Assembly (NCBI GenBank): GCA_022823605.1
Contig: JAJEHS010000003.1
Coordinates: forward strand, 62,001-126,000
DNA from: Paracoccaceae bacterium
GTDB lineage: Bacteria; Pseudomonadota; Alphaproteobacteria; Rhodobacterales; Rhodobacteraceae
DNA: 64,000 bases
Reading direction: 5' to 3'
Made by a program: the position numbers and the translations under genes. Positions 1-64,000 of this stretch are shown piece by piece. Under the pieces are notes generated by a model. The model searched no databases. It had not been told where the DNA came from and saw nothing but the letters and a program-made list of their open reading frames with translations. Within the stretch, counting starts at the first letter, position 1. Each line of letters begins with the position of its first letter.

Positions 1-1
1 T

Positions 2-268
2 ATTGACATCCTGTTGAGCCATGCCGGTGGTTTTCCGGTCATATCGCTTGATGAATTGTCACGAATTGTCGGGATTACCAAGCCCAAGCTGGTCATTCCA
101 ATGCACTTCAGAACCTTGTGCTTCAAACCAAAGAACATGTATTTCATTACCGAATGTCTGAAGTATTTCCCTGAGGATATGGTTGATTTCGCCAGCAATT
201 GTTCAGCCGAGCTACAAAAGGAAGATTTGCCGGAAAAAACCCGTATGCTGGTTTTGGCATATGTCTGA
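2..268 (+). CDS. MBL-fold metal-dependent hydrolase, C-terminal fragment
   Basis: The reading frame is open from the window edge (base 2) to a TGA at 266-268, so the start lies outside the window. The visible 88 residues begin IDILLSHAGG and include KPKLVIPMHF. This matches the C-terminal part of UlaG-like metallo-beta-lactamase-fold hydrolases, where a DILL-type strand and a KPKxVIPMH motif carry the last metal-binding histidine. The N-terminal HxHxDH metal site is not visible, so substrate and activity cannot be judged. The gene converges on the TRAP transporter genes, about 40 bases away. The family call rests on these two motifs only. Confidence 0.7.
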   Translation: MDILLSHAGGFPVISLDELSRIVGITKPKLVIPMHFRTLCFKPKNMYFITECLKYFPEDMVDFASNCSAELQKEDLPEKTRMLVLAYV

Positions 269-306
269 GCAAGCCAAATTATCTCCAAACGACATGCACA
301 TATGCC

Positions 307-1716
307 CTATCCGCCAAGTAACAAATTGGGCAGGTACAAAACGATTGCTGGAAAGAGTACAAGACCTGTAATGGTCAGCGCATCGGCTATGAAAAAGGGT
401 GCAACGCCCTTGAAGACATCCTGGACCGAGAGTTCCGGACGGACACCGGCCACCACAAAACAGTTAAGTCCAATCGGTGGCGTGATCAGGCAAAGTTCGG
501 CCATTTTCACGACAATGATGCCAAACCAGATTCCACAACCGATGGCAGTCATGCCAAAGGTACTATCGGCAGCCGTTACATCGACACCGCCATTCAGGGC
601 TATGACAGCTGGAAAGACTACCGGGAGGGTCAAAATAAGCATTCCAATTGCATCCATGAACATGCCAAGTACGGCATAGGCCAAAAGGATCAGGACAAGT
701 GTAAGCAATGGACTTTGGTCCAGGGAGGTAATCCAATCCGAAAAAACACCAGGGAGGTCGGCAAATCCCAGAAAACGGACAAAGATCAATACACCCCAGA
801 TAATCGTGAAAATCATGACAGAAAGTTTGGCCGTTTCCATGAGTGCACTTTTGAGCTGAGGCCACCGCATTCCTCGGTAGACGGCCATAATGAATACAAC
901 AAAGGCTCCGAGTGCACCACCTTCGGTTGGTGTTCCCCAGGCATCGCCACCGAAAGGATTGTAAATGAACAAAATGATGATCGAAATAACGAAAAAAATC
1001 GGAAATACCGGCGGAAGTGAACGGAACCTTTCACTCCATGTAAATCCGCTTACCGGTGGTCCAAAGTTTTTTACGCTAATAGCCATGCCAACGATCAGGA
1101 ATCCATAAACCACCGCAGAAAAAGCACCTGGAAGAAATCCTGCCAACAACAATGCACCGACATCCTGTTCCACGATGATGGCATAAATGACAAGTATTGC
1201 CGAAGGTGGAATTAGAGAGGCGAGTGTCCCGGCAGCTGCTACCACCCCTGCTGCAAAGCGTTTGTCGTATCCAATGGCGGTCATTTCCGGAATGGCGATA
1301 CGGGCAAAGACTGCCGAAGTGGCAACGGATGCACCGGATACCGCTGCAAATCCAGCCGTGGCGAAAACCGTGGAAACCGCCAATCCTCCTGGAACCCAGC
1401 CAACCCATCTTTTGGCAGCTTCAAAAAGAGCCTTGGTCAATCCGGCATAGTAGGCAAGATAACCAATCAGTATGAAAGTGGGAATGAGTGAGAGAGCCTG
1501 TGTTGAAATCTTGGAGTGGGGAACTTGTCCTGCTGTCTTGACAGCTACGGTCAAGGCCCAGACAAATTGGTCAGGATCATAGGCTCGCTTGTCCCAGAAT
1601 ATCCAGATCAGACCCAACATTCCGGCAATGGCTGCTGCAAATGCAACCCTCACACCGAGGATTACCAGCAAAAGTAGAAAACCCGAGACTATGAGGCCAA
1701 TTTCGATGGAGTCCAT
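307..1716 (-). CDS. dctM: TRAP transporter large permease (DctM family)
   Basis: This 469-residue, very hydrophobic protein has about a dozen membrane segments and the DctM features SLIPTFILIG near residue 75 and a GTLASLIPPSA stretch in the first inverted half. In the family this subunit forms the substrate channel of a sodium-driven, binding-protein-dependent importer in the inner membrane. It is the last gene of a dctP-dctQ-dctM operon read leftwards, 14 bases after the small permease. The ATG at 1716 is preceded on its own strand by purine-rich GGGAGAAGG. TRAP systems usually carry carboxylates or similar organic anions, but the substrate is not evident here. Confidence 0.93.
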   Translation of the reverse strand: MDSIEIGLIVSGFLLLLVILGVRVAFAAAIAGMLGLIWIFWDKRAYDPDQFVWALTVAVKTAGQVPHSKISTQALSLIPTFILIGYLAYYAGLTKALFEAAKRWVGWVPGGLAVSTVFATAGFAAVSGASVATSAVFARIAIPEMTAIGYDKRFAAGVVAAAGTLASLIPPSAILVIYAIIVEQDVGALLLAGFLPGAFSAVVYGFLIVGMAISVKNFGPPVSGFTWSERFRSLPPVFPIFFVISIIILFIYNPFGGDAWGTPTEGGALGAFVVFIMAVYRGMRWPQLKSALMETAKLSVMIFTIIWGVLIFVRFLGFADLPGVFSDWITSLDQSPLLTLVLILLAYAVLGMFMDAIGMLILTLPVVFPAVIALNGGVDVTAADSTFGMTAIGCGIWFGIIVVKMAELCLITPPIGLNCFVVAGVRPELSVQDVFKGVAPFFIADALTITGLVLFPAIVLYLPNLLLGG

Positions 1717-1730
1717 CGCAGCCTTCTCCC

Positions 1731-2381
1731 CTAGACCGATGTTCCGTTTTCGTGTTCGAATCCAGAAACGGCTTCGGCCTCTTGCTTGGCGATCTTTGAA
1801 GCATCTTCAATTAGAGGTACGGCAACGGGTTGAAGAGTACCTGAGATAATTGCCCGGGTATAACCCCATACCTGTAGGACCAAACGCAGAAACAATACAG
1901 AAAAGGCCATTGGAACAAGCAATTTGGCTGGCCAGAGCGGCAATCGGATATCAAGGCTTGAGTCACGACTCCAATAGGGTGCCGACCAGTCGAATGATCG
2001 CTCAAAATGTGCCCAACTTCCCCACACCAGCAGTAAAATCAGAACCATTATCAATAGGGTACCGATGAATTCAGCAATCCACAGCGAGCGGCCTTTCAGC
2101 AAACCTATAAGGATATCCATGCGGATGTGTCCACCGAGTCGCTGGCAATAGGAGATACCTATGAATGCTATCAATGGCATGGCCTGTTCAATCCAATCGA
2201 CATATCCTGGAATGGGATGATTGAAGAAATTGCGTCCCCCCACACTGGTGACCGCGAGCAGCATCAACGAAAATACTGCAAGACCTCCCAAAAGGGCCAA
2301 AAAGGATTCGATCTGCAACAGACGACGGTCAATTCTGCTGAGTAATGACCCGTCTATCAGAACTGAGGATGAGCCAGCCAA
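1731..2381 (-). CDS. dctQ: TRAP transporter small permease (DctQ family)
   Basis: This 216-residue protein has four predicted membrane segments and the DctQ-type stretch GYVDWIEQAMPLIAFIGISY with a following RLGGHIRMD. In the family the small subunit stabilises the large permease DctM and docks the loaded binding protein. The frame opens with a TTG (TTG GCT GGC) and I see no in-frame ATG nearby, so the start is uncertain by a few codons. The C-terminal tail of about 40 residues after the last membrane segment is charged and variable. It lies between dctP and dctM in the same operon, with a stem-loop in the dctP-dctQ gap. Confidence 0.9.
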   Translation of the reverse strand: MAGSSSVLIDGSLLSRIDRRLLQIESFLALLGGLAVFSLMLLAVTSVGGRNFFNHPIPGYVDWIEQAMPLIAFIGISYCQRLGGHIRMDILIGLLKGRSLWIAEFIGTLLIMVLILLLVWGSWAHFERSFDWSAPYWSRDSSLDIRLPLWPAKLLVPMAFSVLFLRLVLQVWGYTRAIISGTLQPVAVPLIEDASKIAKQEAEAVSGFEHENGTSV

Positions 2382-2404
2382 TTAATCATTATCTATTAGT
2401 TCCC

Positions 2405-2428
2405 CGCCGGTAAAATATTACCGACGGA
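2405..2428 (-). promoter_or_regulatory. stem-loop between dctP and dctQ
   Basis: On the minus strand a 10-base arm at 2419-2428 pairs with 2405-2414 around a 4-base loop, with one G-U pair. No T-run follows, so it does not look like a full intrinsic terminator. In binding-protein operons such hairpins often protect the upstream binding-protein message from 3' decay or partly stop transcription, giving more DctP than membrane subunits. That role is inferred here. Confidence 0.55.
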
Positions 2429-2442
2429 GAGTAATTGTTTAA

Positions 2443-3453
2443 TCAGTTCCCGGCAATCATGCCCGCAACCAGGTCATAAAGTTCCTGTGCCGGCAGACCA
2501 CGAGCGGTGTTTTCTTCAATCCATGCCTGAGCAGCTGGTGATGCAACAGCTTCACGAAAGGCGGCGAGCTCTTCATCGGAATAGGTAATGCGCTCAATAC
2601 CCTTTTCATCAAGCAGTGGTCCCCATTGTACCATGGTCTTTTCGTTGTAATTGGTTATGTAATGAGCTATTGCTTCTTCAACTGATCCAAGAAGCGCGTC
2701 CCGTTCGGCATCACTAAGGGAATTCAGAGCATCCGTATTCACAACGACAGGGCAATTGACCGTACCCGGATTGAGATTCGTGGTCCACCACTTGGCACTT
2801 TCAACCGTACCAAAAGACATGTGGGCATGCGGAGCAAAGGCCACCGCCGAAACGACACCACTGTCAAGTGCCTGGCGGACTTCGGTTGCTGACATTGAGG
2901 TCGGAACTGCACCGATGGTTTTCATGGCCTGTCCGATACCACCTGTTGCCCTGACGGCCAGCCCTTCAAATTCAGCAAGTGTTCTGGGACCATCGCCAAC
3001 ACCTGCAATATTGTACTGCGGCAAGGGAGAGGGCATCAACAGGGTAGCATTCCATCTGGCAAGATCTTCAATGGCAGCTGGATGCTGGTAAACTGCTTGG
3101 GAAATTTCCACTTCCTGCTCAAGTGATGAGACACCGAGAAACGGGAGTTCAAGGACAGTAATGGAAGGATTTTTGTCGTAATGGTATCCAGCGCAGAATT
3201 GTGCCATCTCGAATGCACCAATTGAAATTCCATCCAGGTTTTCACGGTTATTGGACAATCCGCCATAGGACAGGTTGAGGGTAAATTCACCACCCGTCTT
3301 TTCACTGACAAGTTCAGCCAGTTTCTCGACATGCTCGGTAAATGCCCGGCGTGTACCCCACAGGGACACGTTCCACTCGGTAGCCATGGCTTCGCTGACC
3401 AGAATCATTGAAAGACAGCCGGCAATGGCATGTTTAAAGTATTTTGCTTTCAT
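2443..3453 (-). CDS. dctP: TRAP transporter substrate-binding protein (DctP family)
   Basis: This 336-residue periplasmic binding protein has a clear signal peptide (positively charged MKAKYFKHAIAG, hydrophobic core, cleavage near SEAMA-TEW). The mature part shows DctP features: the FTEHVEKLAELVSEKTGGEF helix start, an AFEMAQFCAGYH segment and RATGGIGQAMKTIGAVPTSM, which in the family includes the arginine that binds the ligand carboxylate. The ATG at 3453 is preceded by a good ribosome site (CAGGAG, six bases away). It heads the operon, so its promoter should lie in 3454-3655. Ligand unknown; the neighbouring putA does not prove an amino-acid ligand. Confidence 0.93.
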   Translation of the reverse strand: MKAKYFKHAIAGCLSMILVSEAMATEWNVSLWGTRRAFTEHVEKLAELVSEKTGGEFTLNLSYGGLSNNRENLDGISIGAFEMAQFCAGYHYDKNPSITVLELPFLGVSSLEQEVEISQAVYQHPAAIEDLARWNATLLMPSPLPQYNIAGVGDGPRTLAEFEGLAVRATGGIGQAMKTIGAVPTSMSATEVRQALDSGVVSAVAFAPHAHMSFGTVESAKWWTTNLNPGTVNCPVVVNTDALNSLSDAERDALLGSVEEAIAHYITNYNEKTMVQWGPLLDEKGIERITYSDEELAAFREAVASPAAQAWIEENTARGLPAQELYDLVAGMIAGN

Positions 3454-3655
3454 GAATTTCTCCTGCTAGATATAACCAACCTGACCCGGTCGGTGAAAAT
3501 ATATCATGCTATATCTGATGGTTATTGATGTCAATTCAATTGATTCCGATTTTCAGTCAATGAAACCAGCAAGTCTATTCTGGGCCAGCATGATTACGGC
3601 TGGAAACAATAATTTGGGGAATTCTTATGGGCCTAAACGGCAATAAATTTTTTCA

Positions 3656-6600
3656 TTATACCTGATTTTTTCCCATCATGGCAAACAGGGTGGCATTTCC
3701 TCCTGCTGCGGTTGTATCTGTACAGACAAGACGTTCATGAAACAGAAACTCCTCCATTTCTGTTGTTGCCACCAGAGGAATGAACTTATCCATTCTTGCG
3801 GCCAGAGCAGTTCTTGCCAGTTTCAGATCTTCCTCATCACTCCATAAAGCAACAACCTCGAAGCCTTTTAATGTTGCCAGATGTTCACGGGCAAGGTAAC
3901 CCGAAATACCGTACTTGCCTCTGGCATACGGACAAATCTCGACTGCGGTACATCCAGCAGCAGAAGCAATTTTGGCCTGGTTTTCGCAATCTTGCAAGGT
4001 TGGTCCCAAACAGAGCACTATACCTCGTGGGAAATAGTTCATTTGGTTTGTTTCACCGGTAGGGCCAGGAAAATTCTCGGTTTTTACTTTAGGGATATCC
4101 CTTTTTACTCGGTCAATGAGATTCTGTGCATCATTAGGATCAACCAAAGTCAAATCAGTATTATCGGATGGATGTAGGGGCAAATTCTTTTTTTTAAAAC
4201 TTTTGACCAGACCAGGTCCCCCGGCCTTGGGGCCAGTTCCGGATAATCCCTCTCCGCCGAAAGGCTGGGATCCAACGACAGCACCAATTTGATTCCTGTT
4301 TACATACATATTGCCAATCTTGAGCTTATCGGTAATTGCCTTGACTCGACGGTCAATCCGTGAGTGCAAACCAAAAGTCAAACCGAATCCTCGGGAATTT
4401 ATCTCCTTGAGGATCTTTTCAAGATTTGAAATTTCAAAGGTACATACGTGTAGAACCGGACCGAAAATTTCTTCCTTGAGTTCATCAATACCCTGAACCT
4501 TGATGACTGTCGGACCTACAAAATATCCATGGGTAGGGGTTGAACACTTTTTGAGTATTCGACCATTATTTTCCGCATCCTTGAGGTATTTTGTGATTTT
4601 AGTGTATGAGGCTTCATCGATTAGTGGTCCTATATCCGTATTTGTACTCCAGGGATCACCAATCCTCAATTGATCCATGGCACCAAAAAGCATTGTAAGA
4701 AAGGTATCTTCAATATCCTTTTGCAGATATAGAATTCTCAAGGCGGAGCATCTTTGGCCGGCTGATTGAAAAGAGGAGATGATAATATCTCTCACGACCT
4801 GTTCGGGTAATGCAGTGCTATCCACTATCATGGCATTCAATCCTCCGGTTTCGGCAACAAAACGGGCTGATGGATGCAGATGCTTGGTCATATTCTTTTG
4901 GATTATTTGTGCCGTTTCAGTAGACCCAGTAAATGCCACACCTGATACTCTTGGGTCAGAAACAATCTGGGTTCCGACTTCTGATCCTTCACCGGGAGTA
5001 AGTTGCAAAACATTTTTCGGCACTCCGGCCTCATGCAAGAGGCTAACAGCCAATTCGGCAATTAGGGGAGTTTGTTCGGATGGTTTGGCGACAACACCAT
5101 TACCACCAGCCAAGGCACCTGCAATTTGACCGGTAAAAATGGCAAGAGGGAAGTTCCAGGGAGAGATGCAACTGATTATACCGGCAGGTTCGCAGGAATC
5201 CATTGTTGTTGCCTGATAAGCATAATATCGCAAGAAATCCACAGCCTCCCTCAGTTCACCAACGGCATCATTGATTGTTTTCCCGGCCTCCCTGCAAAGC
5301 AAGGCAAAAATTTCAGGAGCATTATATTCGTATAGATTTGATGCCTTGGTTAACACATCGGCCCTCTCCCTGCCATTGGATTGGAACCAGGGAGAGGTAC
5401 TTTCCAATACATTTGATACATCCGATTTGGAAGAAAATTTACAATAACCGACGATGTCCTTTGGGTTTGAGGGATTTGATATAGTCTGGATCAGGGAATT
5501 GTTTTCATAAGCAGATATTGTTGCTGATTGGTTCCATTGGTGTGTATGGTACGGTTCCCTTGAGGTTTCAATTTCCTCAAGGACCCTTGGATTGCGAATA
5601 TCCCAACCCTTGGAGTTTTTACGTTCGGGTTCAAACAAACTTTCTGGAGACCTAACCACCTGCAGGTTTCGTTCTCTGGCTTTTTTCAGTAAATCAAATG
5701 GATCAGTAACAATATCACTTACTTGTAGCTTGGGATCGGCGAGTTGATTGAGAAAAGAACTGTTTGCCCCATTTTCCAGCATTCTTCGGGCAAGATACGG
5801 TAGAAGTTCCTTGTGTTCACCAACAGGGGCATAAATTCTGCATTTGGTATTATGTCTGGATTTAATGATTTCGTGAAGGGATTCCCCCATACCATGCAGG
5901 CGTTGGAATTCAAATGGTTGATCTTCCTTGGCAAATTCCAGAATACTTGAGACAGTGTGAGCATTGTGTCCAGCAAATTGTGGATAAATCCTGTCCGTCA
6001 TGGTGAGTAATTTTCTGGCACAACAAAGATAGGATACGTCAGTTCCAGCCTTGTTTGTATAAACTGGAAAATCCTCCAGCCCATCCAGTTGGGCTTTCTT
6101 GATCTCGTAATCCCAATAGGCTCCCTTGACCAGCCGGATAGCAATTTTCCTGTCCAATTCCTGAGCTAGTTGGTATAGCCAATCCAGGACAAATGGTGCT
6201 GATTTTCCATAGGCCTGTACGACAATCCCAAATCCGTCCCAACCCTCCAATTCCGGAGATGAAAGAACCTTTTTTATCACTTCCAGGGATAGTTCAAGTC
6301 GATCTGCCTCTTCCGCATCGATACTAATTCCCATGTTGGCATCCTTGGCCATTAGTGAAAGCGTTTTGACCTTGTCAACCAATTCAACCAAAACACGGTC
6401 TCTTTGGGTCCATTCATATCTGGGATGAATGGCAGAAAGTTTGATTGAAACACCATGATTGTCCCTGAAATCAGGTGAGATGCAGTTTGGAGCCAGTGAA
6501 GTTATGGATTCCTTGTAGGCTTCGAAGAAAAATTCAGCATCACTTGCAGTTAGTGCCGCTTCACCGAGCATGTCATAGGAGTAGAGGTACCCCATTTTTT

Positions 6601-7165
6601 CGGCAACACTTGAACGGTTGATAGCTTCATCCATTGTTTTACCAAGAACAAATCTCCCTGCCATCTTTTTGACAGTAAATCTTGTTGCAAAACGAACGAA
6701 AGGAGTAGTTTTCCATTTGAGAAACCTTCTTGGCCATCCACTAATTCCCTGCCCGGTACTTCCTTGAACGCAAAAGCTGGCAAAGTGAAGTCCTATTGTC
6801 AACAGGTTTACGAGCCAGGTGGAGGAGTTTCCCCTTTGGGTACTCCAATCGACAGAATTCAGCTTGTCCGCAATGAGGGCATCCACATTATGCCTATCGG
6901 GTACCCTCATGAGGGCTTCAGCAAGGCGCAAGATCGCAACACCGCCCTTGGTTGCCAACCCGTACTGAGCCAAAATTGAGTCCAACAAACCAACTTTGGA
7001 AGAGGATTTGATTTCATGAACCAGCCCTTCTGCATGCTGGCAAATCTTTTCCCTGGTCCTGAGGGAAATTGCTGCCTCAGATATCAAATTATCCAGTAAT
7101 TGATTTTCTCCTCCTACCTTGGCAGAAAGTTGTTCCGATCTGATATTGTCAAGGATTTGTGTCAA
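3656..7165 (-). CDS. putA: bifunctional proline dehydrogenase / L-glutamate-gamma-semialdehyde dehydrogenase
   Basis: This 1169-residue protein oxidises proline to glutamate in two channelled steps. The first half has the FAD-binding proline dehydrogenase barrel (SIKLSAIHPRYE, IRLVKGAYWDYEIK, FAGHNAHT, HGMGE). The second half has the NAD-dependent aldehyde dehydrogenase, with ISPWNFPLAIFTGQIA, GFTGSTETA-like AFTGSTETA, the ETGGLNAMIVD loop and the catalytic cysteine in SAGQRCSALR. There is no ribbon-helix-helix domain before the barrel, so unlike E. coli PutA it should not regulate itself. About 180 residues follow the dehydrogenase and resemble the C-terminal domain of long type-B PutAs. It is divergent from the ABC operon at 7537. 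Confidence 0.96.
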   Translation of the reverse strand: MTQILDNIRSEQLSAKVGGENQLLDNLISEAAISLRTREKICQHAEGLVHEIKSSSKVGLLDSILAQYGLATKGGVAILRLAEALMRVPDRHNVDALIADKLNSVDWSTQRGNSSTWLVNLLTIGLHFASFCVQGSTGQGISGWPRRFLKWKTTPFVRFATRFTVKKMAGRFVLGKTMDEAINRSSVAEKMGYLYSYDMLGEAALTASDAEFFFEAYKESITSLAPNCISPDFRDNHGVSIKLSAIHPRYEWTQRDRVLVELVDKVKTLSLMAKDANMGISIDAEEADRLELSLEVIKKVLSSPELEGWDGFGIVVQAYGKSAPFVLDWLYQLAQELDRKIAIRLVKGAYWDYEIKKAQLDGLEDFPVYTNKAGTDVSYLCCARKLLTMTDRIYPQFAGHNAHTVSSILEFAKEDQPFEFQRLHGMGESLHEIIKSRHNTKCRIYAPVGEHKELLPYLARRMLENGANSSFLNQLADPKLQVSDIVTDPFDLLKKARERNLQVVRSPESLFEPERKNSKGWDIRNPRVLEEIETSREPYHTHQWNQSATISAYENNSLIQTISNPSNPKDIVGYCKFSSKSDVSNVLESTSPWFQSNGRERADVLTKASNLYEYNAPEIFALLCREAGKTINDAVGELREAVDFLRYYAYQATTMDSCEPAGIISCISPWNFPLAIFTGQIAGALAGGNGVVAKPSEQTPLIAELAVSLLHEAGVPKNVLQLTPGEGSEVGTQIVSDPRVSGVAFTGSTETAQIIQKNMTKHLHPSARFVAETGGLNAMIVDSTALPEQVVRDIIISSFQSAGQRCSALRILYLQKDIEDTFLTMLFGAMDQLRIGDPWSTNTDIGPLIDEASYTKITKYLKDAENNGRILKKCSTPTHGYFVGPTVIKVQGIDELKEEIFGPVLHVCTFEISNLEKILKEINSRGFGLTFGLHSRIDRRVKAITDKLKIGNMYVNRNQIGAVVGSQPFGGEGLSGTGPKAGGPGLVKSFKKKNLPLHPSDNTDLTLVDPNDAQNLIDRVKRDIPKVKTENFPGPTGETNQMNYFPRGIVLCLGPTLQDCENQAKIASAAGCTAVEICPYARGKYGISGYLAREHLATLKGFEVVALWSDEEDLKLARTALAARMDKFIPLVATTEMEEFLFHERLVCTDTTAAGGNATLFAMMGKNQV

Positions 7166-7536
7166 TTTCCAACTCTAGAAATACAAATTTTACAGGGAGT
7201 GACCACAATCGAATATTCTTCAATTTAAATTTGCTTAGTGTAGTATAACTACCAATTTTTTTAGTATAGGTAAAAAAATATTCAAGCAAACAAAATATCT
7301 TTGAAAATGAACATGATAAGTTCGGGTGTTTCTAAAAATCTTTGTCAAAATAATTTTGCACATTGACCAAACTGGGAAATTGGTGTTGGATGTAGGTAGT
7401 TTTGCAAAAACTATATGCTTGACTAACCCTCAATAAAGGTCTAAAGCCTTTTTGGATTGGTGGGATTATTCCTACCGTGATATATTTGGGCAACCGAACA
7501 ATCCAAGTAACTTTAAGAACTCAAGGGAGAAAAATC
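7166..7536. promoter_or_regulatory. divergent promoter region between putA and the ABC operon
   Basis: This 371-base, AT-rich gap has no convincing gene. It must contain the promoters for putA (leftward) and the ABC importer (rightward). A 13-base dyad, GTAGTATAACTAC at 7240-7252, lies about 75 bases upstream of putA and could be an operator. A weak AAAGG/CCTTT stem sits near 7437-7453. I see no recognisable riboswitch. Confidence 0.4.
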
Positions 7537-8508
7537 ATGAAAATCATTTTCAATTATTTGTTCAAGATAATGATGCTACCAGCAGTATTCATTTTATCGG
7601 TTACAATGGTACAAGGGGAAACAATCAAAATTGCACTCGCCGAAACACCATCAGATGAATTGGCTGCATTCTTCGTGGCACTAGACAGGGCCAGGGCAAA
7701 TGGGCTTGATTACGAATGGACTGCATTCTCTGATGAGGAACTTGCTATTCAGGCTGTCCTAAGTGGCGAGATGGACATTGGATTTGGTACTCCGTACGCA
7801 GCCATGCAACGATCAAAAGCACCCCTTCGTATCATTTTCCAGCTATCCAAGCTGAAATTCTTCCCGGTTACAAACAAGAATTACAATTCACTCGAAGATT
7901 TGGACGGGGAGCCAATTTTACTGCACTCAAGGGGTGGTGGTACAGATTCCATAGCCAATGTAATTGAAGACAAGGTTGGAATAAAATTCGGGCAACGTTC
8001 CTATGTTCCTGGTTCTGCCAACCGGGTTGTTGCATTGGTAGCCGGACAGGCCGATGCCACCATTATTGACCTGTCAAACAAAAACAAGGTAATGCGGCAA
8101 CATGGAGATAAATTCAATGTGTTACCCATGTTTGATGTAGAGGCTTCGGATGAGGCACTTTTTGCCAATCTTGAATGGATCATGGAAAATGAGGAACAAG
8201 TCCAAATTTTTGTAAATGCCCTTTTGAGTGTATGGCAAGAAATGAATGCCGATCCAACCATCATAAGTAAAGAAACCGATCCCGATGGCCCAATTGGACA
8301 GCTCCCACCGGAAATCCTGGGCAATCTGGACAATTTCTATATGGAAGCGGTAGAAGGTGGTCTATATGATCCAAACGGTGGTGGACGCAAGGCTGCCATG
8401 GCTGATATGGAGTGGTATAGTCAAGCTGGGCAGTTGGAAGGGGATCCGTCAACATTGAACATTGAGGATTTCTGGTATCTAGCACCGCTTGATGAGGCAA
8501 CCAAGTAA
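7537..8508 (+). CDS. ABC transporter substrate-binding protein (NitT/TauT/SsuA-like)
   Basis: This 323-residue protein has an N-terminal signal peptide ending near MVQGE. After it come ETIKIALAETPSDELAAFF, a GEMDIGFGTPYA segment, LDGEPILLHSRGGGT and GQADATIIDLS, an arrangement typical of NMT1/THI5-like periplasmic binding proteins for taurine, sulfonates, nitrate or thiamine precursors. I chose the ATG at 7537 because GGGAG lies seven bases upstream and the signal peptide then begins directly; an upstream in-frame ATG at 7477 would add 20 non-signal residues. It is first in an operon with two permeases and an ATPase. The ligand cannot be told from sequence. Confidence 0.85.
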   Translation: MKIIFNYLFKIMMLPAVFILSVTMVQGETIKIALAETPSDELAAFFVALDRARANGLDYEWTAFSDEELAIQAVLSGEMDIGFGTPYAAMQRSKAPLRIIFQLSKLKFFPVTNKNYNSLEDLDGEPILLHSRGGGTDSIANVIEDKVGIKFGQRSYVPGSANRVVALVAGQADATIIDLSNKNKVMRQHGDKFNVLPMFDVEASDEALFANLEWIMENEEQVQIFVNALLSVWQEMNADPTIISKETDPDGPIGQLPPEILGNLDNFYMEAVEGGLYDPNGGGRKAAMADMEWYSQAGQLEGDPSTLNIEDFWYLAPLDEATK

Positions 8509-8517
8509 ATTATCAGG

Positions 8518-8548
8518 CACGGTTTCACCTGGTCCAGGTGAAACCGTG
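8518..8548 (+). promoter_or_regulatory. perfect 15-bp hairpin between binding-protein and permease genes
   Basis: CACGGTTTCACCTGG (8518-8532), one T, and its exact reverse complement (8534-8548) form a very stable stem, starting 9 bases after the binding-protein stop codon and ending one base before the permease ATG at 8550. No T-run follows. It probably protects the upstream message and, because it fills the place of a ribosome site, lowers permease translation. Confidence 0.8.
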
Positions 8549-8549
8549 A

Positions 8550-9323
8550 ATGCATGCAAAAATTATGAGTAGATCACTTAATCTTAAACTGTTATCGGCA
8601 ATAGTTGTTTTCGGTATCTGGGAAATTGCTGGTCGAATCCCGATCAGTTATGGATTCCCGACATTTTTTGAATCGATGGTTGCACTGTTCAGCATGCTCA
8701 TTGATGGCACGCTATTACAGGCTTATATGGACACTCTCAGACCCTTGGTGGTAGGAATACTTATTTCTGCATTCCTCGGGATTGCCCTAGGTTTGTGGAT
8801 TGGCTTGAGCAATTGGTTCGACTGGCTGGTTTCGCCAATATTCATTATAATGCAGGCAGCACCCCTGGCAGCACTAATTCCACTCCTTGTCATGGTTTAC
8901 GGGATTGGCCTGACTTCAAAGGTGTTTGTTGTTTGCATCATGGCCATGCCCGTGATCGTTTTGAATACTGCAGGTGCTGTTCGTAATACACCTATAAACC
9001 TGAAAGAAATGGCAGCTTCTTTTCTGGGTACGGACAAGGATATCATACTAAGGGTTATAATCCCTTCGGCATCACCGATAATTTTTTCTGGTCTGCGGCT
9101 AGGTACTTCAGCCGGTTTTATTGGAGCTATCCTGGCCGAATTGAAGATAACACCCACAGGTGTTGGGGATATCATCACGTTCAGCCGCTCCATAGCCGAT
9201 TATCCGAGCATGTATGCAGCAATCTTTTCGATTATTTTGCTTGCCGTATGCTTCCTCAATCTGCTGGAAATTATAGAACGGACACTCTTCAGGGGGAATG
9301 TGCGTGGTTACGTTTCGGATTAA
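8550..9323 (+). CDS. ABC transporter permease (SsuC/TauC-like)
   Basis: This 257-residue membrane protein has about six membrane segments and the cytoplasmic EAA-type loop of binding-protein-dependent permeases around NLKEMAASFLGTDKDIILRVIIPSASP. The IWEIAGRIPISYGFP beginning and the GFIGAILAELK region resemble SsuC/TauC permeases. The start is ambiguous: ATG 8550 comes directly after a strong hairpin and has no ribosome site, and ATG 8565 is a possible alternative. It is the first of two non-identical permeases in the operon, implying a heterodimeric channel. Confidence 0.9.
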   Translation: MHAKIMSRSLNLKLLSAIVVFGIWEIAGRIPISYGFPTFFESMVALFSMLIDGTLLQAYMDTLRPLVVGILISAFLGIALGLWIGLSNWFDWLVSPIFIIMQAAPLAALIPLLVMVYGIGLTSKVFVVCIMAMPVIVLNTAGAVRNTPINLKEMAASFLGTDKDIILRVIIPSASPIIFSGLRLGTSAGFIGAILAELKITPTGVGDIITFSRSIADYPSMYAAIFSIILLAVCFLNLLEIIERTLFRGNVRGYVSD

Positions 9324-9348
9324 AGCTCATTTATCCTAGGGAGAATTG

Positions 9349-10107
9349 ATGGAAATCGCAGTATCGACACGAAATATTTCCAAGACATATCCGGGAAATG
9401 TGGAGGCACTCCGGGATCTTTCATTGGAATTTCCAAGAGGACAACTGACATCCCTGCTTGGACCTTCTGGGTGCGGGAAAACCACTTTGTTGAAGATTAT
9501 TTCGGGTTTGCTTGAACCCACTTCCGGGGAAGTTGAGGTGAATGGCAAACCGGTTACCGGTCCTGGTCCAGACCGGGCCTTTGTATTTCAGGATTTTGCC
9601 CTGCTACCTTGGGCAGATGTATTGCGAAATGTTGCATTCGGGCTTGAACTCCGCGGGGTTCCAGTATCAGAAAGGGAAGATATTGCTCAACAACATATCA
9701 AAAATGTTGGGCTGGACGGATTTGAAAAGAGTTTTCCCCATGAATTGTCTGGTGGAATGAGACAACGTGTTGGTTTGGCACGAGCCCTTGCTGTTGAGAG
9801 TGAGGTTTTGTTGATGGATGAGCCATTTTCTGCCGTTGATGAACAAACCCGGCGCAAATTCCAGGAGGACTTGCTTGGCTTGGTCGAGAGGGAAAACAAG
9901 ACCTTTATCTTTGTTACCCATTCCATCGAGGAAGCAGTCTACGTTTCCGACCAAATTGCGATACTGTTGCCCCGGCCAAGCAGGGTCCATGAAATCCTCC
10001 GTCCGGAGAATTTAAGGACCAAGGGGGTTTCAGACATTCGTAGGGATCCCGAGTATCTAGATACGGTGGACCGCATTTGGGCATCATTGCGTTCGTATGT
10101 GGAATAG
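9349..10107 (+). CDS. ABC transporter ATP-binding protein (SsuB/TauB-like)
   Basis: This 252-residue ATPase has a Walker A (GPSGCGKTT, near residue 40), a Q-loop (FQDFALLPW), the signature LSGGMRQRVGLARAL, Walker B (VLLMDEPFSAVD) and the switch histidine in FVTHS. It energises the importer formed with the two permeases on either side. I chose the ATG at 9349, with AGGGAG seven bases upstream; an adjoining TTG at 9346 could also serve. The order binding protein - permease - ATPase - permease suggests one complex. Confidence 0.95.
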   Translation: MEIAVSTRNISKTYPGNVEALRDLSLEFPRGQLTSLLGPSGCGKTTLLKIISGLLEPTSGEVEVNGKPVTGPGPDRAFVFQDFALLPWADVLRNVAFGLELRGVPVSEREDIAQQHIKNVGLDGFEKSFPHELSGGMRQRVGLARALAVESEVLLMDEPFSAVDEQTRRKFQEDLLGLVERENKTFIFVTHSIEEAVYVSDQIAILLPRPSRVHEILRPENLRTKGVSDIRRDPEYLDTVDRIWASLRSYVE

Positions 10108-10113
10108 CTTGTA

Positions 10114-10866
10114 ATGTTTATCAAGGGAATCAGATTACCTGGCATGTCCTCACTGATTATCTGGGGATTGTTGTGGGAACTTGTTGGGCAATCAGGACTA
10201 ACCTTTTTTCTACCACCACTATCGGAAATTCTGATTACCCTCTATGAAATTGGGGACTCACCTGCGTTCCTCAAGGCCTTGAAGGAAACCGCACAGGCTT
10301 TCACTGTCGGTGTGAGCGCTGCTATATTGATTGGTATTCCAGTAGGGATATTGATGGGAAAGAATCGCCTTTTGGACGAGTTGCTCCTTCCTTGGGTCAA
10401 TATCTTTCTGAGTGCTCCCCTTACGGCTTTGGTTCCGGTACTGATGGTTCTTTTTGGTTTTGGCATGAGATCCATAATCATTACGACCTCCCTGTTTGCC
10501 ATCTGGATCATCATTTTGAATTCCCGGGCCGGTGTACTGCAGATCAATCGTTCCCTCGTTGAAATGGGACGATGTTTTGGCGCCACACCATTGGCAGCCT
10601 TCGTAAAAATTTATTTCTGGGCAGCCCTTCCTGAAATTCTGGGTGGTGTACGAATTGGAATAATCCGTGCGGTCAAGGGAGTAATAATCGGCCAACTCCT
10701 GATTTCTCTGGTTGGCTTCGGTGCCTTGTTTGAACTCTATTCAGCAAATTTCCTCATGAGCCATTTTTGGGCAGTACTTATCGTGTTATTTGCCCTTGCT
10801 TTCACTATTTCCGAGTTGCTGGCCACTTTGGAACGCAAGTTTTCCTATTATGCCGCCAACCGATAA
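10114..10866 (+). CDS. ABC transporter permease, second subunit
   Basis: This 250-residue permease has six membrane segments and an EAA-type loop (SLVEMGRCFGATPLAAFVKIYFWAALPEI, in two halves around residue 155). It is clearly different from the permease at 8550, which argues for a heterodimeric channel. It starts six bases after the ATPase stop codon and ends the operon. The next gene, the FAH-family hydrolase, is convergent and may act on the imported compound, but that is inference from proximity only. Confidence 0.9.
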   Translation: MFIKGIRLPGMSSLIIWGLLWELVGQSGLTFFLPPLSEILITLYEIGDSPAFLKALKETAQAFTVGVSAAILIGIPVGILMGKNRLLDELLLPWVNIFLSAPLTALVPVLMVLFGFGMRSIIITTSLFAIWIIILNSRAGVLQINRSLVEMGRCFGATPLAAFVKIYFWAALPEILGGVRIGIIRAVKGVIIGQLLISLVGFGALFELYSANFLMSHFWAVLIVLFALAFTISELLATLERKFSYYAANR

Positions 10867-10891
10867 ATTGGATCGGATCATATCCACATAG

Positions 10892-11578
10892 TCAAATAAT
10901 TTTTGTGGTAAGGGTATCCAATCCTTCAATAACAACCTCTAATTCATCGCCCTTCTGAACTGCGGAAACTCCTGCAGGTGTACCAGTAAGAATAACATCA
11001 CCTCCCACAAGTTCAAAATATTCCGAAAGATAGGAAATCAATTCAGGAATCTTCCAGATCAATTGGTTTAAATCCCCATCCTGACGTATCACACCATTGA
11101 CCCTCAGTAAAATCCTACCTTCCGAAAGATGCCCAACATCCGATGCTTGATGAACCGGACCGATCGGTGCTGATCTTTCAAAGGCTTTGCTAATCTCCCA
11201 TGGCCTACCAAGTTTCTTTTGCTGTGCCTGAACATCACGTCGGGTCATATCCAGCGAGGGAGCATAACCATAAACATGATCAAGTGCCTGATCGACGGGA
11301 ATATTTACACCTCCTGATTTCAGAAGCACTGCTAACTCAACTTCATGATGGACATCTGAAGTTTTTTCAGGATATGGAAACTCTCCCGAAATATCGAGAT
11401 TGCTGGCATTTTTCTGAAAGAAAAATGGGTCCTCTCGATTTGGGTCATGCCCCATTTCTATCGCATGGTCGGCATAATTCCTTCCAACGCAGTAGACTCG
11501 ATTCACCGGGAATCTGGCTTTAGTACCTACGATAGGTAAGGTGGTCATTGGTTTGGGGTCAAAGGGAAATTGTGACAT
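10892..11578 (-). CDS. fumarylacetoacetate hydrolase family protein
   Basis: This 228-residue enzyme belongs to the small FAH family, whose members hydrolyse or decarboxylate 2-oxo acids (fumarylpyruvate, acylpyruvates, oxaloacetate). Visible family features are VYCVGRNYADHAIEMG near residue 30, the metal-ligand stretch VHHEVELAVLL, GYAPSLDMTRRDVQ, and VILTGTPAGVSAVQKGDELEV near the end. I chose ATG 11578 because family members begin a few residues before FDPKPMTTLPI; a TTG at 11617 would add 13 residues. It converges on the ABC operon. Substrate unknown. Confidence 0.88.
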   Translation of the reverse strand: MSQFPFDPKPMTTLPIVGTKARFPVNRVYCVGRNYADHAIEMGHDPNREDPFFFQKNASNLDISGEFPYPEKTSDVHHEVELAVLLKSGGVNIPVDQALDHVYGYAPSLDMTRRDVQAQQKKLGRPWEISKAFERSAPIGPVHQASDVGHLSEGRILLRVNGVIRQDGDLNQLIWKIPELISYLSEYFELVGGDVILTGTPAGVSAVQKGDELEVVIEGLDTLTTKII

Positions 11579-11617
11579 AAGGGACTCATACACCTTGAAT
11601 TTTTCTTGAAATGGCAA

Positions 11618-11859
11618 GGTTCACCCATCCTGAATACAATACAAAATGGTGCTGAAACTTTTTTGGTATGCTAGTGATTGCTTGGGGAATTACAAGTTGT
11701 CACTGAAATTACCTGCTTGGGATTATTGGTATCTCCATTAGTCTTGTTGAATAACAATCCTTTCAATATAAAGTGGATATTCTCACACGGGACACCTCGT
11801 ACCAAGCCTCAAAAATCAGGCCAAATGAATCTGGAATTTTTTTGTACATTAAGTACTGG
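11618..11859. other. intergenic region, lysA 3' side
   Basis: About 240 bases separate the lysA stop codon from the FAH gene start. I see no gene, clear hairpin or other feature. A promoter for the FAH gene is expected here. Confidence 0.3.
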
Positions 11860-13113
11860 TTACAACCAGGAAGGAATAATTTCCCTGTTAATCATGTCTG
11901 AAATGGTTGGAGATTTTTTTATACAGGCCCATTTATCCCCCTTGACCAATATTTCAGCAACAGCAGGTCTGGTATTGTATTCCGAAACCATGACGGTGGA
12001 ATAGGCACCGGCAGTCATGAAAGCCATCAGGTCATCTGGTTCAAATTCAGGTAGGTTCCTGTTCTCGGCGAAGGTGTCACTGGACTCACATATCGGACCG
12101 ACCACATCGAATTTTTTGTTTCCCTTATCGATTGATTCCCTTATGGGTTTTATCTCATGGTATGAGGAGTACATTGCTGGTCGAATGAGATCATTCATGG
12201 CAGCATCAATCACAAGAAAATCCCTGTTTTCACCTTTCTTTCGATAAAGTACCTTGGCAACCAAAATTCCCGAGTCTGCAACTATGAATCTACCGGGTTC
12301 AATTTCGATTTCCAAATTCATATCCCCAAATATATTTCTCACCAGCTGGGAATAATCGCCAACCTTGGGAGGATTATCATGTATCGGATGATAGGTTACA
12401 CCCAGTCCACCACCCAAATCGAGTCTAGATATTTGCAGGTTCTTTTCCCGTATGAGGGATGCAACCTTTCCAAAGGCTTTTTCGTAGGGTCTCAGGGAAG
12501 TAATTTGTGAACCGATATGAATATCCAAACCCAGTAAGTTGACATTTGAGAGTCCCGAGGCAACCTGAAAAAATTCTTCCACCCTGGTTATGGGAACGCC
12601 AAACTTGTTTTGGGCTTTACCAGTAGAAATCTTCTCATGGGTTTCGGCATCAACATCAGGGTTCATCCTGACAGCAATTGGAGCGATCAATCCCAGCTTT
12701 CCAGCCACAGTATTGAGCAGGTGAAGTTCAGAAAAGCTTTCGACGTTGAATTGTCTTATCCCTTTGGTCAAGGCGAGTTCCATTTCATCCTTGGTTTTAC
12801 CCACACCTGAGAAGACAATTCTATCGCCAGGACATCCAACAGCTTTTGCCCTCTGGTATTCACCACCGGATACAACATCAAATCCGGCTCCCAGTTCAAA
12901 CAAAAGCTTCAATATTGCCTGGTTTGAATTCGCCTTCATTGCATAAAAAACATGACCTCCAAAACTGGCTACGGAATTCTTGACTGCAAGAAAATTATCT
13001 TCAATTTGACTTGCGGAGAAAAGATAAAAGGGTGTTCCCACTTCACGAGCGATGGAAGGGATATCTACTTCTTCAACATGAAGTATCCCGTCAATATATT
13101 TGATATGAGTCAT
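11860..13113 (-). CDS. lysA: diaminopimelate decarboxylase
   Basis: This 417-residue PLP enzyme makes lysine from meso-diaminopimelate in the last step of lysine synthesis. The PLP-binding lysine is K60 in HVFYAMKANSN. Other family marks are the GLDIHIGSQ strand, LDLGGGLGVTYH (phosphate-binding glycine loop), EPGRFIVADSG, and GPICESSDTFAE with the active-site cysteine. It lies downstream of argH and a tiny lipoprotein gene on the same strand, an order often found in Alphaproteobacteria. The 81-base gap before its ATG shows no strong terminator, so it may be cotranscribed with argH. Confidence 0.97.
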   Translation of the reverse strand: MTHIKYIDGILHVEEVDIPSIAREVGTPFYLFSASQIEDNFLAVKNSVASFGGHVFYAMKANSNQAILKLLFELGAGFDVVSGGEYQRAKAVGCPGDRIVFSGVGKTKDEMELALTKGIRQFNVESFSELHLLNTVAGKLGLIAPIAVRMNPDVDAETHEKISTGKAQNKFGVPITRVEEFFQVASGLSNVNLLGLDIHIGSQITSLRPYEKAFGKVASLIREKNLQISRLDLGGGLGVTYHPIHDNPPKVGDYSQLVRNIFGDMNLEIEIEPGRFIVADSGILVAKVLYRKKGENRDFLVIDAAMNDLIRPAMYSSYHEIKPIRESIDKGNKKFDVVGPICESSDTFAENRNLPEFEPDDLMAFMTAGAYSTVMVSEYNTRPAVAEILVKGDKWACIKKSPTISDMINREIIPSWL

Positions 13114-13194
13114 ATATGGAAATTTTTTGAATGTTCTGAAATTGAATATGGCATTTGAAGTAGTCGGAAATTGGTGACGTTCAAATTCTTCCTG

Positions 13195-13326
13195 CTAGAA
13201 TAGAACTTCCTCATGGGGATTGTCAGGGAAGGTACTTTCAATTCCGGCTTCGGGTACTGGCTTGTCCTTGTAACCACAACCATTTAATCCCAATCCCAGT
13301 AAAAGTATCATGAGAACTACGCGCAT
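13195..13326 (-). CDS. small LptM-like lipoprotein
   Basis: This 43-residue protein begins MRVVLMILLLGLGLNGCGYK, a lipoprotein signal peptide with the lipobox cysteine at residue 17, followed by a short polar tail (KDKPVPEAG). Size and layout fit the LptM/YifL family, in E. coli a partner of the LPS export translocon LptDE that promotes disulfide maturation of LptD. Its ATG overlaps the last 10 bases of argH, so the two are translationally linked, and it precedes lysA as in many Alphaproteobacteria. Family membership is inferred from size, lipobox and context, since little sequence is available to match. Confidence 0.75.
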   Translation of the reverse strand: MRVVLMILLLGLGLNGCGYKDKPVPEAGIESTFPDNPHEEVLF

Positions 13327-14717
13327 TTCAGAGTTTCCCTCCAATACTGTATTTGCCTTTTGACACTTTCGGGTGAAGTCCCACCCTTGCTATTTCGGGA
13401 CTGTACTGAACCTTCAACCGAAAGGGTATTCAATGCTTCAATCCCAAGGTCGTTGTAACCCCCCTTTAGGTCCTCAAGCGTCAAGTCCTTCAGGGTACAT
13501 GATTTTTCCTCTGCCAACAAAACCAGTTCACCCACGATTTTATGGGCTTCCCTGAAAGGAAGATTATACTCCCTGACCAGAAAATCAGCAAGATCTGTCG
13601 CCGTTGAAAATCCCAATTCGGAACTTTTCTTCATGGTTTCTACATTGGCTTTCAAATCATGTATCATGCCGGTCATGACTTTCAATACGATTTCAATCGT
13701 TTCAGCAGCATCGAAAACCGGTTCCTTGTCCTCCTGAAGATCTTTTGAATAGGCAAGAGGGAGTCCCTTGATAACCGTAAGCAGAGTTATCAATGCACCA
13801 TTAACCCGACCGGTTTTGGCTCTTATCAGTTCTGCTGCATCAGGATTTCTCTTTTGTGGCATAATGGATGATCCAGTTGTAAACTTGTCACTGAGTTTGA
13901 CAAAATCGAATTGGGATGTTGTCCATATTACAATTTCTTCCGACAATCGGGATAAATGAGTGGCACAGATGGCTGTAGAGGAAAGAAACTCCAGGGCGAA
14001 GTCACGTGAACTCACACCATCCAGTGAATTCATCATGGCACGGCTAAAGGACAGTTCCCTGGCGGTAAAGTCAGGGTCGATGGGGAAAGATGTTCCTGCC
14101 AGGGCTGCAGCACCCAATGGCGATTCATTCAGTCTTTTCCTAGTGTCCATATACCTTTCCCGGTCCCTGTCAAGCATTGATACATAGGCCAACAAATGGT
14201 GTGCAAAGGTAATCGGTTGTGCGCATTGTAAATGGGTAAAGCCCGGCATTATTGTATGAATGTTTTCACTGCTCTTCATGACCAAAGCCACTTCAAGCTC
14301 ATAAATTAGGTCCACAATGGCATCAATTCTGTCCCTCAACCAAAGACGGAAATCTGTTGCAACCTGATCATTCCTGCTTCTGGCCGTGTGGAGTTTTCCT
14401 GCAACCGGACCGATAAGTTCGGCTAGTCGGGCTTCTATATTCATGTGAATATCTTCAAGGGAAACCTTGGGCTCAAAATTGCCTGTTTCTATTTCCGACA
14501 GAATGGTATCCAAACCATCTAGAATTGATTTGGCTTCTTCTTCCTTAAGTATTTGCTGTTTGGCCAACATTTTGGTGTGAGCCTTTGATCCCTCAATGTC
14601 GAATTTAGCCAATTTATAATCAAAAAATATTGAAGCATTGAGATTTTCCATAATTTCATCGGTTTGGTTTTTGAAACGGCCGCCCCAAATGTTATATTTG
14701 TCTTTTACTTCAACCAT
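13317..14717 (-). CDS. argH: argininosuccinate lyase
   Basis: This 466-residue fumarase-superfamily enzyme splits argininosuccinate into arginine and fumarate. Visible marks are NIWGGRF at the start, DIHMNIE, the GKLHTARSRNDQVATD signature, and the flexible catalytic loop GSSIMPQKRNPD. I chose ATG 14717 because AAGGAG lies eight bases upstream and the product then begins MVEVKDKYNIWGGRF; the longer frame from 14747 lacks support. It is divergent from a TlpA-like gene only 31 bases away, and its 3' end overlaps the lipoprotein gene at 13326. Confidence 0.97.
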   Translation of the reverse strand: MVEVKDKYNIWGGRFKNQTDEIMENLNASIFFDYKLAKFDIEGSKAHTKMLAKQQILKEEEAKSILDGLDTILSEIETGNFEPKVSLEDIHMNIEARLAELIGPVAGKLHTARSRNDQVATDFRLWLRDRIDAIVDLIYELEVALVMKSSENIHTIMPGFTHLQCAQPITFAHHLLAYVSMLDRDRERYMDTRKRLNESPLGAAALAGTSFPIDPDFTARELSFSRAMMNSLDGVSSRDFALEFLSSTAICATHLSRLSEEIVIWTTSQFDFVKLSDKFTTGSSIMPQKRNPDAAELIRAKTGRVNGALITLLTVIKGLPLAYSKDLQEDKEPVFDAAETIEIVLKVMTGMIHDLKANVETMKKSSELGFSTATDLADFLVREYNLPFREAHKIVGELVLLAEEKSCTLKDLTLEDLKGGYNDLGIEALNTLSVEGSVQSRNSKGGTSPESVKRQIQYWRETLKCA

Positions 14718-14748
14718 CGGATTTGCTCCTTTAAGGAAGATATTCAAA

Positions 14749-15318
14749 ATGTATCAATATAATTCCCGTTTCCTGATTTATCTCTTTATTTTGTTGATAG
14801 CAAACCCCATGGCAACATTGGGGTACGATTCAGCGACTCTGATAAACATGAGGGAGGGTTCCCTTGAGCGATTAATTATCCATAAGGAACCGGTTGAAAC
14901 CTCGGGAAATAGTTTTCAGGATCTGGACCAAAATGATGTTTCCCTTGATGATTTTAAAGGGAAAGTCGTTGTTCTGAATTTTTGGGCTACCTGGTGTGCT
15001 CCTTGTCGCAAGGAAATGCCAACCCTTGATAATCTCCAGGGTATTTACAAGTCCGGTGAGGTAGAGGTTGTTGTCGTACACGTAGGTCCAAGCAGAGGAA
15101 ACGAAATAGAAGAATTCTGGCAAGAGGAAAACATCAGGAATATTTCCAGCTATGTAGATCCCATCTTATCCTTTGCGGGCTCAATGAATGTTTTTGGCTT
15201 GCCTACCACTATCATACTGGATAAGGAAAGTCGGGAAGTAGGTCGCTTGATCGGTGACGAAGAATGGGACCAGGAGGGTGTCATTGCCATTTTGGACTTG
15301 ATTGCGAATTCAAGCTAA
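14749..15318 (+). CDS. TlpA-family thiol:disulfide interchange protein
   Basis: This 189-residue protein has an N-terminal membrane anchor or signal sequence (about residues 8-25) and a periplasmic thioredoxin fold with the redox motif WCAPC in VVLNFWATWCAPCRKEMP. The cis-proline region is FGLPTTIILDK. TlpA-like proteins reduce periplasmic disulfides, often for cytochrome maturation or copper-site assembly. ATG 14749 is chosen over the far upstream in-frame ATG at 14638, which would lie within argH, because the signal sequence starts here and AAGGAAG lies upstream. Divergence from argH is a recurrent alphaproteobacterial order. Confidence 0.92.
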   Translation: MYQYNSRFLIYLFILLIANPMATLGYDSATLINMREGSLERLIIHKEPVETSGNSFQDLDQNDVSLDDFKGKVVVLNFWATWCAPCRKEMPTLDNLQGIYKSGEVEVVVVHVGPSRGNEIEEFWQEENIRNISSYVDPILSFAGSMNVFGLPTTIILDKESREVGRLIGDEEWDQEGVIAILDLIANSS

Positions 15319-15517
15319 GCCTCAAGATTCATTAAAATCTCATGGTTTCAAAATAAATAACGACAAATATTTGGATCTTCGTCTTTTCAGTGCGTTCCAC
15401 TCATCTGAAATAACTGATTCAGTGAAAGAAGGAAGAAGTACACTGAGCTAACGTAGACTAACCCACCATTTGGATGAAAAGCCAAAAATTATATTCCAAA
15501 GCATTGAAAATAAAATA

Positions 15518-15546
15518 TTTTTCATTACCTAATAGGTAATGAAAAA
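15518..15546. promoter_or_regulatory. 12-bp palindrome, probable operator of the HigB-like/ImmA module
   Basis: TTTTTCATTACC (15518-15529) and its exact reverse complement GGTAATGAAAAA (15535-15546) flank a 5-base spacer, ending 9 bases before the toxin ATG. The position and symmetry fit autoregulation by the HTH domain of the second gene. A possible -35 TTGAAA lies at 15504-15509. Confidence 0.7.
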
Positions 15547-15555
15547 AGATTTCAA

Positions 15556-15897
15556 ATGGAAATAACATTCAAAAATAAAAAATTAAAAATGCTATGCGAA
15601 TCTGAGAAAATCTTAAAGAAAAAACACGGTAAACAAAATGCTGAATATATCCAAGTAGGATTAGCTTTACTTGATTCTGCACCGAATCTGTCAGAAGTTT
15701 ACTGGGTCAGTCGATTTGGGTTACACCAATTAAAAGGAGGGAGGAAAGGACAATTTGCCCTTAAACTTCTTGACGGGAAAAGACTTGTATTCAAACCAAA
15801 ATCTGATCCTGTACCTCAAAATGATGATGGAGGAATTGATGAGGAAAAGATAACTGAGGTAACAATTTTGGAAATTGTAAACTACCACCGAAAGTAA
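15556..15897 (+). CDS. HigB/RelE-like toxin
   Basis: This 113-residue basic protein resembles the plasmid-maintenance killer (HigB) branch of RelE-type ribosome-dependent mRNA endonucleases: FKNKKLKMLCESE at the start, a helical middle with GLALLDSAPNLSEVYW, then GLHQLKGGRKGQFALKL and the strand KRLVFKPKSD. Unlike canonical HigB (about 92 residues) it carries an acidic insertion (DDGGIDEEK) before the last strand. It is followed after 18 bases by an HTH-ImmA/IrrE protein that should be its antitoxin and regulator. The pair is much richer in A and T than its neighbours, which fits horizontal transfer. Activity is inferred. Confidence 0.75.
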   Translation: MEITFKNKKLKMLCESEKILKKKHGKQNAEYIQVGLALLDSAPNLSEVYWVSRFGLHQLKGGRKGQFALKLLDGKRLVFKPKSDPVPQNDDGGIDEEKITEVTILEIVNYHRK

Positions 15898-15915
15898 AAC
15901 CGAAAGTAATGAAAA

Positions 15916-17007
15916 ATGAGTATTACCAATAATCAATTTAATCCAGATTATGCTGTCCCGCCAGGGTGGTTACTTGAGATCACATTAGAGGATAATAATT
16001 ATTCACAGGCAGAATTTGCAAGAAGGTGTGGACGAAGTACCAAACTGATTAACGAAATAATTACTGGTAAAGCCCCTATCGATACCGAAACAGCGATTCA
16101 ATTCGAAAGGACAACTGGAATAGTTGCAGAAATATGGAATCGGATGGAATCTCGTTATCGAAGTCATCTAGCTCTAAAAAAAGAGGCAGTCATTGCAGAA
16201 GAATGGCGAAAATCTTTTCCAATTCGAGAACTTGTTAAACGGGGCTATATCGCTAAACCAGAGTCTAAAATTGACGCTATTTCCAAGTTGCATAAATTTT
16301 TTGCGGTGGGATCAATCGATGGTTGGAACAATTGGCATAGTAAGATTAATGTAGCCTACCGACATTCAAAGAGTTTCAAGAGTAATGAAATAGCTATGGC
16401 AACCTGGCTTAGAATTGGTGAAATCGAAGCCGATTTTCAGGACTGTGAAGATTTCGATAAGAGTAACTTCCTGGAAGCTGCAAAGAACATACGTGGATTA
16501 ACAAGGCAACCTATTGAGAAAAACCTGAAAAAAATAATAAAAACATGTAATGAAGCGGGTGTGGCATTTGTATTAACACCTCCTTTACCAAAAATTGCCC
16601 TTAGTGGTGCAGCCCGATGGTTATCTCCAAGAAAGGCGATTATTCAGGTTACTGGTAGACACAAAACTGATGATCATTTTTGGTTTAGTTTTTTCCATGA
16701 AGTCGCACACATATTACTGCACAGTAAGAAAGCAGTATTTATTGAGGAAGTGGGAAAAAATGTTGAAGAATTAGATGAGTTAGAGGTTGAGGCCAACGAT
16801 TGGGCTTCAGAATTTCTCATACCAAGAAAATACTGGGGTGATTTAATGACCTTTCCCTCTTATAACGAAGCTGTTGTGAAGAAATTTGCAAGAGAAATAG
16901 GCATTGCCCCAGGTATAGTTGTCGGAATGTTGCAACATAACAAAAATATCCCTTGGAGTTGTTTGAACACTTTAAAGCAAAAGGTTGAAATTAAAAATTT
17001 CACATAA
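15916..17007 (+). CDS. HTH-ImmA/IrrE metallopeptidase-type antitoxin
   Basis: This 363-residue protein joins a HigA/XRE-like helix-turn-helix (about residues 28-60, SQAEFARRCGRSTKLINEII) to a C-terminal ImmA/IrrE zinc-peptidase domain with HEVAH at 261-265 and the glutamate-rich second motif ELEVEANDWASEFLIP near 288-303. The middle (about 80-220) is helical and unassigned. Such proteins pair with HigB-like toxins; the HTH binds the operon operator and the toxin. The intact HExxH suggests that it may be proteolytically active, for example to cleave itself or a repressor under stress, which would be an unusual mode for an antitoxin. Confidence 0.85.
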   Translation: MSITNNQFNPDYAVPPGWLLEITLEDNNYSQAEFARRCGRSTKLINEIITGKAPIDTETAIQFERTTGIVAEIWNRMESRYRSHLALKKEAVIAEEWRKSFPIRELVKRGYIAKPESKIDAISKLHKFFAVGSIDGWNNWHSKINVAYRHSKSFKSNEIAMATWLRIGEIEADFQDCEDFDKSNFLEAAKNIRGLTRQPIEKNLKKIIKTCNEAGVAFVLTPPLPKIALSGAARWLSPRKAIIQVTGRHKTDDHFWFSFFHEVAHILLHSKKAVFIEEVGKNVEELDELEVEANDWASEFLIPRKYWGDLMTFPSYNEAVVKKFAREIGIAPGIVVGMLQHNKNIPWSCLNTLKQKVEIKNFT

Positions 17008-17156
17008 ATAAAGTGATTTTACATTTTAGGATTTCCTGAATTCTCAATTGGATAATCTTGATATTAGTGTTTCGTAAAATAAAAGTAACCATAGGAATTG
17101 ATTTTGAAACTTATTTTGTTTCCATTTCAGGAAGTTAAAACAGTTACAAATTTGTA

Positions 17157-18866
17157 ATGAACAATTTAACCAATTTTGATTTTTCTCATGATGGCTTCTG
17201 GCCTAAAATCCATAGGAAAAAATGGTGGCTGGGTCGAATGACAAATCTGGTTATTGCGTCACTACCTGAAGATTTCAAGCCCAACCCAGTCCTTGTCAGA
17301 TCGCATGGTTCAGAGAAAGCAGGTCAGGCACTACTTCAAAACAGATTCCTGTTTGATGGAGAAAGGGTTGTCTTCAATGACTCGACTTTTTGGTCTATTG
17401 CTGCAAAAAATCCCATGTTGCAGGTTAGGTTGCACAGTTTCCAATGGTTGGGTGATTTGGCATCGGTTGGTACGGTCGAAGCCAAAAACATGGCCCAGAA
17501 GTTGATCCAAGATTGGTTAATCAAATTTGGTAGTGGCAAGGGTCTGGGTTGGGCTCCCGAAGTTGTCGGGAGGAGGTTAACCTGGTTGTTGAGAAACCAT
17601 TGGATATACCTGACAGACGGAGATAAGGATCTTGAGAGGAGTTTTGCGGGTTCCATTCAACATCAGTACTCGTACCTGAATTATTTTCTGAGTTCCATTA
17701 AGAAACCGATTTTATGCGTAGAAGCAATAATGGGGCTAATCCATGCAGGTTTCTTTCTCGGGAAAAAGCAGATTGAAATGGATGGTCTGTATCAACGGCT
17801 GTCCATGGAGATCAAAAAACAATTGCCCGAGGATGGTAATTTCCAGACCCGCAATCCCCAGGAATTGCTTATCTACGGGATAATATTGAATTGGGTTATT
17901 GAACTTGCGGATGAAAATGAAACAATAATACCAGAAGAATTGGAAAGATTGTCCAGCAGAATTGGTAAATCCTTAAGTGTAATATGCCACTATAATGGTA
18001 AGCTGGCCCGCTTTCACGGAGGTCAGGATACGCCATCCCATCTCGTCAGCCAAACCATAAATGCTCTAACCCGCAAGGATAATTCGACTGTATCAAAGGG
18101 ACTTGGATACAGGAAATTACAGTTGGGTTCAACCAGTCTGATAATTGATGTTGCTCCTCCCCCGCAAATCAAAACCACCCAAACGGTTGTATCAACTCAA
18201 AATACATTTGAGCTTACTTCCAACTTTACCCCCCTTTGCGTGAACGTGGGTTTTGAAGAGAATATGGAAAAAACCGCTGAATACCAAACGCAATTCCTGA
18301 ACTCTCATAGCAATCTTCAGATTACAGACTCAAAGAATCTCGACAGGAGCCCAACTCAAGACCTGAATGAAGAAGAGGATTTGAGGAGTAGTTTCAATGA
18401 ACTGAAACGTGAAAGGGGATATCAGATTTTGACTTCCCAGCATGATGTCTTTGCAATTGAGTTTGGATATTATCACCGAAGGGAAATCAGGATGGATTCC
18501 CTTGGTAATGTGGTTTTTGGAACCGACACGCTTATCCCGAATGAAACGGGTTTGAACAATGATGCTTCCTATACAATCAGTTTTAACCTGCATCCGGATG
18601 TCATACCGGAATGGTCGGAACAAAGCATGTCCCTGCAGTTTGTACTCCCGCAAGGAGAAGTTTGGGATTTTCAATATGAGGGAAGAGGGACCATGGTCTG
18701 GAATGAAGGAATTTACCTGGATACCATAAATTCGAAAATAATTCCCACCAACCTGATACAAATTTCTAGCTCAACCAAGGGAAAAAGGTCAATTCAGCGC
18801 TGGAAATTGGAGAAAATTGGGTATACGAGCACTGATCAAAACCTTCTAACGGGCGATGTGTCCTGA
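17157..18866 (+). CDS. heparinase II/III family protein
   Basis: This 569-residue protein has the alpha-helical N-terminal region of alphaproteobacterial heparinase II/III-like proteins (FHSFQWLGDL-like LHSFQWLGDLAS, GWAPEVVGRRLTWLLRNHWIYL, ARFHGGQDT near residue 285) and a beta-rich C-terminal half with the GYYHRREI- and NGVDVVFGTD-like pieces degenerate. In the family the N-terminal toroid and C-terminal beta sheets form a polysaccharide lyase fold. No signal peptide is visible, so a role in cell-envelope or internal polysaccharide metabolism is more likely than secreted lyase activity. It precedes lspA by 38 bases and may share its transcript. Confidence 0.75.
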   Translation: MNNLTNFDFSHDGFWPKIHRKKWWLGRMTNLVIASLPEDFKPNPVLVRSHGSEKAGQALLQNRFLFDGERVVFNDSTFWSIAAKNPMLQVRLHSFQWLGDLASVGTVEAKNMAQKLIQDWLIKFGSGKGLGWAPEVVGRRLTWLLRNHWIYLTDGDKDLERSFAGSIQHQYSYLNYFLSSIKKPILCVEAIMGLIHAGFFLGKKQIEMDGLYQRLSMEIKKQLPEDGNFQTRNPQELLIYGIILNWVIELADENETIIPEELERLSSRIGKSLSVICHYNGKLARFHGGQDTPSHLVSQTINALTRKDNSTVSKGLGYRKLQLGSTSLIIDVAPPPQIKTTQTVVSTQNTFELTSNFTPLCVNVGFEENMEKTAEYQTQFLNSHSNLQITDSKNLDRSPTQDLNEEEDLRSSFNELKRERGYQILTSQHDVFAIEFGYYHRREIRMDSLGNVVFGTDTLIPNETGLNNDASYTISFNLHPDVIPEWSEQSMSLQFVLPQGEVWDFQYEGRGTMVWNEGIYLDTINSKIIPTNLIQISSSTKGKRSIQRWKLEKIGYTSTDQNLLTGDVS

Positions 18867-18904
18867 TTGGTTAAATTGCAGGTGAATTTCTAGAAATTAA
18901 CTTG

Positions 18905-19378
18905 ATGGGGCGTTTAATTTTAATTTCTCTGGTTACCTTAGGTGTCGATCAGTTTACGAAGTATTTGATTTACTATGTTTTGGATCTGGAAACCGTTCGT
19001 AGAATGGTTGTTATACCAACAATCCTGAATTTTCACTTGGCTTGGAACGAGGGAATCAATTTCGGCTTGTTTGGTGGTGGCAGTGAACTGACACGATATA
19101 TCTGGATAGCTTTGGCACTCGTAATTATTATATGTTTTTACATTTATGCCTTTCAACAGGATAAATCCTGGCATTTGCTTTTACCAATCGGACTCATTAC
19201 CGGTGGTGCCTTGGGAAACACGTTTGACAGGGTCATTTATGGTGCTGTAATGGACTATCTGAATGTCACCTGTTGCGGAATAAATAATCCTTATTCCTTT
19301 AATGTTGCAGATACTGCTATATTTTGTGGTCTAGCATTAATGTTATTATTCGGTAACAAATACAGTAAATCTAAATAA
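18905..19378 (+). CDS. lspA: signal peptidase II (lipoprotein signal peptidase)
   Basis: This 157-residue inner-membrane aspartic protease with four membrane segments removes lipoprotein signal peptides after diacylglyceryl transfer. The catalytic aspartates are D108 in GNTFDRV and D136 in FNVADTAI. The WNEGINFGLF motif near residue 48 is also typical. ATG 18905 directly follows a TTG at 18902, and no clear ribosome site is visible for either. It is followed by a lipoprotein gene of the DUF3035 family, its likely substrate, and then by two M16 peptidase genes. Confidence 0.96.
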   Translation: MGRLILISLVTLGVDQFTKYLIYYVLDLETVRRMVVIPTILNFHLAWNEGINFGLFGGGSELTRYIWIALALVIIICFYIYAFQQDKSWHLLLPIGLITGGALGNTFDRVIYGAVMDYLNVTCCGINNPYSFNVADTAIFCGLALMLLFGNKYSKSK

Positions 19379-19412
19379 CTCAATAAAGAGTAAATTCGTT
19401 TGGGGATAATAA

Positions 19413-19907
19413 ATGAACAAGGGGTTGTGGTTTTTGGTTGTAATTCTGTTCACCTTGGCTGGGTGTTCGGAAAATACCTCTGATCCGGAATTGGTATTCC
19501 ATAAATCAAAGGGAGCACCGGATGAATTGACACTGGTTGTCTATGAACCCATTGAGAAACCAGAAAGCGTGACAAACTTGACCCCACCCGGTACCACACG
19601 AAATGTTGCTGACCCCCAGCCCAAGGAGGATATAATTCGTCTGCTTGGTTCCAGCGGTGAAGAAAAAGTGGATGGTCGAATTCCGGATCGGGACAGTGAT
19701 TTGTTGCTTTATACCCAAAGGATGGGTACCGATAGTGATATCAGGGGAATTCTTGCCGCGGAAGATTTGGAATTTCGGCGTAGAAACCAAGCCAGACCAC
19801 TGGAAAGATGGGCCAATCTCAACATCTATTTTGCTGCCTATTCCTTTATGTCTTTGGATAGCAGGGAAGAATACCGGCGGCTTAAGTCAGAAGGTGTAAT
19901 TCCCTAA
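19413..19907 (+). CDS. DUF3035 lipoprotein (BamF-like)
   Basis: This 164-residue protein has a lipobox signal peptide, MNKGLWFLVVILFTLAGCSE, with the lipidated cysteine at residue 18. The stretch GAPDELTLVVYEPIEKPE followed by a proline-rich linker and a DIIRLLGSSG helix matches DUF3035 proteins, which in Alphaproteobacteria are described as the BamF subunit of the outer-membrane beta-barrel assembly machine. The position between lspA and two M16 peptidases is the usual one in the class and supports the call. The protein is expected in the periplasm, anchored to the outer membrane. Confidence 0.82.
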   Translation: MNKGLWFLVVILFTLAGCSENTSDPELVFHKSKGAPDELTLVVYEPIEKPESVTNLTPPGTTRNVADPQPKEDIIRLLGSSGEEKVDGRIPDRDSDLLLYTQRMGTDSDIRGILAAEDLEFRRRNQARPLERWANLNIYFAAYSFMSLDSREEYRRLKSEGVIP

Positions 19908-20000
19908 ATCAGCACTTTGCATTAACCAAATTGTGATTTCCCGCTTTTCTTGGAAGAACTAATATTAATGGCATCTGAATTTTAATCAGGTGAAGGAAAC

Positions 20001-21347
20001 ATGACACTCAGAATATTCACACTAATTGGTATTTTATTTTGCTCCACCTCATATGTTGGTGCACTTGAAGTACCGGAAAACTTGTCCCAATTCGAGCTGG
20101 ATAATGGATTGAAAATAATCGTGATAGAAAATCACCGGGCACCGATCGTCAACCATACGCTCTGGTATGATGTTGGAGCATCGGATGATCCGCCAGGCAA
20201 ATCCGGGCTTACCCATTTCGTGGAACACCTGATGTTTGAGGGAACAAAAAATACGGAAGCGGGTGAATTTGACAACCGAATCAAACTCATGGGTGGATTT
20301 AACACTGCTTTCACCAACCAAGAGGGATCAGGTTATACAGTGGAAGTATCAACAGAGTACCTGGAACAGGTAATGGAACTTGAAGCAGATCGCATGGTTA
20401 ATCTGACCTTCAAGCCGGAACTCGTCTTGCGGGAAAGAGATGTAATACTGGAAGAGCGAAAACAAAGAGTTGATTCCAGCCCCTCTAGCCTCTTGCGGGA
20501 ACAACTGTCCGCTACGCTATTTCAAAATCATCCATACGGAATTCCAACGATTGGATGGGAACATGAAATGAGAAGCCTCACTCTGGAGGATGCAAAATCA
20601 TTTTACAAAAAATATTATCACCCCAAGAATGCAACATTGGTGGTTAGTGGAGATGTTTATCCCGATCAGGTTCTTGAATTGGCCAAGAAGTATTATGGTC
20701 ATCTGGAGTCACCCGATGATTTTGAGAGAAGACCCAAACTGCTTGAACCACCCCACATGGCTGAAAGACGGGTCTTGTTCAGAGACCCCAGGGTGTCAGC
20801 CGAATATGTATTCCGAAAATACTATGTTCCGACAGAAATTGCCTCTGACGAAGAAAACCTTGCCGCCATTGCCGTGATGGTCGAGGTACTTGGGGGAAGT
20901 GGAATCACATCCGTATTGGGTGAAAAACTAACGGTAGAGGAAAAAATTGCCACCTATACCGGTGCCGGTTTTATTGGTGATGTCACTCGACCGGTTGTCA
21001 TAAATATATATGTGGTCCCGGCACAAGGAGTTAGTCTTGAGGAAGCCGAGGCAAAAATGGATGAAGTCATTGCAGGTTTTCTTGAGGAGGGTGTTGACAA
21101 GGATCATTTGGACCGCATCAAAAAACAGATAAAATATTCCAGGATCTATGCACAGGATGATGCTAAGAATGCAGCCATGGAGTATGGATACGGATTTGTA
21201 AATGGCTTGACTGTTGAACAAACTGCAGCTTGGACTGGTCAAATGCTCAACACGGATGAAAAAAGTGTCCTGGAAGCGGCCGAAATCCTGCTAAGTAAAA
21301 ATAATTCAGTGACGGGATGGTTACTGAAAGAGGTTACAGAACAATGA
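20001..21347 (+). CDS. M16-family zinc peptidase, active subunit
   Basis: This 448-residue secreted or periplasmic peptidase has a signal peptide ending near YVGA-LEV and the inverted zinc motif HFVEH (H72, E75, H76) with the third ligand in MELEADRMVNLTF about 75 residues later. The family (processing-peptidase-like, PqqL/YhjJ-like) forms two-domain clamshells, often as a heterodimer with a catalytically dead partner, and the next gene fits that partner. It lies downstream of lspA and the BamF-like lipoprotein and starts after GAAGGAAAC. It probably degrades or processes periplasmic peptides. Confidence 0.93.
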   Translation: MTLRIFTLIGILFCSTSYVGALEVPENLSQFELDNGLKIIVIENHRAPIVNHTLWYDVGASDDPPGKSGLTHFVEHLMFEGTKNTEAGEFDNRIKLMGGFNTAFTNQEGSGYTVEVSTEYLEQVMELEADRMVNLTFKPELVLRERDVILEERKQRVDSSPSSLLREQLSATLFQNHPYGIPTIGWEHEMRSLTLEDAKSFYKKYYHPKNATLVVSGDVYPDQVLELAKKYYGHLESPDDFERRPKLLEPPHMAERRVLFRDPRVSAEYVFRKYYVPTEIASDEENLAAIAVMVEVLGGSGITSVLGEKLTVEEKIATYTGAGFIGDVTRPVVINIYVVPAQGVSLEEAEAKMDEVIAGFLEEGVDKDHLDRIKKQIKYSRIYAQDDAKNAAMEYGYGFVNGLTVEQTAAWTGQMLNTDEKSVLEAAEILLSKNNSVTGWLLKEVTEQ

Positions 21348-22651
21348 TCAAAAAAGTAATTTTTGTCGTTACTTCCTTCCTATTGCTGATACCAGGTCTA
21401 AATGCTGCCGTTGATATTCAGGAATTCGAAACACCAAATGGGATCGAGGTCTGGCTGGTTGAAGATCATTCCAACCCAATCCTTGCCCTGCAGATGTTTT
21501 TCTTGACTGGAAGTGTCCATGATCCCGTTGAAAAAGAGGGTTCAACGTACATGATGATGGGATTGCTTGAAGAGGGTACTGATGACCTTGATGCTGTAGG
21601 ATTTCAGATTGAGGTCGAGGAGTTGGGTGCAAGATTTGATTTTAATACCTATAAGGAAGCGGTTGCGGTTTCAGCACAAATGATTACCGAAAACCTTGAG
21701 CCCTCTGTGGACTTGTTAAGAAAGGCCCTGGAGCAGCCAAGTTTTGATTCTGAGCCCATGGAACGGGTTAGAGGGCAAATCCTGACGAACATAGATTTTG
21801 ACGAAAAGGATCCCGAGGAAATTGCCTTTGATGCTTTCATTGACATTATGTTTGGCGACCATCCATTGAACCGAAAAAGGGAAGGTAACAAAACGTCGAT
21901 TACCAATTTGACCCGTGAGGATATTATTGCCGCCTACCAAAATGCTTTGGTCAGGGGGAAAGTTGTCGTGGGTGCTGCCGGGGATATTACAGCTGATCAG
22001 TTAGGTGAACTTCTTGATGGTCTATTGGGTGGGTTACCAGATACAACTCCACCTGTTGTCCCGGCACTTGCATTGCCACAGGAGGGTCATGTCGAGACAA
22101 TTGATTTTCCAACACCCCAATCAACAATAGTATTTGGCCACAGGGGATTGATCCGAAATGATCCTGATTTCCTGATGGCATATGTCTTGAATGAGGTATT
22201 TGGCAGGTCGGGCTTTAATTCCCGGTTGCAAAAGAAATTGCGCGTGGATCTTGGATTGACCTATGGCATAGGATCATTTCTCTCGACATATCAAACTGGT
22301 GGAATGGTTATAGGACGCATGGCCACTGCCAATCAAACAGTTAATGAGGCAATTGATGCCATCAGGCAGGAATGGGCCAAAATTGCCAACGAGGGTATAA
22401 CCCAGGAAGAGCTGGATACGATAAAAATGTACCTGAAGGGATCCTATCATTTGAGGTTCAAGACCAATGAGGATATTGCGGGGATCCTGGCCGGGATGCA
22501 ATTGGACAATATACCCGCCTCCTATGTGAAGCACAGAAATGATATGATTGAGGCAATAGAGCTGGGGGACATCAACAGGGTTGCCAAAAACCTGTTTCGT
22601 CCGGAAGAGCTGGTCTTTGTGGTTGTTGGACAACCGGATACGCCTTCCTGA
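21344..22651 (+). CDS. M16-family peptidase-like protein, probably inactive partner
   Basis: This 435-residue protein has a signal peptide (MIKKVIFVVTSFLLLIPGLNA) and the M16 fold (FETPNGIEVWLVEDHSNPIL, GHRGLIRNDPDFLMAYVLNEVFG, LRVDLGLTYGIGS), but at the place of the HxxEH zinc site it reads STYMMMGLLEEGT, so zinc binding and catalysis should be lost. Its ATG at 21344 overlaps the stop codon of the active M16 gene (ATGA), implying coupled translation and a heterodimer, as in mitochondrial processing peptidase. The longer frame from 21317 would lie within the upstream gene. Confidence 0.9.
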   Translation: MIKKVIFVVTSFLLLIPGLNAAVDIQEFETPNGIEVWLVEDHSNPILALQMFFLTGSVHDPVEKEGSTYMMMGLLEEGTDDLDAVGFQIEVEELGARFDFNTYKEAVAVSAQMITENLEPSVDLLRKALEQPSFDSEPMERVRGQILTNIDFDEKDPEEIAFDAFIDIMFGDHPLNRKREGNKTSITNLTREDIIAAYQNALVRGKVVVGAAGDITADQLGELLDGLLGGLPDTTPPVVPALALPQEGHVETIDFPTPQSTIVFGHRGLIRNDPDFLMAYVLNEVFGRSGFNSRLQKKLRVDLGLTYGIGSFLSTYQTGGMVIGRMATANQTVNEAIDAIRQEWAKIANEGITQEELDTIKMYLKGSYHLRFKTNEDIAGILAGMQLDNIPASYVKHRNDMIEAIELGDINRVAKNLFRPEELVFVVVGQPDTPS

Positions 22652-22653
22652 TA

Positions 22654-23403
22654 TTACTCACAGACGACACCGTCTCCATCCCCATCTCGCATAAATTTGT
22701 AGGCAGGGTGGGTTGCGTATACGGGTGCAATCTCTGCTTTTCGTGTTTCCTTGCAGGTAATTCTGCCATCTCCATTCTCGTCCCATTCAGACGTTGGTTT
22801 GGGGGAATAAGGAGTGCCTTCGTAAAATACCATTTGGAAGGAATCGCAGTTCTCGATTACCTTGTCAATCGCATTGGCTTCCTCTCGATCAATGGTCAGT
22901 TGATATTCCAGCCTGATCTGAATATTACGGTGGACAAACCAGCATTTGTTATAATGAGGTAGCCATTCGGCAGCATCAAAATAGCTTTTTTGTTGACGAT
23001 TGACTTCCGGACTGGCAAGTGTGAGGTTATCCAAGTCCGAGGCAAATTGGCGTTTGACCCTGTTGCTTCGGGCACAGAGACCACTGTCATGCGCTTCAAC
23101 GGTGGCAACCATATGCTCAATGTCCGTTTGTGAGGGAAATTTAAAGTATCTTCCCGTGTAAGGGGAATAAATCCTGCCGTCCATTGACCTTATGATCTCC
23201 AGTTCCACACTTTGTGGATATCGGTAGTCATTTCGGTCGTAGGGGGCACATCTGTTTTCCGGTGCAACCCTTAAACCTCGCCACATCTCCTCGGCAAACA
23301 ATAGACCAGAACCCAACCCAAGGACAACAAGCAACAAGAAGAATTTTTCTAGAAGATTCAGGTATACCCGCTCTGGAGCAAATGTCATTAAGTTACATTT
23401 CAT
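22654..23403 (-). CDS. exported HNH (DUF1524-like) nuclease with Excalibur domain
   Basis: This 249-residue protein has an N-terminal membrane or signal segment (about residues 15-37), then a GRIYSPYTGRYF element and an HNH-like core: DIEHMVATVEAHDSGLC, DLDNLTLASPEVNRQQKSYFDAAEWLP and a CWF segment. This order of EH, N-L-T and N-x-x-K is that of GmrSD-C/DUF1524-type HNH nucleases secreted by many bacteria. The C-terminus ends in an Excalibur-type calcium motif, MRDGDGDGVVCE. It converges on the M16 operon, three bases away. ATG 23403 is chosen over TTG 23412; neither has a clear ribosome site. Its biological role is unknown. Confidence 0.7.
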   Translation of the reverse strand: MKCNLMTFAPERVYLNLLEKFFLLLVVLGLGSGLLFAEEMWRGLRVAPENRCAPYDRNDYRYPQSVELEIIRSMDGRIYSPYTGRYFKFPSQTDIEHMVATVEAHDSGLCARSNRVKRQFASDLDNLTLASPEVNRQQKSYFDAAEWLPHYNKCWFVHRNIQIRLEYQLTIDREEANAIDKVIENCDSFQMVFYEGTPYSPKPTSEWDENGDGRITCKETRKAEIAPVYATHPAYKFMRDGDGDGVVCE

Positions 23404-23640
23404 ACATGGCAACGTATCATTATATGTACCGGAATGAAATGTGACCGGTCATGTTTATTGATTTCCGCTATAGTAATTCGATTAATCACTTGATTTATGA
23501 AAAATGCATCTGTGGTTAACTGATTTCAGAATTACGCCATCCCATATTTTATCTAGAAAATTCCCTTATAATGTTTAGGCTATGGGATTCAGATTTTGGT
23601 AAATGAATTTAACACTAATTGAGATATTAAGGAGATATTG

Positions 23641-24432
23641 ATGATTAAGAGGCTTTCAGTCCTGGTTATGGTTTCGGCCATGTATGTGTCCCAGTTATTT
23701 GGCCAGGGTCTTCCTGACCTTGAAGGTAGGGAAATTGTGGTTGTTACGGAGAATGCCTACCCACCCCTGCAGTTTATCGACCCCAATTCCGGTGATGCCA
23801 TCGGATGGGAATATGATGCAATGGAGGAAATAGCTTCCCTGTTGAATGCCAGCATAACCTACGAGAATATCAGTTGGGATGCCATGATTGCGGCAGTAAG
23901 TGAAGGTCAGTTTGATTTGGGAATGACGGGTATCACAATCCGGGAAGATAGAATGGAAAAGGTTGATTTTTCAATCGCTTACATGCGTTCGGAAATGGTA
24001 ATGATGGTAAGGGGCGATGAAAACCGTTTCAGCAATGCCGAGGAGTTTGCTGCAGATTCCGATTTACTAATGGCTGCCCAACCGGGTACCACGCCATTTT
24101 ATGTTGGCGTCTATGATGTTCTCGATGGCAATGAACAAAATCCCAGAATTGTATTGTTTGAAACCTTTGGCGCGGGGGTTCAGGCCTTGAAAACTGGAGA
24201 TGTCGACCTTGTACTGACTGATGGAACGGCTGGTGCGGGTTATGTCGATGCCTCAGATGGTGGTCTGAAAATCATAGGAAGTCCGTTGGGAACCGAGGAC
24301 TTTGGATTTATATTCCCCAAGGGCTCAGATTTGGTTGAACCCATGAACGAGGCAATCAGGGCAATGCAGGATTCCGGATCCATAGATGCCTTGAACAAAA
24401 AATGGTTTCTTGATTACAAGTTGGGACAATAA
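23641..24432 (+). CDS. polar amino-acid ABC transporter substrate-binding protein
   Basis: This 263-residue periplasmic protein belongs to the family-3 (GlnH/HisJ-like) binding proteins. It has a signal peptide ending near LFGQG, then GREIVVVTENAYPPLQFIDPNSGDAIGWEYDAM in two pieces, the ligand-binding arginine in MTGITIREDRMEKVDFSIAYM, and AQPGTTPF. ATG 23641 has AAGGAG seven bases upstream. It is followed 57 bases later by its permease gene. The ligand is likely an amino acid, but its identity is not readable. Confidence 0.92.
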   Translation: MIKRLSVLVMVSAMYVSQLFGQGLPDLEGREIVVVTENAYPPLQFIDPNSGDAIGWEYDAMEEIASLLNASITYENISWDAMIAAVSEGQFDLGMTGITIREDRMEKVDFSIAYMRSEMVMMVRGDENRFSNAEEFAADSDLLMAAQPGTTPFYVGVYDVLDGNEQNPRIVLFETFGAGVQALKTGDVDLVLTDGTAGAGYVDASDGGLKIIGSPLGTEDFGFIFPKGSDLVEPMNEAIRAMQDSGSIDALNKKWFLDYKLGQ

Positions 24433-24489
24433 CCCACTTTTGCTATCAGGCTTGCCCTTGATGGGGTGAAGCCCGCCCAGAAATACTGA

Positions 24490-25281
24490 ATGCGGCCCGG
24501 AGACCGACAAAAGGAAGATTTCCCCTGGTGGTTAGTTATCACCGGGGGAGTTGGTATTTTTGCCTTCTTTCAGATACTCTCGAACGAGATTTATACCAAG
24601 GTATTGACGGCACTATCTACCGGGATATACATTACCATTTTCGTGACCTTGGTGGCCTTTTTCATGGCCTCGGTTATCGGTTTGCTTTTGGCCTTGGCGA
24701 GTTTATCCAAATATCTTTTACTCAGGCAATTTGCGAGGCTTTACATAGAGGTAGTCAGGGGGGTGCCGATTTTGGTCTTGCTGCTTTATGTGGCCTTTGT
24801 ATTTGCCCCTGCCCTTGTGATGGGCTGGAACCATATTGCGGAATTTTTGGGTCTGGAACCTGCAAGGACCAGAGACTTTTCGTTATTGTGGAGAGCAATT
24901 CTGGCACTTACCATTGGTTATTCAGCCTTTATTGCAGAAGTATTCAGGGCAGGCCTATTGTCAGTTCCCCAGGGTCAGATTGAAGCCTCGCTTTCGCTGG
25001 GTCTCAATTCCTGGCAACGCTTCAGGCTTATTGTTTTCCCACAGGCGATAAAAACAATCCTGCCTCCTCTGGGCAATGATTTTGTCGCCATGGTCAAGGA
25101 TAGTTCACTTGTTTCCGTTTTAGGGGTTTTGGATATAACCCAACTTGGCAAGGTTATAGCAGCAGGCAACTTCCGATACTTTGAAACCTACAATGTTGTG
25201 GCTTTGATATACCTCGTAATGACCATTTCTCTGTCATTGATGTTGAGAAAGCTGGAAAGTCATCTAAGAAAAAAGCCTTAA
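24490..25281 (+). CDS. amino-acid ABC transporter permease (HisM/GlnP family)
   Basis: This 263-residue membrane protein has about five membrane segments, the LYIEVVRGVPILVLLLY motif characteristic of the HisM/GlnP family, and the EAA loop SVPQGQIEASLSLGLNSWQRFRLIVFPQA (in two halves near residue 165) followed by LPPLGNDFVAMVKDSSLVSVLG. It works with the binding protein just upstream. No ATPase gene follows; instead its last four bases overlap the convergent oxidoreductase gene, so the ATPase must be encoded elsewhere. Confidence 0.93.
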   Translation: MRPGDRQKEDFPWWLVITGGVGIFAFFQILSNEIYTKVLTALSTGIYITIFVTLVAFFMASVIGLLLALASLSKYLLLRQFARLYIEVVRGVPILVLLLYVAFVFAPALVMGWNHIAEFLGLEPARTRDFSLLWRAILALTIGYSAFIAEVFRAGLLSVPQGQIEASLSLGLNSWQRFRLIVFPQAIKTILPPLGNDFVAMVKDSSLVSVLGVLDITQLGKVIAAGNFRYFETYNVVALIYLVMTISLSLMLRKLESHLRKKP

Positions 25282-26591
25282 AGACCAATCAAGCTGTCCT
25301 GTTTCGCACGAAGTTTGGCGATATAACTATCCTGAACATAATCCACATTATGTGTCGTGATCAATGAGCCTTTCCTGATGTGTTGCTTAACCCGGGCCTT
25401 TTCCAGCAAACCGCAAGGCACGGCTTTTTCAAGCCTGGCTTCATCAGCCCTATAGGTAACGGCGCGATAGTCGTATTCACCGATTTGACCTAGTATTTCA
25501 CCGGGGTTGAGGTCTTTTTTGGCAACGGCACAAACTTCTGCACTCGGAACAGGGTTGGGAACCATGTCTGCCTTGTTGTAAAGTACAGCTCTGGCACAGG
25601 TAAGCGGAACCTCAAGGGACGTTAAATGAAAAGGTCTCAGCAGGGAGAAATAAGGACCCTCACCCATTTTGAGATCACTCATCCGTTCATGGATACGTGG
25701 GTGTTCAGCCTCAATTATGACAAAGACACCGGGTGCAATTCCCTTTCCTACCGAAAAATCCACTCGTCCCGGAGCTGACAAAACCCCTCCATGCTCCTTG
25801 GGAATCAAGACCTTGGCCAATTCATCAGGCCCCACGTTCGGCCCATGCATTCCAGGGATATCCGGAACAAGCCCTGTGGCATTGGCAATCGCAGCCATTT
25901 CAACCATGGTTTTTGACCCTTCAACGAATTCCACCAACATGCGCGGGTTCATGTTTCTGGCTAAAGCCTCTTCCTGGTAATCATCAGGAATGGCATCAAA
26001 ACGCAGGGGATTGTTCTTACCCTTGCCGGCAGCAACTACCTTATGGCCCATGGCAGTTACGAATTCAATGAGTTCCATACAGGCCGAGGGTTCATCTCCT
26101 GCACCCAGTGAATAGATTACGCCATGATCATCAGCGAGTTTCTTCAAAATCGGTCCAATGGTAACATCAGCCTCGACATTCATCATTACCAGATGCTTGC
26201 CCTCTTGTATTGACTTTACACCGTACTCGGCTCCAACATTGGGAATTCCGGTTGCCTCAATGATGACATCCACCACATCACTCTGGATTATATTTAGGGG
26301 ATCTTCGGTTATGGCAACCGATCCATTTTCGATTATCCGATTGATTTCGGAAGAAGAAGTGGCAATTTTACTGGGCACTTCGGAATTATAGGCATAGTTC
26401 AATGCCGCGATACAGGCTTTTGTTTTGTGATCCGCTATGGCAACCACCGACACCCCATCCATGTGTGCGGTACGAACAACAATATCTGTACCCATTTCAC
26501 CACAACCAATCAATCCTATTCTGACGGGGTTGCTTTCTTCCTGACGTACTCTCAGGTCCCTTGCCAGACCTGTCAAAGAAACATTAGTCAA
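25278..26591 (-). CDS. NAD(P)-dependent oxidoreductase with C-terminal SAF domain
   Basis: This 437-residue protein has an N-terminal Rossmann fold (VRIGLIGCGEMGTDIV near residue 25) of the Gfo/Idh or homoserine-dehydrogenase-like type, a central region with GKHLVMMNVEADVTIGPILKK and SLGAGDEPSACMELIEF, and a C-terminal SAF domain (KKDLNPGEILGQIGEYDYRAV ... RKGSLITTHNV). Related proteins occur in sugar-acid and polyol catabolism, where the SAF part resembles antifreeze/altronate-dehydratase domains. The reaction is unknown. It converges with the amino-acid permease gene by four bases and stands alone on its strand. Confidence 0.8.
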   Translation of the reverse strand: MTNVSLTGLARDLRVRQEESNPVRIGLIGCGEMGTDIVVRTAHMDGVSVVAIADHKTKACIAALNYAYNSEVPSKIATSSSEINRIIENGSVAITEDPLNIIQSDVVDVIIEATGIPNVGAEYGVKSIQEGKHLVMMNVEADVTIGPILKKLADDHGVIYSLGAGDEPSACMELIEFVTAMGHKVVAAGKGKNNPLRFDAIPDDYQEEALARNMNPRMLVEFVEGSKTMVEMAAIANATGLVPDIPGMHGPNVGPDELAKVLIPKEHGGVLSAPGRVDFSVGKGIAPGVFVIIEAEHPRIHERMSDLKMGEGPYFSLLRPFHLTSLEVPLTCARAVLYNKADMVPNPVPSAEVCAVAKKDLNPGEILGQIGEYDYRAVTYRADEARLEKAVPCGLLEKARVKQHIRKGSLITTHNVDYVQDSYIAKLRAKQDSLIGL

Positions 26592-26931
26592 TTGTAAAAA
26601 TCCCTACTCCAGTTAATGAATATGGCCTGTATAATTCAGACCGCATTTAATCAATGCGATGTGTCGACCTGATAACAAATTACATTGTTTTGTAACTACT
26701 ATCAAATCATTTTGAAATCCAACATCCTGTCAATTATAAGCCAAATATTGTCCAAAAGTTGATAAATTGCTTCAACCAAGGAAACCAAGTGGCATCAAAA
26801 TCACTTGCCATAGGAAGAAAATGGAAGTTGCTCTTTTTTTTGCTGTTTAGACGTAAAATGTAGAATAAAGTTGCATTTTACCTCCTTTTGTGATATATAT
26901 TTGGGAAGATCATTTTCACAAGGAGACCCAT
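26592..26931. promoter_or_regulatory. intergenic region upstream of the ParD/RelE-like pair
   Basis: This 340-base AT-rich gap must hold the promoters for the oxidoreductase (leftward) and the toxin-antitoxin pair (rightward). The only clear structure is the 8-bp inverted repeat at 26853-26881, listed separately. I see no gene. Confidence 0.4.
26853..26881. promoter_or_regulatory. inverted repeat, probable toxin-antitoxin operator
   Basis: GTAAAATG (26853-26860) and its exact reverse complement CATTTTAC (26874-26881) have starts 21 bases apart, two helical turns, 50 bases upstream of the antitoxin ATG. This is the expected place and geometry for an operator bound by two antitoxin dimers. Confidence 0.6.
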
Positions 26932-27150
26932 ATGCCGATGTCCGTAAAACTTTCAGACGCATTGATTAACAAGGCACGTCAATATGGTGGTGTCTACCAT
27001 CGCTCTATTCCAAAGCAAATTGAGTATTGGTCAACTATTGGGAAAATTGCCGAGGAAAATCCAGATCTACCCTACAGTTTTATCAAGGACATTCTTATTG
27101 CCCAGCAGGAAGTTGCTGATGGTCAGGTTACCCCATATGAATTTGGTTAA
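26932..27150 (+). CDS. ParD-like antitoxin
   Basis: This 72-residue protein begins MPMSVKLSDALINKARQYG and continues HRSIPKQIEYWSTIGKIAEENPDL, the pattern of the ParD-like ribbon-helix-helix antitoxin family (a beta strand, then two helices, with S-x-x-x-Q-I-E-x-W). ATG 26932 has AAGGAG close upstream; the longer frame from 26890 lacks one. The toxin gene starts five bases after its stop codon. It should bind the toxin and repress the operon at the inverted repeat upstream. Confidence 0.82.
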   Translation: MPMSVKLSDALINKARQYGGVYHRSIPKQIEYWSTIGKIAEENPDLPYSFIKDILIAQQEVADGQVTPYEFG

Positions 27151-27155
27151 TACAA

Positions 27156-27443
27156 ATGAATGTAGAACAGACCAACCTGTTTAAAAAAGCCGTCAAAACA
27201 CTACATACCAACCAAAAAACAGATCTGGACAAAGCAGTCAATACCATCATTAATGAACCAAAAATTGGACAGCTAAAAGGTGGTGAGCTTTCAGGGATTC
27301 GCGTTTATAAATTCAAGATGGTGAAACAGTTAACACTACTTGCATACACCTTTCATGAGCAAACGATAACATTAACTTTATTAGCTCTTGGAACACACGA
27401 AAATTTTTACCGCGATCTCAAGAGTCATATAAAATCCAAATAA
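27156..27443 (+). CDS. RelE/ParE-family toxin
   Basis: This 95-residue protein fits the RelE/ParE superfamily: FKKAVKTLHTNQKTDLDKAVNTII helices, then GQLKGGELSGIRVYKF and the beta strands KQLTLLAYTFHEQTITLTLLALGTHENFYRDL (in two halves). The C-terminal strand with GTHENFYRDL is typical of toxins paired with ParD-like antitoxins of this type. It follows its antitoxin after five bases. The target (ribosome-bound mRNA or gyrase) cannot be told from sequence. Confidence 0.82.
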   Translation: MNVEQTNLFKKAVKTLHTNQKTDLDKAVNTIINEPKIGQLKGGELSGIRVYKFKMVKQLTLLAYTFHEQTITLTLLALGTHENFYRDLKSHIKSK

Positions 27444-27704
27444 ATCCCCATTTTATCGGAAATTACCTTGGGAATATCTGTGGTTTGGTTGGTACTCACC
27501 ATATCCAATACCTGTTATCAGCAATGAAAAGCGATCCAGTAGTTTATTCTAGCTACGATGCGAGTATATCTCCAACAACCCAGAGAATCAATTTGCTGGT
27601 TGGGTAATGATCAAGTTAATAGCTGTAATATTTATCTTGTCATTATAAAGGTATTAAATTAGGTAAATATTGGTACATGGTTTCACCTTAGTGATAGGTA
27701 TAAT
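27444..27704. other. intergenic region upstream of mutL
   Basis: About 260 AT-rich bases between the toxin gene and mutL. I see no gene, clear palindrome or terminator. A mutL promoter is expected here. Confidence 0.3.
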
Positions 27705-29528
27705 TTGGTTCATAAAATAAAAAAACTAAGTGAGCATTCCATAAACAGGATTGCGGCTGGTGAAGTTATTGAACGACCGGCATCAGCTGTCAAGGAATTG
27801 GTGGAAAATTCTATTGACGCAGGTGCAACCCAAATTGAAGTGATATTCTCTGAGGGTGGAAAATCCCTGCTAAAGGTAGTGGATGATGGAATTGGAATTG
27901 CCCGAGAGGATCTTTTCCTTGCCATTCAAAGACACGCAACCTCAAAGATAAACGATCTAAACCTGGATGATATCAAGACACTCGGTTTTAGGGGTGAAGC
28001 CCTACCCTCTATGGGAGCTGCTGGTTCCCTTTCGATTACTTCTAGGGTAGAGGGAAGTGAATCCGCATTTAACATCAGAGTTGATGCAGGTGTTGTTTCT
28101 GATATCAAACCGGCTGCCTTGAGCAAGGGAACAATAGTTGAATTGACAAGATTGTTTCATGCAACTCCAGCAAGGTTAAAATTCCTCAGAACTGAAAGAT
28201 CTGAAGCAAGAGCCATTACCGATATGGTAAGGTCACTTGCTCTGGCAGCTCCACAAGTGGGATTTACCCTGATTGAACAATATCCGGAAGGAAGGCAAAG
28301 AAAGGTCTTTTCTCTGGAACCTCATCCTGGTGCAGAGAAACTGCCAACAAAAGAACGCCTTAATCGATTGCTAGATAAGGGCTTCGCAGAAAACTCCTTT
28401 ATGGTAAATTACCAGATTGAAGAAGCGGAAATAGTTGGATTTTGTTCCCTGCCTACCTTCACAAAAGGGATATCGAATAGCCAATTCCTGTTTGTAAATG
28501 GTCGTCCGGTAAAAGACAGGTTGTTACAAGGCGCTTTGCGAGGAGCTTATGTCGACCATCTGGCTAAAAACAAATATCCCCTTGTCGTTCTATACCTGAC
28601 ATATCCCGCTGACTTGGTTGATGTGAATGTCCACCCTACAAAGGCCGAAGTCCGGTTTCGAAATCCGGGCTTGATCCGCGCCCTGATCGTGAAGTCAATT
28701 CATGAGGGGCTTCAGAGGGAGGGGCATCGATCGGCACCAGCCATATCTTCCCAATTATTGGGAAAAGCCAGGTCTGGATTGGGCAATTACCAGCAGGGGC
28801 AAGTAACTACTGAAAACAGGACGATTTCAGTGCAAGGGGAAGCTTCCGAGAATGATGGAATGAATACCCTTGGTGAGTTTCCACCTTGGCTTGAAAATGC
28901 ACTACCTTCGATTGCAAGCTCATCGGTAGAATCGGAAAATGATTACCGGTATCCCCTAGGAGCCGCGATAGTTCAGTTCCACAAGAAATTCATAGTTTCC
29001 CAAACCCCAAATGGAATTATCGTTGTTGATCAGCATGCAGCGCATGAAAGATTGGTTTATGAAAAACTGAAGAAGCAATTTGCCGAGAAAAGGTCAGAAT
29101 CAAAAAAACTGCTTGTTCCGGAAATAATCGAATTTGCTACTTCCGAGGTTGAATTGATAACCGAAATCAAGGAAGAATTGGCTCAATTGGGTTTGGTTGT
29201 AGAGGAATTCGGACAGGGAGCAATTTGTGTCAGGGAAATTCCTTCCCTGCTTGGTAACCCGGATGTCAAATCCCTGTTGCAAGACATTCTCGAAGGACTA
29301 ATCGAGGGTAACAGTACAAATATCGTTGAGCAAAAGATAAACGAGGTTATCAGTAGAATGTCTTGTCATGGCTCCATTCGGGCTGGCAGAACGCTGACCG
29401 TACCGGAAATGAATGAATTGTTGCGAGAAATGGAAAATACACCACATTCTGGCCAGTGCAATCATGGGAGACCAACCTACATCGAAATGAAACTGGCAGA
29501 TATCGAGAGGCTATTCGGTAGAACCTGA
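27705..29528 (+). CDS. mutL: DNA mismatch repair protein MutL, endonuclease type
   Basis: This 607-residue protein has the GHKL ATPase at the N-terminus (AAGEVIERPASAVKELVENSIDAGA, VDDGIGI, GFRGEAL) and a dimerisation/nuclease C-terminus. DQHAAHERLVYE near residue 445 matches the DQHA(x)2E(x)4E metal motif of MutL proteins that nick DNA, and SCHGSIRAG and GQCNHGRPT complete that active site. The organism should therefore use MutH-independent mismatch repair. The start is a TTG at 27705, which gives the conserved KIKKLSEHSINRIAAGEV beginning; no in-frame ATG fits. It converges on the flavoenzyme gene. Confidence 0.96.
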   Translation: MVHKIKKLSEHSINRIAAGEVIERPASAVKELVENSIDAGATQIEVIFSEGGKSLLKVVDDGIGIAREDLFLAIQRHATSKINDLNLDDIKTLGFRGEALPSMGAAGSLSITSRVEGSESAFNIRVDAGVVSDIKPAALSKGTIVELTRLFHATPARLKFLRTERSEARAITDMVRSLALAAPQVGFTLIEQYPEGRQRKVFSLEPHPGAEKLPTKERLNRLLDKGFAENSFMVNYQIEEAEIVGFCSLPTFTKGISNSQFLFVNGRPVKDRLLQGALRGAYVDHLAKNKYPLVVLYLTYPADLVDVNVHPTKAEVRFRNPGLIRALIVKSIHEGLQREGHRSAPAISSQLLGKARSGLGNYQQGQVTTENRTISVQGEASENDGMNTLGEFPPWLENALPSIASSSVESENDYRYPLGAAIVQFHKKFIVSQTPNGIIVVDQHAAHERLVYEKLKKQFAEKRSESKKLLVPEIIEFATSEVELITEIKEELAQLGLVVEEFGQGAICVREIPSLLGNPDVKSLLQDILEGLIEGNSTNIVEQKINEVISRMSCHGSIRAGRTLTVPEMNELLREMENTPHSGQCNHGRPTYIEMKLADIERLFGRT

Positions 29529-29552
29529 AGGTAGATCAAACCCTGTGGGAAT

Positions 29553-31982
29553 CTATCGAAGGGTACTTTGTTTTCTCAATACATTATCTGGATCAAATGG
29601 CGGTTTGGATAATAACTTGGCCCTTGCCCTTTGATCATGAAGGTCGATTTCAAATGAGACATTAGCCACCTCATTTTCTGCCAGCCTTACAAAGCCCATT
29701 GCAAGGTTTGTATCCGTTCTGTATCCGAAATCACCTGAAGTTACCGTACCAACAACTTTACCATTACCATAGATTGTTGAGCTTGGGTGTGCAGAAGCCT
29801 TCTGGCTGTCAACATTCAACAAGATAGAACTGTTTCCTGTTCCTTCTCGGGTTCTTTGTAACAGAGCATCCCTACCTAGAAAATTCTCCTTGTTTCGGAC
29901 AAACATGCCCAAACCTGATTCATAAGGATCGAATTCGGTCAAAAGATCAGCTTTCCAATGTTTATAACCTTTCTCCAATCTCATGCTTTCGATTGCCAGG
30001 CTTCCAAAAGGTCTTATTTGAAGAGATTCCCCTGCCTTCATAATGTAATGCCAAGTATCGAGAAGTTTTTCACTTGGTACATGAAGTTCAAATGCCAGTT
30101 CACCAGAATAACTCAGGTTAAAGAGGTAAATCCCAACACCGTCAACAGTCACTTCCCTAACATGTCCCCATTGCAAGGGTGATACAAAAACCTCGGGATT
30201 TAAGATGTTTCTTACCAATTCAGGAGCCTTGGGACCTGCCAGCAGTATAATTTGATATTCCTCGGTCAGGGAAGTCAGTTGTATTGAACCATCATTGGGG
30301 AGATGGGCTGATAGCCAATCCCAATCATGTACCTCGGAAGCCGCAGCCGAACCATACCAAAATCGATCGCCCAAGTTTACCAGTGTGGCTTCAGACTTGA
30401 CCATACCATGATGGTTCAAGAAATAGCATAACCCGATTCGCCCATGCTCTTCTGGTATTTTCGAACAGGAAAGTCGGTCCAGCCATTGATGAACACCCAC
30501 TCCAGTGATTTCAATTCGGTTGAAACCGTTAACTTCGGCGATGCCAATATTTTTGTTCAGATGAAGAACCTCATCCCTGACCAGGTTATTCAAGTCAGTT
30601 TTTGCAAAGGAAGGAGTTATTTCGAAATCTGAATTGGAAGCATAGACCATACTCCGCTCCCAACCATTGAGTGGTGCTAAAACTGCTCCAAGACTATCCA
30701 AATGTTCGGTCAGCTGTGTTATCCGCCGTTTTCTGCCTGCTGGCCGGTATTCATGAGGCATGTGAAAACGAAACTCATTTTGGTAATCTTCAATGGCTTT
30801 TTTGGTTGTGAATTCAATATCTGCATGAGGATCGAATCTCCTTGGGTCCAAGGACCAGGTATCATAACAGGCTTCACCATGCACGATTTGCTGTGCCAGC
30901 AACCAGCCATGACCACCGCCTTCACCCAATCCCGCTCTAAGTCCAACTATGCAAAAGGCATTTCTTCGACCCGGCACAGGCCCTACAAGGGGAAGTCCGT
31001 CAGCTGAATAGGTAATGGGACCATTGACGATCGTGTGTATACCGGCATTTTCCAGAACGGGTAATCGCCCGACCGCATTTTCGAAGACATCGGTAATTCG
31101 ATCAAGATCATCGGGGCACAAATCATTGGTAAAGGCCGGGTCAATGCCGTCAAGTCCCCAGGGTTTGCATTCCTGTTCATAAAAGCCAACCAAAAGCCCC
31201 TGTTTTTCCTGTCTGCAATAGAAATCATCAGTTGGACAACGAAGAAGGGGAATTCTCTTGCCAGCTGTTTCAATTTCGGAAATGGATTCGGTAACCAGAT
31301 ATTGGTGTTCCATGGATATAACGGGATGATGAACCCCCATCAGGGAAGCAACTTCATTAACCCGGTACCCACTCGCATTGACAATCGTCTGGCAATGAAT
31401 TGTACCGTTGTTGGTTTCAACCAGCCAGGAATCATCCTTTTTCTGAACCAGGCCTGTCACTTCGGTCTTTTGATAAATTTGAGCGCCATTCTTTCTGGCT
31501 CTGTAAGCCAATGCCTGACACAATTGAGCCGGGTCGATATGACCATCATGCGGGTCCCACAATCCCCCAACTAGCCCTTCGGTGGCAATGAGTGGGTTTC
31601 GCTTTTTGCATTCATCAGGGTCAATAACTTCAAGATCGATTTCCATCCCTTTTGCCAGTGAAACAAAGTGATGATAGCCGTCCAGATGATCCTGCTTGCT
31701 TGCCAGACGTATACCGCCATCTGCATAATTATAGCTAACAGGATATGATGGATCATCAGCCAATTCCCTGTAGAGCTTTATGGAATGCGATTTCAAACCG
31801 AGCATGGTTTGGTTGGTGCCAAAACTGGTCACTTGTGCTGCTGAATGCCAAGTGGTTCCAGAAGTCAGGGTATCCCTTTCAAGAAGGACAATATCGTGAC
31901 AACCTTCTAAACCCAAATGGTAGAGGGTTGAACAACCTGCAATGCCTCCACCAATTACGACAATATTTGCTTGGCTATGCAA
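29553..31982 (-). CDS. dimethylglycine/sarcosine dehydrogenase-like FAD and GcvT-domain protein
   Basis: This 809-residue protein has an N-terminal DAO-type FAD domain (VVIGGGIAGCSTLYHLG) with GTTWHSAAQ, in which H46 corresponds to the histidine that carries covalent FAD in dimethylglycine and sarcosine dehydrogenases. A C-terminal GcvT aminomethyltransferase-like half (RFWYGSAAASEVHDWDWL, LSYSGELAFELHVP, ESMRLEKGYKHWKADL, VGTVTSGDFGYRTDTNLAMGFV) would pass the released one-carbon unit to tetrahydrofolate. The likely reaction is oxidative N-demethylation of dimethylglycine, sarcosine or a related methylamine. The exact substrate is uncertain. It is divergent from the sugar ABC operon. Confidence 0.9.
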   Translation of the reverse strand: MHSQANIVVIGGGIAGCSTLYHLGLEGCHDIVLLERDTLTSGTTWHSAAQVTSFGTNQTMLGLKSHSIKLYRELADDPSYPVSYNYADGGIRLASKQDHLDGYHHFVSLAKGMEIDLEVIDPDECKKRNPLIATEGLVGGLWDPHDGHIDPAQLCQALAYRARKNGAQIYQKTEVTGLVQKKDDSWLVETNNGTIHCQTIVNASGYRVNEVASLMGVHHPVISMEHQYLVTESISEIETAGKRIPLLRCPTDDFYCRQEKQGLLVGFYEQECKPWGLDGIDPAFTNDLCPDDLDRITDVFENAVGRLPVLENAGIHTIVNGPITYSADGLPLVGPVPGRRNAFCIVGLRAGLGEGGGHGWLLAQQIVHGEACYDTWSLDPRRFDPHADIEFTTKKAIEDYQNEFRFHMPHEYRPAGRKRRITQLTEHLDSLGAVLAPLNGWERSMVYASNSDFEITPSFAKTDLNNLVRDEVLHLNKNIGIAEVNGFNRIEITGVGVHQWLDRLSCSKIPEEHGRIGLCYFLNHHGMVKSEATLVNLGDRFWYGSAAASEVHDWDWLSAHLPNDGSIQLTSLTEEYQIILLAGPKAPELVRNILNPEVFVSPLQWGHVREVTVDGVGIYLFNLSYSGELAFELHVPSEKLLDTWHYIMKAGESLQIRPFGSLAIESMRLEKGYKHWKADLLTEFDPYESGLGMFVRNKENFLGRDALLQRTREGTGNSSILLNVDSQKASAHPSSTIYGNGKVVGTVTSGDFGYRTDTNLAMGFVRLAENEVANVSFEIDLHDQRARAKLLSKPPFDPDNVLRKQSTLR

Positions 31983-32171
31983 ATTACCTCACTCAATCTG
32001 AAAATCGAATTTTGAAAATTTTATTGAAAAATCAATATAGATTTTTGAAATGAATGTGCATTAATTGGTTGAGGCACATTTCCAATCATTACCCTCACAA
32101 TCATTGACATTGGTAGCGTTATTAGTAATTAAATTTTGAACCGATGGAATAAGCCAAGGAAGACACTGGGT

Positions 32172-32975
32172 TTGCAAACGCAACGCTTAAAGGTAGATAC
32201 ACCCTTGCTAGAAGCAAGGAATGTATCAAAATATTTTGGAGCGGTAACGGCTCTAAGGGATGTTGATTTACAACTTTGGCCCGGTGAGGTATTGGGTGTG
32301 GTCGGGGATAATGGTGCGGGCAAATCAACACTTATGAAAGTCCTTTCTGGATTGTATCCACCAAGCAAGGGAAGTTTGCACTTCGACGGCAATGAGGTAC
32401 AGTTTCACAGTCCAAGAGATGCTCGCGATCTCGGTATAGAGATGGTCTATCAGGATCTTGCCCTAGCCGGCAACATGAACATTGCAGAAAATATTTATTT
32501 GGGTCGTGAACCCAAACGCAAGGTCCTGGGAGGATTGATATCACTGTTTGATCACAAGAAGGGTTTGCAAATGGCCAAAGACCACCTTGATAACCTGAAA
32601 ATACAAGTCAAGAGTGTGGAGCAAAAGGTTGAAGAACTGTCGGGAGGACAACGTCAGGCAGTTGCAATCGCACGTTCAATTGCATTTCAGGCACGGGTGG
32701 TCATAATGGATGAGCCTACAGCAGCTTTAGCCATCAAGGAGGTAGGTAAGGTTCTAGACATGATCGTGGGGCTTAAGGATCGGGGTATTTCGGTTGTAAT
32801 CATTAGCCACCGGATGGATGATATATTCTATGTTTGTGACCGAGTCATGGCCCTTTATCATGGAGCAAACTTCAGTGAGTCCCATCTCAAGGATACCAGT
32901 CGCAGTGAAGTCATCGGATGGATAATGGGTACCAAGGAAAATGTTAGGGAGTTGGCTCATGACAGAGTCAAGTAA
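32172..32975 (+). CDS. sugar ABC transporter ATP-binding protein, single-domain (FrcA-like)
   Basis: This 267-residue ATPase has a Walker A (GDNGAGKST), Q-loop (YQDLALAGNMN), signature LSGGQRQAVAIARSI, Walker B (VVIMDEPTAALA) and switch histidine (IISHR). It has one nucleotide-binding domain, unlike RbsA with two, resembling FrcA of the fructose importer FrcABC. There is no usable ATG. I favour TTG 32172, with AAGGAAG about nine bases upstream, over TTG 32136 with none. Order ATPase - permease - binding protein; the permease start overlaps its end by 17 bases. Confidence 0.93.
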   Translation: MQTQRLKVDTPLLEARNVSKYFGAVTALRDVDLQLWPGEVLGVVGDNGAGKSTLMKVLSGLYPPSKGSLHFDGNEVQFHSPRDARDLGIEMVYQDLALAGNMNIAENIYLGREPKRKVLGGLISLFDHKKGLQMAKDHLDNLKIQVKSVEQKVEELSGGQRQAVAIARSIAFQARVVIMDEPTAALAIKEVGKVLDMIVGLKDRGISVVIISHRMDDIFYVCDRVMALYHGANFSESHLKDTSRSEVIGWIMGTKENVRELAHDRVK

Positions 32976-33981
32976 TCACGAAATGAACAACGAGGTACCT
33001 TGGCATGTCCGCATGATTCCGTTTTTTGATCGTTACGGAATACTCATAGTTATCGTTGTTATGTGTCTGGTACTTTGGGCGATGCAACCTGAAGTATTCC
33101 TATCCTGGCGAAACATATCCAATATTTTCAAGCAAACGGCTGCCAATGGAATGCTCTCCATCGGGATGTTTCTGGTCATACTCACTGCCGGTATAGATCT
33201 ATCGGTTGGCTCGGTTTTGGCACTAGGAATGATGACCCTGGCAGTCTCAAACGCCTCCGGGGTTCCTTGGCCAATTGTCCTGTGTCTTTCACCTGTGATG
33301 GGGATGCTGGCCGGTTTCGTGAATGGTGTTGGCATAACCAAACTTAGAATGCCACACCCCTTCATTATGACTTTGGGCATGTTGTTCATGGCCAGAGGAT
33401 TGGCCAATCTGATATCGGGTGGCGTACCATATTCCGGACTTCCCGACCCTGTCAGGTTTCTGGGATCTGCCCAAATTTATCTTGGTGAATTTGACGGAAC
33501 CAGATATAACCTCCCAATTGTCTTTCTCTTCACCATATTCGTTTATTTGGTATTTTGGATTCTGCTTGAACATACTGTATTCGGGCGGCGTGTATATGCC
33601 ATTGGGGGAAATCCTGAAGCAGCCCGGGTGAGTGGCATTAATGTTGATCGAACCCTGATAATCGTCTACACGATTTGCGGCTTTATGGCCGGCGTTGCTG
33701 GGCTGATTATGGCTGGCCGAACCAATTCGGGTTTTCCAAATGCCGGTCAAGGGATGGAACTCGAAGCAATAGCCGCAGTCATCATCGGAGGGGCAAGTTT
33801 TTTTGGTGGTCGTGGCCAGGTATTGGGAATCTTTGGCGGTGTACTTATCATGGGACTAATCAGAAACGGGTTAAACCTCAATGATGTAAGTACCTTTTGG
33901 CAACAGATACTTATCGGAGGCATCATTGTCCTTGCCGTGTTCATTGATGTTCTTCGCAGAGATTGGGGAACAAGAAGTTAA
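32959..33981 (+). CDS. sugar ABC transporter permease (RbsC/FrcC family)
   Basis: This 340-residue membrane protein has about nine membrane segments and the RbsC marks ILTAGIDLSVGSVLAL, PHPFIMTLGMLFMARGLANL, VYAIGGNPEAARVSGINV and AVIIGGASFFGGRGQVLG. ATG 32959 lies inside the end of the ATPase gene and has AGGGAG seven bases upstream; an earlier in-frame ATG at 32941 lacks one. It forms the channel for the binding protein encoded next. The family transports monosaccharides and polyols. Confidence 0.94.
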   Translation: MTESSNHEMNNEVPWHVRMIPFFDRYGILIVIVVMCLVLWAMQPEVFLSWRNISNIFKQTAANGMLSIGMFLVILTAGIDLSVGSVLALGMMTLAVSNASGVPWPIVLCLSPVMGMLAGFVNGVGITKLRMPHPFIMTLGMLFMARGLANLISGGVPYSGLPDPVRFLGSAQIYLGEFDGTRYNLPIVFLFTIFVYLVFWILLEHTVFGRRVYAIGGNPEAARVSGINVDRTLIIVYTICGFMAGVAGLIMAGRTNSGFPNAGQGMELEAIAAVIIGGASFFGGRGQVLGIFGGVLIMGLIRNGLNLNDVSTFWQQILIGGIIVLAVFIDVLRRDWGTRS

Positions 33982-34066
33982 AATATCCAAATAGTTTCAA
34001 ATCTAGCCGGAATTGTGTTAACAATTGCTAATCAAAATACGATTTGTTTTTATAAGGGAGATTTTT

Positions 34067-34981
34067 ATGAAGCGAATTATTGGTTTAATTGCAGTCATTG
34101 CAACTGGCTTGTTGATGACTGTATCGAGTGTATCAGCTCAGAAAATCGTGGTCAGCATGAAAGGCCCCGGTGCTGGTAATCCATTCTGGGCTGCGGTTCA
34201 AAGGGGAGCCGAGGAAAAGGCTGCGGAACTGGGTGTAGAAGTCGTTGTTTTGGCACCTCCCACCGAATCAGATGTACCTGCTCAAATTGCCCAGATTGAG
34301 GATCAATTGGTTAAGGGTGCTGCCGGTATCGTACTGGCCCCGACTGATCCAAATGCATTGGCTCCAGTAGTGGATGAAGCCATAGCTGACGGTGTTCCTG
34401 TTGTCTTTGTTGACACCAAGGGCGCCAATGAAGGTGTGACCTATATCGGAACGGATAATGAAACTGGAGCATCTCTTGCAGCAACCCATATCTGTGAAAA
34501 TGTTTCAGCAGGATCTGACGTAGCGATTCTCCAGGGTATCATTACCCAATCTACTGGTAAGGCCCGAGCCGATGGATCCAACGCGGGATTAACCGCCTGT
34601 GGACTTAATATTGTTGCAGAACAGACGGCTGAATGGGATCGTGCTAAAGGTTTGGCTGTAATGGAAAATATCCTGACCGGCAATCCCAATTTGAAAGCTG
34701 TCTTTGCCAGCAACGACAATATGGCCTTGGGTGCCATGGAAGCAATCAAGAATGCAGGTATGCTTGGAGACATCTTTGTTGTCGGCTTTGATGCCAACCC
34801 TGATGCTGCAGAAAGTGTATTGGCCGGGGAAATGGCTGCCACGGTTGCACAAAACCCTTACAATATGGGGGCAATTGGGGTTGAAAGCGTAGTGAGCTTG
34901 ATCAATGGTGGATCACTTGATCCAGTTATTGATACGGGAACAGTTTTGGTTACCGCAGAAAACGCTGCCGACTACCAATAA
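34067..34981 (+). CDS. sugar ABC transporter substrate-binding protein (RbsB/FrcB-like)
   Basis: This 304-residue periplasmic protein has a signal peptide ending at SSVSA-QKI and the Peripla_BP_4 fold: VVSMKGPGAGNPFWAAVQRGAEEKA (two pieces), IVLAPTDPNALAPVVDEAIADGVPVVFVD, THICENVSAGSDVAILQG, and AVFASNDNMALGAMEAIK. These match ribose/fructose-type binding proteins. ATG 34067 follows AAGGGAG. It ends the operon and is followed by a strong hairpin. The imported compound may feed the nearby kinase and enolase-like enzymes, but that is only inferred from proximity. Confidence 0.92.
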   Translation: MKRIIGLIAVIATGLLMTVSSVSAQKIVVSMKGPGAGNPFWAAVQRGAEEKAAELGVEVVVLAPPTESDVPAQIAQIEDQLVKGAAGIVLAPTDPNALAPVVDEAIADGVPVVFVDTKGANEGVTYIGTDNETGASLAATHICENVSAGSDVAILQGIITQSTGKARADGSNAGLTACGLNIVAEQTAEWDRAKGLAVMENILTGNPNLKAVFASNDNMALGAMEAIKNAGMLGDIFVVGFDANPDAAESVLAGEMAATVAQNPYNMGAIGVESVVSLINGGSLDPVIDTGTVLVTAENAADYQ

Positions 34982-35299
34982 ACTAGTATTAACCTATACC
35001 TTGGCCCTATCAGGGCCAAGGTTCATATTGAATTGACATGTTTTGTAGAAAAGTATGTCAAAACTAGAACCAAAAGTCTGCCTGATATTTAAAGGGTGAC
35101 ATATATTGCGTTTCTGTAGTCATTTGAACAGAATTATCCTCACGCCACGAACTAAAATCGTATATTGTGGGTTAGGGCACACTAAAAAATATATTTTTAT
35201 TTGGATAATTTGATTATTTGAATCTATAACCCCGCATTGTCAAAATAAATAATTGCGAGTAATTCCTTTTATTGGAAGAATCAATTTTAGGAGGATTGG
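34982..35299. other. intergenic region between sugar ABC operon and the MttB-like gene
   Basis: This 318-base gap contains the hairpin at 34998-35022 and then AT-rich sequence. A promoter for the methyltransferase gene is expected. I see no gene and no recognisable cobalamin or other riboswitch. Confidence 0.35.
34998..35022 (+). terminator. strong hairpin after the sugar ABC operon
   Basis: ACCTTGGCCC (34998-35007) pairs perfectly with GGGCCAAGGT (35013-35022) around a short loop, 16 bases after the binding-protein stop codon. There is no T-run behind it, so it is either a weak terminator or an mRNA 3'-end stabiliser. Confidence 0.55.
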
Positions 35300-36823
35300 A
35301 TGGCAAGAAAGTCGTCTCGTGCAGGGGGAAGGGCTGCAAGAGTTGCAAAAAGGGTCGCCGAGGAACCGGAAGTAAATCCAGCACCCCCAGGTCAGATTGG
35401 TGGACAGTACAAACCTCTAACTGAAGAGGGTATTCGAAAAATCTATGACAATGCCCTGAAGTTTCTGGAAGAATTGGGAATGGGAGATGCTCCTGATTTT
35501 CTGGTTGATGCCTGTGTCAAGAAAGGTGCACGCGTCAATTCGCTGGGGAGATTGTGTTTTTCCAGGTCAATGATTGAGGACATCATATCCGGGGCTGCCA
35601 AGAAAATAACCCTGAATGGCAGGGATGAAACCCGGTCCATTGAAGTTGGTGGCAACAAGGTTCACTTCGGAACCGGCGGCGCAGCTGTACAAACCCTTGA
35701 TATTGATACCGGGCTATATCGCCCTTCAACCCTGCAGGATCTTTACAATTTTACCCGTTTACAGGATAAGCTCAACAACATCAGCTGGTTTGCCAGATGT
35801 TGTGTTGCAACGGATTTACCAAATAATTACGATTTGGATGTCAATACAGCCTTTGCACTGGCCAAGGGCACAACAAAACCGGTAGCCACTTCCTTCTTCA
35901 TTCATGAACATGTAGAGCCTGTTGTAAAGATGTTTGACATGATTTCAGGAGGCGAGGGGAAATTCAGCCGAAGGCCATGGTGTTTTGTTCACATCAGCCC
36001 GATAATTTCTCCTTTCAAGTATGGTCAGGATGCTGTTGAAGTCTGCCAGCAATGTATACGGCATAACCTGCCGGTAAATTGTATTACGGCAGCTCAATCT
36101 GGGGCAACGGCACCCGCTCCACCGGCCGGATTTCTGGTAACTTCAGTGGCGGAAACACTGGCTTCCCTTGCCATGGTGAATTGCTTCAAGCCGGGTTATC
36201 CCATGGTCTTTTCCAATTGGCCGTTTGTCGTGGACCTGAGAACCGGAGCCTTTTGCGGTGGAGGTGGTGAAACGGCCATCATGAATGCTGCCAGTGCCCA
36301 AATTACCAATTGGCTCGGGCTTCCATCGGGTGTTGCCTCCAGCATGAGTGATGCCAAGGCGGTTGATGCCCAAATGGGAGTGGAAAAGGGAATTACCGCC
36401 CTGTCAGCTGGTTTGGCAGGAGCCAACATGGTTTTTGAGAGCAGCGGTATGATGGCCTCTATTTTGGGTTGTTCGTTTGAAGCATTCATCCTAGATAATG
36501 AGATGCATTCCCATATTTACCGATCTATCCGAGGTATTGAAGTCAATGATGACACCATCAGTTATGATGCCATAACCGATGCAGTATTGGGAACAGGGCA
36601 TTTTCTGGGAGATGGTGTAACGATGGCGGCAATGCAGCGCGATTACTTCTATCCAAGCATTGCCGATCGTGACCCCCCGATATCTTGGGCAGAGAGGGGA
36701 GCTCCCGACATCTGGCATATCGCCAAGGAAAAAGTTCGGGATATTCTGGATAATTACTATCCAGTGTATATTCCCTCTTCAGTCGAGGAGGAAATCAAAC
36801 GCCACTACAGCATCTTCATTTGA
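35300..36823 (+). CDS. trimethylamine methyltransferase (MttB) family protein, pyrrolysine-free
   Basis: This 507-residue TIM-barrel protein matches the MttB superfamily (VHFGTGGAAVQTLDIDTG, ISPIISPFKYGQDAVEVC, SMSDAKAVDAQMGVEKGITALSAGLAGANMV in two pieces, GIEVNDDTISYDAI, GTGHFLG, ending with many charged residues). The frame is open throughout, with no in-frame TAG, so it belongs with non-pyrrolysine members such as MtgB that demethylate quaternary amines (glycine betaine, carnitine, proline betaine). A basic, disordered N-terminus (MARKSSRAGGRAARVAKR) is unusual. GGAGG lies upstream of ATG 35300. No cognate corrinoid protein gene is nearby. Substrate inferred only. Confidence 0.9.
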   Translation: MARKSSRAGGRAARVAKRVAEEPEVNPAPPGQIGGQYKPLTEEGIRKIYDNALKFLEELGMGDAPDFLVDACVKKGARVNSLGRLCFSRSMIEDIISGAAKKITLNGRDETRSIEVGGNKVHFGTGGAAVQTLDIDTGLYRPSTLQDLYNFTRLQDKLNNISWFARCCVATDLPNNYDLDVNTAFALAKGTTKPVATSFFIHEHVEPVVKMFDMISGGEGKFSRRPWCFVHISPIISPFKYGQDAVEVCQQCIRHNLPVNCITAAQSGATAPAPPAGFLVTSVAETLASLAMVNCFKPGYPMVFSNWPFVVDLRTGAFCGGGGETAIMNAASAQITNWLGLPSGVASSMSDAKAVDAQMGVEKGITALSAGLAGANMVFESSGMMASILGCSFEAFILDNEMHSHIYRSIRGIEVNDDTISYDAITDAVLGTGHFLGDGVTMAAMQRDYFYPSIADRDPPISWAERGAPDIWHIAKEKVRDILDNYYPVYIPSSVEEEIKRHYSIFI

Positions 36824-36879
36824 GAACCTGAGGATATCAGATACAAACTTGGAGTCCTAACTGAATTCGCCCGAAAATT

Positions 36880-38175
36880 TCAAAGCCCCCACCAGGTATT
36901 CAGTAGGGGAAGGGAACCTGCAAAACTACCTGTCCCAAGTATTTCCTCAATTCTGAGACATTCATTCCATTTGGCCATGCGTTCCGATCTTGAAAAGGAT
37001 CCGACCTTGAGTTGTCCACAACCAAGCCCCGTAGCCAGATGAGATATGGTTACATCTTCGGTTTCCCCTGAACGGGCTGAAACGATGGTATTCCACCCGA
37101 TGGACTCGGCAACTTTGTATGCTTCAATCGCCTCAGTTACTGTTCCGGCCTGGTTAACCTTCAGCAGCAGGGAATTACAGGCTCCTTCTTGATGTGATTC
37201 CCTCACCAATTGTCCGGAAGTTACCAGATAATCATCCCCGACTATTTGGTATTTTTTCCCAAACCTTCTTGTGAATTCGATCATCCCTTCAGGATCATTT
37301 TCCGCCATTGGATCTTCTATCGAAACAATGGGGTACGCAGCCAACCATCCTCCCAGAATCTCAATCCATTGTTCGGCAGTATATTCCTTGCGTTCTAATC
37401 CCAACCGATACATGTTGTTCCGATAGAATTCCGAAGATGCAATATCAAGGGATATAACCACACGATCGCCAGGTTTTTCTCCAACCTCTTCCATGGCCCT
37501 GACAAGCATTTCCAATGCTTCCTCATTACTATCGAAATCAGGCCACCACCCACCCTCATCGGCAACACCGGCCAATTTCCCTTTCTGTTTGAGTAATGAT
37601 CCTGCACAGTGATAGATTTCCGAAGTAACCTCCAACGCTTCGGCAAAACTTGAAGCCTTGGGAACCATGATCATGAAATCCTGTATATCAACCCTGTTGG
37701 AAGCATGGGCTCCTCCTCCAAATATCTGAATTTCAGGTAGCGGTACAAGTGGTTTTGAATCTGTAATCCTTGAGAATAGTTTCCAAAGGGGAACCCCCTC
37801 AGAACGTGCCCAAGTGTTATAAAGTGCCAATGAAATTGCAACCAGGGTATTGCCACCGTAATTCGATTTTTGTCTTGTCCCATCCTCAGCAATAAGTAAT
37901 CGATCAATGTCAGCAGCTTCATCAAGGTTTCTTCCAATCAACCGAGGACTTATCTCGCTTGCAATCACTTGCAGCGAGCGGTTTACATCCTTCCCCTGAA
38001 GGGATTGTCCTCCATCTCTCAATTCAATTGCTTCTCTTTTGCCTTTGGAAGCTCCAGCTGGAGCAAGACCTCGTCCCAAGATGCCATTGGAAGATTCAAC
38101 CTCAACCTCAACCGTTGGAAAACCTCTTGAATCCCAAATTCTTCTGGCTCTTATATTTTGAATCTTTGCTGTCAA
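36880..38175 (-). CDS. enolase paralogue with altered active site
   Basis: This 431-residue protein has the full enolase fold and keeps the metal and acid/base residues: H157 in GGGAHASN, E207 in DEGGWWP, D244 in SLDIASSEF, E287 in SIEDP, D314 in VGDD, K339 in LLLKVNQ and K390. Several otherwise strict residues differ: GGxHADN reads GGAHASN, QEFM reads QDFM (D166), SHRSGETED reads SARSGETED (A367), and the KTGS motif reads KVGS. It may therefore act on something other than 2-phosphoglycerate. It follows the kinase gene by eight bases in one operon and converges on the MttB-like gene. Confidence 0.85.
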   Translation of the reverse strand: MTAKIQNIRARRIWDSRGFPTVEVEVESSNGILGRGLAPAGASKGKREAIELRDGGQSLQGKDVNRSLQVIASEISPRLIGRNLDEAADIDRLLIAEDGTRQKSNYGGNTLVAISLALYNTWARSEGVPLWKLFSRITDSKPLVPLPEIQIFGGGAHASNRVDIQDFMIMVPKASSFAEALEVTSEIYHCAGSLLKQKGKLAGVADEGGWWPDFDSNEEALEMLVRAMEEVGEKPGDRVVISLDIASSEFYRNNMYRLGLERKEYTAEQWIEILGGWLAAYPIVSIEDPMAENDPEGMIEFTRRFGKKYQIVGDDYLVTSGQLVRESHQEGACNSLLLKVNQAGTVTEAIEAYKVAESIGWNTIVSARSGETEDVTISHLATGLGCGQLKVGSFSRSERMAKWNECLRIEEILGTGSFAGSLPLLNTWWGL

Positions 38176-38183
38176 GGCACAAG

Positions 38184-39191
38184 CTATCCTATACCGGAAA
38201 ATTGGGCATTGATGGTTGATTGAATAGAATTCTGTGGTGAAAGAATCAGGGGAATCACTATTTGCCTGACACCCTTCTCTTGGTCTGGGTTCAAATACTC
38301 AACCGGTGATTTACCATCCACTCTGGCCAGACCTAACATGGGAAGCAATTTGGCAACTCGTCGACTGAAATCCTGCTTGTTTTCCCAATGTACAAACTCA
38401 TTATAACACTCGAAGAAACTAAGGGCAGCTTCCTCCAAGCCCTTCTTGAATTGGGGAGAATAAACGGCCTTGAGAAAGAAATGGTTAAGACAAAAGGCCA
38501 CATCAAAAGCAGGTTCTCCCATTGTTGCACATTCAGCGTCAATCAGGATCGGTTCACCGGATTTCACAAGTATGTTTTTGGGTGATACATCGCCATGAAC
38601 CAAGGTTTTGTTAGCATCCGCCAGCTGTTTGGCCACTCCATCAAAAATGGGTTTGAGGTCAGGATGCTTGGAACCGGTATAAAGGATATAGGGTTCTATT
38701 CTCATGTGGTAAAACACATCCTTCTTCAAAAACTCGGAACTGTTGAACGTGCTTTCCCCGGTATGGGACTGAACTTTACCAAAGGTTTTTCCGACTTTTT
38801 CAGCAATAGAAACGTCGGGTGGAAATTTAAAAAGCTTTTCTTTCCAGACGAAACAATCATCACCGCCAACGTAATCCATGGCAAAACCACCGGATTTTTC
38901 GGAAAAACCAAACATTTTCGGGGTATTTTCGGGGATGATGGTTTCTGCCAGCCTTAGCCATTCATATTCACACTTGTTTCTGTAAACTGGAGCAAACCAA
39001 TCAGCTTCAACCCGCATTTTGGGAAGAGCAAATTTGGCACAGTATTTATGCTGGTCTGTTTCGACCAGGGCCACGTCCGAAGCAACACCTCCGGTAAGGG
39101 GTTTTACAGATTGAATCTGTGATTTATGCCTGATCAAGCCAAGATCCATCAATAGATCAGCAACTCTTTCATTCAAATTCACTTCAGTCAT
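38184..39191 (-). CDS. aminoglycoside-phosphotransferase/choline-kinase-like kinase
   Basis: This 335-residue protein has the protein-kinase-like fold of small-molecule kinases: nucleotide lysine in HKYCAKFALP, the catalytic loop HGDVSPKNILV and the metal loop PILIDAECATMGEPAFDVAFCLNHF (two pieces). It phosphorylates a hydroxyl of an unknown small molecule. ATG 39191 is chosen (MTEVNLNERVADLLMDLG); the longer frame from 39290 would add a hydrophobic stretch with no family support. It is the first gene of an operon with the enolase paralogue, suggesting kinase then dehydratase as consecutive steps. Confidence 0.85.
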   Translation of the reverse strand: MTEVNLNERVADLLMDLGLIRHKSQIQSVKPLTGGVASDVALVETDQHKYCAKFALPKMRVEADWFAPVYRNKCEYEWLRLAETIIPENTPKMFGFSEKSGGFAMDYVGGDDCFVWKEKLFKFPPDVSIAEKVGKTFGKVQSHTGESTFNSSEFLKKDVFYHMRIEPYILYTGSKHPDLKPIFDGVAKQLADANKTLVHGDVSPKNILVKSGEPILIDAECATMGEPAFDVAFCLNHFFLKAVYSPQFKKGLEEAALSFFECYNEFVHWENKQDFSRRVAKLLPMLGLARVDGKSPVEYLNPDQEKGVRQIVIPLILSPQNSIQSTINAQFSGIG

Positions 39192-39330
39192 AAAATTCAG
39201 CCAATTTTGTTCAAGCCAACAAAAAATAATCCAAGTTCCAATAAAATAAAACAGGTAAATTCCCGACCAGCAGATTTTTCTTATCAGCAAACAATTTGAC
39301 CATTATTTTTTATGAGGAAGGAGAACCACC

Positions 39331-39612
39331 ATGCATGAAAATTTCGACGAAACCTTGAAAGAGATTATTCAAAAACGGCTTGAACCAGCGAAGATAGTTA
39401 ATCTGAGTTGCAAGGAAGACCTCGATGCCGATGGCGATCCCATCTTCCGTATCAGGGTGGTCTTCAAGGCTGAAGATAATCTTTTGGATTCCAACAAAAC
39501 CTTTGGATTGGCCCGACACTTGCGGGAAACCATGGGCAAGATATTTGTAGAAAGACATCCCATTTTTTACTTCTCGACTAAGGAAGAAGACAAATCAATT
39601 GCAACCAGCTGA
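39331..39612 (+). CDS. small protein paired with a HEPN protein
   Basis: This 93-residue acidic protein begins MHENFDETLKEIIQKRL and has a DLDADGDPIFRIRVVFK core. I recognise the D-x-DGDP-I-x-R-V-x-VVF pattern from small proteins encoded just before HEPN-domain proteins in other proteobacteria, but no function is established. It has no nucleotidyltransferase GS motif, so it is not a classical MNT partner. Its last 14 bases overlap the HEPN gene, implying translational coupling. It may neutralise the HEPN protein, which is inference. Confidence 0.6.
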   Translation: MHENFDETLKEIIQKRLEPAKIVNLSCKEDLDADGDPIFRIRVVFKAEDNLLDSNKTFGLARHLRETMGKIFVERHPIFYFSTKEEDKSIATS

Positions 39613-40042
39613 TCTAATTGAAACCGCTCCGGGATTGGTTAATCTGAATCAGGAAAATCCAAGTCAGGCGGACCTGAATAGGGCGTTGAGTACTGCCTAT
39701 TATGCGCTGTTTCATGCTCTCTGCTTAAATTGTGCCGATACCAGGGTTGGTTCAACCGAAAACGACAGAAGTCAACCTGCTTGGCAACAGGTTTATAGAT
39801 CTCCCAATCATAAAACCGTAAAAAGCAGATGCAGAAGTAATGAAATGTCTCGATTTTCTAGAGGCATACAAGGTTTTGCCGACACTTTTGTAGAACTTCA
39901 AGAAAAGCGCCATGAGGCTGACTATGACCTTTTTTTCTCGCTTGATCGTAGTGATGTCCTTATCTACATTGCTGATGCTGAAGTCGCAATCGGGAAATTG
40001 CAGGAATCAGATCTTCGTGACAGAACAGCCTTTGCTGTATAG
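39599..40042 (+). CDS. HEPN-domain protein
   Basis: This 147-residue helical protein has the HEPN-type core NRALSTAYYALFHALCLNCAD near residue 28, and QEKRHEADYDLFFSL near 112. A Y-R-SPNH stretch (residues 66-71) gives R-x3-H, close to the R-x4-6-H motif of HEPN ribonucleases but one residue short, so RNase activity is uncertain. The start is a TTG at 39599 within the end of the partner gene. The pair stands 167 bases upstream of a SbcDC-like operon on the same strand. A toxin-antitoxin or defence role is plausible but unproved. Confidence 0.65.
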   Translation: MQPADLIETAPGLVNLNQENPSQADLNRALSTAYYALFHALCLNCADTRVGSTENDRSQPAWQQVYRSPNHKTVKSRCRSNEMSRFSRGIQGFADTFVELQEKRHEADYDLFFSLDRSDVLIYIADAEVAIGKLQESDLRDRTAFAV

Positions 40043-40208
40043 GTTACAATGATCAATCTAACCAATTAGCTGAATTATTTTTCAAGCAAATAATCTTACC
40101 GAATTTATCTACCGGCAAGAATCTCCTAACACTTGTCATCAACTTGAAAGTTCTCTATTGGCATATAAACTTTAAGGTTCACTTTTCATAAACCCCAACG
40201 GGGAAAGC

Positions 40209-41474
40209 ATGTTTCGTTTTGTCCATACTGCAGATTTGCATCTTGATTCACCTCTTAAATCCCTGGCTTTAAGAGACCCTGAATTAAAGCGGCAAGTTGG
40301 CATTGCCACCAGGGAAACTTTTACCAGAATTGTAAATCTTTGTATTGAAGAAAAGGTTGACGCACTTTTGATAGCAGGCGACCTCTATGACAGCGATCAG
40401 ACTTCAATGTATACAGCTCGGTTCCTTGCCAATCAGATGCTAAGATTGCATCAGGAAGATATCAGGGTTTTCATTATCAAAGGCAATCATGATGCGAGTT
40501 CGGTGATAACCGGGCAACTAGTTTTCCCTGATTCGGTAAAGATATTCTCAACCAAGGTCGAGACGGTTAACATTACCAAGGGTGATTTGAATATTGCCAT
40601 CCATGGGGTTAGTTTTTCGAATAGACCAGTCCCGGAATCTCTTGTCCCCAAATTTCCAAGCCCAAGTCAGGGTATGTTTAACATTGGAATGCTCCATACA
40701 AGCCTCGGAGGTGCCCAAGGTCATGATATCTATGCCCCAAGCAACATTAATGAATTACAACAGGTTGGATACGATTATTGGGCTTTGGGCCATATTCACA
40801 AACAGTCTTGGCACAAGGGAGAAACCACTGTCGTAATGCCGGGAATTCCGCAGGGCCGAAACATTGGCGAAGACGGTGAAAAAACCGTTTCCTTGGTTTC
40901 AGTAGATGAAACGGGCATTACGGATTTACAACAGGTATCTCTTTCAGTTTTGCAATTTGAAAGAGTGAAGATTGATGTTTCAGATATAGCCGAATGGAGA
41001 GAACTGGTCGAAACAATCCACAAGAGTATTCAACAATTAATGCAAACTCTTTCCCATAAAATTTATGTCTTGCGGTTAAATCTGGTTGGTACAACCGACC
41101 TGAATTGGAGGATCAGAAGAGATTCAGGAATTCTGCTGGAGGAAGCACGTAGAATAGTCGATGATAACCATGAATTCTGGATTGAAAAAGTGGAGATCCA
41201 TACGCATGGCAAGGCATTGAACGATAACAGCCAGGTTAATTCTGGTACCTTAGCCAATCTTGCATTTTTGGAAGACATGGAAGCTCCACCTTCAGTACAG
41301 AAGGAAATAGAAGACTATACCGAAACAATTCTAAGAGCTCTTCCAACACCTTCGAAGAAGGTATTGGGAGATACTGAAGAAGAAAGAAACAAAATAATCG
41401 AAGAACTATTGAAGGAAGGGATTTCAGATACTCTAGCATACCTGAGAAATCCGGATTCAGAGGCAAAGCAATGA
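40209..41474 (+). CDS. DNA repair exonuclease, SbcD/YhaO-like metallophosphoesterase
   Basis: This 421-residue protein has the full calcineurin-like nuclease motif series: HTADLHLDSP, AGDLYDSDQT, IKGNHDASS, LHTSLGGAQGHD and ALGHIHKQ. It resembles YhaO/SbcD nuclease subunits that work with SMC-like ATPases. ATG 40209 follows GGGGAAAG. The next gene, an SMC-like ATPase, starts within its stop codon (ATGA), so the two are a complex. The C-terminal 170 residues are helical and probably dock on the ATPase coiled coil. Confidence 0.92.
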   Translation: MFRFVHTADLHLDSPLKSLALRDPELKRQVGIATRETFTRIVNLCIEEKVDALLIAGDLYDSDQTSMYTARFLANQMLRLHQEDIRVFIIKGNHDASSVITGQLVFPDSVKIFSTKVETVNITKGDLNIAIHGVSFSNRPVPESLVPKFPSPSQGMFNIGMLHTSLGGAQGHDIYAPSNINELQQVGYDYWALGHIHKQSWHKGETTVVMPGIPQGRNIGEDGEKTVSLVSVDETGITDLQQVSLSVLQFERVKIDVSDIAEWRELVETIHKSIQQLMQTLSHKIYVLRLNLVGTTDLNWRIRRDSGILLEEARRIVDDNHEFWIEKVEIHTHGKALNDNSQVNSGTLANLAFLEDMEAPPSVQKEIEDYTETILRALPTPSKKVLGDTEEERNKIIEELLKEGISDTLAYLRNPDSEAKQ

Positions 41475-44400
41475 GATTAAACAAGTTGCATATGTCCAAG
41501 TACGGAATGTTCACCGGCAAGGTTCTGGATTTTGGAGAAAGAGCATCTGAACTGCCGGATTTTCATATAATCTTTGGATTGAACGAGACCGGTAAAACCA
41601 CTTCCTTGGAAGCTTGGCTTGATTTTCTTTTTGGTATCAAGCGTGGTTCACCCTATGGATACAAGCATTCAACAGCAATGGAAATTCAGGCAACATTGGA
41701 AAAGGACAACAATCTGGTCGAGTACAAAAGGATCAAGAAGACAAAAGATTCCCTACTTGATCTGGAAGATGAAATTGTACCGGACTCGGTATTGAATGCC
41801 TTACTTGGAGGCTATACCCGGCAGGACTATGAAATTCTATTTACTGCCAACGATCAAACGCTTGAAAGGGGTGGAAATGAAATCCTGGCAAGCAAGGGAG
41901 ATCTGGGGAAATTGTTATTTTCTGCCAGTGCAGGAATGGCCGACCTCAGCGAACGATTGCTGGAATTGCAGCAGATCAATGATCAGTTCTACAGGAAGGG
42001 AACAACTAAAAACCTGTTGAATCAAATCAAGGTCGAGCTGGCAGAACTGAAAGGTGAATGGCAGGAAAAGGACAAGGTAGCTGCTGATTATAAGGTTCTG
42101 GCAAGAAATTATGAAGAGGCTCAGGTTAATCTTGAACTTGCCAGAGAAAACTTGGGCTCATTTAAAACCGAACTGGCTCAAGTGGAAAGGAAAATAGATG
42201 CCCTAGGATGGGTTGGTTTCCTGTCGGACATACAGGATGAGCTGCGAGATTTCAAGGAATTGCCCTTACCTCCACAGAATTGGAGAAAGATCCTGGATGA
42301 CTGGAACCAGGAAAGGATCGAAACCAATGGCCGATTGGACCAGTTGACCAAGGAAATCCAGCGGATGGAAAAAAAATTAAGTTCCAATGTAGTTGATGAA
42401 AAAGCACTTGATCTGGAATCCAGGATCTTCAAAACCAAGACACTTCAAGCATCCTATAAATCAGTAATCAAGGACCTTCCACGAAGAATTGACAGGAAAA
42501 ACGAACTGAGGGCAGAAGTATTGAATTTGACTGGTCAGCTTGGACTGGAATACAGTGATGGTAATGGAAATCTGAAATTACCTGATTCCGCTACAATTGG
42601 TTTGGTACGGGATCTGATGCAGGAAAATTCCGGTATTGAGGCGAATTATCGCACTGCCCGGGAAGAACTTGGAAAAGTCACCGAAGAGGTGGACTCCATC
42701 AAGGCCCAACTTGATCAGGCTGGAGATCTGGATCAGGAAATAGTAACGATTGAATCAGTTTTGCGGGAAATCAGGAAAAATGATCCCCGTACACTTCTTG
42801 AAAACACCTCCAAGGACATTCTGGATATTGAGGGTGAAATCGAAAGTGGTTTGCAAGATTTGCTTCCCTGGAAAGATGATTATCACGTCCTGCAAGATTT
42901 GAGTTGCCCTTCAAAACAGGAAATCGGATTGATGCAAAAGCAATTCGAGGAGACCAATCGGGAATTCCGGGAGACCAAGGCACGAAAGGAAAATCTGGAA
43001 CAGGATATCCGGACACTGGAAAATTCCCTCAACGAGATGGAATCTGAAGAAGTTACCTTCGAAGATTTGGCAAAATCAAGAAACAGACGGGAGAATCGTT
43101 GGGCAAAGCACAAAAGCACCTTGGATATTGCAACTGCAGAACAATTCGAATTGGCCATGAGAAGCGATGACCAAATCACCTCACGTGCAGCAGAACAAAA
43201 GGCAAGCAAGGTTGTGAGATCGGATAGAGAAGCAAAAATCAAGGAGTTGCATGACCGATTGGATGTTGAAAAACAAAAATGCCAAGATCTGGAAAAGGAA
43301 ATCGAAACTCAGATTGCTGCCAGAAACGATTTGTTTGCAATTATTCCCGGTTTGGAAAGCCTGCAAACCACCGATGAATTCATAAGTTGGCTTGAACGTC
43401 GTAGTGAAATATTGGGCACTATAAGAAAACTCCAATCACTACAGACCAGAAGGAATTATTATGGAGAAGAAGCAAAGCGATTGCAGGATACCCTTATACT
43501 TGCCCTGAAAGAGGCGAAAATAAACTGCAAGGATCATTGGAATTTGGAAACCCTTATATCGACCGCTGAGAACCTTATTGAAAGACATAAGGAAATAAAG
43601 TCATTGAGGGATCAGCATTTGAGGGCAAAGGTGGATCACCAGGCAAGATTGAAAGTATTTGACGAGGCTGAAGCCAGTAAATCCAAGTGGTCGGAGCAAT
43701 GGGAAATAGCATGCCAGAGAACAGTATTTGGTGAATCCACCATACCCCATGTTTCCGAGATGAAGGAAATCATCACTACTCTGGACCAATTGATTCCCAA
43801 GGTATCAGAATTGAACAGCCTGATGGATAGAATTGAAAAAATGAAGGTCGACGAGAACAGGTTTACCCAAAATGTCAGGGAATTGGCTCATGAATTGGGG
43901 ATTGAAGGTGATGATGTCCTCAAATTGTGGAATTCTGTTGATGAGCATGTCCATAACAACCTCAGGATTCACAGCGATAACAAGAATACCAAGTTTGATC
44001 TCGAAAATAGAATAGAAGAAAAGCAGTACCTTGAAGAGGATTTAAGCAGAATTAATAAGAATATTGAGGAGTTTGGTATTCCCTATGGTGAGAAAAATCT
44101 TGAAGCAATCAGGAATTGTTGTGCAAGTGCCGAGCGTTACCAGGAACTGAAAACAGAAGAAAAAAAGATTCTGGAAAATATTCGGAAGGCAATGGAATTG
44201 CCCACGAAACAGGAAGCTATAGAACTGGTAAAGGATCTGGACCTGGCTGAACTTGAAAGTGAAAAAGGTTCCCTTGAAGGCAAACTGAGAGAATGTGAGA
44301 TTGTACGTGACGAAAGGCTGGCAACATTGGGTGAGGCACGAAGGGAATTGGAAACAGTTTCAGGCGATGATTCGGTTGCTCATATCAAGGAAAGTCATGA

Positions 44401-44917
44401 GAATTTGCTGATTGAGCTTCAGGAAAAGGTTCGAACCCACCTGAAGAACAAATTCGGGATAATCGCAATGGAACATGCCATCAGGAAATTCAGGGACACC
44501 CACAAGAGTGAAATGATGACCCTGGCCTCGCAGATATTCTCGAAAATCAGTTGTGGAAACTACAGGTCACTTGGCACCACCATGCAAAAGGACAAGGAGA
44601 TACTGACGGTGGAACCAAAGGAAGGTGGAACCATGTTTTCTCAGGATCTTTCCAAGGGTACCCGGTTTCAATTATATCTGGCACTGCGCATTGCAGGTTT
44701 TTACGAAATCATAAAAAGCAACCAATCAGCACCCTTTCTGGCCGATGACATACTGGAAACCTTTGATAACGAAAGGACAGCCGAAGCCTTACAGGTTCTG
44801 GAGGAGATGGGCAAAAGATGTCAGGTGATTTACTTCACCCACCATGAACATATTCTGGATATAGCAAGGATGGTTTGCCCAAACGTTAAAATCCACACCC
44901 TGGAACCAACCACCTGA
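41471..44917 (+). CDS. SbcC/YhaN-like SMC-family AAA ATPase
   Basis: This 1148-residue protein has an N-terminal Walker A (FGLNETGKTTSLEAWLDFLFG near residue 36), about 800 residues of heptad-rich coiled coil interrupted near the middle, and a C-terminal signature/Walker B region (LSKGTRFQLYLALRIA, FLADDILETFDNERT). That is the SbcC/Rad50/YhaN layout. With the YhaO-like nuclease it should form a DNA-end-processing complex. No CxxC zinc hook is obvious, which fits YhaN rather than classic SbcC. Long, highly charged, leucine- and glutamate-rich. Confidence 0.92.
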   Translation: MRLNKLHMSKYGMFTGKVLDFGERASELPDFHIIFGLNETGKTTSLEAWLDFLFGIKRGSPYGYKHSTAMEIQATLEKDNNLVEYKRIKKTKDSLLDLEDEIVPDSVLNALLGGYTRQDYEILFTANDQTLERGGNEILASKGDLGKLLFSASAGMADLSERLLELQQINDQFYRKGTTKNLLNQIKVELAELKGEWQEKDKVAADYKVLARNYEEAQVNLELARENLGSFKTELAQVERKIDALGWVGFLSDIQDELRDFKELPLPPQNWRKILDDWNQERIETNGRLDQLTKEIQRMEKKLSSNVVDEKALDLESRIFKTKTLQASYKSVIKDLPRRIDRKNELRAEVLNLTGQLGLEYSDGNGNLKLPDSATIGLVRDLMQENSGIEANYRTAREELGKVTEEVDSIKAQLDQAGDLDQEIVTIESVLREIRKNDPRTLLENTSKDILDIEGEIESGLQDLLPWKDDYHVLQDLSCPSKQEIGLMQKQFEETNREFRETKARKENLEQDIRTLENSLNEMESEEVTFEDLAKSRNRRENRWAKHKSTLDIATAEQFELAMRSDDQITSRAAEQKASKVVRSDREAKIKELHDRLDVEKQKCQDLEKEIETQIAARNDLFAIIPGLESLQTTDEFISWLERRSEILGTIRKLQSLQTRRNYYGEEAKRLQDTLILALKEAKINCKDHWNLETLISTAENLIERHKEIKSLRDQHLRAKVDHQARLKVFDEAEASKSKWSEQWEIACQRTVFGESTIPHVSEMKEIITTLDQLIPKVSELNSLMDRIEKMKVDENRFTQNVRELAHELGIEGDDVLKLWNSVDEHVHNNLRIHSDNKNTKFDLENRIEEKQYLEEDLSRINKNIEEFGIPYGEKNLEAIRNCCASAERYQELKTEEKKILENIRKAMELPTKQEAIELVKDLDLAELESEKGSLEGKLRECEIVRDERLATLGEARRELETVSGDDSVAHIKESHENLLIELQEKVRTHLKNKFGIIAMEHAIRKFRDTHKSEMMTLASQIFSKISCGNYRSLGTTMQKDKEILTVEPKEGGTMFSQDLSKGTRFQLYLALRIAGFYEIIKSNQSAPFLADDILETFDNERTAEALQVLEEMGKRCQVIYFTHHEHILDIARMVCPNVKIHTLEPTT

Positions 44918-44929
44918 TCAGGGATAAAT

Positions 44930-45916
44930 TCATCCCCGCTGGTTCTCTTTTCTGGCCCTGAAGGCATTTAACGTTTTGCCTGAGGCAAAATCGTGCTTCG
45001 CCAGCACCTTCTGGATAGCCACCATGCACTCATCCCTTATAGTTTCGAGTTCCCTGACGGTCTTGCCTTCGGCCTGCTGGTTTGTACCAAATTCAAATTT
45101 ATCAAGCAAACCCTCGGTAAGTTTCGGTCCGTCCATGTTACACCAGGGCATGGTTAGGGTAGGGCCAAATTTTTCCATGAATTTTCTGGCCCCACCATCG
45201 CCTCCTGCCATCATGTAGAGTTGGTTCATACCCATGACTGCCCATCTTAGTCCCGGACCGTAAACAATACTCTCGTCCAACTCCCTGGTTGTGGCCATAT
45301 CCTCGTTGAGCATATGCAGGATTTCTCGCCACATTGCTTCTTGAAGGCGATTGGCTATATGAGCCGGAACCTCACGATTGACCATCAGCACTTGCATGCC
45401 AATGTCCTCATAGAATTCCCGGGCCATGTCTTTTGCCTGCTCAGAGGTCAATTTACCTCCCACGATTTCGACTAGTGGACAGAGATAAACGGGATTGAAC
45501 GGATGTCCCACGATAAATCGTTCCGGATGTTTCAGATCTTTTTGAAGGTCAGTAGGCAGAAAGCCCGAGGTGCTTGAGGAAATTACCACTTCTTTACGTG
45601 CTACCTCTGATACTGGTAGGAGAGCCTTTGTTTTCAGCTCCTCGATTTCAGAAACGCTCTCCTGGATAAAATCAGCCTTTTCAGCCATTTCCAGGGGATT
45701 GGTGGTGAATTCCAGCTTTCCCGGGGGCGGCAAGGGTATTCCCTCGGTCAACAGAGAAAGGGCCTGTCTGGAATTGTCAATGGAATCCCGCAACCATTTT
45801 TCCATGGCCGGGTCAAAATCAGCTGCGATTACATTTACACCACAGTGAATGGCTCTGGCGGCCCAACCCCCACCAATGACACCTGTACCAAGTAGTCCGA
45901 GTGTTTTCACGCTCAT
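44930..45916 (-). CDS. L-carnitine dehydrogenase
   Basis: This 328-residue protein has the NAD-binding motif LGLLGTGVIGGGWAARAIH at the start and the 3-hydroxyacyl-CoA-dehydrogenase-like catalytic region SSSTSGFLPTD ... GHPFNPVYLCPLVEIVGG ... PAHIANRLQEA. The combination and length fit the bacterial L-carnitine 3-dehydrogenase branch (CdhA/LcdH), which oxidises carnitine to 3-dehydrocarnitine. It lies two bases after a thioesterase gene, as in known carnitine loci where betainyl-CoA thioesterase releases glycine betaine. The BKACE-type enzyme (CdhC) that should act between them is not seen in the window. Confidence 0.85.
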   Translation of the reverse strand: MSVKTLGLLGTGVIGGGWAARAIHCGVNVIAADFDPAMEKWLRDSIDNSRQALSLLTEGIPLPPPGKLEFTTNPLEMAEKADFIQESVSEIEELKTKALLPVSEVARKEVVISSSTSGFLPTDLQKDLKHPERFIVGHPFNPVYLCPLVEIVGGKLTSEQAKDMAREFYEDIGMQVLMVNREVPAHIANRLQEAMWREILHMLNEDMATTRELDESIVYGPGLRWAVMGMNQLYMMAGGDGGARKFMEKFGPTLTMPWCNMDGPKLTEGLLDKFEFGTNQQAEGKTVRELETIRDECMVAIQKVLAKHDFASGKTLNAFRARKENQRG

Positions 45917-45918
45917 GT

Positions 45919-46422
45919 TTATTGCTCCCGCTTTTTGTTATTGATATCGAGTTTTCTGGAACGATGCATCAAGCCTGCAAGATACTCCGCTGGAACGATC
46001 CTTGATTGCAGTTCACGGTAGATTGTATCGGGAAAGGATTCGGCCTTGGGAGTTCCTCTTTGGGATACATGCAATTGCATACTTTCACAAATGGCCACCA
46101 ACTTACCTGCTGACTGCATTTTCTGGTAAAGGTGAATTCTTTTGGTGTCAGAATTCAGAACGAAGGTTTGAATATCGAGTTCGGCAAACATCTTTACTTC
46201 CAAAAGGAAATAATTGTGAAACTCCAAGGCATAGACAGTATTTCGTTCCCGCTTTCGGTATTCAGCTCCCAAACCGGTTTCTTCCTGGAACTTGTCCACG
46301 GCGAGGCTAAAGGCCAGTGAATAAAATGAATCACGCATGTGATCATTATAATCAACCCAATGTGGATGAACTTTTGTCTGGTAGGTTGATGCCAAGGGAA
46401 TTACTGGATCGTCTTGTTTCAT
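45919..46422 (-). CDS. thioesterase, betainyl-CoA thioesterase-like
   Basis: This 167-residue hotdog-fold protein begins near STYQTKVHPHWVDYNDHMRDSFYSLAFSLA, which holds the V-x-x-xW-D-xND-H-M catalytic stretch of 4HBT-type thioesterases and of the thioesterase half of carnitine-degradation proteins. It would hydrolyse betainyl-CoA to glycine betaine. ATG 46422 is chosen; TTG 46455 would add 11 residues. It is the first gene of a two-gene operon with carnitine dehydrogenase, which supports the specific substrate. That assignment is from context, not from sequence alone. Confidence 0.8.
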   Translation of the reverse strand: MKQDDPVIPLASTYQTKVHPHWVDYNDHMRDSFYSLAFSLAVDKFQEETGLGAEYRKRERNTVYALEFHNYFLLEVKMFAELDIQTFVLNSDTKRIHLYQKMQSAGKLVAICESMQLHVSQRGTPKAESFPDTIYRELQSRIVPAEYLAGLMHRSRKLDINNKKREQ

Positions 46423-46510
46423 TTTGAACTCGCTTTTTCTTATCCTCTTGACCAATAATTATTTTCGCTAGAAGAAGGTAATATTTTTGGCGTTTCAATC
46501 TTTGGTGGAT

Positions 46511-47296
46511 TTATTTTGATGTTTCAGTTCCGGAAAACGGATCTGGATCATAGGTTACTTTCTTCAGATAGAGACCTTCAGGTGGGGCCAATGGTCCACA
46601 TTCCTGGCGATTTCTTGCTTCCAGGATTGTTTTGACATCTCGTGGCCCAAGATTTTTCATACCAACCTTGACTAAAGTTCCAACAATACTTCTCACCTGC
46701 TTGTGCAGAAAACTGGGTGCTTCAAGGATGAATTCGTATTCTTTGCCTGAAGATCTCATGCAGCTATCGATTTGAATATTGTTCATTGTCTTCACAGGGG
46801 ATAAGGCCTGACAGTGGGCAGAACGAAAGGTTGTAAAATCATGTTTGCCCATGAGATAGGTCGCACCCTTGGTCATACCTGTCAGATCCAGATCTTTGTA
46901 AATGTGCCAAGCCAGACCATTTTCAAATACAAGAGGGGAAGATCGTACGATTACCCTATAGAGGTAAGTCCTTTCGACAGCTGAAAATCGGGAATGAAAA
47001 TCCTCATCCACTTCACTTGTCTTCAGGACAGCTATCCTGGATGGTCTCAGATTGGCATTAATGGCAGCCTTGAGGGTTTGGGGTGACCAGTCCTTTTTCA
47101 AATCAAAGTGAATGACCTGACCAAGGGCATGTACACCCGTATCTGTTCTGCCAGCAGCAGTGATATGCGGTAAATCTCCTTCCAGCTTGCGAATTGCATT
47201 CTCGATGGTTTCCTGAACGGAGGATTGTGATTTCTGCCTTTGCCAACCACAATAGGCCTCACCGTTATACTCAACTACCATTGCAAACCGAGGCAT
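46511..47296 (-). CDS. truA: tRNA pseudouridine(38-40) synthase
   Basis: This 261-residue enzyme converts uridines 38-40 of the tRNA anticodon arm to pseudouridine. The catalytic aspartate lies in AAGRTDTGVHALGQV near residue 52, and the family marks VEYNGEAYCGWQRQ, HDFTTFRSAHCQ and FLHKQVRSIVGTLVKVG are all present. The product is of normal length. It stands on the minus strand, divergent from ileS, with a 249-base gap that shows nothing beyond presumed promoters. Confidence 0.97.
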   Translation of the reverse strand: MPRFAMVVEYNGEAYCGWQRQKSQSSVQETIENAIRKLEGDLPHITAAGRTDTGVHALGQVIHFDLKKDWSPQTLKAAINANLRPSRIAVLKTSEVDEDFHSRFSAVERTYLYRVIVRSSPLVFENGLAWHIYKDLDLTGMTKGATYLMGKHDFTTFRSAHCQALSPVKTMNNIQIDSCMRSSGKEYEFILEAPSFLHKQVRSIVGTLVKVGMKNLGPRDVKTILEARNRQECGPLAPPEGLYLKKVTYDPDPFSGTETSK

Positions 47297-47545
47297 GAGT
47301 CCACCTACAAATACTTCTGTAATCTTACGCTATAACTTGTAAAGTTCATTCGATGGCCTCTTCGTGGTTGAAAATTTATATGTAATCCCATTTAGTATAG
47401 GTTTCCTTTTTTGTCTTCACTATCCTTACGGAACATAAATCGTAACATTTTGTATCAAGCAGTCATCACTCATCTCAATCCATGATTTAACCAGATTCCG
47501 GAAGGCATGAAAGTTACATTTTCCCTAAACGCAGGTAAAAAATAA

Positions 47546-50491
47546 ATGAGTACCCAAACCGTAGATTATAAATCCTCTCTTCGATTACCGAAAACCACAT
47601 TCCCCATGCGGGCAGGGCTACCCCAAAAGGAGCCCGGCATATTATCGGGTTGGGATGAGATTGGAATTTACGACCGATTGCGTGAAAAGCAGGGCAGAAA
47701 AACCTTCATTCTTCATGATGGGCCTCCTTATGCCAATGGCCATCTCCATATCGGTCATGCGTTGAACAAGGTTCTGAAAGATTTTGTTGTGCGGTCGCAA
47801 CAACAAATGGGTAAGGATTCAAGATATGTCCCTGGTTGGGATTGCCATGGGTTGCCAATTGAATGGAAAGTAGAAGAGAATTACCGGGAACGGGGTCTTT
47901 ATAAAGAGGATGTCTCGATTTTGGACCTGAGAAGGGAGTGTCGGGATTTTGCCAAAAACTGGATAAACATTCAAAGATTGGAGTTTTGCCGGCTTGGTGT
48001 GATCGGAAAATGGAATGATCCGTATTTGACCATGGATTACCATGCTGAAGCGGTCATTGCCGAGGAATTCATGAAGTTTCTCATGAATGGAACTCTGTAT
48101 CAGGGTTCAAAACCCGTTTTATGGTCAACTGTGGAGAAAACCGCCTTGGCCGAGGCTGAAGTGGAGTATGAGGATCATACCAGCCAATCGATATGGGTCA
48201 AGTTTCCTGTTGATAAGAGACTTTCCAAGGGTTTGGCCAAGGCTGGCATACCTGAAGAAACATCTGTAATCATCTGGACAACAACTGCCTGGACACTTCC
48301 TTCCAATAAGGCAATCTGCTTTAACCCGAATATAACCTATTCACTCTTTGAGGTGACAGAAGCACCTGAAGACAACTGGTTTCGCGAGGGAGAGTATTTT
48401 CTTTTGGCCGATAACCTGATGGAAGAAACGGCCAAGGTTTCGAGAATTACCGCCTACCGAAAGATCAAAACCGTTTCTTCCGAAGAGCTGGGTCAATTGG
48501 TATGCGAGCATCCATTCCGGGGTATGGTATCGGAGCAGGAACCTGATGTGAACAGATGGGATTACCCTGTACCGCTGTTGCCAGGTGACCACGTTACAGA
48601 CGAAGCTGGGACAGGTTTCGTGCATACGGCACCTTCACATGGGGACGATGACTTCATGATTGCCAGAAAGCACAACCTCCACATGACGCACAATGTCAAT
48701 GAGGATGGCAGGTTTAGGTCATCCCTTCCCATTTTTGGAGGATTGGATATTTTCAATTCCAACGGCAAGGAAGGTGCTGCCAATAATATCATCATTGCCA
48801 ACCTGATCACCAAGGGAAAACTGATAGCCAGACGAAAACTGGTCCATTCCTATCCTCACAGCTGGCGTTCCAAGGCCCCGCTGATCTATCGGAATACACC
48901 CCAGTGGTTTGTTGCAATTGACAAGGATATTGATGATAACCAATCAGAGGAGGGCAAGACAATAAGGGAAAGAGCCCTGAATGCAATCAATCACACGGTA
49001 AATTGGACACCTCAATCTGGCCAGAACCGAATCAATTCAATGCTCGAAAAACGTCCGGACTGGGTCCTTTCCAGACAAAGGGCCTGGGGTGTTCCCCTTA
49101 CATGTTTCGTTAAGAAGGGAGCAAGTCCGGGAGGCAAGGACTTTTTACTCAAGGATCAGAGAGTCAATGACCGGATTTCGACCATGATCAAAGAAGGGGG
49201 CGCCGATACATGGTATGGGGAAAATACCAAGGAAAAGATACTTGAAGGTCTCTACAAGCCTGAAGATTACGAACAGGTTACTGACATTCTGGATGTATGG
49301 TTTGATTCCGGATCGACCCATGCTTTTGTTTTGAGGGACCGTGATGATGGAAGTCACGATGGTATGGCTGATTTGTATCTTGAAGGAACCGATCAACACC
49401 GTGGCTGGTTTCAATCTTCCCTGTTGCAATCCTGTGGAACCAAAGGAAGGGCACCTTACAGAGGGGTTTTGACCCATGGGTTCACGCTTGATGAAAAGGG
49501 CAAGAAAATGTCCAAATCATTGGGCAATACCGTATCTCCCGAAGATCTGGTCAAGAAACATGGTGCGGATATACTTCGCCTTTGGGTGGCCCAGTCTGAT
49601 TACACTTCTGATCTGAGGATAGGTCCCAATATCCTTCAAACTGTTATTGACGGTTATCGACGATTAAGAAATGCATTCAGGTTCATTCTTGGCAATTTGC
49701 ATGACACCAGTGAGGTCGAGGAAATTGACTGGACAACCATGCCTGATCTGGAGCGGTGGATTTTGCATCGGATTTCCGAATTGGATGAAACGGTCAGAAA
49801 GGGTTATGCCGAGTATGATTTCCGGGGGGTATACTCTGAAATCTTCAATTTCCTGAATTCCGATTTGTCAAGGTTCTATTTTGATATCAGAAAGGATTCC
49901 CTTTATTGTGGATATCCCGAGAGCCAACAATACAAGGCGACTCTGATGGTTCTGGACATACTGTTCAATTTTCTGACAACCTGGCTAGCACCCATATTGC
50001 CTTTTACCATGGAGGAAATATGGCAATCACGCAATCCTTCGTCTTCAGATTCAGTTCATTTACATGACTTTCCGCTAGCCGTACCTGGTTGGCGAAATGA
50101 CGATCTTGCCAAAAAGTGGGAAAAAATCCGGGAGGTTCGAAGGGTTGTCAATGCAGAAATCGAAAATCAACGCGTAGCCAAGGTTATCGGTTCAAGTCTG
50201 GAAGTTCATCCCAGAATCCTTGTTGAGGATGAAGAACTTTACAATCTGCTGACGTCCGTACCCTTGGATGATATTTGCATCACCTCCCAAATTGATGTTG
50301 TCAAGGTATCTCCAAAGGAGAATAAATCAGAGACAGATGACAACAATGGTTTCAGGGTTGAATTCAACCTTGCAAAAGGGGACAAATGCCAGCGGTGTTG
50401 GAAAATACTGCCGGGGGTAGGATCATTCTTTCATCAAGGGGTGTGCGGAAGATGTGATGAGGTTCTGACTCTACTTGAGACTTCAGATTAA
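47546..50491 (+). CDS. ileS: isoleucyl-tRNA synthetase
   Basis: This 981-residue class I synthetase charges tRNA-Ile. The HIGH motif is GHLHIGHALNKVLKD near residue 67, the KMSKS loop is KGKKMSKSLGN near 650, the editing domain lies between (WTTTAWTLPSNKAICF), and the C-terminus has the zinc ribbon CQRCWK ... CGRCDE. This is the bacterial (IleS1-like) zinc-containing form. Normal length. It converges on ychF, with a 106-base gap. Confidence 0.98.
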   Translation: MSTQTVDYKSSLRLPKTTFPMRAGLPQKEPGILSGWDEIGIYDRLREKQGRKTFILHDGPPYANGHLHIGHALNKVLKDFVVRSQQQMGKDSRYVPGWDCHGLPIEWKVEENYRERGLYKEDVSILDLRRECRDFAKNWINIQRLEFCRLGVIGKWNDPYLTMDYHAEAVIAEEFMKFLMNGTLYQGSKPVLWSTVEKTALAEAEVEYEDHTSQSIWVKFPVDKRLSKGLAKAGIPEETSVIIWTTTAWTLPSNKAICFNPNITYSLFEVTEAPEDNWFREGEYFLLADNLMEETAKVSRITAYRKIKTVSSEELGQLVCEHPFRGMVSEQEPDVNRWDYPVPLLPGDHVTDEAGTGFVHTAPSHGDDDFMIARKHNLHMTHNVNEDGRFRSSLPIFGGLDIFNSNGKEGAANNIIIANLITKGKLIARRKLVHSYPHSWRSKAPLIYRNTPQWFVAIDKDIDDNQSEEGKTIRERALNAINHTVNWTPQSGQNRINSMLEKRPDWVLSRQRAWGVPLTCFVKKGASPGGKDFLLKDQRVNDRISTMIKEGGADTWYGENTKEKILEGLYKPEDYEQVTDILDVWFDSGSTHAFVLRDRDDGSHDGMADLYLEGTDQHRGWFQSSLLQSCGTKGRAPYRGVLTHGFTLDEKGKKMSKSLGNTVSPEDLVKKHGADILRLWVAQSDYTSDLRIGPNILQTVIDGYRRLRNAFRFILGNLHDTSEVEEIDWTTMPDLERWILHRISELDETVRKGYAEYDFRGVYSEIFNFLNSDLSRFYFDIRKDSLYCGYPESQQYKATLMVLDILFNFLTTWLAPILPFTMEEIWQSRNPSSSDSVHLHDFPLAVPGWRNDDLAKKWEKIREVRRVVNAEIENQRVAKVIGSSLEVHPRILVEDEELYNLLTSVPLDDICITSQIDVVKVSPKENKSETDDNNGFRVEFNLAKGDKCQRCWKILPGVGSFFHQGVCGRCDEVLTLLETSD

Positions 50492-50597
50492 ACTTGCACT
50501 TTTACAATCGAAACAACTACAACGAGTGGTCAATCTATCAATATCCTAAACCAGGGTGTTTGGTGGTGAGTGACTGAGCCAAAGGGTTACCGTTGGC

Positions 50598-51695
50598 TTA
50601 AACATTAAAAAGAAAGTGAAGGATGTCCCCATCCCTGACCTCGTAAGCTTTTCCCTCGGTTCTGATTTTGCCCGAATTGCGGGCCTTTTGATAACCACCA
50701 CACGATATGAATTCCTCGAATGAGATTGTTTCTGCCCGGATGAAACCCCGTCGAAAATCTTCGTGTATTACTGCAGCGGCATCAGCAGCATTGGTCCCTT
50801 TTGGTATGGTCCATGCGCGGGTTTCCTTGGGACCTGTCGTAAAATAGGTAATCAGCCCCAAGAGGGAGTACCCCTTCTGTATCAGGCGGTCAAGTCCCGA
50901 GCAGTCAAGTCCCATTTCAGTGAGGTATTCCTGCTCTTCTTCAGCGTTCAGCTGGCTGATTTCTTCTTCGATCTGGGCTGAAACCAGAACGGTACCTGCA
51001 TCATGCTTGCGGGCGTATTCTTCAACCTGGGCAGAATAATTGTTGCCCTCCCTGAGGGAATTCTCATCAACATTGCAAACATAGAGAAAGGGTTTGGATG
51101 TAAGCAATTTCAGCCTGTACCATAATTTCGTATCTTCCTCATCAAGACCCGTTGGCTTGGCATGGATACCTTGTTCAAGTTTTTCCTGGGCCAGCTCCAA
51201 CAATCCATCAATTTTCAATGATTCCTTGTCACCACCCCTGATTTTTCTGACTAACCTGGACCTTTGTCTTTCTATGGATTCCAGATCGGCCAGCATCAGC
51301 TCCGTTTCGATGGTTTCGATATCCCTCAAGGGATCAACCCGGCCATCAACATGGACGATATTGTTGTCATCGAAACAGCGAACCACATGTGCCAGTGCAT
51401 CAACTTCCCTTATGTTGCCTAAAAACTTGTTTCCCAGCCCTTCCCCCTTGGAAGCACCCTTGACCAGACCAGCTATATCGACAAAGGTTGTCTTGGCCTG
51501 GATTATCTGCTCAGATCTTTCAAAACCGGCTATTTTTGCCAATCGGGAATCGTTGACCGGAACCTCTCCCAGATTGGCTTCGATGGTACAAAAGGGATAA
51601 TTCTCGTTTTGGGCAGAGGCCGTGTGGGTCAGGGCATTGAAAAGGGTTGATTTGCCCACGTTAGGCAAGCCGATAATTCCAGTTCTGAAACCCAC
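50598..51695 (-). CDS. ychF: redox-regulated ATPase YchF (Obg-like)
   Basis: This 365-residue P-loop protein of the OLA1/YchF family hydrolyses ATP and binds ribosomes. It has GLPNVGKSTLFNALT (G1), the VDIAGLVKGASKGEGLGNKF switch (two pieces), the degenerate G4 VCNVDE, and the C-terminal TGS domain ending in AYEVRDGDILHFLFNV. The start is GTG 51695, giving the conserved MGFRTGIIGLPNVGKST. Pth, which often neighbours ychF, is found 6 kb away. Confidence 0.97.
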   Translation of the reverse strand: MGFRTGIIGLPNVGKSTLFNALTHTASAQNENYPFCTIEANLGEVPVNDSRLAKIAGFERSEQIIQAKTTFVDIAGLVKGASKGEGLGNKFLGNIREVDALAHVVRCFDDNNIVHVDGRVDPLRDIETIETELMLADLESIERQRSRLVRKIRGGDKESLKIDGLLELAQEKLEQGIHAKPTGLDEEDTKLWYRLKLLTSKPFLYVCNVDENSLREGNNYSAQVEEYARKHDAGTVLVSAQIEEEISQLNAEEEQEYLTEMGLDCSGLDRLIQKGYSLLGLITYFTTGPKETRAWTIPKGTNAADAAAVIHEDFRRGFIRAETISFEEFISCGGYQKARNSGKIRTEGKAYEVRDGDILHFLFNV

Positions 51696-51776
51696 TCTTT
51701 AATCCATTGAATTTAACATTGATAAGGGGTAATTATATGGAGGTCAGAATATGAATTTTAAGTCTAGGGGATCGTC

Positions 51777-52184
51777 ATGAAAATAAATCATTACCTGTTC
51801 TATAATGGCAATTGCGAAGAAGCATTCAAATGTTATGCAAAGATCTTTGGTGTAGATAATTTATACATGCAGAGATTTAGGGATATTCCTGGTGAAAGCC
51901 CATTTTCAAAAGATATGGACGACAAAATTATGCATGTTGCCTTGTCCCTGGAAGGAGGCTGTTTGATGGGATCAGACGATCTTGCTGAAAATTACCAAGA
52001 ACCACGAGGAATGGCCGTTTCGTTGAATTTTGACAATGTTGAGGAAGCACGTGACATTTTTGAGAAACTGTCTGAAGGGGGAACGGTGACAATGAAATTT
52101 GAACCAACCTTCTTTTCCCCGGGATTTGGGGTATTGAAGGATAAATTCGGAATACCCTGGATGGTAAATACGGAGCCGGAATAA
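51777..52184 (+). CDS. VOC-family (PhnB-like) protein
   Basis: This 135-residue protein matches the PhnB/3-demethylubiquinone methyltransferase-like branch of the glyoxalase/bleomycin-resistance superfamily: [24 protein letters not shown] at the start, [21 protein letters not shown], and [19 protein letters not shown] at the end. Paired beta-alpha-beta-beta-beta units form a metal-binding cup. The specific reaction is unknown. It lies 16 bases upstream of trpA and may be cotranscribed. Confidence 0.87.
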
Positions 52185-52200
52185 GCTGGGAAAGAGTTTG

Positions 52201-52998
52201 GTGTCTAGATTAACTTTAAAATTAGATCAATTGCGATCCAACAACCAAAAGGCCTTTATTGCTTATATAATGGCAGGTGATCCCAATCCGGAATATTCTC
52301 GGAAAGTGTTGGAGGGATTGCCCAATGCAGGGGTTGATATCATTGAATTGGGGATTCCCTTTACAGATCCGATGGCAGATGGTCCAATCATACAATTGGC
52401 AGGTCAAAGAGCCCTTGCGGCGGGTCAAACGGTATCCAAAACACTATCCATGGTCAGGGACTTCCGAAAAACCGAGAATGAGACCCCGATTATCCTGATG
52501 GGGTATTACAATCCCATTTACAGCTATGGGGTCGAGAGATTTATCAAGGAATCGGTTGAAATTGGTGTTGACGGCCTGATTATTGTTGATCTGCCACCGG
52601 AGGAAGACCAGGAATTGTGTATACCCGCCAACGAAGCTGGTTTGAGTTTCATTCGCTTGGCAACTCCTACAACTGATGACAAAAGACTTCCCCGTGTTTT
52701 GGAAAATACCAGTGGTTTTGTCTATTTTGTGTCCATTACCGGTATTACTGGCGCGAGGGCTCCGAAACCCGAGGAAGTTGCACCGGATGTAGCTAGAATA
52801 AAAAAGGCAACCGATTTGCCGGTATGTGTTGGTTTTGGAGTTAAAACCCCAGATATGGCAAAGGCCATAAGCAATATTGCAGATGGAGTTGTGGTAGGTT
52901 CCTCAATCGTCAATTTGATTGGTGAGGAAAGACCTGTAAAAGAGGTTTTGGAGTTCGTTCAAAGTCTGTCCGAAGGAGTAAATTCCCCAACAGTTTAA
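52201..52998 (+). CDS. trpA: tryptophan synthase alpha subunit
   Basis: This 265-residue TIM-barrel enzyme splits indole-glycerol phosphate to indole. Catalytic residues are visible in [19 protein letters not shown] (the glutamate of ELG and aspartate of DP) and [27 protein letters not shown] closes the phosphate site. GTG 52201, directly after a TTG, gives the family-typical MSRLTLKL beginning. Unusually it is separated by about 6 kb from trpB and trpF, which lie on the other strand. Confidence 0.96.
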
Positions 52999-53049
52999 TC
53001 CAGTCCCTGATTAATTTTGTTTCCTAATACACTGATGGAGTAGGATCAA

Positions 53050-54216
53050 GTGCCAGTTATAACCTGTATTGAAGATTTAAAGCAGCTTTACAAGCGCAGG
53101 GTCCCCAAGATGTTTTACGATTATGTCGAGACGGGCAGCTGGTCCGAGAGTACATTCAAAAACAATTCCAGGGATTTGGATCTCATCAAATTCAACCAGA
53201 AGGTAGGGGTCGATATCTCACAAACATCAACCGAAATTTCAATGCTCGGCAACAAGATGTCAATGCCTCTGGCATTGGCTCCCGTTGGATTGACCGGCAT
53301 GCAGTCGGCTGATGGTGAAATTAAAGCAGCCCGTGCGGCCAGAAAAAAGGGCATTCCATTCATTCTATCTACCATGTCGGTTTGTTCAATTGAGGATGTT
53401 GCAAGGGAGGCAGGCGAAGGGTTCTGGTTTCAACTCTATTACATGAATGACCAGGAATTTAGTCGTAATCTGATCAAACGAGCCAAGGAAGCAAATTGTT
53501 CGGCGTTGGTGCTGACGATGGATTTGCAGGTTCTTGGCCAAAGGCATATGGATCTCAAGAATGGTCTGTCCATTCCTCCCAGACCCAATCTTAAATCCCT
53601 TCTGGACTTATCTACCAAGGTTAGATGGGGTCTTGGCATTTTGCGTACTCCCAGAAAGAATTTCGGAAATGTCTATGGTCATGTTGATGGGGTTGAAGAT
53701 CTTGGATCATTGATGTCATGGGTGGCTGATCAGTTTTATTCCAAACTCGATTGGGAAACTGTAAGACAAGTCAAGGACCTTTGGGACGGTCCACTTGTCC
53801 TGAAGGGCATCATGAATGTAGAGGATGCCAAAAAGGCTGTTTCCATCGGTGCTGATGCCATTGTCGTATCCAATCATGGCGGCCGCCAACTGGATGGTGC
53901 CCTCTCTTCCATCAGGATGTTGCCAGCAATAGTTGAAGCTGTTGGAGACAAGGTTGAGGTATATTTTGATTCCGGTATCCGTTCAGGCCAGGATGTATTA
54001 CGAGCCATCGGATTGGGAGCCAAGGCAACACTGATTGGACGAGCCTATATTTATGGTCTGGGGGCAATGGGTGAAGCAGGTGTTGAAAAAGCCATTGAAG
54101 TCATGCACAAGGAATTGGCCACTTCCATGGCTCTGTGCGGGATAAGGGATATTACTGAATTTGGTGAAAAAAATCTGCTGATTCCTTCAGATTTCCAAAC
54201 GAATTGGAAATGGTAA
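53050..54216 (+). CDS. FMN-dependent alpha-hydroxy-acid dehydrogenase (LldD family)
   Basis: This 388-residue flavoenzyme matches L-lactate dehydrogenase/glycolate-oxidase family members: RRVPKMFYDYVETGSWSE, PLALAPVGLTGMQ, FWFQLYYMND, LVLTMDLQVLGQR, the catalytic stretch VVSNHGGRQLDGALSS with the base histidine, and DSGIRSGQDVLRAIGLGAKATLIGRAY (two pieces). It oxidises an L-2-hydroxy acid such as lactate. The start is GTG 53050. It follows trpA by 51 bases and may be read through from it. Which hydroxy acid it uses is not readable. Confidence 0.93.
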   Translation: MPVITCIEDLKQLYKRRVPKMFYDYVETGSWSESTFKNNSRDLDLIKFNQKVGVDISQTSTEISMLGNKMSMPLALAPVGLTGMQSADGEIKAARAARKKGIPFILSTMSVCSIEDVAREAGEGFWFQLYYMNDQEFSRNLIKRAKEANCSALVLTMDLQVLGQRHMDLKNGLSIPPRPNLKSLLDLSTKVRWGLGILRTPRKNFGNVYGHVDGVEDLGSLMSWVADQFYSKLDWETVRQVKDLWDGPLVLKGIMNVEDAKKAVSIGADAIVVSNHGGRQLDGALSSIRMLPAIVEAVGDKVEVYFDSGIRSGQDVLRAIGLGAKATLIGRAYIYGLGAMGEAGVEKAIEVMHKELATSMALCGIRDITEFGEKNLLIPSDFQTNWKW

Positions 54217-54290
54217 GAGCTACAAGTTTACTTCCAAAAATAATACAGCCACGATTTCATTCAGACTTTTTTACATCCTTACTGTTTTAT

Positions 54291-54316
54291 ACTTTCAGGT
54301 GAGATTCACCGGAAGT
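54291..54316 (+). promoter_or_regulatory. bulged 11-bp hairpin between lldD-like and merR-like genes
   Basis: ACTTTC-A-GGTGA, loop GAT, and TCACC-GGAAGT form an 11-bp stem with one bulged A. Its 3' arm overlaps AAGTCTGAA (54313-54321), which is the exact reverse complement of TTCAGACTT (54260-54268). The two pairings exclude one another, an attenuator-like layout. No T-run follows. Confidence 0.5.
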
Positions 54317-54398
54317 CTGAAATTAGAGAATTTGCAGGCTCTGAAGCTAAGAGTTTACTGAATCAGACTACAATCTCAAAAACAATTAATTAGCCATC

Positions 54399-54428
54399 TT
54401 GACATGTATAAATGTCGTATTATATCAT
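54399..54428 (+). promoter_or_regulatory. promoter of the MerR-like/VWA operon with internal dyad
   Basis: A consensus -35 TTGACA (54399-54404) and -10 TATCAT (54423-54428) are 18 bases apart. The dyad GACAT-N6-ATGTC (54401-54416) lies across the -35 and spacer, the usual place for a MerR-family operator. The predicted start point coincides with the ATG at 54435, so the message would be leaderless. Confidence 0.65.
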
Positions 54429-54434
54429 ATCCTT

Positions 54435-55106
54435 ATGCTTGATAACGAAATTACATTGGAAGAATTAGCACAGCGCAGTGGAGTAGAACAGCGTACTCTT
54501 CGTTCTTGGATTAGTCAGGATTTGCTATTGCCCCCTAACCGGATTGGTCGGGGAGCACGTTATCCAGGTAGGAATGTGGATCGTGCCCTGGCTGTGAGAA
54601 CTCTGAAGGAAGTTCATGGGGAGGCTCTGGCAACTATTAGAAAACGGCTCATGTTGGCTTCAGATTCCCAAATAAGGGAATGGGCAAAACAAGCCAGAAA
54701 ATCTAACATTTCCCTTGAATCCCCGCGTGAATATTTACGCCGGATCAAGGAGGAAGAAAATCATTTTCATGACAATGAAAAAAAGCTTCATTCTCCGGAA
54801 GTTAAATATTCCAAAAGGATGTCTTCACGTATTGATTTCTCCAGAAGAAATCAAGAAATCAAACAAGAAATGGATGATGTGGCAGGGGTTGAACGATTAA
54901 TCTCAATACTTGAAAGTATCCTGGCTCGACCGGTACCAAGGAAGTCCCGAGGCAAAAACTGGACCCGAATTTCCATAACTCCAGATATAGAGATATCCAT
55001 TCGAGGTAAACTGGAGCCTCGTGACCGAGCACTATTCGAACAACTAGCGGATCTGTTCCGTTCAATTTTATCAGGGAGGATTTACCATGATGACGACCAA
55101 ACTTAA
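54435..55106 (+). CDS. MerR-family transcriptional regulator
   Basis: This 223-residue protein begins with a MerR-type winged helix-turn-helix (ITLEELAQRSGVEQRTLRSWISQDLLLPP, then RYPGRNVDRALAVRTLKEVHG), followed by about 120 charged residues without recognised effector domain or conserved cysteines. ATG 54435 is favoured since the N-terminal helix then starts properly and it coincides with the predicted transcription start. Its end overlaps the VWA gene by 20 bases, so both are coexpressed and it probably regulates this operon. Confidence 0.85.
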   Translation: MLDNEITLEELAQRSGVEQRTLRSWISQDLLLPPNRIGRGARYPGRNVDRALAVRTLKEVHGEALATIRKRLMLASDSQIREWAKQARKSNISLESPREYLRRIKEEENHFHDNEKKLHSPEVKYSKRMSSRIDFSRRNQEIKQEMDDVAGVERLISILESILARPVPRKSRGKNWTRISITPDIEISIRGKLEPRDRALFEQLADLFRSILSGRIYHDDDQT

Positions 55107-56415
55107 TTTAACTTCAAACTTCGACCGTGAAATTTTCTGGAAGGGCGGTGATTCCATACGTTATCTCGTTGCCGGGTTGAATGCCAAGCAAAAGGAAACG
55201 AGCGAGAAAAAGGAAAGAGATCCCCTCAATATTGCACTAGTCATTGATGCTAGTGGATCAATGTCCGGTCAAAAAATTGAATCGGCAAAATCAGCTGCAC
55301 TGGGATTGATAAGACATTTAAGCGAGAATGACTGGTTGAGTATCGTTTCCTTTTCTTCGGATGTCCAGGTTCATTTTGATGGGATTAGAATAGGTGATGT
55401 AAGTTATGGAAGATTTGAGTCTGAAATAGCCAAGCTTCGTGGTGGTGCGATGACCAATCTTTCCGATGGTTGGTTTAAAGGGATTGATTGTGTTGCCAAA
55501 ATTGCTGAGGACAATAAAAAACTTACTCCCCGAGTCATCATATTGAGTGATGGACACATGAATAGAGGGATTTGCAATCCTATTGAATTGATGAGCCATG
55601 CCCATCAACTGCGAAATCGTGGAGTAATGACCTCTACCCTTGGTATTGGAGATGGCTATGATGAATTATTGCTCAAGGGTTTGGCCGAAGAAGGCGGTGG
55701 TAGATTCCATGATGCCGAAGGGGCTGAGGATATCTCAGCGGTTTTGCTTGGTGAACTTGGTGATATTTTTAATACACTGGTTGAAGGTACACAACTTGAA
55801 TTGAAAATCCCAATGGGGTTAAATGTTGAAGTATTGGGTAATTCCTCCAGTCAGGTTTCCGATAACAGGATAAAAGTTTCCTTGGGGAATATCTTGAAGG
55901 GGCATGATCGGCATGTTGTTTTCAAGATTAAATGTCCACGAATGGCAGCTGGGGAAAAATTGGCATTTGATTTGCGTGCCAAGGGAACAATTTCCGGGGA
56001 TGATACCAAAATCAAGACAAAAACCGTATCAGTTCACCTTGAGTCTGCTGGAAAAGGGAAAAATGTAACCCAGGTACGAAATATTCCTATGACTGAAGTT
56101 GTTGCCAAGCACTGGAACGCATTTATTGTTTCAGAGGCAGATAAACTTAACCGTGAAGGGAGATATGAGGATGCAAGTCGGTTTGTAAGGAATGAAAAAA
56201 GATATTTCAAACGTTATGTAAGGGGGCTGGACAAGGAATCTGAAATGCTCAAGAATTTGGAAATATTTGGAAGGGCCATAATTAGGGGCTTGTCACCTCG
56301 AATGCACAAGGAAATGACCTTTTATAGCGCATCTCAAATCGAAAACAGGGTTGATCACATGAAACTGCGAAGACGCCCTTTGTATGAAAGATTAGCCAAG
56401 GAAATCAATTCTTGA
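55087..56415 (+). CDS. von Willebrand factor type A domain protein
   Basis: This 442-residue protein has a VWA domain (about residues 45-230) with an intact MIDAS metal site: DASGSMSGQ, the threonine of GGAMTNLSDGW and the aspartate of ILSDGHMN. The C-terminal half is beta-rich (FKIKCPRMAAGEKLAFDLRAKG) and ends with a helical, basic tail. No signal peptide or membrane segment is visible, so it is likely cytoplasmic, unlike typical BatA/B proteins. GGGAGG lies upstream of ATG 55087. The coupling with a MerR regulator suggests a stress-responsive system, function unknown. Confidence 0.88.
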   Translation: MMTTKLNLTSNFDREIFWKGGDSIRYLVAGLNAKQKETSEKKERDPLNIALVIDASGSMSGQKIESAKSAALGLIRHLSENDWLSIVSFSSDVQVHFDGIRIGDVSYGRFESEIAKLRGGAMTNLSDGWFKGIDCVAKIAEDNKKLTPRVIILSDGHMNRGICNPIELMSHAHQLRNRGVMTSTLGIGDGYDELLLKGLAEEGGGRFHDAEGAEDISAVLLGELGDIFNTLVEGTQLELKIPMGLNVEVLGNSSSQVSDNRIKVSLGNILKGHDRHVVFKIKCPRMAAGEKLAFDLRAKGTISGDDTKIKTKTVSVHLESAGKGKNVTQVRNIPMTEVVAKHWNAFIVSEADKLNREGRYEDASRFVRNEKRYFKRYVRGLDKESEMLKNLEIFGRAIIRGLSPRMHKEMTFYSASQIENRVDHMKLRRRPLYERLAKEINS

Positions 56416-56751
56416 TTCTACATTTCTGTAGATCATTAACACAACATTCGAAGTATCAAAATATTTGGTAGAAGCTCACCATAGTTTCCTGATACTAATA
56501 TAATGCTGGTCTAAAGAATTGGGTAATTTCATCACATGCCATTTGGGAGATACCATCAAACGAAAATAGTTCGAGTTTTTGAATGTAAATTGGATAGCTC
56601 ATTGCACCAAAATTCAAAATCGATTGCTTTACTAAATCATAAATCAGGTAAATACGGCTGTTGATTTATGGATTTTGGGTAATATATCTTTGTGTCGTTG
56701 TGGACAGGCACCCTTGGAGGTTGTCCGCTATTTTTCATTCAGGAGATAATG
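56416..56751. other. intergenic region upstream of rplY
   Basis: This 336-base gap is AT-rich. Just after the VWA stop codon, TCTACA-TTTC-TGTAGA could form a 6-bp hairpin without a T-run. Otherwise only a ribosome site AGGAG (56741-56745) before rplY stands out. A promoter for rplY-pth is expected but not clearly visible. Confidence 0.3.
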
Positions 56752-57402
56752 ATGGTAACAGATAATATACCAAATCTCCGAGCAGAAATCAGACCGGGGA
56801 CAGGCAAGGGGGCCGCTCGGAAAGCTCGGCGAGAGGGTTTAGTGCCCGGAGTAGTTTATGGTGGAGGCGAGGATCCGATAACCATAAATGTCAATTTCAA
56901 TGAATTGCTCAAGAAGTTGCGGGAAGGCAGGTTTTTGTCCACGCTCTTCAACCTGCAAATCAAGGACAGGGAAGATGTCAGGGTGATTTGTCGTTCTGTC
57001 CAGAGGGACGTTGTTCTTGACCTTCCTACCCATTTGGATTTGATGCGATTGAGGAGGACTTCCAAAATCAATCTCTTTATACCCGTAGAGTTTATCAACG
57101 AGGATAAATCCCCTGGTATTAAGCGTGGAGGTGTTCTTACCGTGGTTAGGGGTGAGGTGGAGTTGATTGTTACCGCCGGGGATATACCCGCATCATTGGT
57201 AGCCGATTTGGAGGGTCTGGATGTAGGCGATGTTATTACCATATCAAAGATCAAGCTTCCAAAAGGAACCAGGCCAACCATCAGCGATCGGGATTTTGTA
57301 ATTGCAAATATTTCCGCACCATCGGGTCTGAGATCAGAGGAACAGGATCAAGAAATTGTGGAAGCACCTGAAGAAGAGGAAGAGGAACAGGAAGAAGAAT
57401 AG
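56752..57402 (+). CDS. rplY: 50S ribosomal protein L25 (CTC/TL5 form)
   Basis: This 216-residue protein has the 5S-rRNA-binding L25 domain (about 1-95: [26 protein letters not shown]) and the C-terminal TL5/CTC beta domain (about 100-190, with [20 protein letters not shown] and [16 protein letters not shown]), then a glutamate-rich tail of about 20 residues ([13 protein letters not shown]), as in many Alphaproteobacteria. ATG 56752 is favoured over ATG 56749 by spacing to AGGAG. It is followed by pth, a very common pairing. Confidence 0.95.
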
Positions 57403-57529
57403 GTGATTTGCTATAGTCACCGCATATAATCTGGTATTTTCGGAAATATTTTTCTGTCAGATGGCTGATGCCATTCTGATGTATTCTCAAATTGGTTGAT
57501 CTTTTTGATTCCCGTTAAAGGATAACAAG

Positions 57530-58204
57530 GTGTTATTGATTGCAGGGCTTGGTAACCCTGGCTCCAAATATTGTATGAATCGCCATAACATTGGATTCAT
57601 GGCACTGGATTCACTCGCTGATTCCTACATCGACAATAACTGGCGGAAAAAGTTTCAGGGTCAAATAGTTGAAGGGAAAATCGAGGGTGAAACGGTTCTC
57701 CTGATCAAGCCACAAACCTTCATGAACAATTCCGGAAATTCCATTGGTGAAGTTGTCAAATTCTACAAGATTCCATCTGATCGGGTAATCGTCTTCCACG
57801 ATGAAATTGATCTTGCTCCTGGCAAGGTAAGGATAAAGTCTGGAGGTGGCCATGCAGGACACAACGGATTAAGGTCAATAATTAGCCATATTGGTCCGGA
57901 TTTTCTACGAATCAGAATGGGCATTGGACACCCGGGGAGCAAGGATCTGGTTCATAATTACGTTTTGGGAAATTTCTCCAAGGAAGACCAAAATGGCTGG
58001 CTGGTTGACTTGTTGACAGGTGTCGCAAATGGATTTCCATATTTGGTGGATGGCAATCACGCACAGTTCCTCAACAAAGTCAACCTTGAGTTACAAACCA
58101 GGTCGAAGACGTCAAATGCCCTCAGGCGTTCAGATGTTTCATCGGCAGACAAAGCCAAGAAAACCGACGGAATATTCTCCAGGCTTTCGAAATTCTTTGG
58201 ATAA
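57530..58204 (+). CDS. pth: peptidyl-tRNA hydrolase
   Basis: This 224-residue enzyme frees tRNA from peptides dropped off the ribosome. Catalytic residues are in LIAGLGNPGSKYCMNRHNIGF (N8 and H20), LIKPQTFMNNSGNSIGEV, and VFHDEIDLAPGKVRIKSGGGHAGHNGLRSI (two pieces). Following residue 185 or so there is an extra basic, lysine-rich tail of about 35 residues. The start is GTG 57530. It lies 127 bases after rplY. Confidence 0.97.
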   Translation: MLLIAGLGNPGSKYCMNRHNIGFMALDSLADSYIDNNWRKKFQGQIVEGKIEGETVLLIKPQTFMNNSGNSIGEVVKFYKIPSDRVIVFHDEIDLAPGKVRIKSGGGHAGHNGLRSIISHIGPDFLRIRMGIGHPGSKDLVHNYVLGNFSKEDQNGWLVDLLTGVANGFPYLVDGNHAQFLNKVNLELQTRSKTSNALRRSDVSSADKAKKTDGIFSRLSKFFG

Positions 58205-58325
58205 TGAAGCAATTACCAGAAGCTGAAATCAAGGATAGCGAGAATATCAATCCCTTTCATTTTATTGAACTATAATGATATTATTGTGCCATTGTTATGG
58301 TTCAAATTAATCAATCGAGGTTGCA

Positions 58326-58709
58326 ATGAACAAGGTACTTCACGATCAGGTAAATGTTTTCGGGGAACCGCTGATTCCCTGTTCACATAATCCCAAAACC
58401 GGGTTTTTCCGAACCGGATGCTGTGAAACCTCAGTGGAAGATGTGGGTAGTCACACCGTTTGCGCTATCATGACAGATGAGTTTCTTTCATATTCCAGAC
58501 AAGCCGGGAATGATTTATCCACACCGGTTCCTGCTTTCGGGTTCCAGGGATTGCAGGCTGGTGATCAATGGTGCCTGTGTGCAGCTAGATTTTTACAGGC
58601 CTATCAGGAAGGTAAAGCTCCCAGGATTGTCCTCGGGGCCACTCATATAAGGTCTACGGAAATAGTACCTCTGGAAGTATTGAAGGAACACGCAATAGAT
58701 TTGAACTAA
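58326..58709 (+). CDS. DUF2237 family protein
   Basis: This 127-residue protein matches DUF2237: [29 protein letters not shown] (two pieces), [34 protein letters not shown] (two pieces) and [22 protein letters not shown]. Four conserved cysteines suggest a metal or redox site, but the family has no assigned function. The last four bases overlap the convergent trpB gene. Confidence 0.9.
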
Positions 58710-59938
58710 TCCGAAGAATCCATTTCGATTCCAAGAGCTCTTGCAACGGTGAATATATCCTTATCCCCACGTCCACACATATTCATGCAAATGATATGGT
58801 CTTTGGGTAAATCACCGGCAATTTTCATCACGTGTGCCAAGGCATGACAGGGTTCTAGGGCAGGAATTATCCCTTCCTGTTCACAACAGACCTGAAAGGC
58901 CTGAAGTGCTTCCTCATCAGTAATTGATACATAGGTTGCCCTACCTGTTTCATGCAACCATGAATGCTCGGGGCCAATACCTGGATAATCCAGACCGGCA
59001 GATATGGAAAAACCTTCCAGGATTTGACCATCAAAATCCTGCAGAAGATAGGTTCTGTTGCCATGGAGTACACCAGGTCGGCCTCCCGTAAGAGAAGCAC
59101 AATGTTGCATTCTTTCATCGACACCCTTGCCTCCCGCTTCAACGCCTATTATGCCAACAGACCTGTCATCAAGAAAGGGATGGAACAAACCCATGGCATT
59201 GGAACCACCACCTATGGCTGCTATGAGAGTATCTGGCAGTCGACCCTCCATTTCCATCATTTGGGATTTGGCTTCCTTACCGATAATTGACTGAAAATCC
59301 CTTACCATAGCTGGATAGGGATGGGGACCGGCTACCGTTCCTATACAATAAAAAGTATTGTTGACATTTGTTACCCAGTCCCTGAGGGCATCATTCATGG
59401 CATCCTTGAGAGTGCCACGTCCGGAAGTAACTGGTACAACTTCTGCCCCCAGTAATTTCATACGAAAGACATTGGGAGCCTGACGTTCCACATCATGCGT
59501 ACCCATATAGACTATACAGGGAAGTCCAAATCTGGCACAGACCGTGGCTGTGGCAACTCCGTGCTGACCTGCACCAGTTTCAGCAATAATTCTGGTCTTG
59601 CCCATTCGCATGGCCAAAAGGATTTGACCAAGAACATTGTTGATTTTATGGGCACCGGTATGGTTGAGTTCATCCCTTTTGAAGTAAATCCTAGCTCCAC
59701 CCAGATAATCGGTTAGCCGTTCGGCAAAATACAGAGGTGAAGGACGACCTACATAATGTTTCCAAAGATAATCCATTTGATTCCAGAAGCTTTCATCATC
59801 CTTGGCCTTGTTATATTCCTCTTCCAAATCCAGGATGAGAGGCATCAGGGTTTCGGAAACAAAACGCCCGCCGAATTTTCCAAAGCATCCTCTTTCATCA
59901 GGTACTGAGAAAAAGCTATTAATCAGATTCTGGTCCAT
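58706..59938 (-). CDS. trpB: tryptophan synthase beta subunit
   Basis: This 410-residue PLP enzyme joins indole and serine to make tryptophan. The PLP lysine is in [18 protein letters not shown] near residue 90, and the phosphate-binding loop is [15 protein letters not shown] near 240. [19 protein letters not shown] and [14 protein letters not shown] are also present. ATG 59938 is chosen since it starts the family-typical sequence and has AAAGG upstream; the longer frame from 60040 lies in trpF. It overlaps the end of trpF by 20 bases. trpA is not adjacent. Confidence 0.97.
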
Positions 59939-60575
59939 TATCATTTGCCTTTGCTGCTGTAATAAATTTTCGAATTTCCTTGTGATCTTTAATTCCGGGG
60001 CTTTTTTCCACTCCCGATGATACATCCACCTGATTTGCATTAGTCAATTTGACGGCTGTTGCAACATTGGCGGAATTCAATCCTCCAGCCAACATCCAAG
60101 GCAACTCCCAGTCAAATTCGGAAATCAATTTCCAATCAAAGGCTATACCATTACCTCCCGGCAGTGAATTCAGGTCTGCCGGTTTGGCATCAACCAATAA
60201 TTGATCTGCAACCTGAGAATATTCATTGAGAGTCCCCAAATCGTTCCGGTCCCTTATTCCAACCGCCTTCATGATGGGCAGGTTGAAAAGGTCACGAATT
60301 TCTGAAACCCTTGATGCCTTTTCACGACCATGCAACTGGATCATGTCAGGATCAACAGCAGTTATTATCTTTTCCAGAAAGAAATCCTCCGGATTCACCA
60401 TAAGAACAACCTTCTTTACATTTGAAGGTACCAGCGATGATAAGGACGAAGCCTGTTCGAGGGAGATATTCCTTGGAGAATTTGGAAAAAAAACAAAACC
60501 GACCAGGTCAGCACCTGCTTCAATCGTTGTAGAAACATCTTCGGGTGTAGACAAACCGCAAATCTTGACTTTCAA
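59919..60575 (-). CDS. trpF: phosphoribosylanthranilate isomerase
   Basis: This 218-residue TIM-barrel enzyme performs the third step of tryptophan synthesis from chorismate. Marks are [13 protein letters not shown] at the start with the catalytic cysteine, [44 protein letters not shown] and [20 protein letters not shown] prefer TTG 60575, which starts right at the family N-terminus; the longer frame from 60641 would run through the end of lapA. The 3' end overlaps trpB. Confidence 0.93.
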
Positions 60576-60597
60576 TTGGCTAAATTTTCCCTGCAAA

Positions 60598-60942
60598 TCA
60601 TTTTTCCAGAAGGGCCAGTATCTCATCCTCTGAGGTTTCATTTTTCTTCAAACCCGAAACTTCCCGTTCCAAATCCCTGATTTGTCTATCCTTTTTGATT
60701 ACTTTCGAACGGTGTTGATGCTCACGCAACCATTCCCAGAAGAATCCGATGAATAATCCAAAGATAATTCCCCCCAGAACAACAATAAACGTAGGTACAA
60801 CAACAGCTGGTGTTGGAAAGATGGGTGCCAGGGAATCAGGCAGGAGGCGAAGTGTTACAGGATCTCTGTTGGCAAGTGCCATGAAACAAAGGATTACACC
60901 CAGAAGTATCAAAAAACAGTATCTTATATACCGCACGAACAA
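60598..60942 (-). CDS. lapA: LapA-family (DUF1049) membrane protein
   Basis: This 114-residue protein has two membrane segments (about residues 5-24 and 44-66) and a cytoplasmic coiled-coil tail (KVIKKDRQIRDLEREVSGLKK). The NRDPVTLRLLPDSLA segment between the membrane helices is typical of LapA proteins, which in E. coli act with LapB in the control of lipopolysaccharide synthesis. Its place between ihfB and trpF is usual for Alphaproteobacteria. The start appears to be a TTG at 60942, with a GTG two codons later as an alternative. Confidence 0.88.
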   Translation of the reverse strand: MFVRYIRYCFLILLGVILCFMALANRDPVTLRLLPDSLAPIFPTPAVVVPTFIVVLGGIIFGLFIGFFWEWLREHQHRSKVIKKDRQIRDLEREVSGLKKNETSEDEILALLEK

Positions 60943-60949
60943 ACTCAGG

Positions 60950-61243
60950 TCAGCTATCCGTGCTATAGTTTCTCACAGACGTCTTCAATTTTATTCCTGG
61001 CTTAAATGTAATCCGTTTGCATTTTTCAACCTTGAAGGTAAGGCCTGTCTTGGGATTTCTTCTTAAGGTATGGTGATCCAGCTTGGTTGCAAAATGCATA
61101 TACTTTCGTAACTGTACGGATTTCCCTTCGGACAGGGCAATGCGTATTTCATCAAATACTGTCTTAACCATCTCTTCAACTGCCTTGTTGTTAAGGGAAT
61201 CGAATTCAGATGATAGATTACGGATAATATCAGAACGATTCAT
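60950..61243 (-). CDS. ihfB: integration host factor beta subunit, divergent
   Basis: This 97-residue HU/IHF-family DNA-bending protein lies directly downstream of rpsA, the normal place of ihfB. The helical start MNRSDIIRNLSSEFDSLNNKAVEEMVKTVFDEIRIAL (in two parts) and the arm with the intercalating proline (LRRNPKTGLTF) are intact. However, the generally strict RGFGSF-type strand reads LRKYMHFATKLDHHT, so the body of the dimer differs from usual IHF. Probably functional, since the arm is preserved. The gene ends seven bases before lapA. Confidence 0.88.
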   Translation of the reverse strand: MNRSDIIRNLSSEFDSLNNKAVEEMVKTVFDEIRIALSEGKSVQLRKYMHFATKLDHHTLRRNPKTGLTFKVEKCKRITFKPGIKLKTSVRNYSTDS

Positions 61244-61452
61244 ACCATTTTCCTCGCTAATTGTTGGTATAAGTTCAGCACAAGACTGACTCTAGAGCAT
61301 TTTTGCAGGCCAATCCGAAGTGGAAAAAGTAGGTATATATACCCAGTTTTATTTTGTCGGTTTTAGACCCGCATGTAATCCAGAATAAGGAATCCCGAAC
61401 AATAAATCAAAACCTTAATTCATTTATTGTCAAATATTCCAACATTAGGGAT
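61244..61452. other. intergenic region between rpsA and ihfB
   Basis: About 210 AT-rich bases. I see no gene or clear hairpin with a T-run. A separate ihfB promoter is expected. Confidence 0.3.
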
Positions 61453-63135
61453 TTATTCATTCTTGCTTTCAAGGGCCTCACCGAGAATGTCTCCAAGAAG
61501 TCCGCCAGTATCATTGGAAGAATATTTTTCAACGGCTTCCTTGGCTTCCTTCATTTCAAGCAGGCGTATGGAAAGCCCCAACTTTCTTGAAGAAGAATCC
61601 ACGTGAGTGACTTGGGCTTCAACCTCTTGACCTACCTTGAATTTGCTGGGAAGTTGATTGTCCATATCCTTGCCAAGATCGCTTCGCTTGATGATCGTGG
61701 TAATTCCCCTGAGTTCTACCTCAATGGCATTATCAAGAATTTCGGTGACGTTTACCGTGACTGTTTTGCCCTTGAAAAGTCCGCTGGTTGCTTCCAAAAA
61801 TGGATCCGTTTCCAGATCCTTGATGGAAAGAGCTACCCTCTCTTTGTCCACATCAATCTCGCTAACGACAACTTCGACCACATCACCGGGATTGTATTCG
61901 CTGACAAGTTCACTGCCTGGTTTGTCCCAACTCAAGTCTGAAAGATGAATCATGCCATCTATATCGTAATCAAGCCCGACAAAAAGCCCGAACTCAGTGA
62001 TGTTCTTGATTTCTCCTTCCAGTCTGGTGCCTCGAGGATATTTTTCAGCAAATTCATGCCAGGGATTGGGCATGGTCTGCTTGAGACCAAGTGAAATCCT
62101 TCGTTTCTCCTTGTCTATATCCAGGACCATCACTTCAACTTCCTGGGATGTGGAAACCAGTCTGCTGGGGGTGGAGTTTTTTTTGTTCCAGGACATTTCA
62201 GAAATGTGGATAAGTCCTTCGATACCTGGTTCTAGTTCAACAAAAGCACCGTAATCTGTAATATTGGTTACATGACCCTTGTGCTTGGTTTGAACCGGGT
62301 AGTTTTCGTCAACAGTTAGCCAGGGATCTTCTCGAAGTTGCTTGATACCAAGTGAAATTCTCTGGGATTCCTGATTGATATTGACAACCCTGACCTTGAC
62401 GGTTTTATTGATACTGACCACTTCGGAAGGATGTTTGATGCGACCCCAAGACATATCAGTAATATGAAGCAATCCATCAACACCTCCCAGATCAACGAAT
62501 GCACCATAGTCGGTAATGTTTTTGACCGTGCCTTCAATTATTTCCCCTTCGGTGAGTTTATTAACAATTTCAGCACGGAGTTCAGCACGGCTTTCCTCAA
62601 GAATGGCTCTTCTTGAAACAACAATATTGTTCTTGTCCCGATCCATTTTCAGAATGGCGAACGTTTCCAATGTCCCCATGAGAGATTCGATATCCCGCAT
62701 TGGTCGGATATTTACCTGTGAACCCGGGAGGAAGGCGATAACCCCACCCAGATCTACCGTAAATCCGCCCTTAACGCGGTTTACAATGGAACCCTCGACT
62801 TTTTCGTTGTTTTCATGGGCCTTGAGCAACCTCTCCCAAGCTTCCTCACGGCGAGCTCTTTCCCGTGAAATGACGGCAAGACCGCTGCCATTCTCGACAC
62901 TTTCGTAATAGACATCTACCTCATCACCAACATTGACCTCTTCAAGGTTGCCTGGACCGGTAAATTCCTTGTAATCTATTCGTCCTTCTACCTTGGAACC
63001 AACGTCAATAATGACTTGTCCTGATTCAATTGCTAAAATTTTGCCTTTTACGACATTTCCTACCTTGGGACTTTCAAGGGTAAAATATTCATCAAGAAGT
63101 GTTTCAAACTCCTCCATAGTGTTTTCTGTTTGCAC
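61453..63135 (-). CDS. rpsA: 30S ribosomal protein S1
   Basis: This 560-residue protein has six S1 RNA-binding repeats, with the repeat core easily seen in GTVKNITDYGAFVDLGGVDGLLHITDMSW, GHVTNITDYGAFVELEPGIEGLIHISEMSW and GEIKNITEFGLFVGLDYDIDGMIHLSDLSW (each in part). It brings mRNA to the 30S subunit. The start is GTG 63135, with AGGAG about nine bases upstream. Gene order cmk-rpsA-ihfB is conserved in Proteobacteria. Length normal. Confidence 0.98.
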   Translation of the reverse strand: MQTENTMEEFETLLDEYFTLESPKVGNVVKGKILAIESGQVIIDVGSKVEGRIDYKEFTGPGNLEEVNVGDEVDVYYESVENGSGLAVISRERARREEAWERLLKAHENNEKVEGSIVNRVKGGFTVDLGGVIAFLPGSQVNIRPMRDIESLMGTLETFAILKMDRDKNNIVVSRRAILEESRAELRAEIVNKLTEGEIIEGTVKNITDYGAFVDLGGVDGLLHITDMSWGRIKHPSEVVSINKTVKVRVVNINQESQRISLGIKQLREDPWLTVDENYPVQTKHKGHVTNITDYGAFVELEPGIEGLIHISEMSWNKKNSTPSRLVSTSQEVEVMVLDIDKEKRRISLGLKQTMPNPWHEFAEKYPRGTRLEGEIKNITEFGLFVGLDYDIDGMIHLSDLSWDKPGSELVSEYNPGDVVEVVVSEIDVDKERVALSIKDLETDPFLEATSGLFKGKTVTVNVTEILDNAIEVELRGITTIIKRSDLGKDMDNQLPSKFKVGQEVEAQVTHVDSSSRKLGLSIRLLEMKEAKEAVEKYSSNDTGGLLGDILGEALESKNE

Positions 63136-63234
63136 CGAATTGAGCTCCTAAATAATGTTTTTACTGGCCTTCGGTTGATTCCGACGGTCTTGAAAATTAA
63201 TAATACTGCTTCTGCAATTTGCAGGGACTATTAA

Positions 63235-63879
63235 CTAGTTATCCCTTAACCCAAGTTCAACCTTGGCAATCACCAGTTCAGTTGATTGTTTTGCGTTCAG
63301 ATTGGAAGTATCAATCAAAATCGCCTCTTCAGATTGAATCAAGGGGGCGTTTTTTCTGGTGGAATCTCTCAGATCTCTTTCCACAAGCGTATCAAATACC
63401 TCCTGATAGGTTACCCCTTCGCCTTGACCCATGAGTTCCTGATATCTTCGATTGGCCCTGACCTCCTGGCTTGCCGTTACAAAGAACTTTATATCGGCAT
63501 CTGGACAAATTACTGTACCGATATCTCTCCCATCCAGTATGGCACCTTCACCCTTGCGTGCAAAGTTGCGCTGGAATTCAATCAGGGTTTCCCTTACCTC
63601 GGGAATGGAAGCAACTACCGAAGCAATCTGGGATATTTCGGGCGCCCTCAACCCTTCCTGCTGCAAATCTTCAATACTCAGGTCTTTTGCCTCCCGAACC
63701 GCATTCAGGGGGTTTTGATCCAATTGCTTTTTGACAAGATTCTTGGCAACTGCCCGATAAACCAATCCCGTATCCAGATAAGGCCAATCAAAGTGTTTCG
63801 ACAGGTTTCTTGCAATGGTGCCCTTCCCCGAAGCTGCAGGACCGTCAATTGCAACAACAAATGGTTTCTGAATAGTCAT
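63235..63879 (-). CDS. cmk: cytidylate kinase
   Basis: This 214-residue nucleoside monophosphate kinase phosphorylates CMP and dCMP. The P-loop is AIDGPAASGKGTIARNL at residues 10-26. The CMP-binding region includes YLDTGLVYRAVA and LDGRDIGTVICPDADIKFFVTAS, and RRYQEL and RDLRDSTRKNAPLI are conserved. It is 99 bases upstream of rpsA on the same strand. The normal upstream neighbour, aroA, would lie beyond the window edge. Confidence 0.97.
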   Translation of the reverse strand: MTIQKPFVVAIDGPAASGKGTIARNLSKHFDWPYLDTGLVYRAVAKNLVKKQLDQNPLNAVREAKDLSIEDLQQEGLRAPEISQIASVVASIPEVRETLIEFQRNFARKGEGAILDGRDIGTVICPDADIKFFVTASQEVRANRRYQELMGQGEGVTYQEVFDTLVERDLRDSTRKNAPLIQSEEAILIDTSNLNAKQSTELVIAKVELGLRDN

Positions 63880-64000
63880 TTATGATAGTAAACTGGCATT
63901 AATATTTCTGTACCGAATTTTCTCATACCATTAATAAGCAGAATCTTCAAAATTAAAGCAAACTAGTAAGCCATTTGCCATAGCAGGATACACATTCTAG

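Follow-up and report, generated by a model that had tools for sequence, protein, structure and literature searches.

The gene for an enolase-fold protein that lies immediately downstream of a small-molecule kinase gene, and that departs from enolase at positions which are usually strict, raises the question of whether it encodes the housekeeping enzyme of its genome or a paralogue acting on a different substrate. The window analysed here, a stretch of 64,000 nucleotides from a Paracoccaceae bacterium (GCA_022823605.1, contig JAJEHS010000003.1, positions 62,001 to 126,000), carries both genes (Table 1), and their placement in one operon, eight bases apart, by the preliminary description is borne out by the open reading frame coordinates, with the kinase stop codon ending at 38184, the enolase start at 38175 and positions 38176-38183 between them. 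The mechanical ORF of the kinase extends further, to 39290, with a TTG start. The kinase is assigned to the APH family (PF01636, 46.8 bits; Pfam cut-off 23.2) and its residues K53, D201, N206 and D218 are invariant in an eleven-row alignment, the last three of which we take to be the catalytic Asp, Asn and Asp of the family. Four named relatives of the kinase are encoded in Rhodobacteraceae MAGs, which presumably derive from sponges, and on this basis the class of the window is taken to be Alphaproteobacteria. Both enolase domains are recognised in the second protein (Enolase_N, 132.1 bits; Enolase_C, 301.5 bits; Pfam), which also scores 448.3 bits against the NCBIfam enolase equivalog TIGR01060, above its cut-off of 300. 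Structure models built from five-sequence alignments reached mean pLDDT values of 42.8 and 46.8 and were too poor to use.

Table 1. Positions in the window of the kinase-enolase pair, of three active-site codons and of two neighbouring features
Feature	Position	Strand	Details
APH-fold small-molecule kinase, first gene of operon	38184..39191	-	335 aa, ATG start
Enolase paralogue, second gene of operon, 8 bases downstream	36880..38175	-	431 aa, TTG start
Codon of D166 (E167 in E. coli enolase)	37678..37680	-	D in 58/58 linked rows, E in 22/22 canonical rows
Codon of A367 (H369 in E. coli enolase)	37075..37077	-	A in 58/58 linked rows; canonical rows H in 21/22, E in 1/22
Codon of K339 (= catalytic base K341 of E. 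coli enolase)	37159..37161	-	K in 86/86 rows
Sugar (ribose-type, CUT2) ABC importer: ATPase, permease, binding protein	32136..34981	+	Pfam; NCBIfam below equivalog cut-offs
MttB-family protein, converging on the pair	35300..36823	+	PF06253, 348.7 bits

Had the genome encoded no other enolase, the protein would, according to the preliminary description, simply have been the housekeeping enzyme. A second, canonical enolase is encoded on a different contig, at C4:180337-181188, and scores 417 bits, compared to 302.7 bits for the paralogue. Across the 56 kinase-bearing genomes the Enolase_C scores are bimodal, with a canonical enolase in 54 (368-451 bits), the paralogue in 52 (51 at 248-317 bits and one as a fragment at a contig end) and both kinds in 50. 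The two genomes without a full canonical match (G291 and G328) are 63 % and 78 % complete, and all 45 high-quality kinase-bearing genomes encode the canonical enzyme. The presence of a canonical enolase in its own genome and in 54 of the 56 rules out the paralogue as the housekeeping enolase; the kinase and the paralogue are a conserved pair. Four genomes (G004, G040, G356 and G377) contain the kinase without the paralogue. In public records such paralogues are labelled 'phosphopyruvate hydratase'. A third enolase is found in genome G089 (L113, G089:C16:26200-28200), in which Glu replaces His at position 367, while Glu is kept at position 166.

Three changes at usually strict positions had been reported for the paralogue, namely HASN at 157-160, QDF with D166 and SARSGETED with A367. 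The changes from Glu to Asp at 166 and from His to Ala at 367 stand, while HASN is uninformative and was rejected as a meaningful change, because column 159 varies in both enolase sets, being S, G, A, R, H, Q or D in the linked set and any of D, N, R and S in the canonical rows shown. In a residue table of 38 columns and 86 enolases (67 non-canonical and 19 canonical rows), Asp occupies position 166 in all 67 non-canonical rows and Ala position 367 in 66, the single exception (L045) being an Enterobacter plasmid ORF that is enolase-like but degenerate, whereas Glu is found at 166 in all 19 canonical rows and His at 367 in all except L113. Asp166 and Ala367 also occur together in diverged Rhodococcus, Methylobacterium, Persicobacter and haloarchaeal rows. 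Most linked enolases also have Trp at 211 (50/80 tree rows) and Gly at 153 (51/80 tree rows), with Ala and Asn, respectively, in the 19 canonical rows. E207 is kept in all linked rows except L045. In yeast enolase, His373 mutants are impaired to differing degrees.

The three metal ligands (D244, E287 and D314) and the catalytic lysines (K339 and K390) are retained in the paralogue, as the preliminary description had claimed, as are the equivalents of the phosphate ligands, H157, R368 and S369 (H158, R370 and S371 in E. coli). According to the available part of a report on the E. coli enolase-SF2312 complex, the inhibitor hydroxyl analogous to the C3-OH of 2-PGA contacts Glu167, Lys392 and His369, the carboxylate mimic is held by Gln166, Asp316 and Lys392, the phosphonate by Ala40, Ser371, His158 and Arg370, and Lys341 is the base (PMC6863902). 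Comparison of the paralogue with the contacts named in that part of the report, Ala40 excepted, revealed differences only at Glu167 and His369, replaced by D166 and A367, so that the head-group ligands are kept and two of the three C3 contacts are changed. The altered residues had been thought to contact both the phosphate and the hydroxyl of the substrate; this holds for the hydroxyl equivalent to the C3-OH, but the residues that bind the phosphate are unchanged, as judged from the same part of the source (PMC6863902).

In the enolase tree, 58 linked and 22 canonical rows are split by a single branch (SH-aLRT 99), and the paralogue does not group with the canonical enolases in this unrooted tree, which was built by a quick method from an alignment whose trait columns had in part been masked or taken out, and with canonical rows mostly from the window's class. 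Its 80 rows are those of the residue table with the addition of three canonical and two linked rows and the omission of eleven (L095, which is partial, the degenerate L045 and nine others, mostly close relatives of kept rows). The paralogue of the window belongs to a clade of 15 rows (SH-aLRT 100 and 99 in two trees).

The paralogue is closely tied to the kinase in its distribution. Using profile cut-offs of E <= 1e-40 for the kinase and E <= 1e-160 for the paralogue, the former was found in 39 and the latter in 33 of the 385 genomes of the class sample (Fisher p 5.6e-42, with kinship ignored), and none of the 33 paralogue-bearing genomes lacked the kinase. The six other kinase-bearing genomes comprise three with no paralogue (G040, G356 and G377), two with a diverged paralogue adjacent to the kinase (G117 and G384) and one in which the contig ends (G328). 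In the phylum sample the kinase was found in 9/398 genomes at 1e-90. Seventy-three loci were examined, made up of the window's own, 14 from relatives, 34 from the class, seven from the phylum and 17 of 32 kinase-bearing plasmid records. The paralogue lies within the stretch at 66/73 loci, on the opposite strand within about 9 kb of the kinase at seven of them and on the same strand with a gap at two. The two-gene order, for which the preliminary description had proposed a search of other genomes, recurs as immediate same-strand neighbours at 57/73 loci. Among the seven loci without the paralogue, the contig end truncates its start at L048, and it is encoded elsewhere in the genome at L069 and L074. 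Beyond the 73 loci, the adjacent pair is also found on two more of the 32 plasmid records, those of Persicobacter and Rhodococcus opacus G13. Linkage and both residue changes recur in the Pseudomonadota, Actinomycetota, Bacteroidota and Halobacteria; this pattern is more than chance, and the pair is an old module of a kinase and an enolase paralogue. Judging by listings, no description of it was found in the open-access literature searched, from which subscription journals are mostly absent, so that this is weak evidence of absence. The Enterobacter chuandaensis plasmid locus L045 (NZ_CP097174.1, 10208-24115), where the degenerate enolase-like ORF has Lys at 207 and accompanies a kinase relative, also encodes a D-2-hydroxyacid dehydrogenase-like protein, an aminotransferase, two iron-redox enzymes, peptidases and an MFS protein, and looks like a small-molecule biosynthetic cluster.

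These distributions bear on the simplest account of the paralogue, that of a spare enolase of ordinary specificity with two tolerated changes, next to a kinase of unrelated role. The retention of the other catalytic residues checked and the score above the TIGR01060 cut-off would fit such an isozyme. Nevertheless, the nesting of paralogue occurrence within kinase occurrence, the fact that both changes are strictly conserved throughout a deep tree and the retention of a canonical enolase in every high-quality kinase genome make this account very improbable.

The reading preferred here, to which we assign a probability of slightly below one half, is that the two genes encode a two-step 'phospho-dehydratase' for a (2R)-2,3-dihydroxy acid, in all likelihood a sugar acid, that is larger than glycerate. 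The kinase would phosphorylate the C2 hydroxyl of this acid, and the paralogue would bind the resulting 2-phospho-carboxylate head in the manner of enolase, with K339 taking the C2 proton and the C3 hydroxyl being expelled. The predicted product is a substituted phosphoenolpyruvate, the enol form of a 2-keto-3-deoxy acid, which might then be used or hydrolysed. The C3 side of the pocket may have been remodelled to accommodate the carbon chain, through the Glu to Asp and His to Ala changes and usually through aromatic residues that follow GG in the E207 loop. The earlier proposal of a hydroxy acid as the kinase substrate agrees with the evidence, the substrate itself being putative.

Gene context within 8 kb of the kinase, labelled by BLAST against a reference panel picked from some of the loci, distinguishes the clade of the window from the remaining loci. 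In comparing its 19 loci with the 54 others it should be considered that the 19 are not independent, six belonging to the window's genus, that L095 was placed in the clade by similarity and context and not by the tree, and that L026, from the window's genus and without paralogue, is counted among the 54. The clade often occurs with sugar importers, LacI regulators and enzymes of fucose and rhamnose routes: FAH hydrolases (7/19 vs 6/54), SDRs (8/19 vs 4/54), LacI regulators (7/19 vs 4/54), CUT2 permeases (7/19, four of the seven in the window's genus, vs 0/54) and UgpC-type ATPases (9/19 vs 5/54, a label that may cover importers of other substrates). Two kinds of neighbour had been suggested as suppliers of the substrate. 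In the clade, a sugar ABC importer is repeatedly found near the pair, and the CUT2 importer of the window is a possible supplier. The MttB-family gene, found near the pair at 5/73 loci (5/19 clade loci vs 0/54 others), is a poor guide to the substrate since it is confined to the window's genus and absent at the same-genus loci L026 and L027, and it is probably unrelated to the pair; MttB and carnitine genes were likewise rejected as general partners, being near the pair only in that genus. The importer ATPase of the window (32136-32975) has 279 aa, roughly half as many as RbsA-type models (about 500), and matched their first half only. Two genes at 44930-46455, encoding carnitine-dehydrogenase-like and thioesterase-like proteins, correspond to two parts of the PRK07531 model, and the product of 22654-23412 carries a C-terminal Excalibur calcium-binding domain.

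The solved protein closest to the FAH hydrolase of clade locus L038 is L-2,4-diketo-3-deoxyrhamnonate hydrolase (8gsr, 269 bits), and the FAH hydrolase scores 342.3 bits against the FucG/LRA6 hydrolase model NF053535, under its cut-off of 500. The SDR encoded after it is nearest to BDH2 and to five L-KDF 4-dehydrogenase entries, identified by the PDB codes in the available part of PMC11199699. SDRs that are 60-66 % identical to it are encoded at L039, L047 and L095, while a different SDR is present at L031, L049, L050 and L085. In route 3 as set out in that part of the source, the dehydratase FucC makes a 2-keto-3-deoxy acid, which FucF and FucG convert to pyruvate and lactate (PMC11199699). 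On the basis of this order of steps and the FucF/FucG-like neighbours, the pair stands where FucC could stand, and in the window's clade its product may feed a FucF/FucG-like route of a 4-dehydrogenase and a diketo-acid hydrolase to pyruvate. In a Pfam count of 125 neighbouring ORFs from 14 clade loci, which dropped ORFs below 150 aa and unlabelled ones rich in R, A, G, P or H, no sugar-acid dehydratase family was among the commonest 25 of 94 families.

Several results do not favour the sugar-acid reading. A dehydratase gene, sought by similarity to eleven reference proteins, lies near 1/7 pair-linked FAH genes and 8/43 other such FAH genes (p 0.63), the latter comprising 40 chosen among the matches listed (144/385 genomes had a match) and L127-L129. 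The notion that the pair fills a missing dehydratase is not supported by this control. A dehydratase match was present at five of the 15 control loci having an SDR match of at least 45 % identity. Besides its enolases, the genome of the window contains six MR-type and four IlvD-type matches, and thus has no dehydratase gap to fill. Neither in the window nor in its close relatives are FAH and SDR genes neighbours of the pair, and the FucF/FucG-like pair of the window's genome is located elsewhere, on C4 at about 583 kb. No dedicated enzyme for the enol phosphate was seen. The four of 56 genomes with the kinase and no paralogue also speak against this reading.

Outside the clade the surroundings differ. 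A D-2-hydroxyacid dehydrogenase of the phosphoglycerate, glyoxylate or hydroxypyruvate reductase kind is encoded near the kinase at 27/54 of these loci, compared to 0/19 in the clade, and PEP carboxylase at 5/54, again compared to 0/19. In Rhizobium, Rhodococcus, Cupriavidus and Paraburkholderia the pair is accompanied by FAH hydrolases, a D-2-hydroxyacid dehydrogenase and an HpaD-like VOC protein, annotated Rhizobium plasmids carry ppc, dehydrogenase and kinase genes in a row, and two haloarchaeal pair loci stand among MR-type enzymes. The PEP carboxylase neighbours fit PEP itself as the product at those loci, and the row of ppc, dehydrogenase and kinase genes thus favours D-glycerate as the substrate there. 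The kinase would then be a glycerate 2-kinase of a novel type, and the paralogue a dedicated enolase making PEP, with D-glycerate supplied by the dehydrogenase or by a diketo-acid hydrolase. The enolase equivalog score of the paralogue would be expected, an aminotransferase nearest BhcA (below its cut-off) occurs near the pair at L032, and a kinase that makes 2-phosphoglycerate could occur alone, as it does in 4/56 genomes. However, a second enzyme for 2-phosphoglycerate is needless in the 54/56 kinase genomes with a canonical enolase, two C3-OH ligands are strictly changed, the clade of the window lacks the dehydrogenase as a neighbour, and no glycerate kinase model in Pfam or NCBIfam matches the kinase at E 0.001. 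Three classes of glycerate kinase are counted in the available part of a 2007 study (PMC2063504). In view of the null dehydratase control and the ppc context, the glycerate module retains about a quarter of the weight and is a serious alternative, though less likely than the sugar-acid reading.

Some of the same loci, at which the pair occurs together with PEP carboxylase, a D-2-hydroxyacid dehydrogenase and an HpaD-like dioxygenase (below cut-off), could also be explained by a different leaving group, with an amine, sulfonate, aryl or heteroaryl group lost from a 2-phospho-3-substituted propionate to yield PEP. The changed residues are those near the C3 leaving group, as far as the contacts in the available part of the SF2312 report indicate, but the sugar-linked loci of the window's clade do not fit and, L045 apart, every linked row retains E207, which renders this alternative improbable.

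Enolase proper is generally regarded as a housekeeping enzyme with one substrate. That a second, altered enolase accompanies a kinase of its own in distantly related bacteria and in some archaea suggests an unrecognised breakdown of sugar-like acids. It may tentatively be proposed that a widespread and undescribed form of sugar-acid dehydration exists, in which ATP-dependent 2-phosphorylation by an APH-fold kinase is followed by elimination by an enolase paralogue with a rebuilt C3 pocket. If so, the pair would perform the work of a sugar-acid dehydratase while making a high-energy enol phosphate from which ATP is recoverable, and this strategy would occur in several bacterial phyla and haloarchaea. 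The linked kinase and the signature of Gln-Asp and Ser-Ala-Arg-Ser-Gly would allow such genes to be distinguished from enolase on their sequence alone and pathway models to be corrected, and would provide enzymologists with a defined pair to assay, and the pair forms a natural test of the residues that set enolase specificity at C3.

Compared with known systems, the paralogue shares with enolase (EC 4.2.1.11) both domains, the metal ligands, the base lysine and the carboxylate and phosphate ligands checked, but differs in two of three C3-hydroxyl contacts in all 58 linked rows, in its pairing with a kinase, in its position on the other side of the tree and in its co-existence with a canonical enolase. 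With the non-phosphorylating L-fucose/L-rhamnose route (FucC, FucF and FucG/LRA6) the clade shares FAH hydrolases of the FucG/LRA6 kind at seven of its 19 loci, four of which also have a FucF-like SDR, whereas FucC uses the free acid, and the control on its putative replacement by the pair was null. The kinase belongs with MtnK, one of the two solved proteins matched by its profile, to the APH family (PF01636), but has its own conserved motifs and an enolase-family partner gene, and scores 45.7 bits against the methylthioribose kinase model (TIGR01767), under the cut-off of 275. Finally, the serine cycle includes a segment of hydroxypyruvate reductase, glycerate 2-kinase, enolase and PEP carboxylase, and the same activities are likely at the loci with dehydrogenase, kinase, paralogue and ppc genes, with the difference that here the kinase belongs to the APH family and the altered paralogue takes the place of the enolase.
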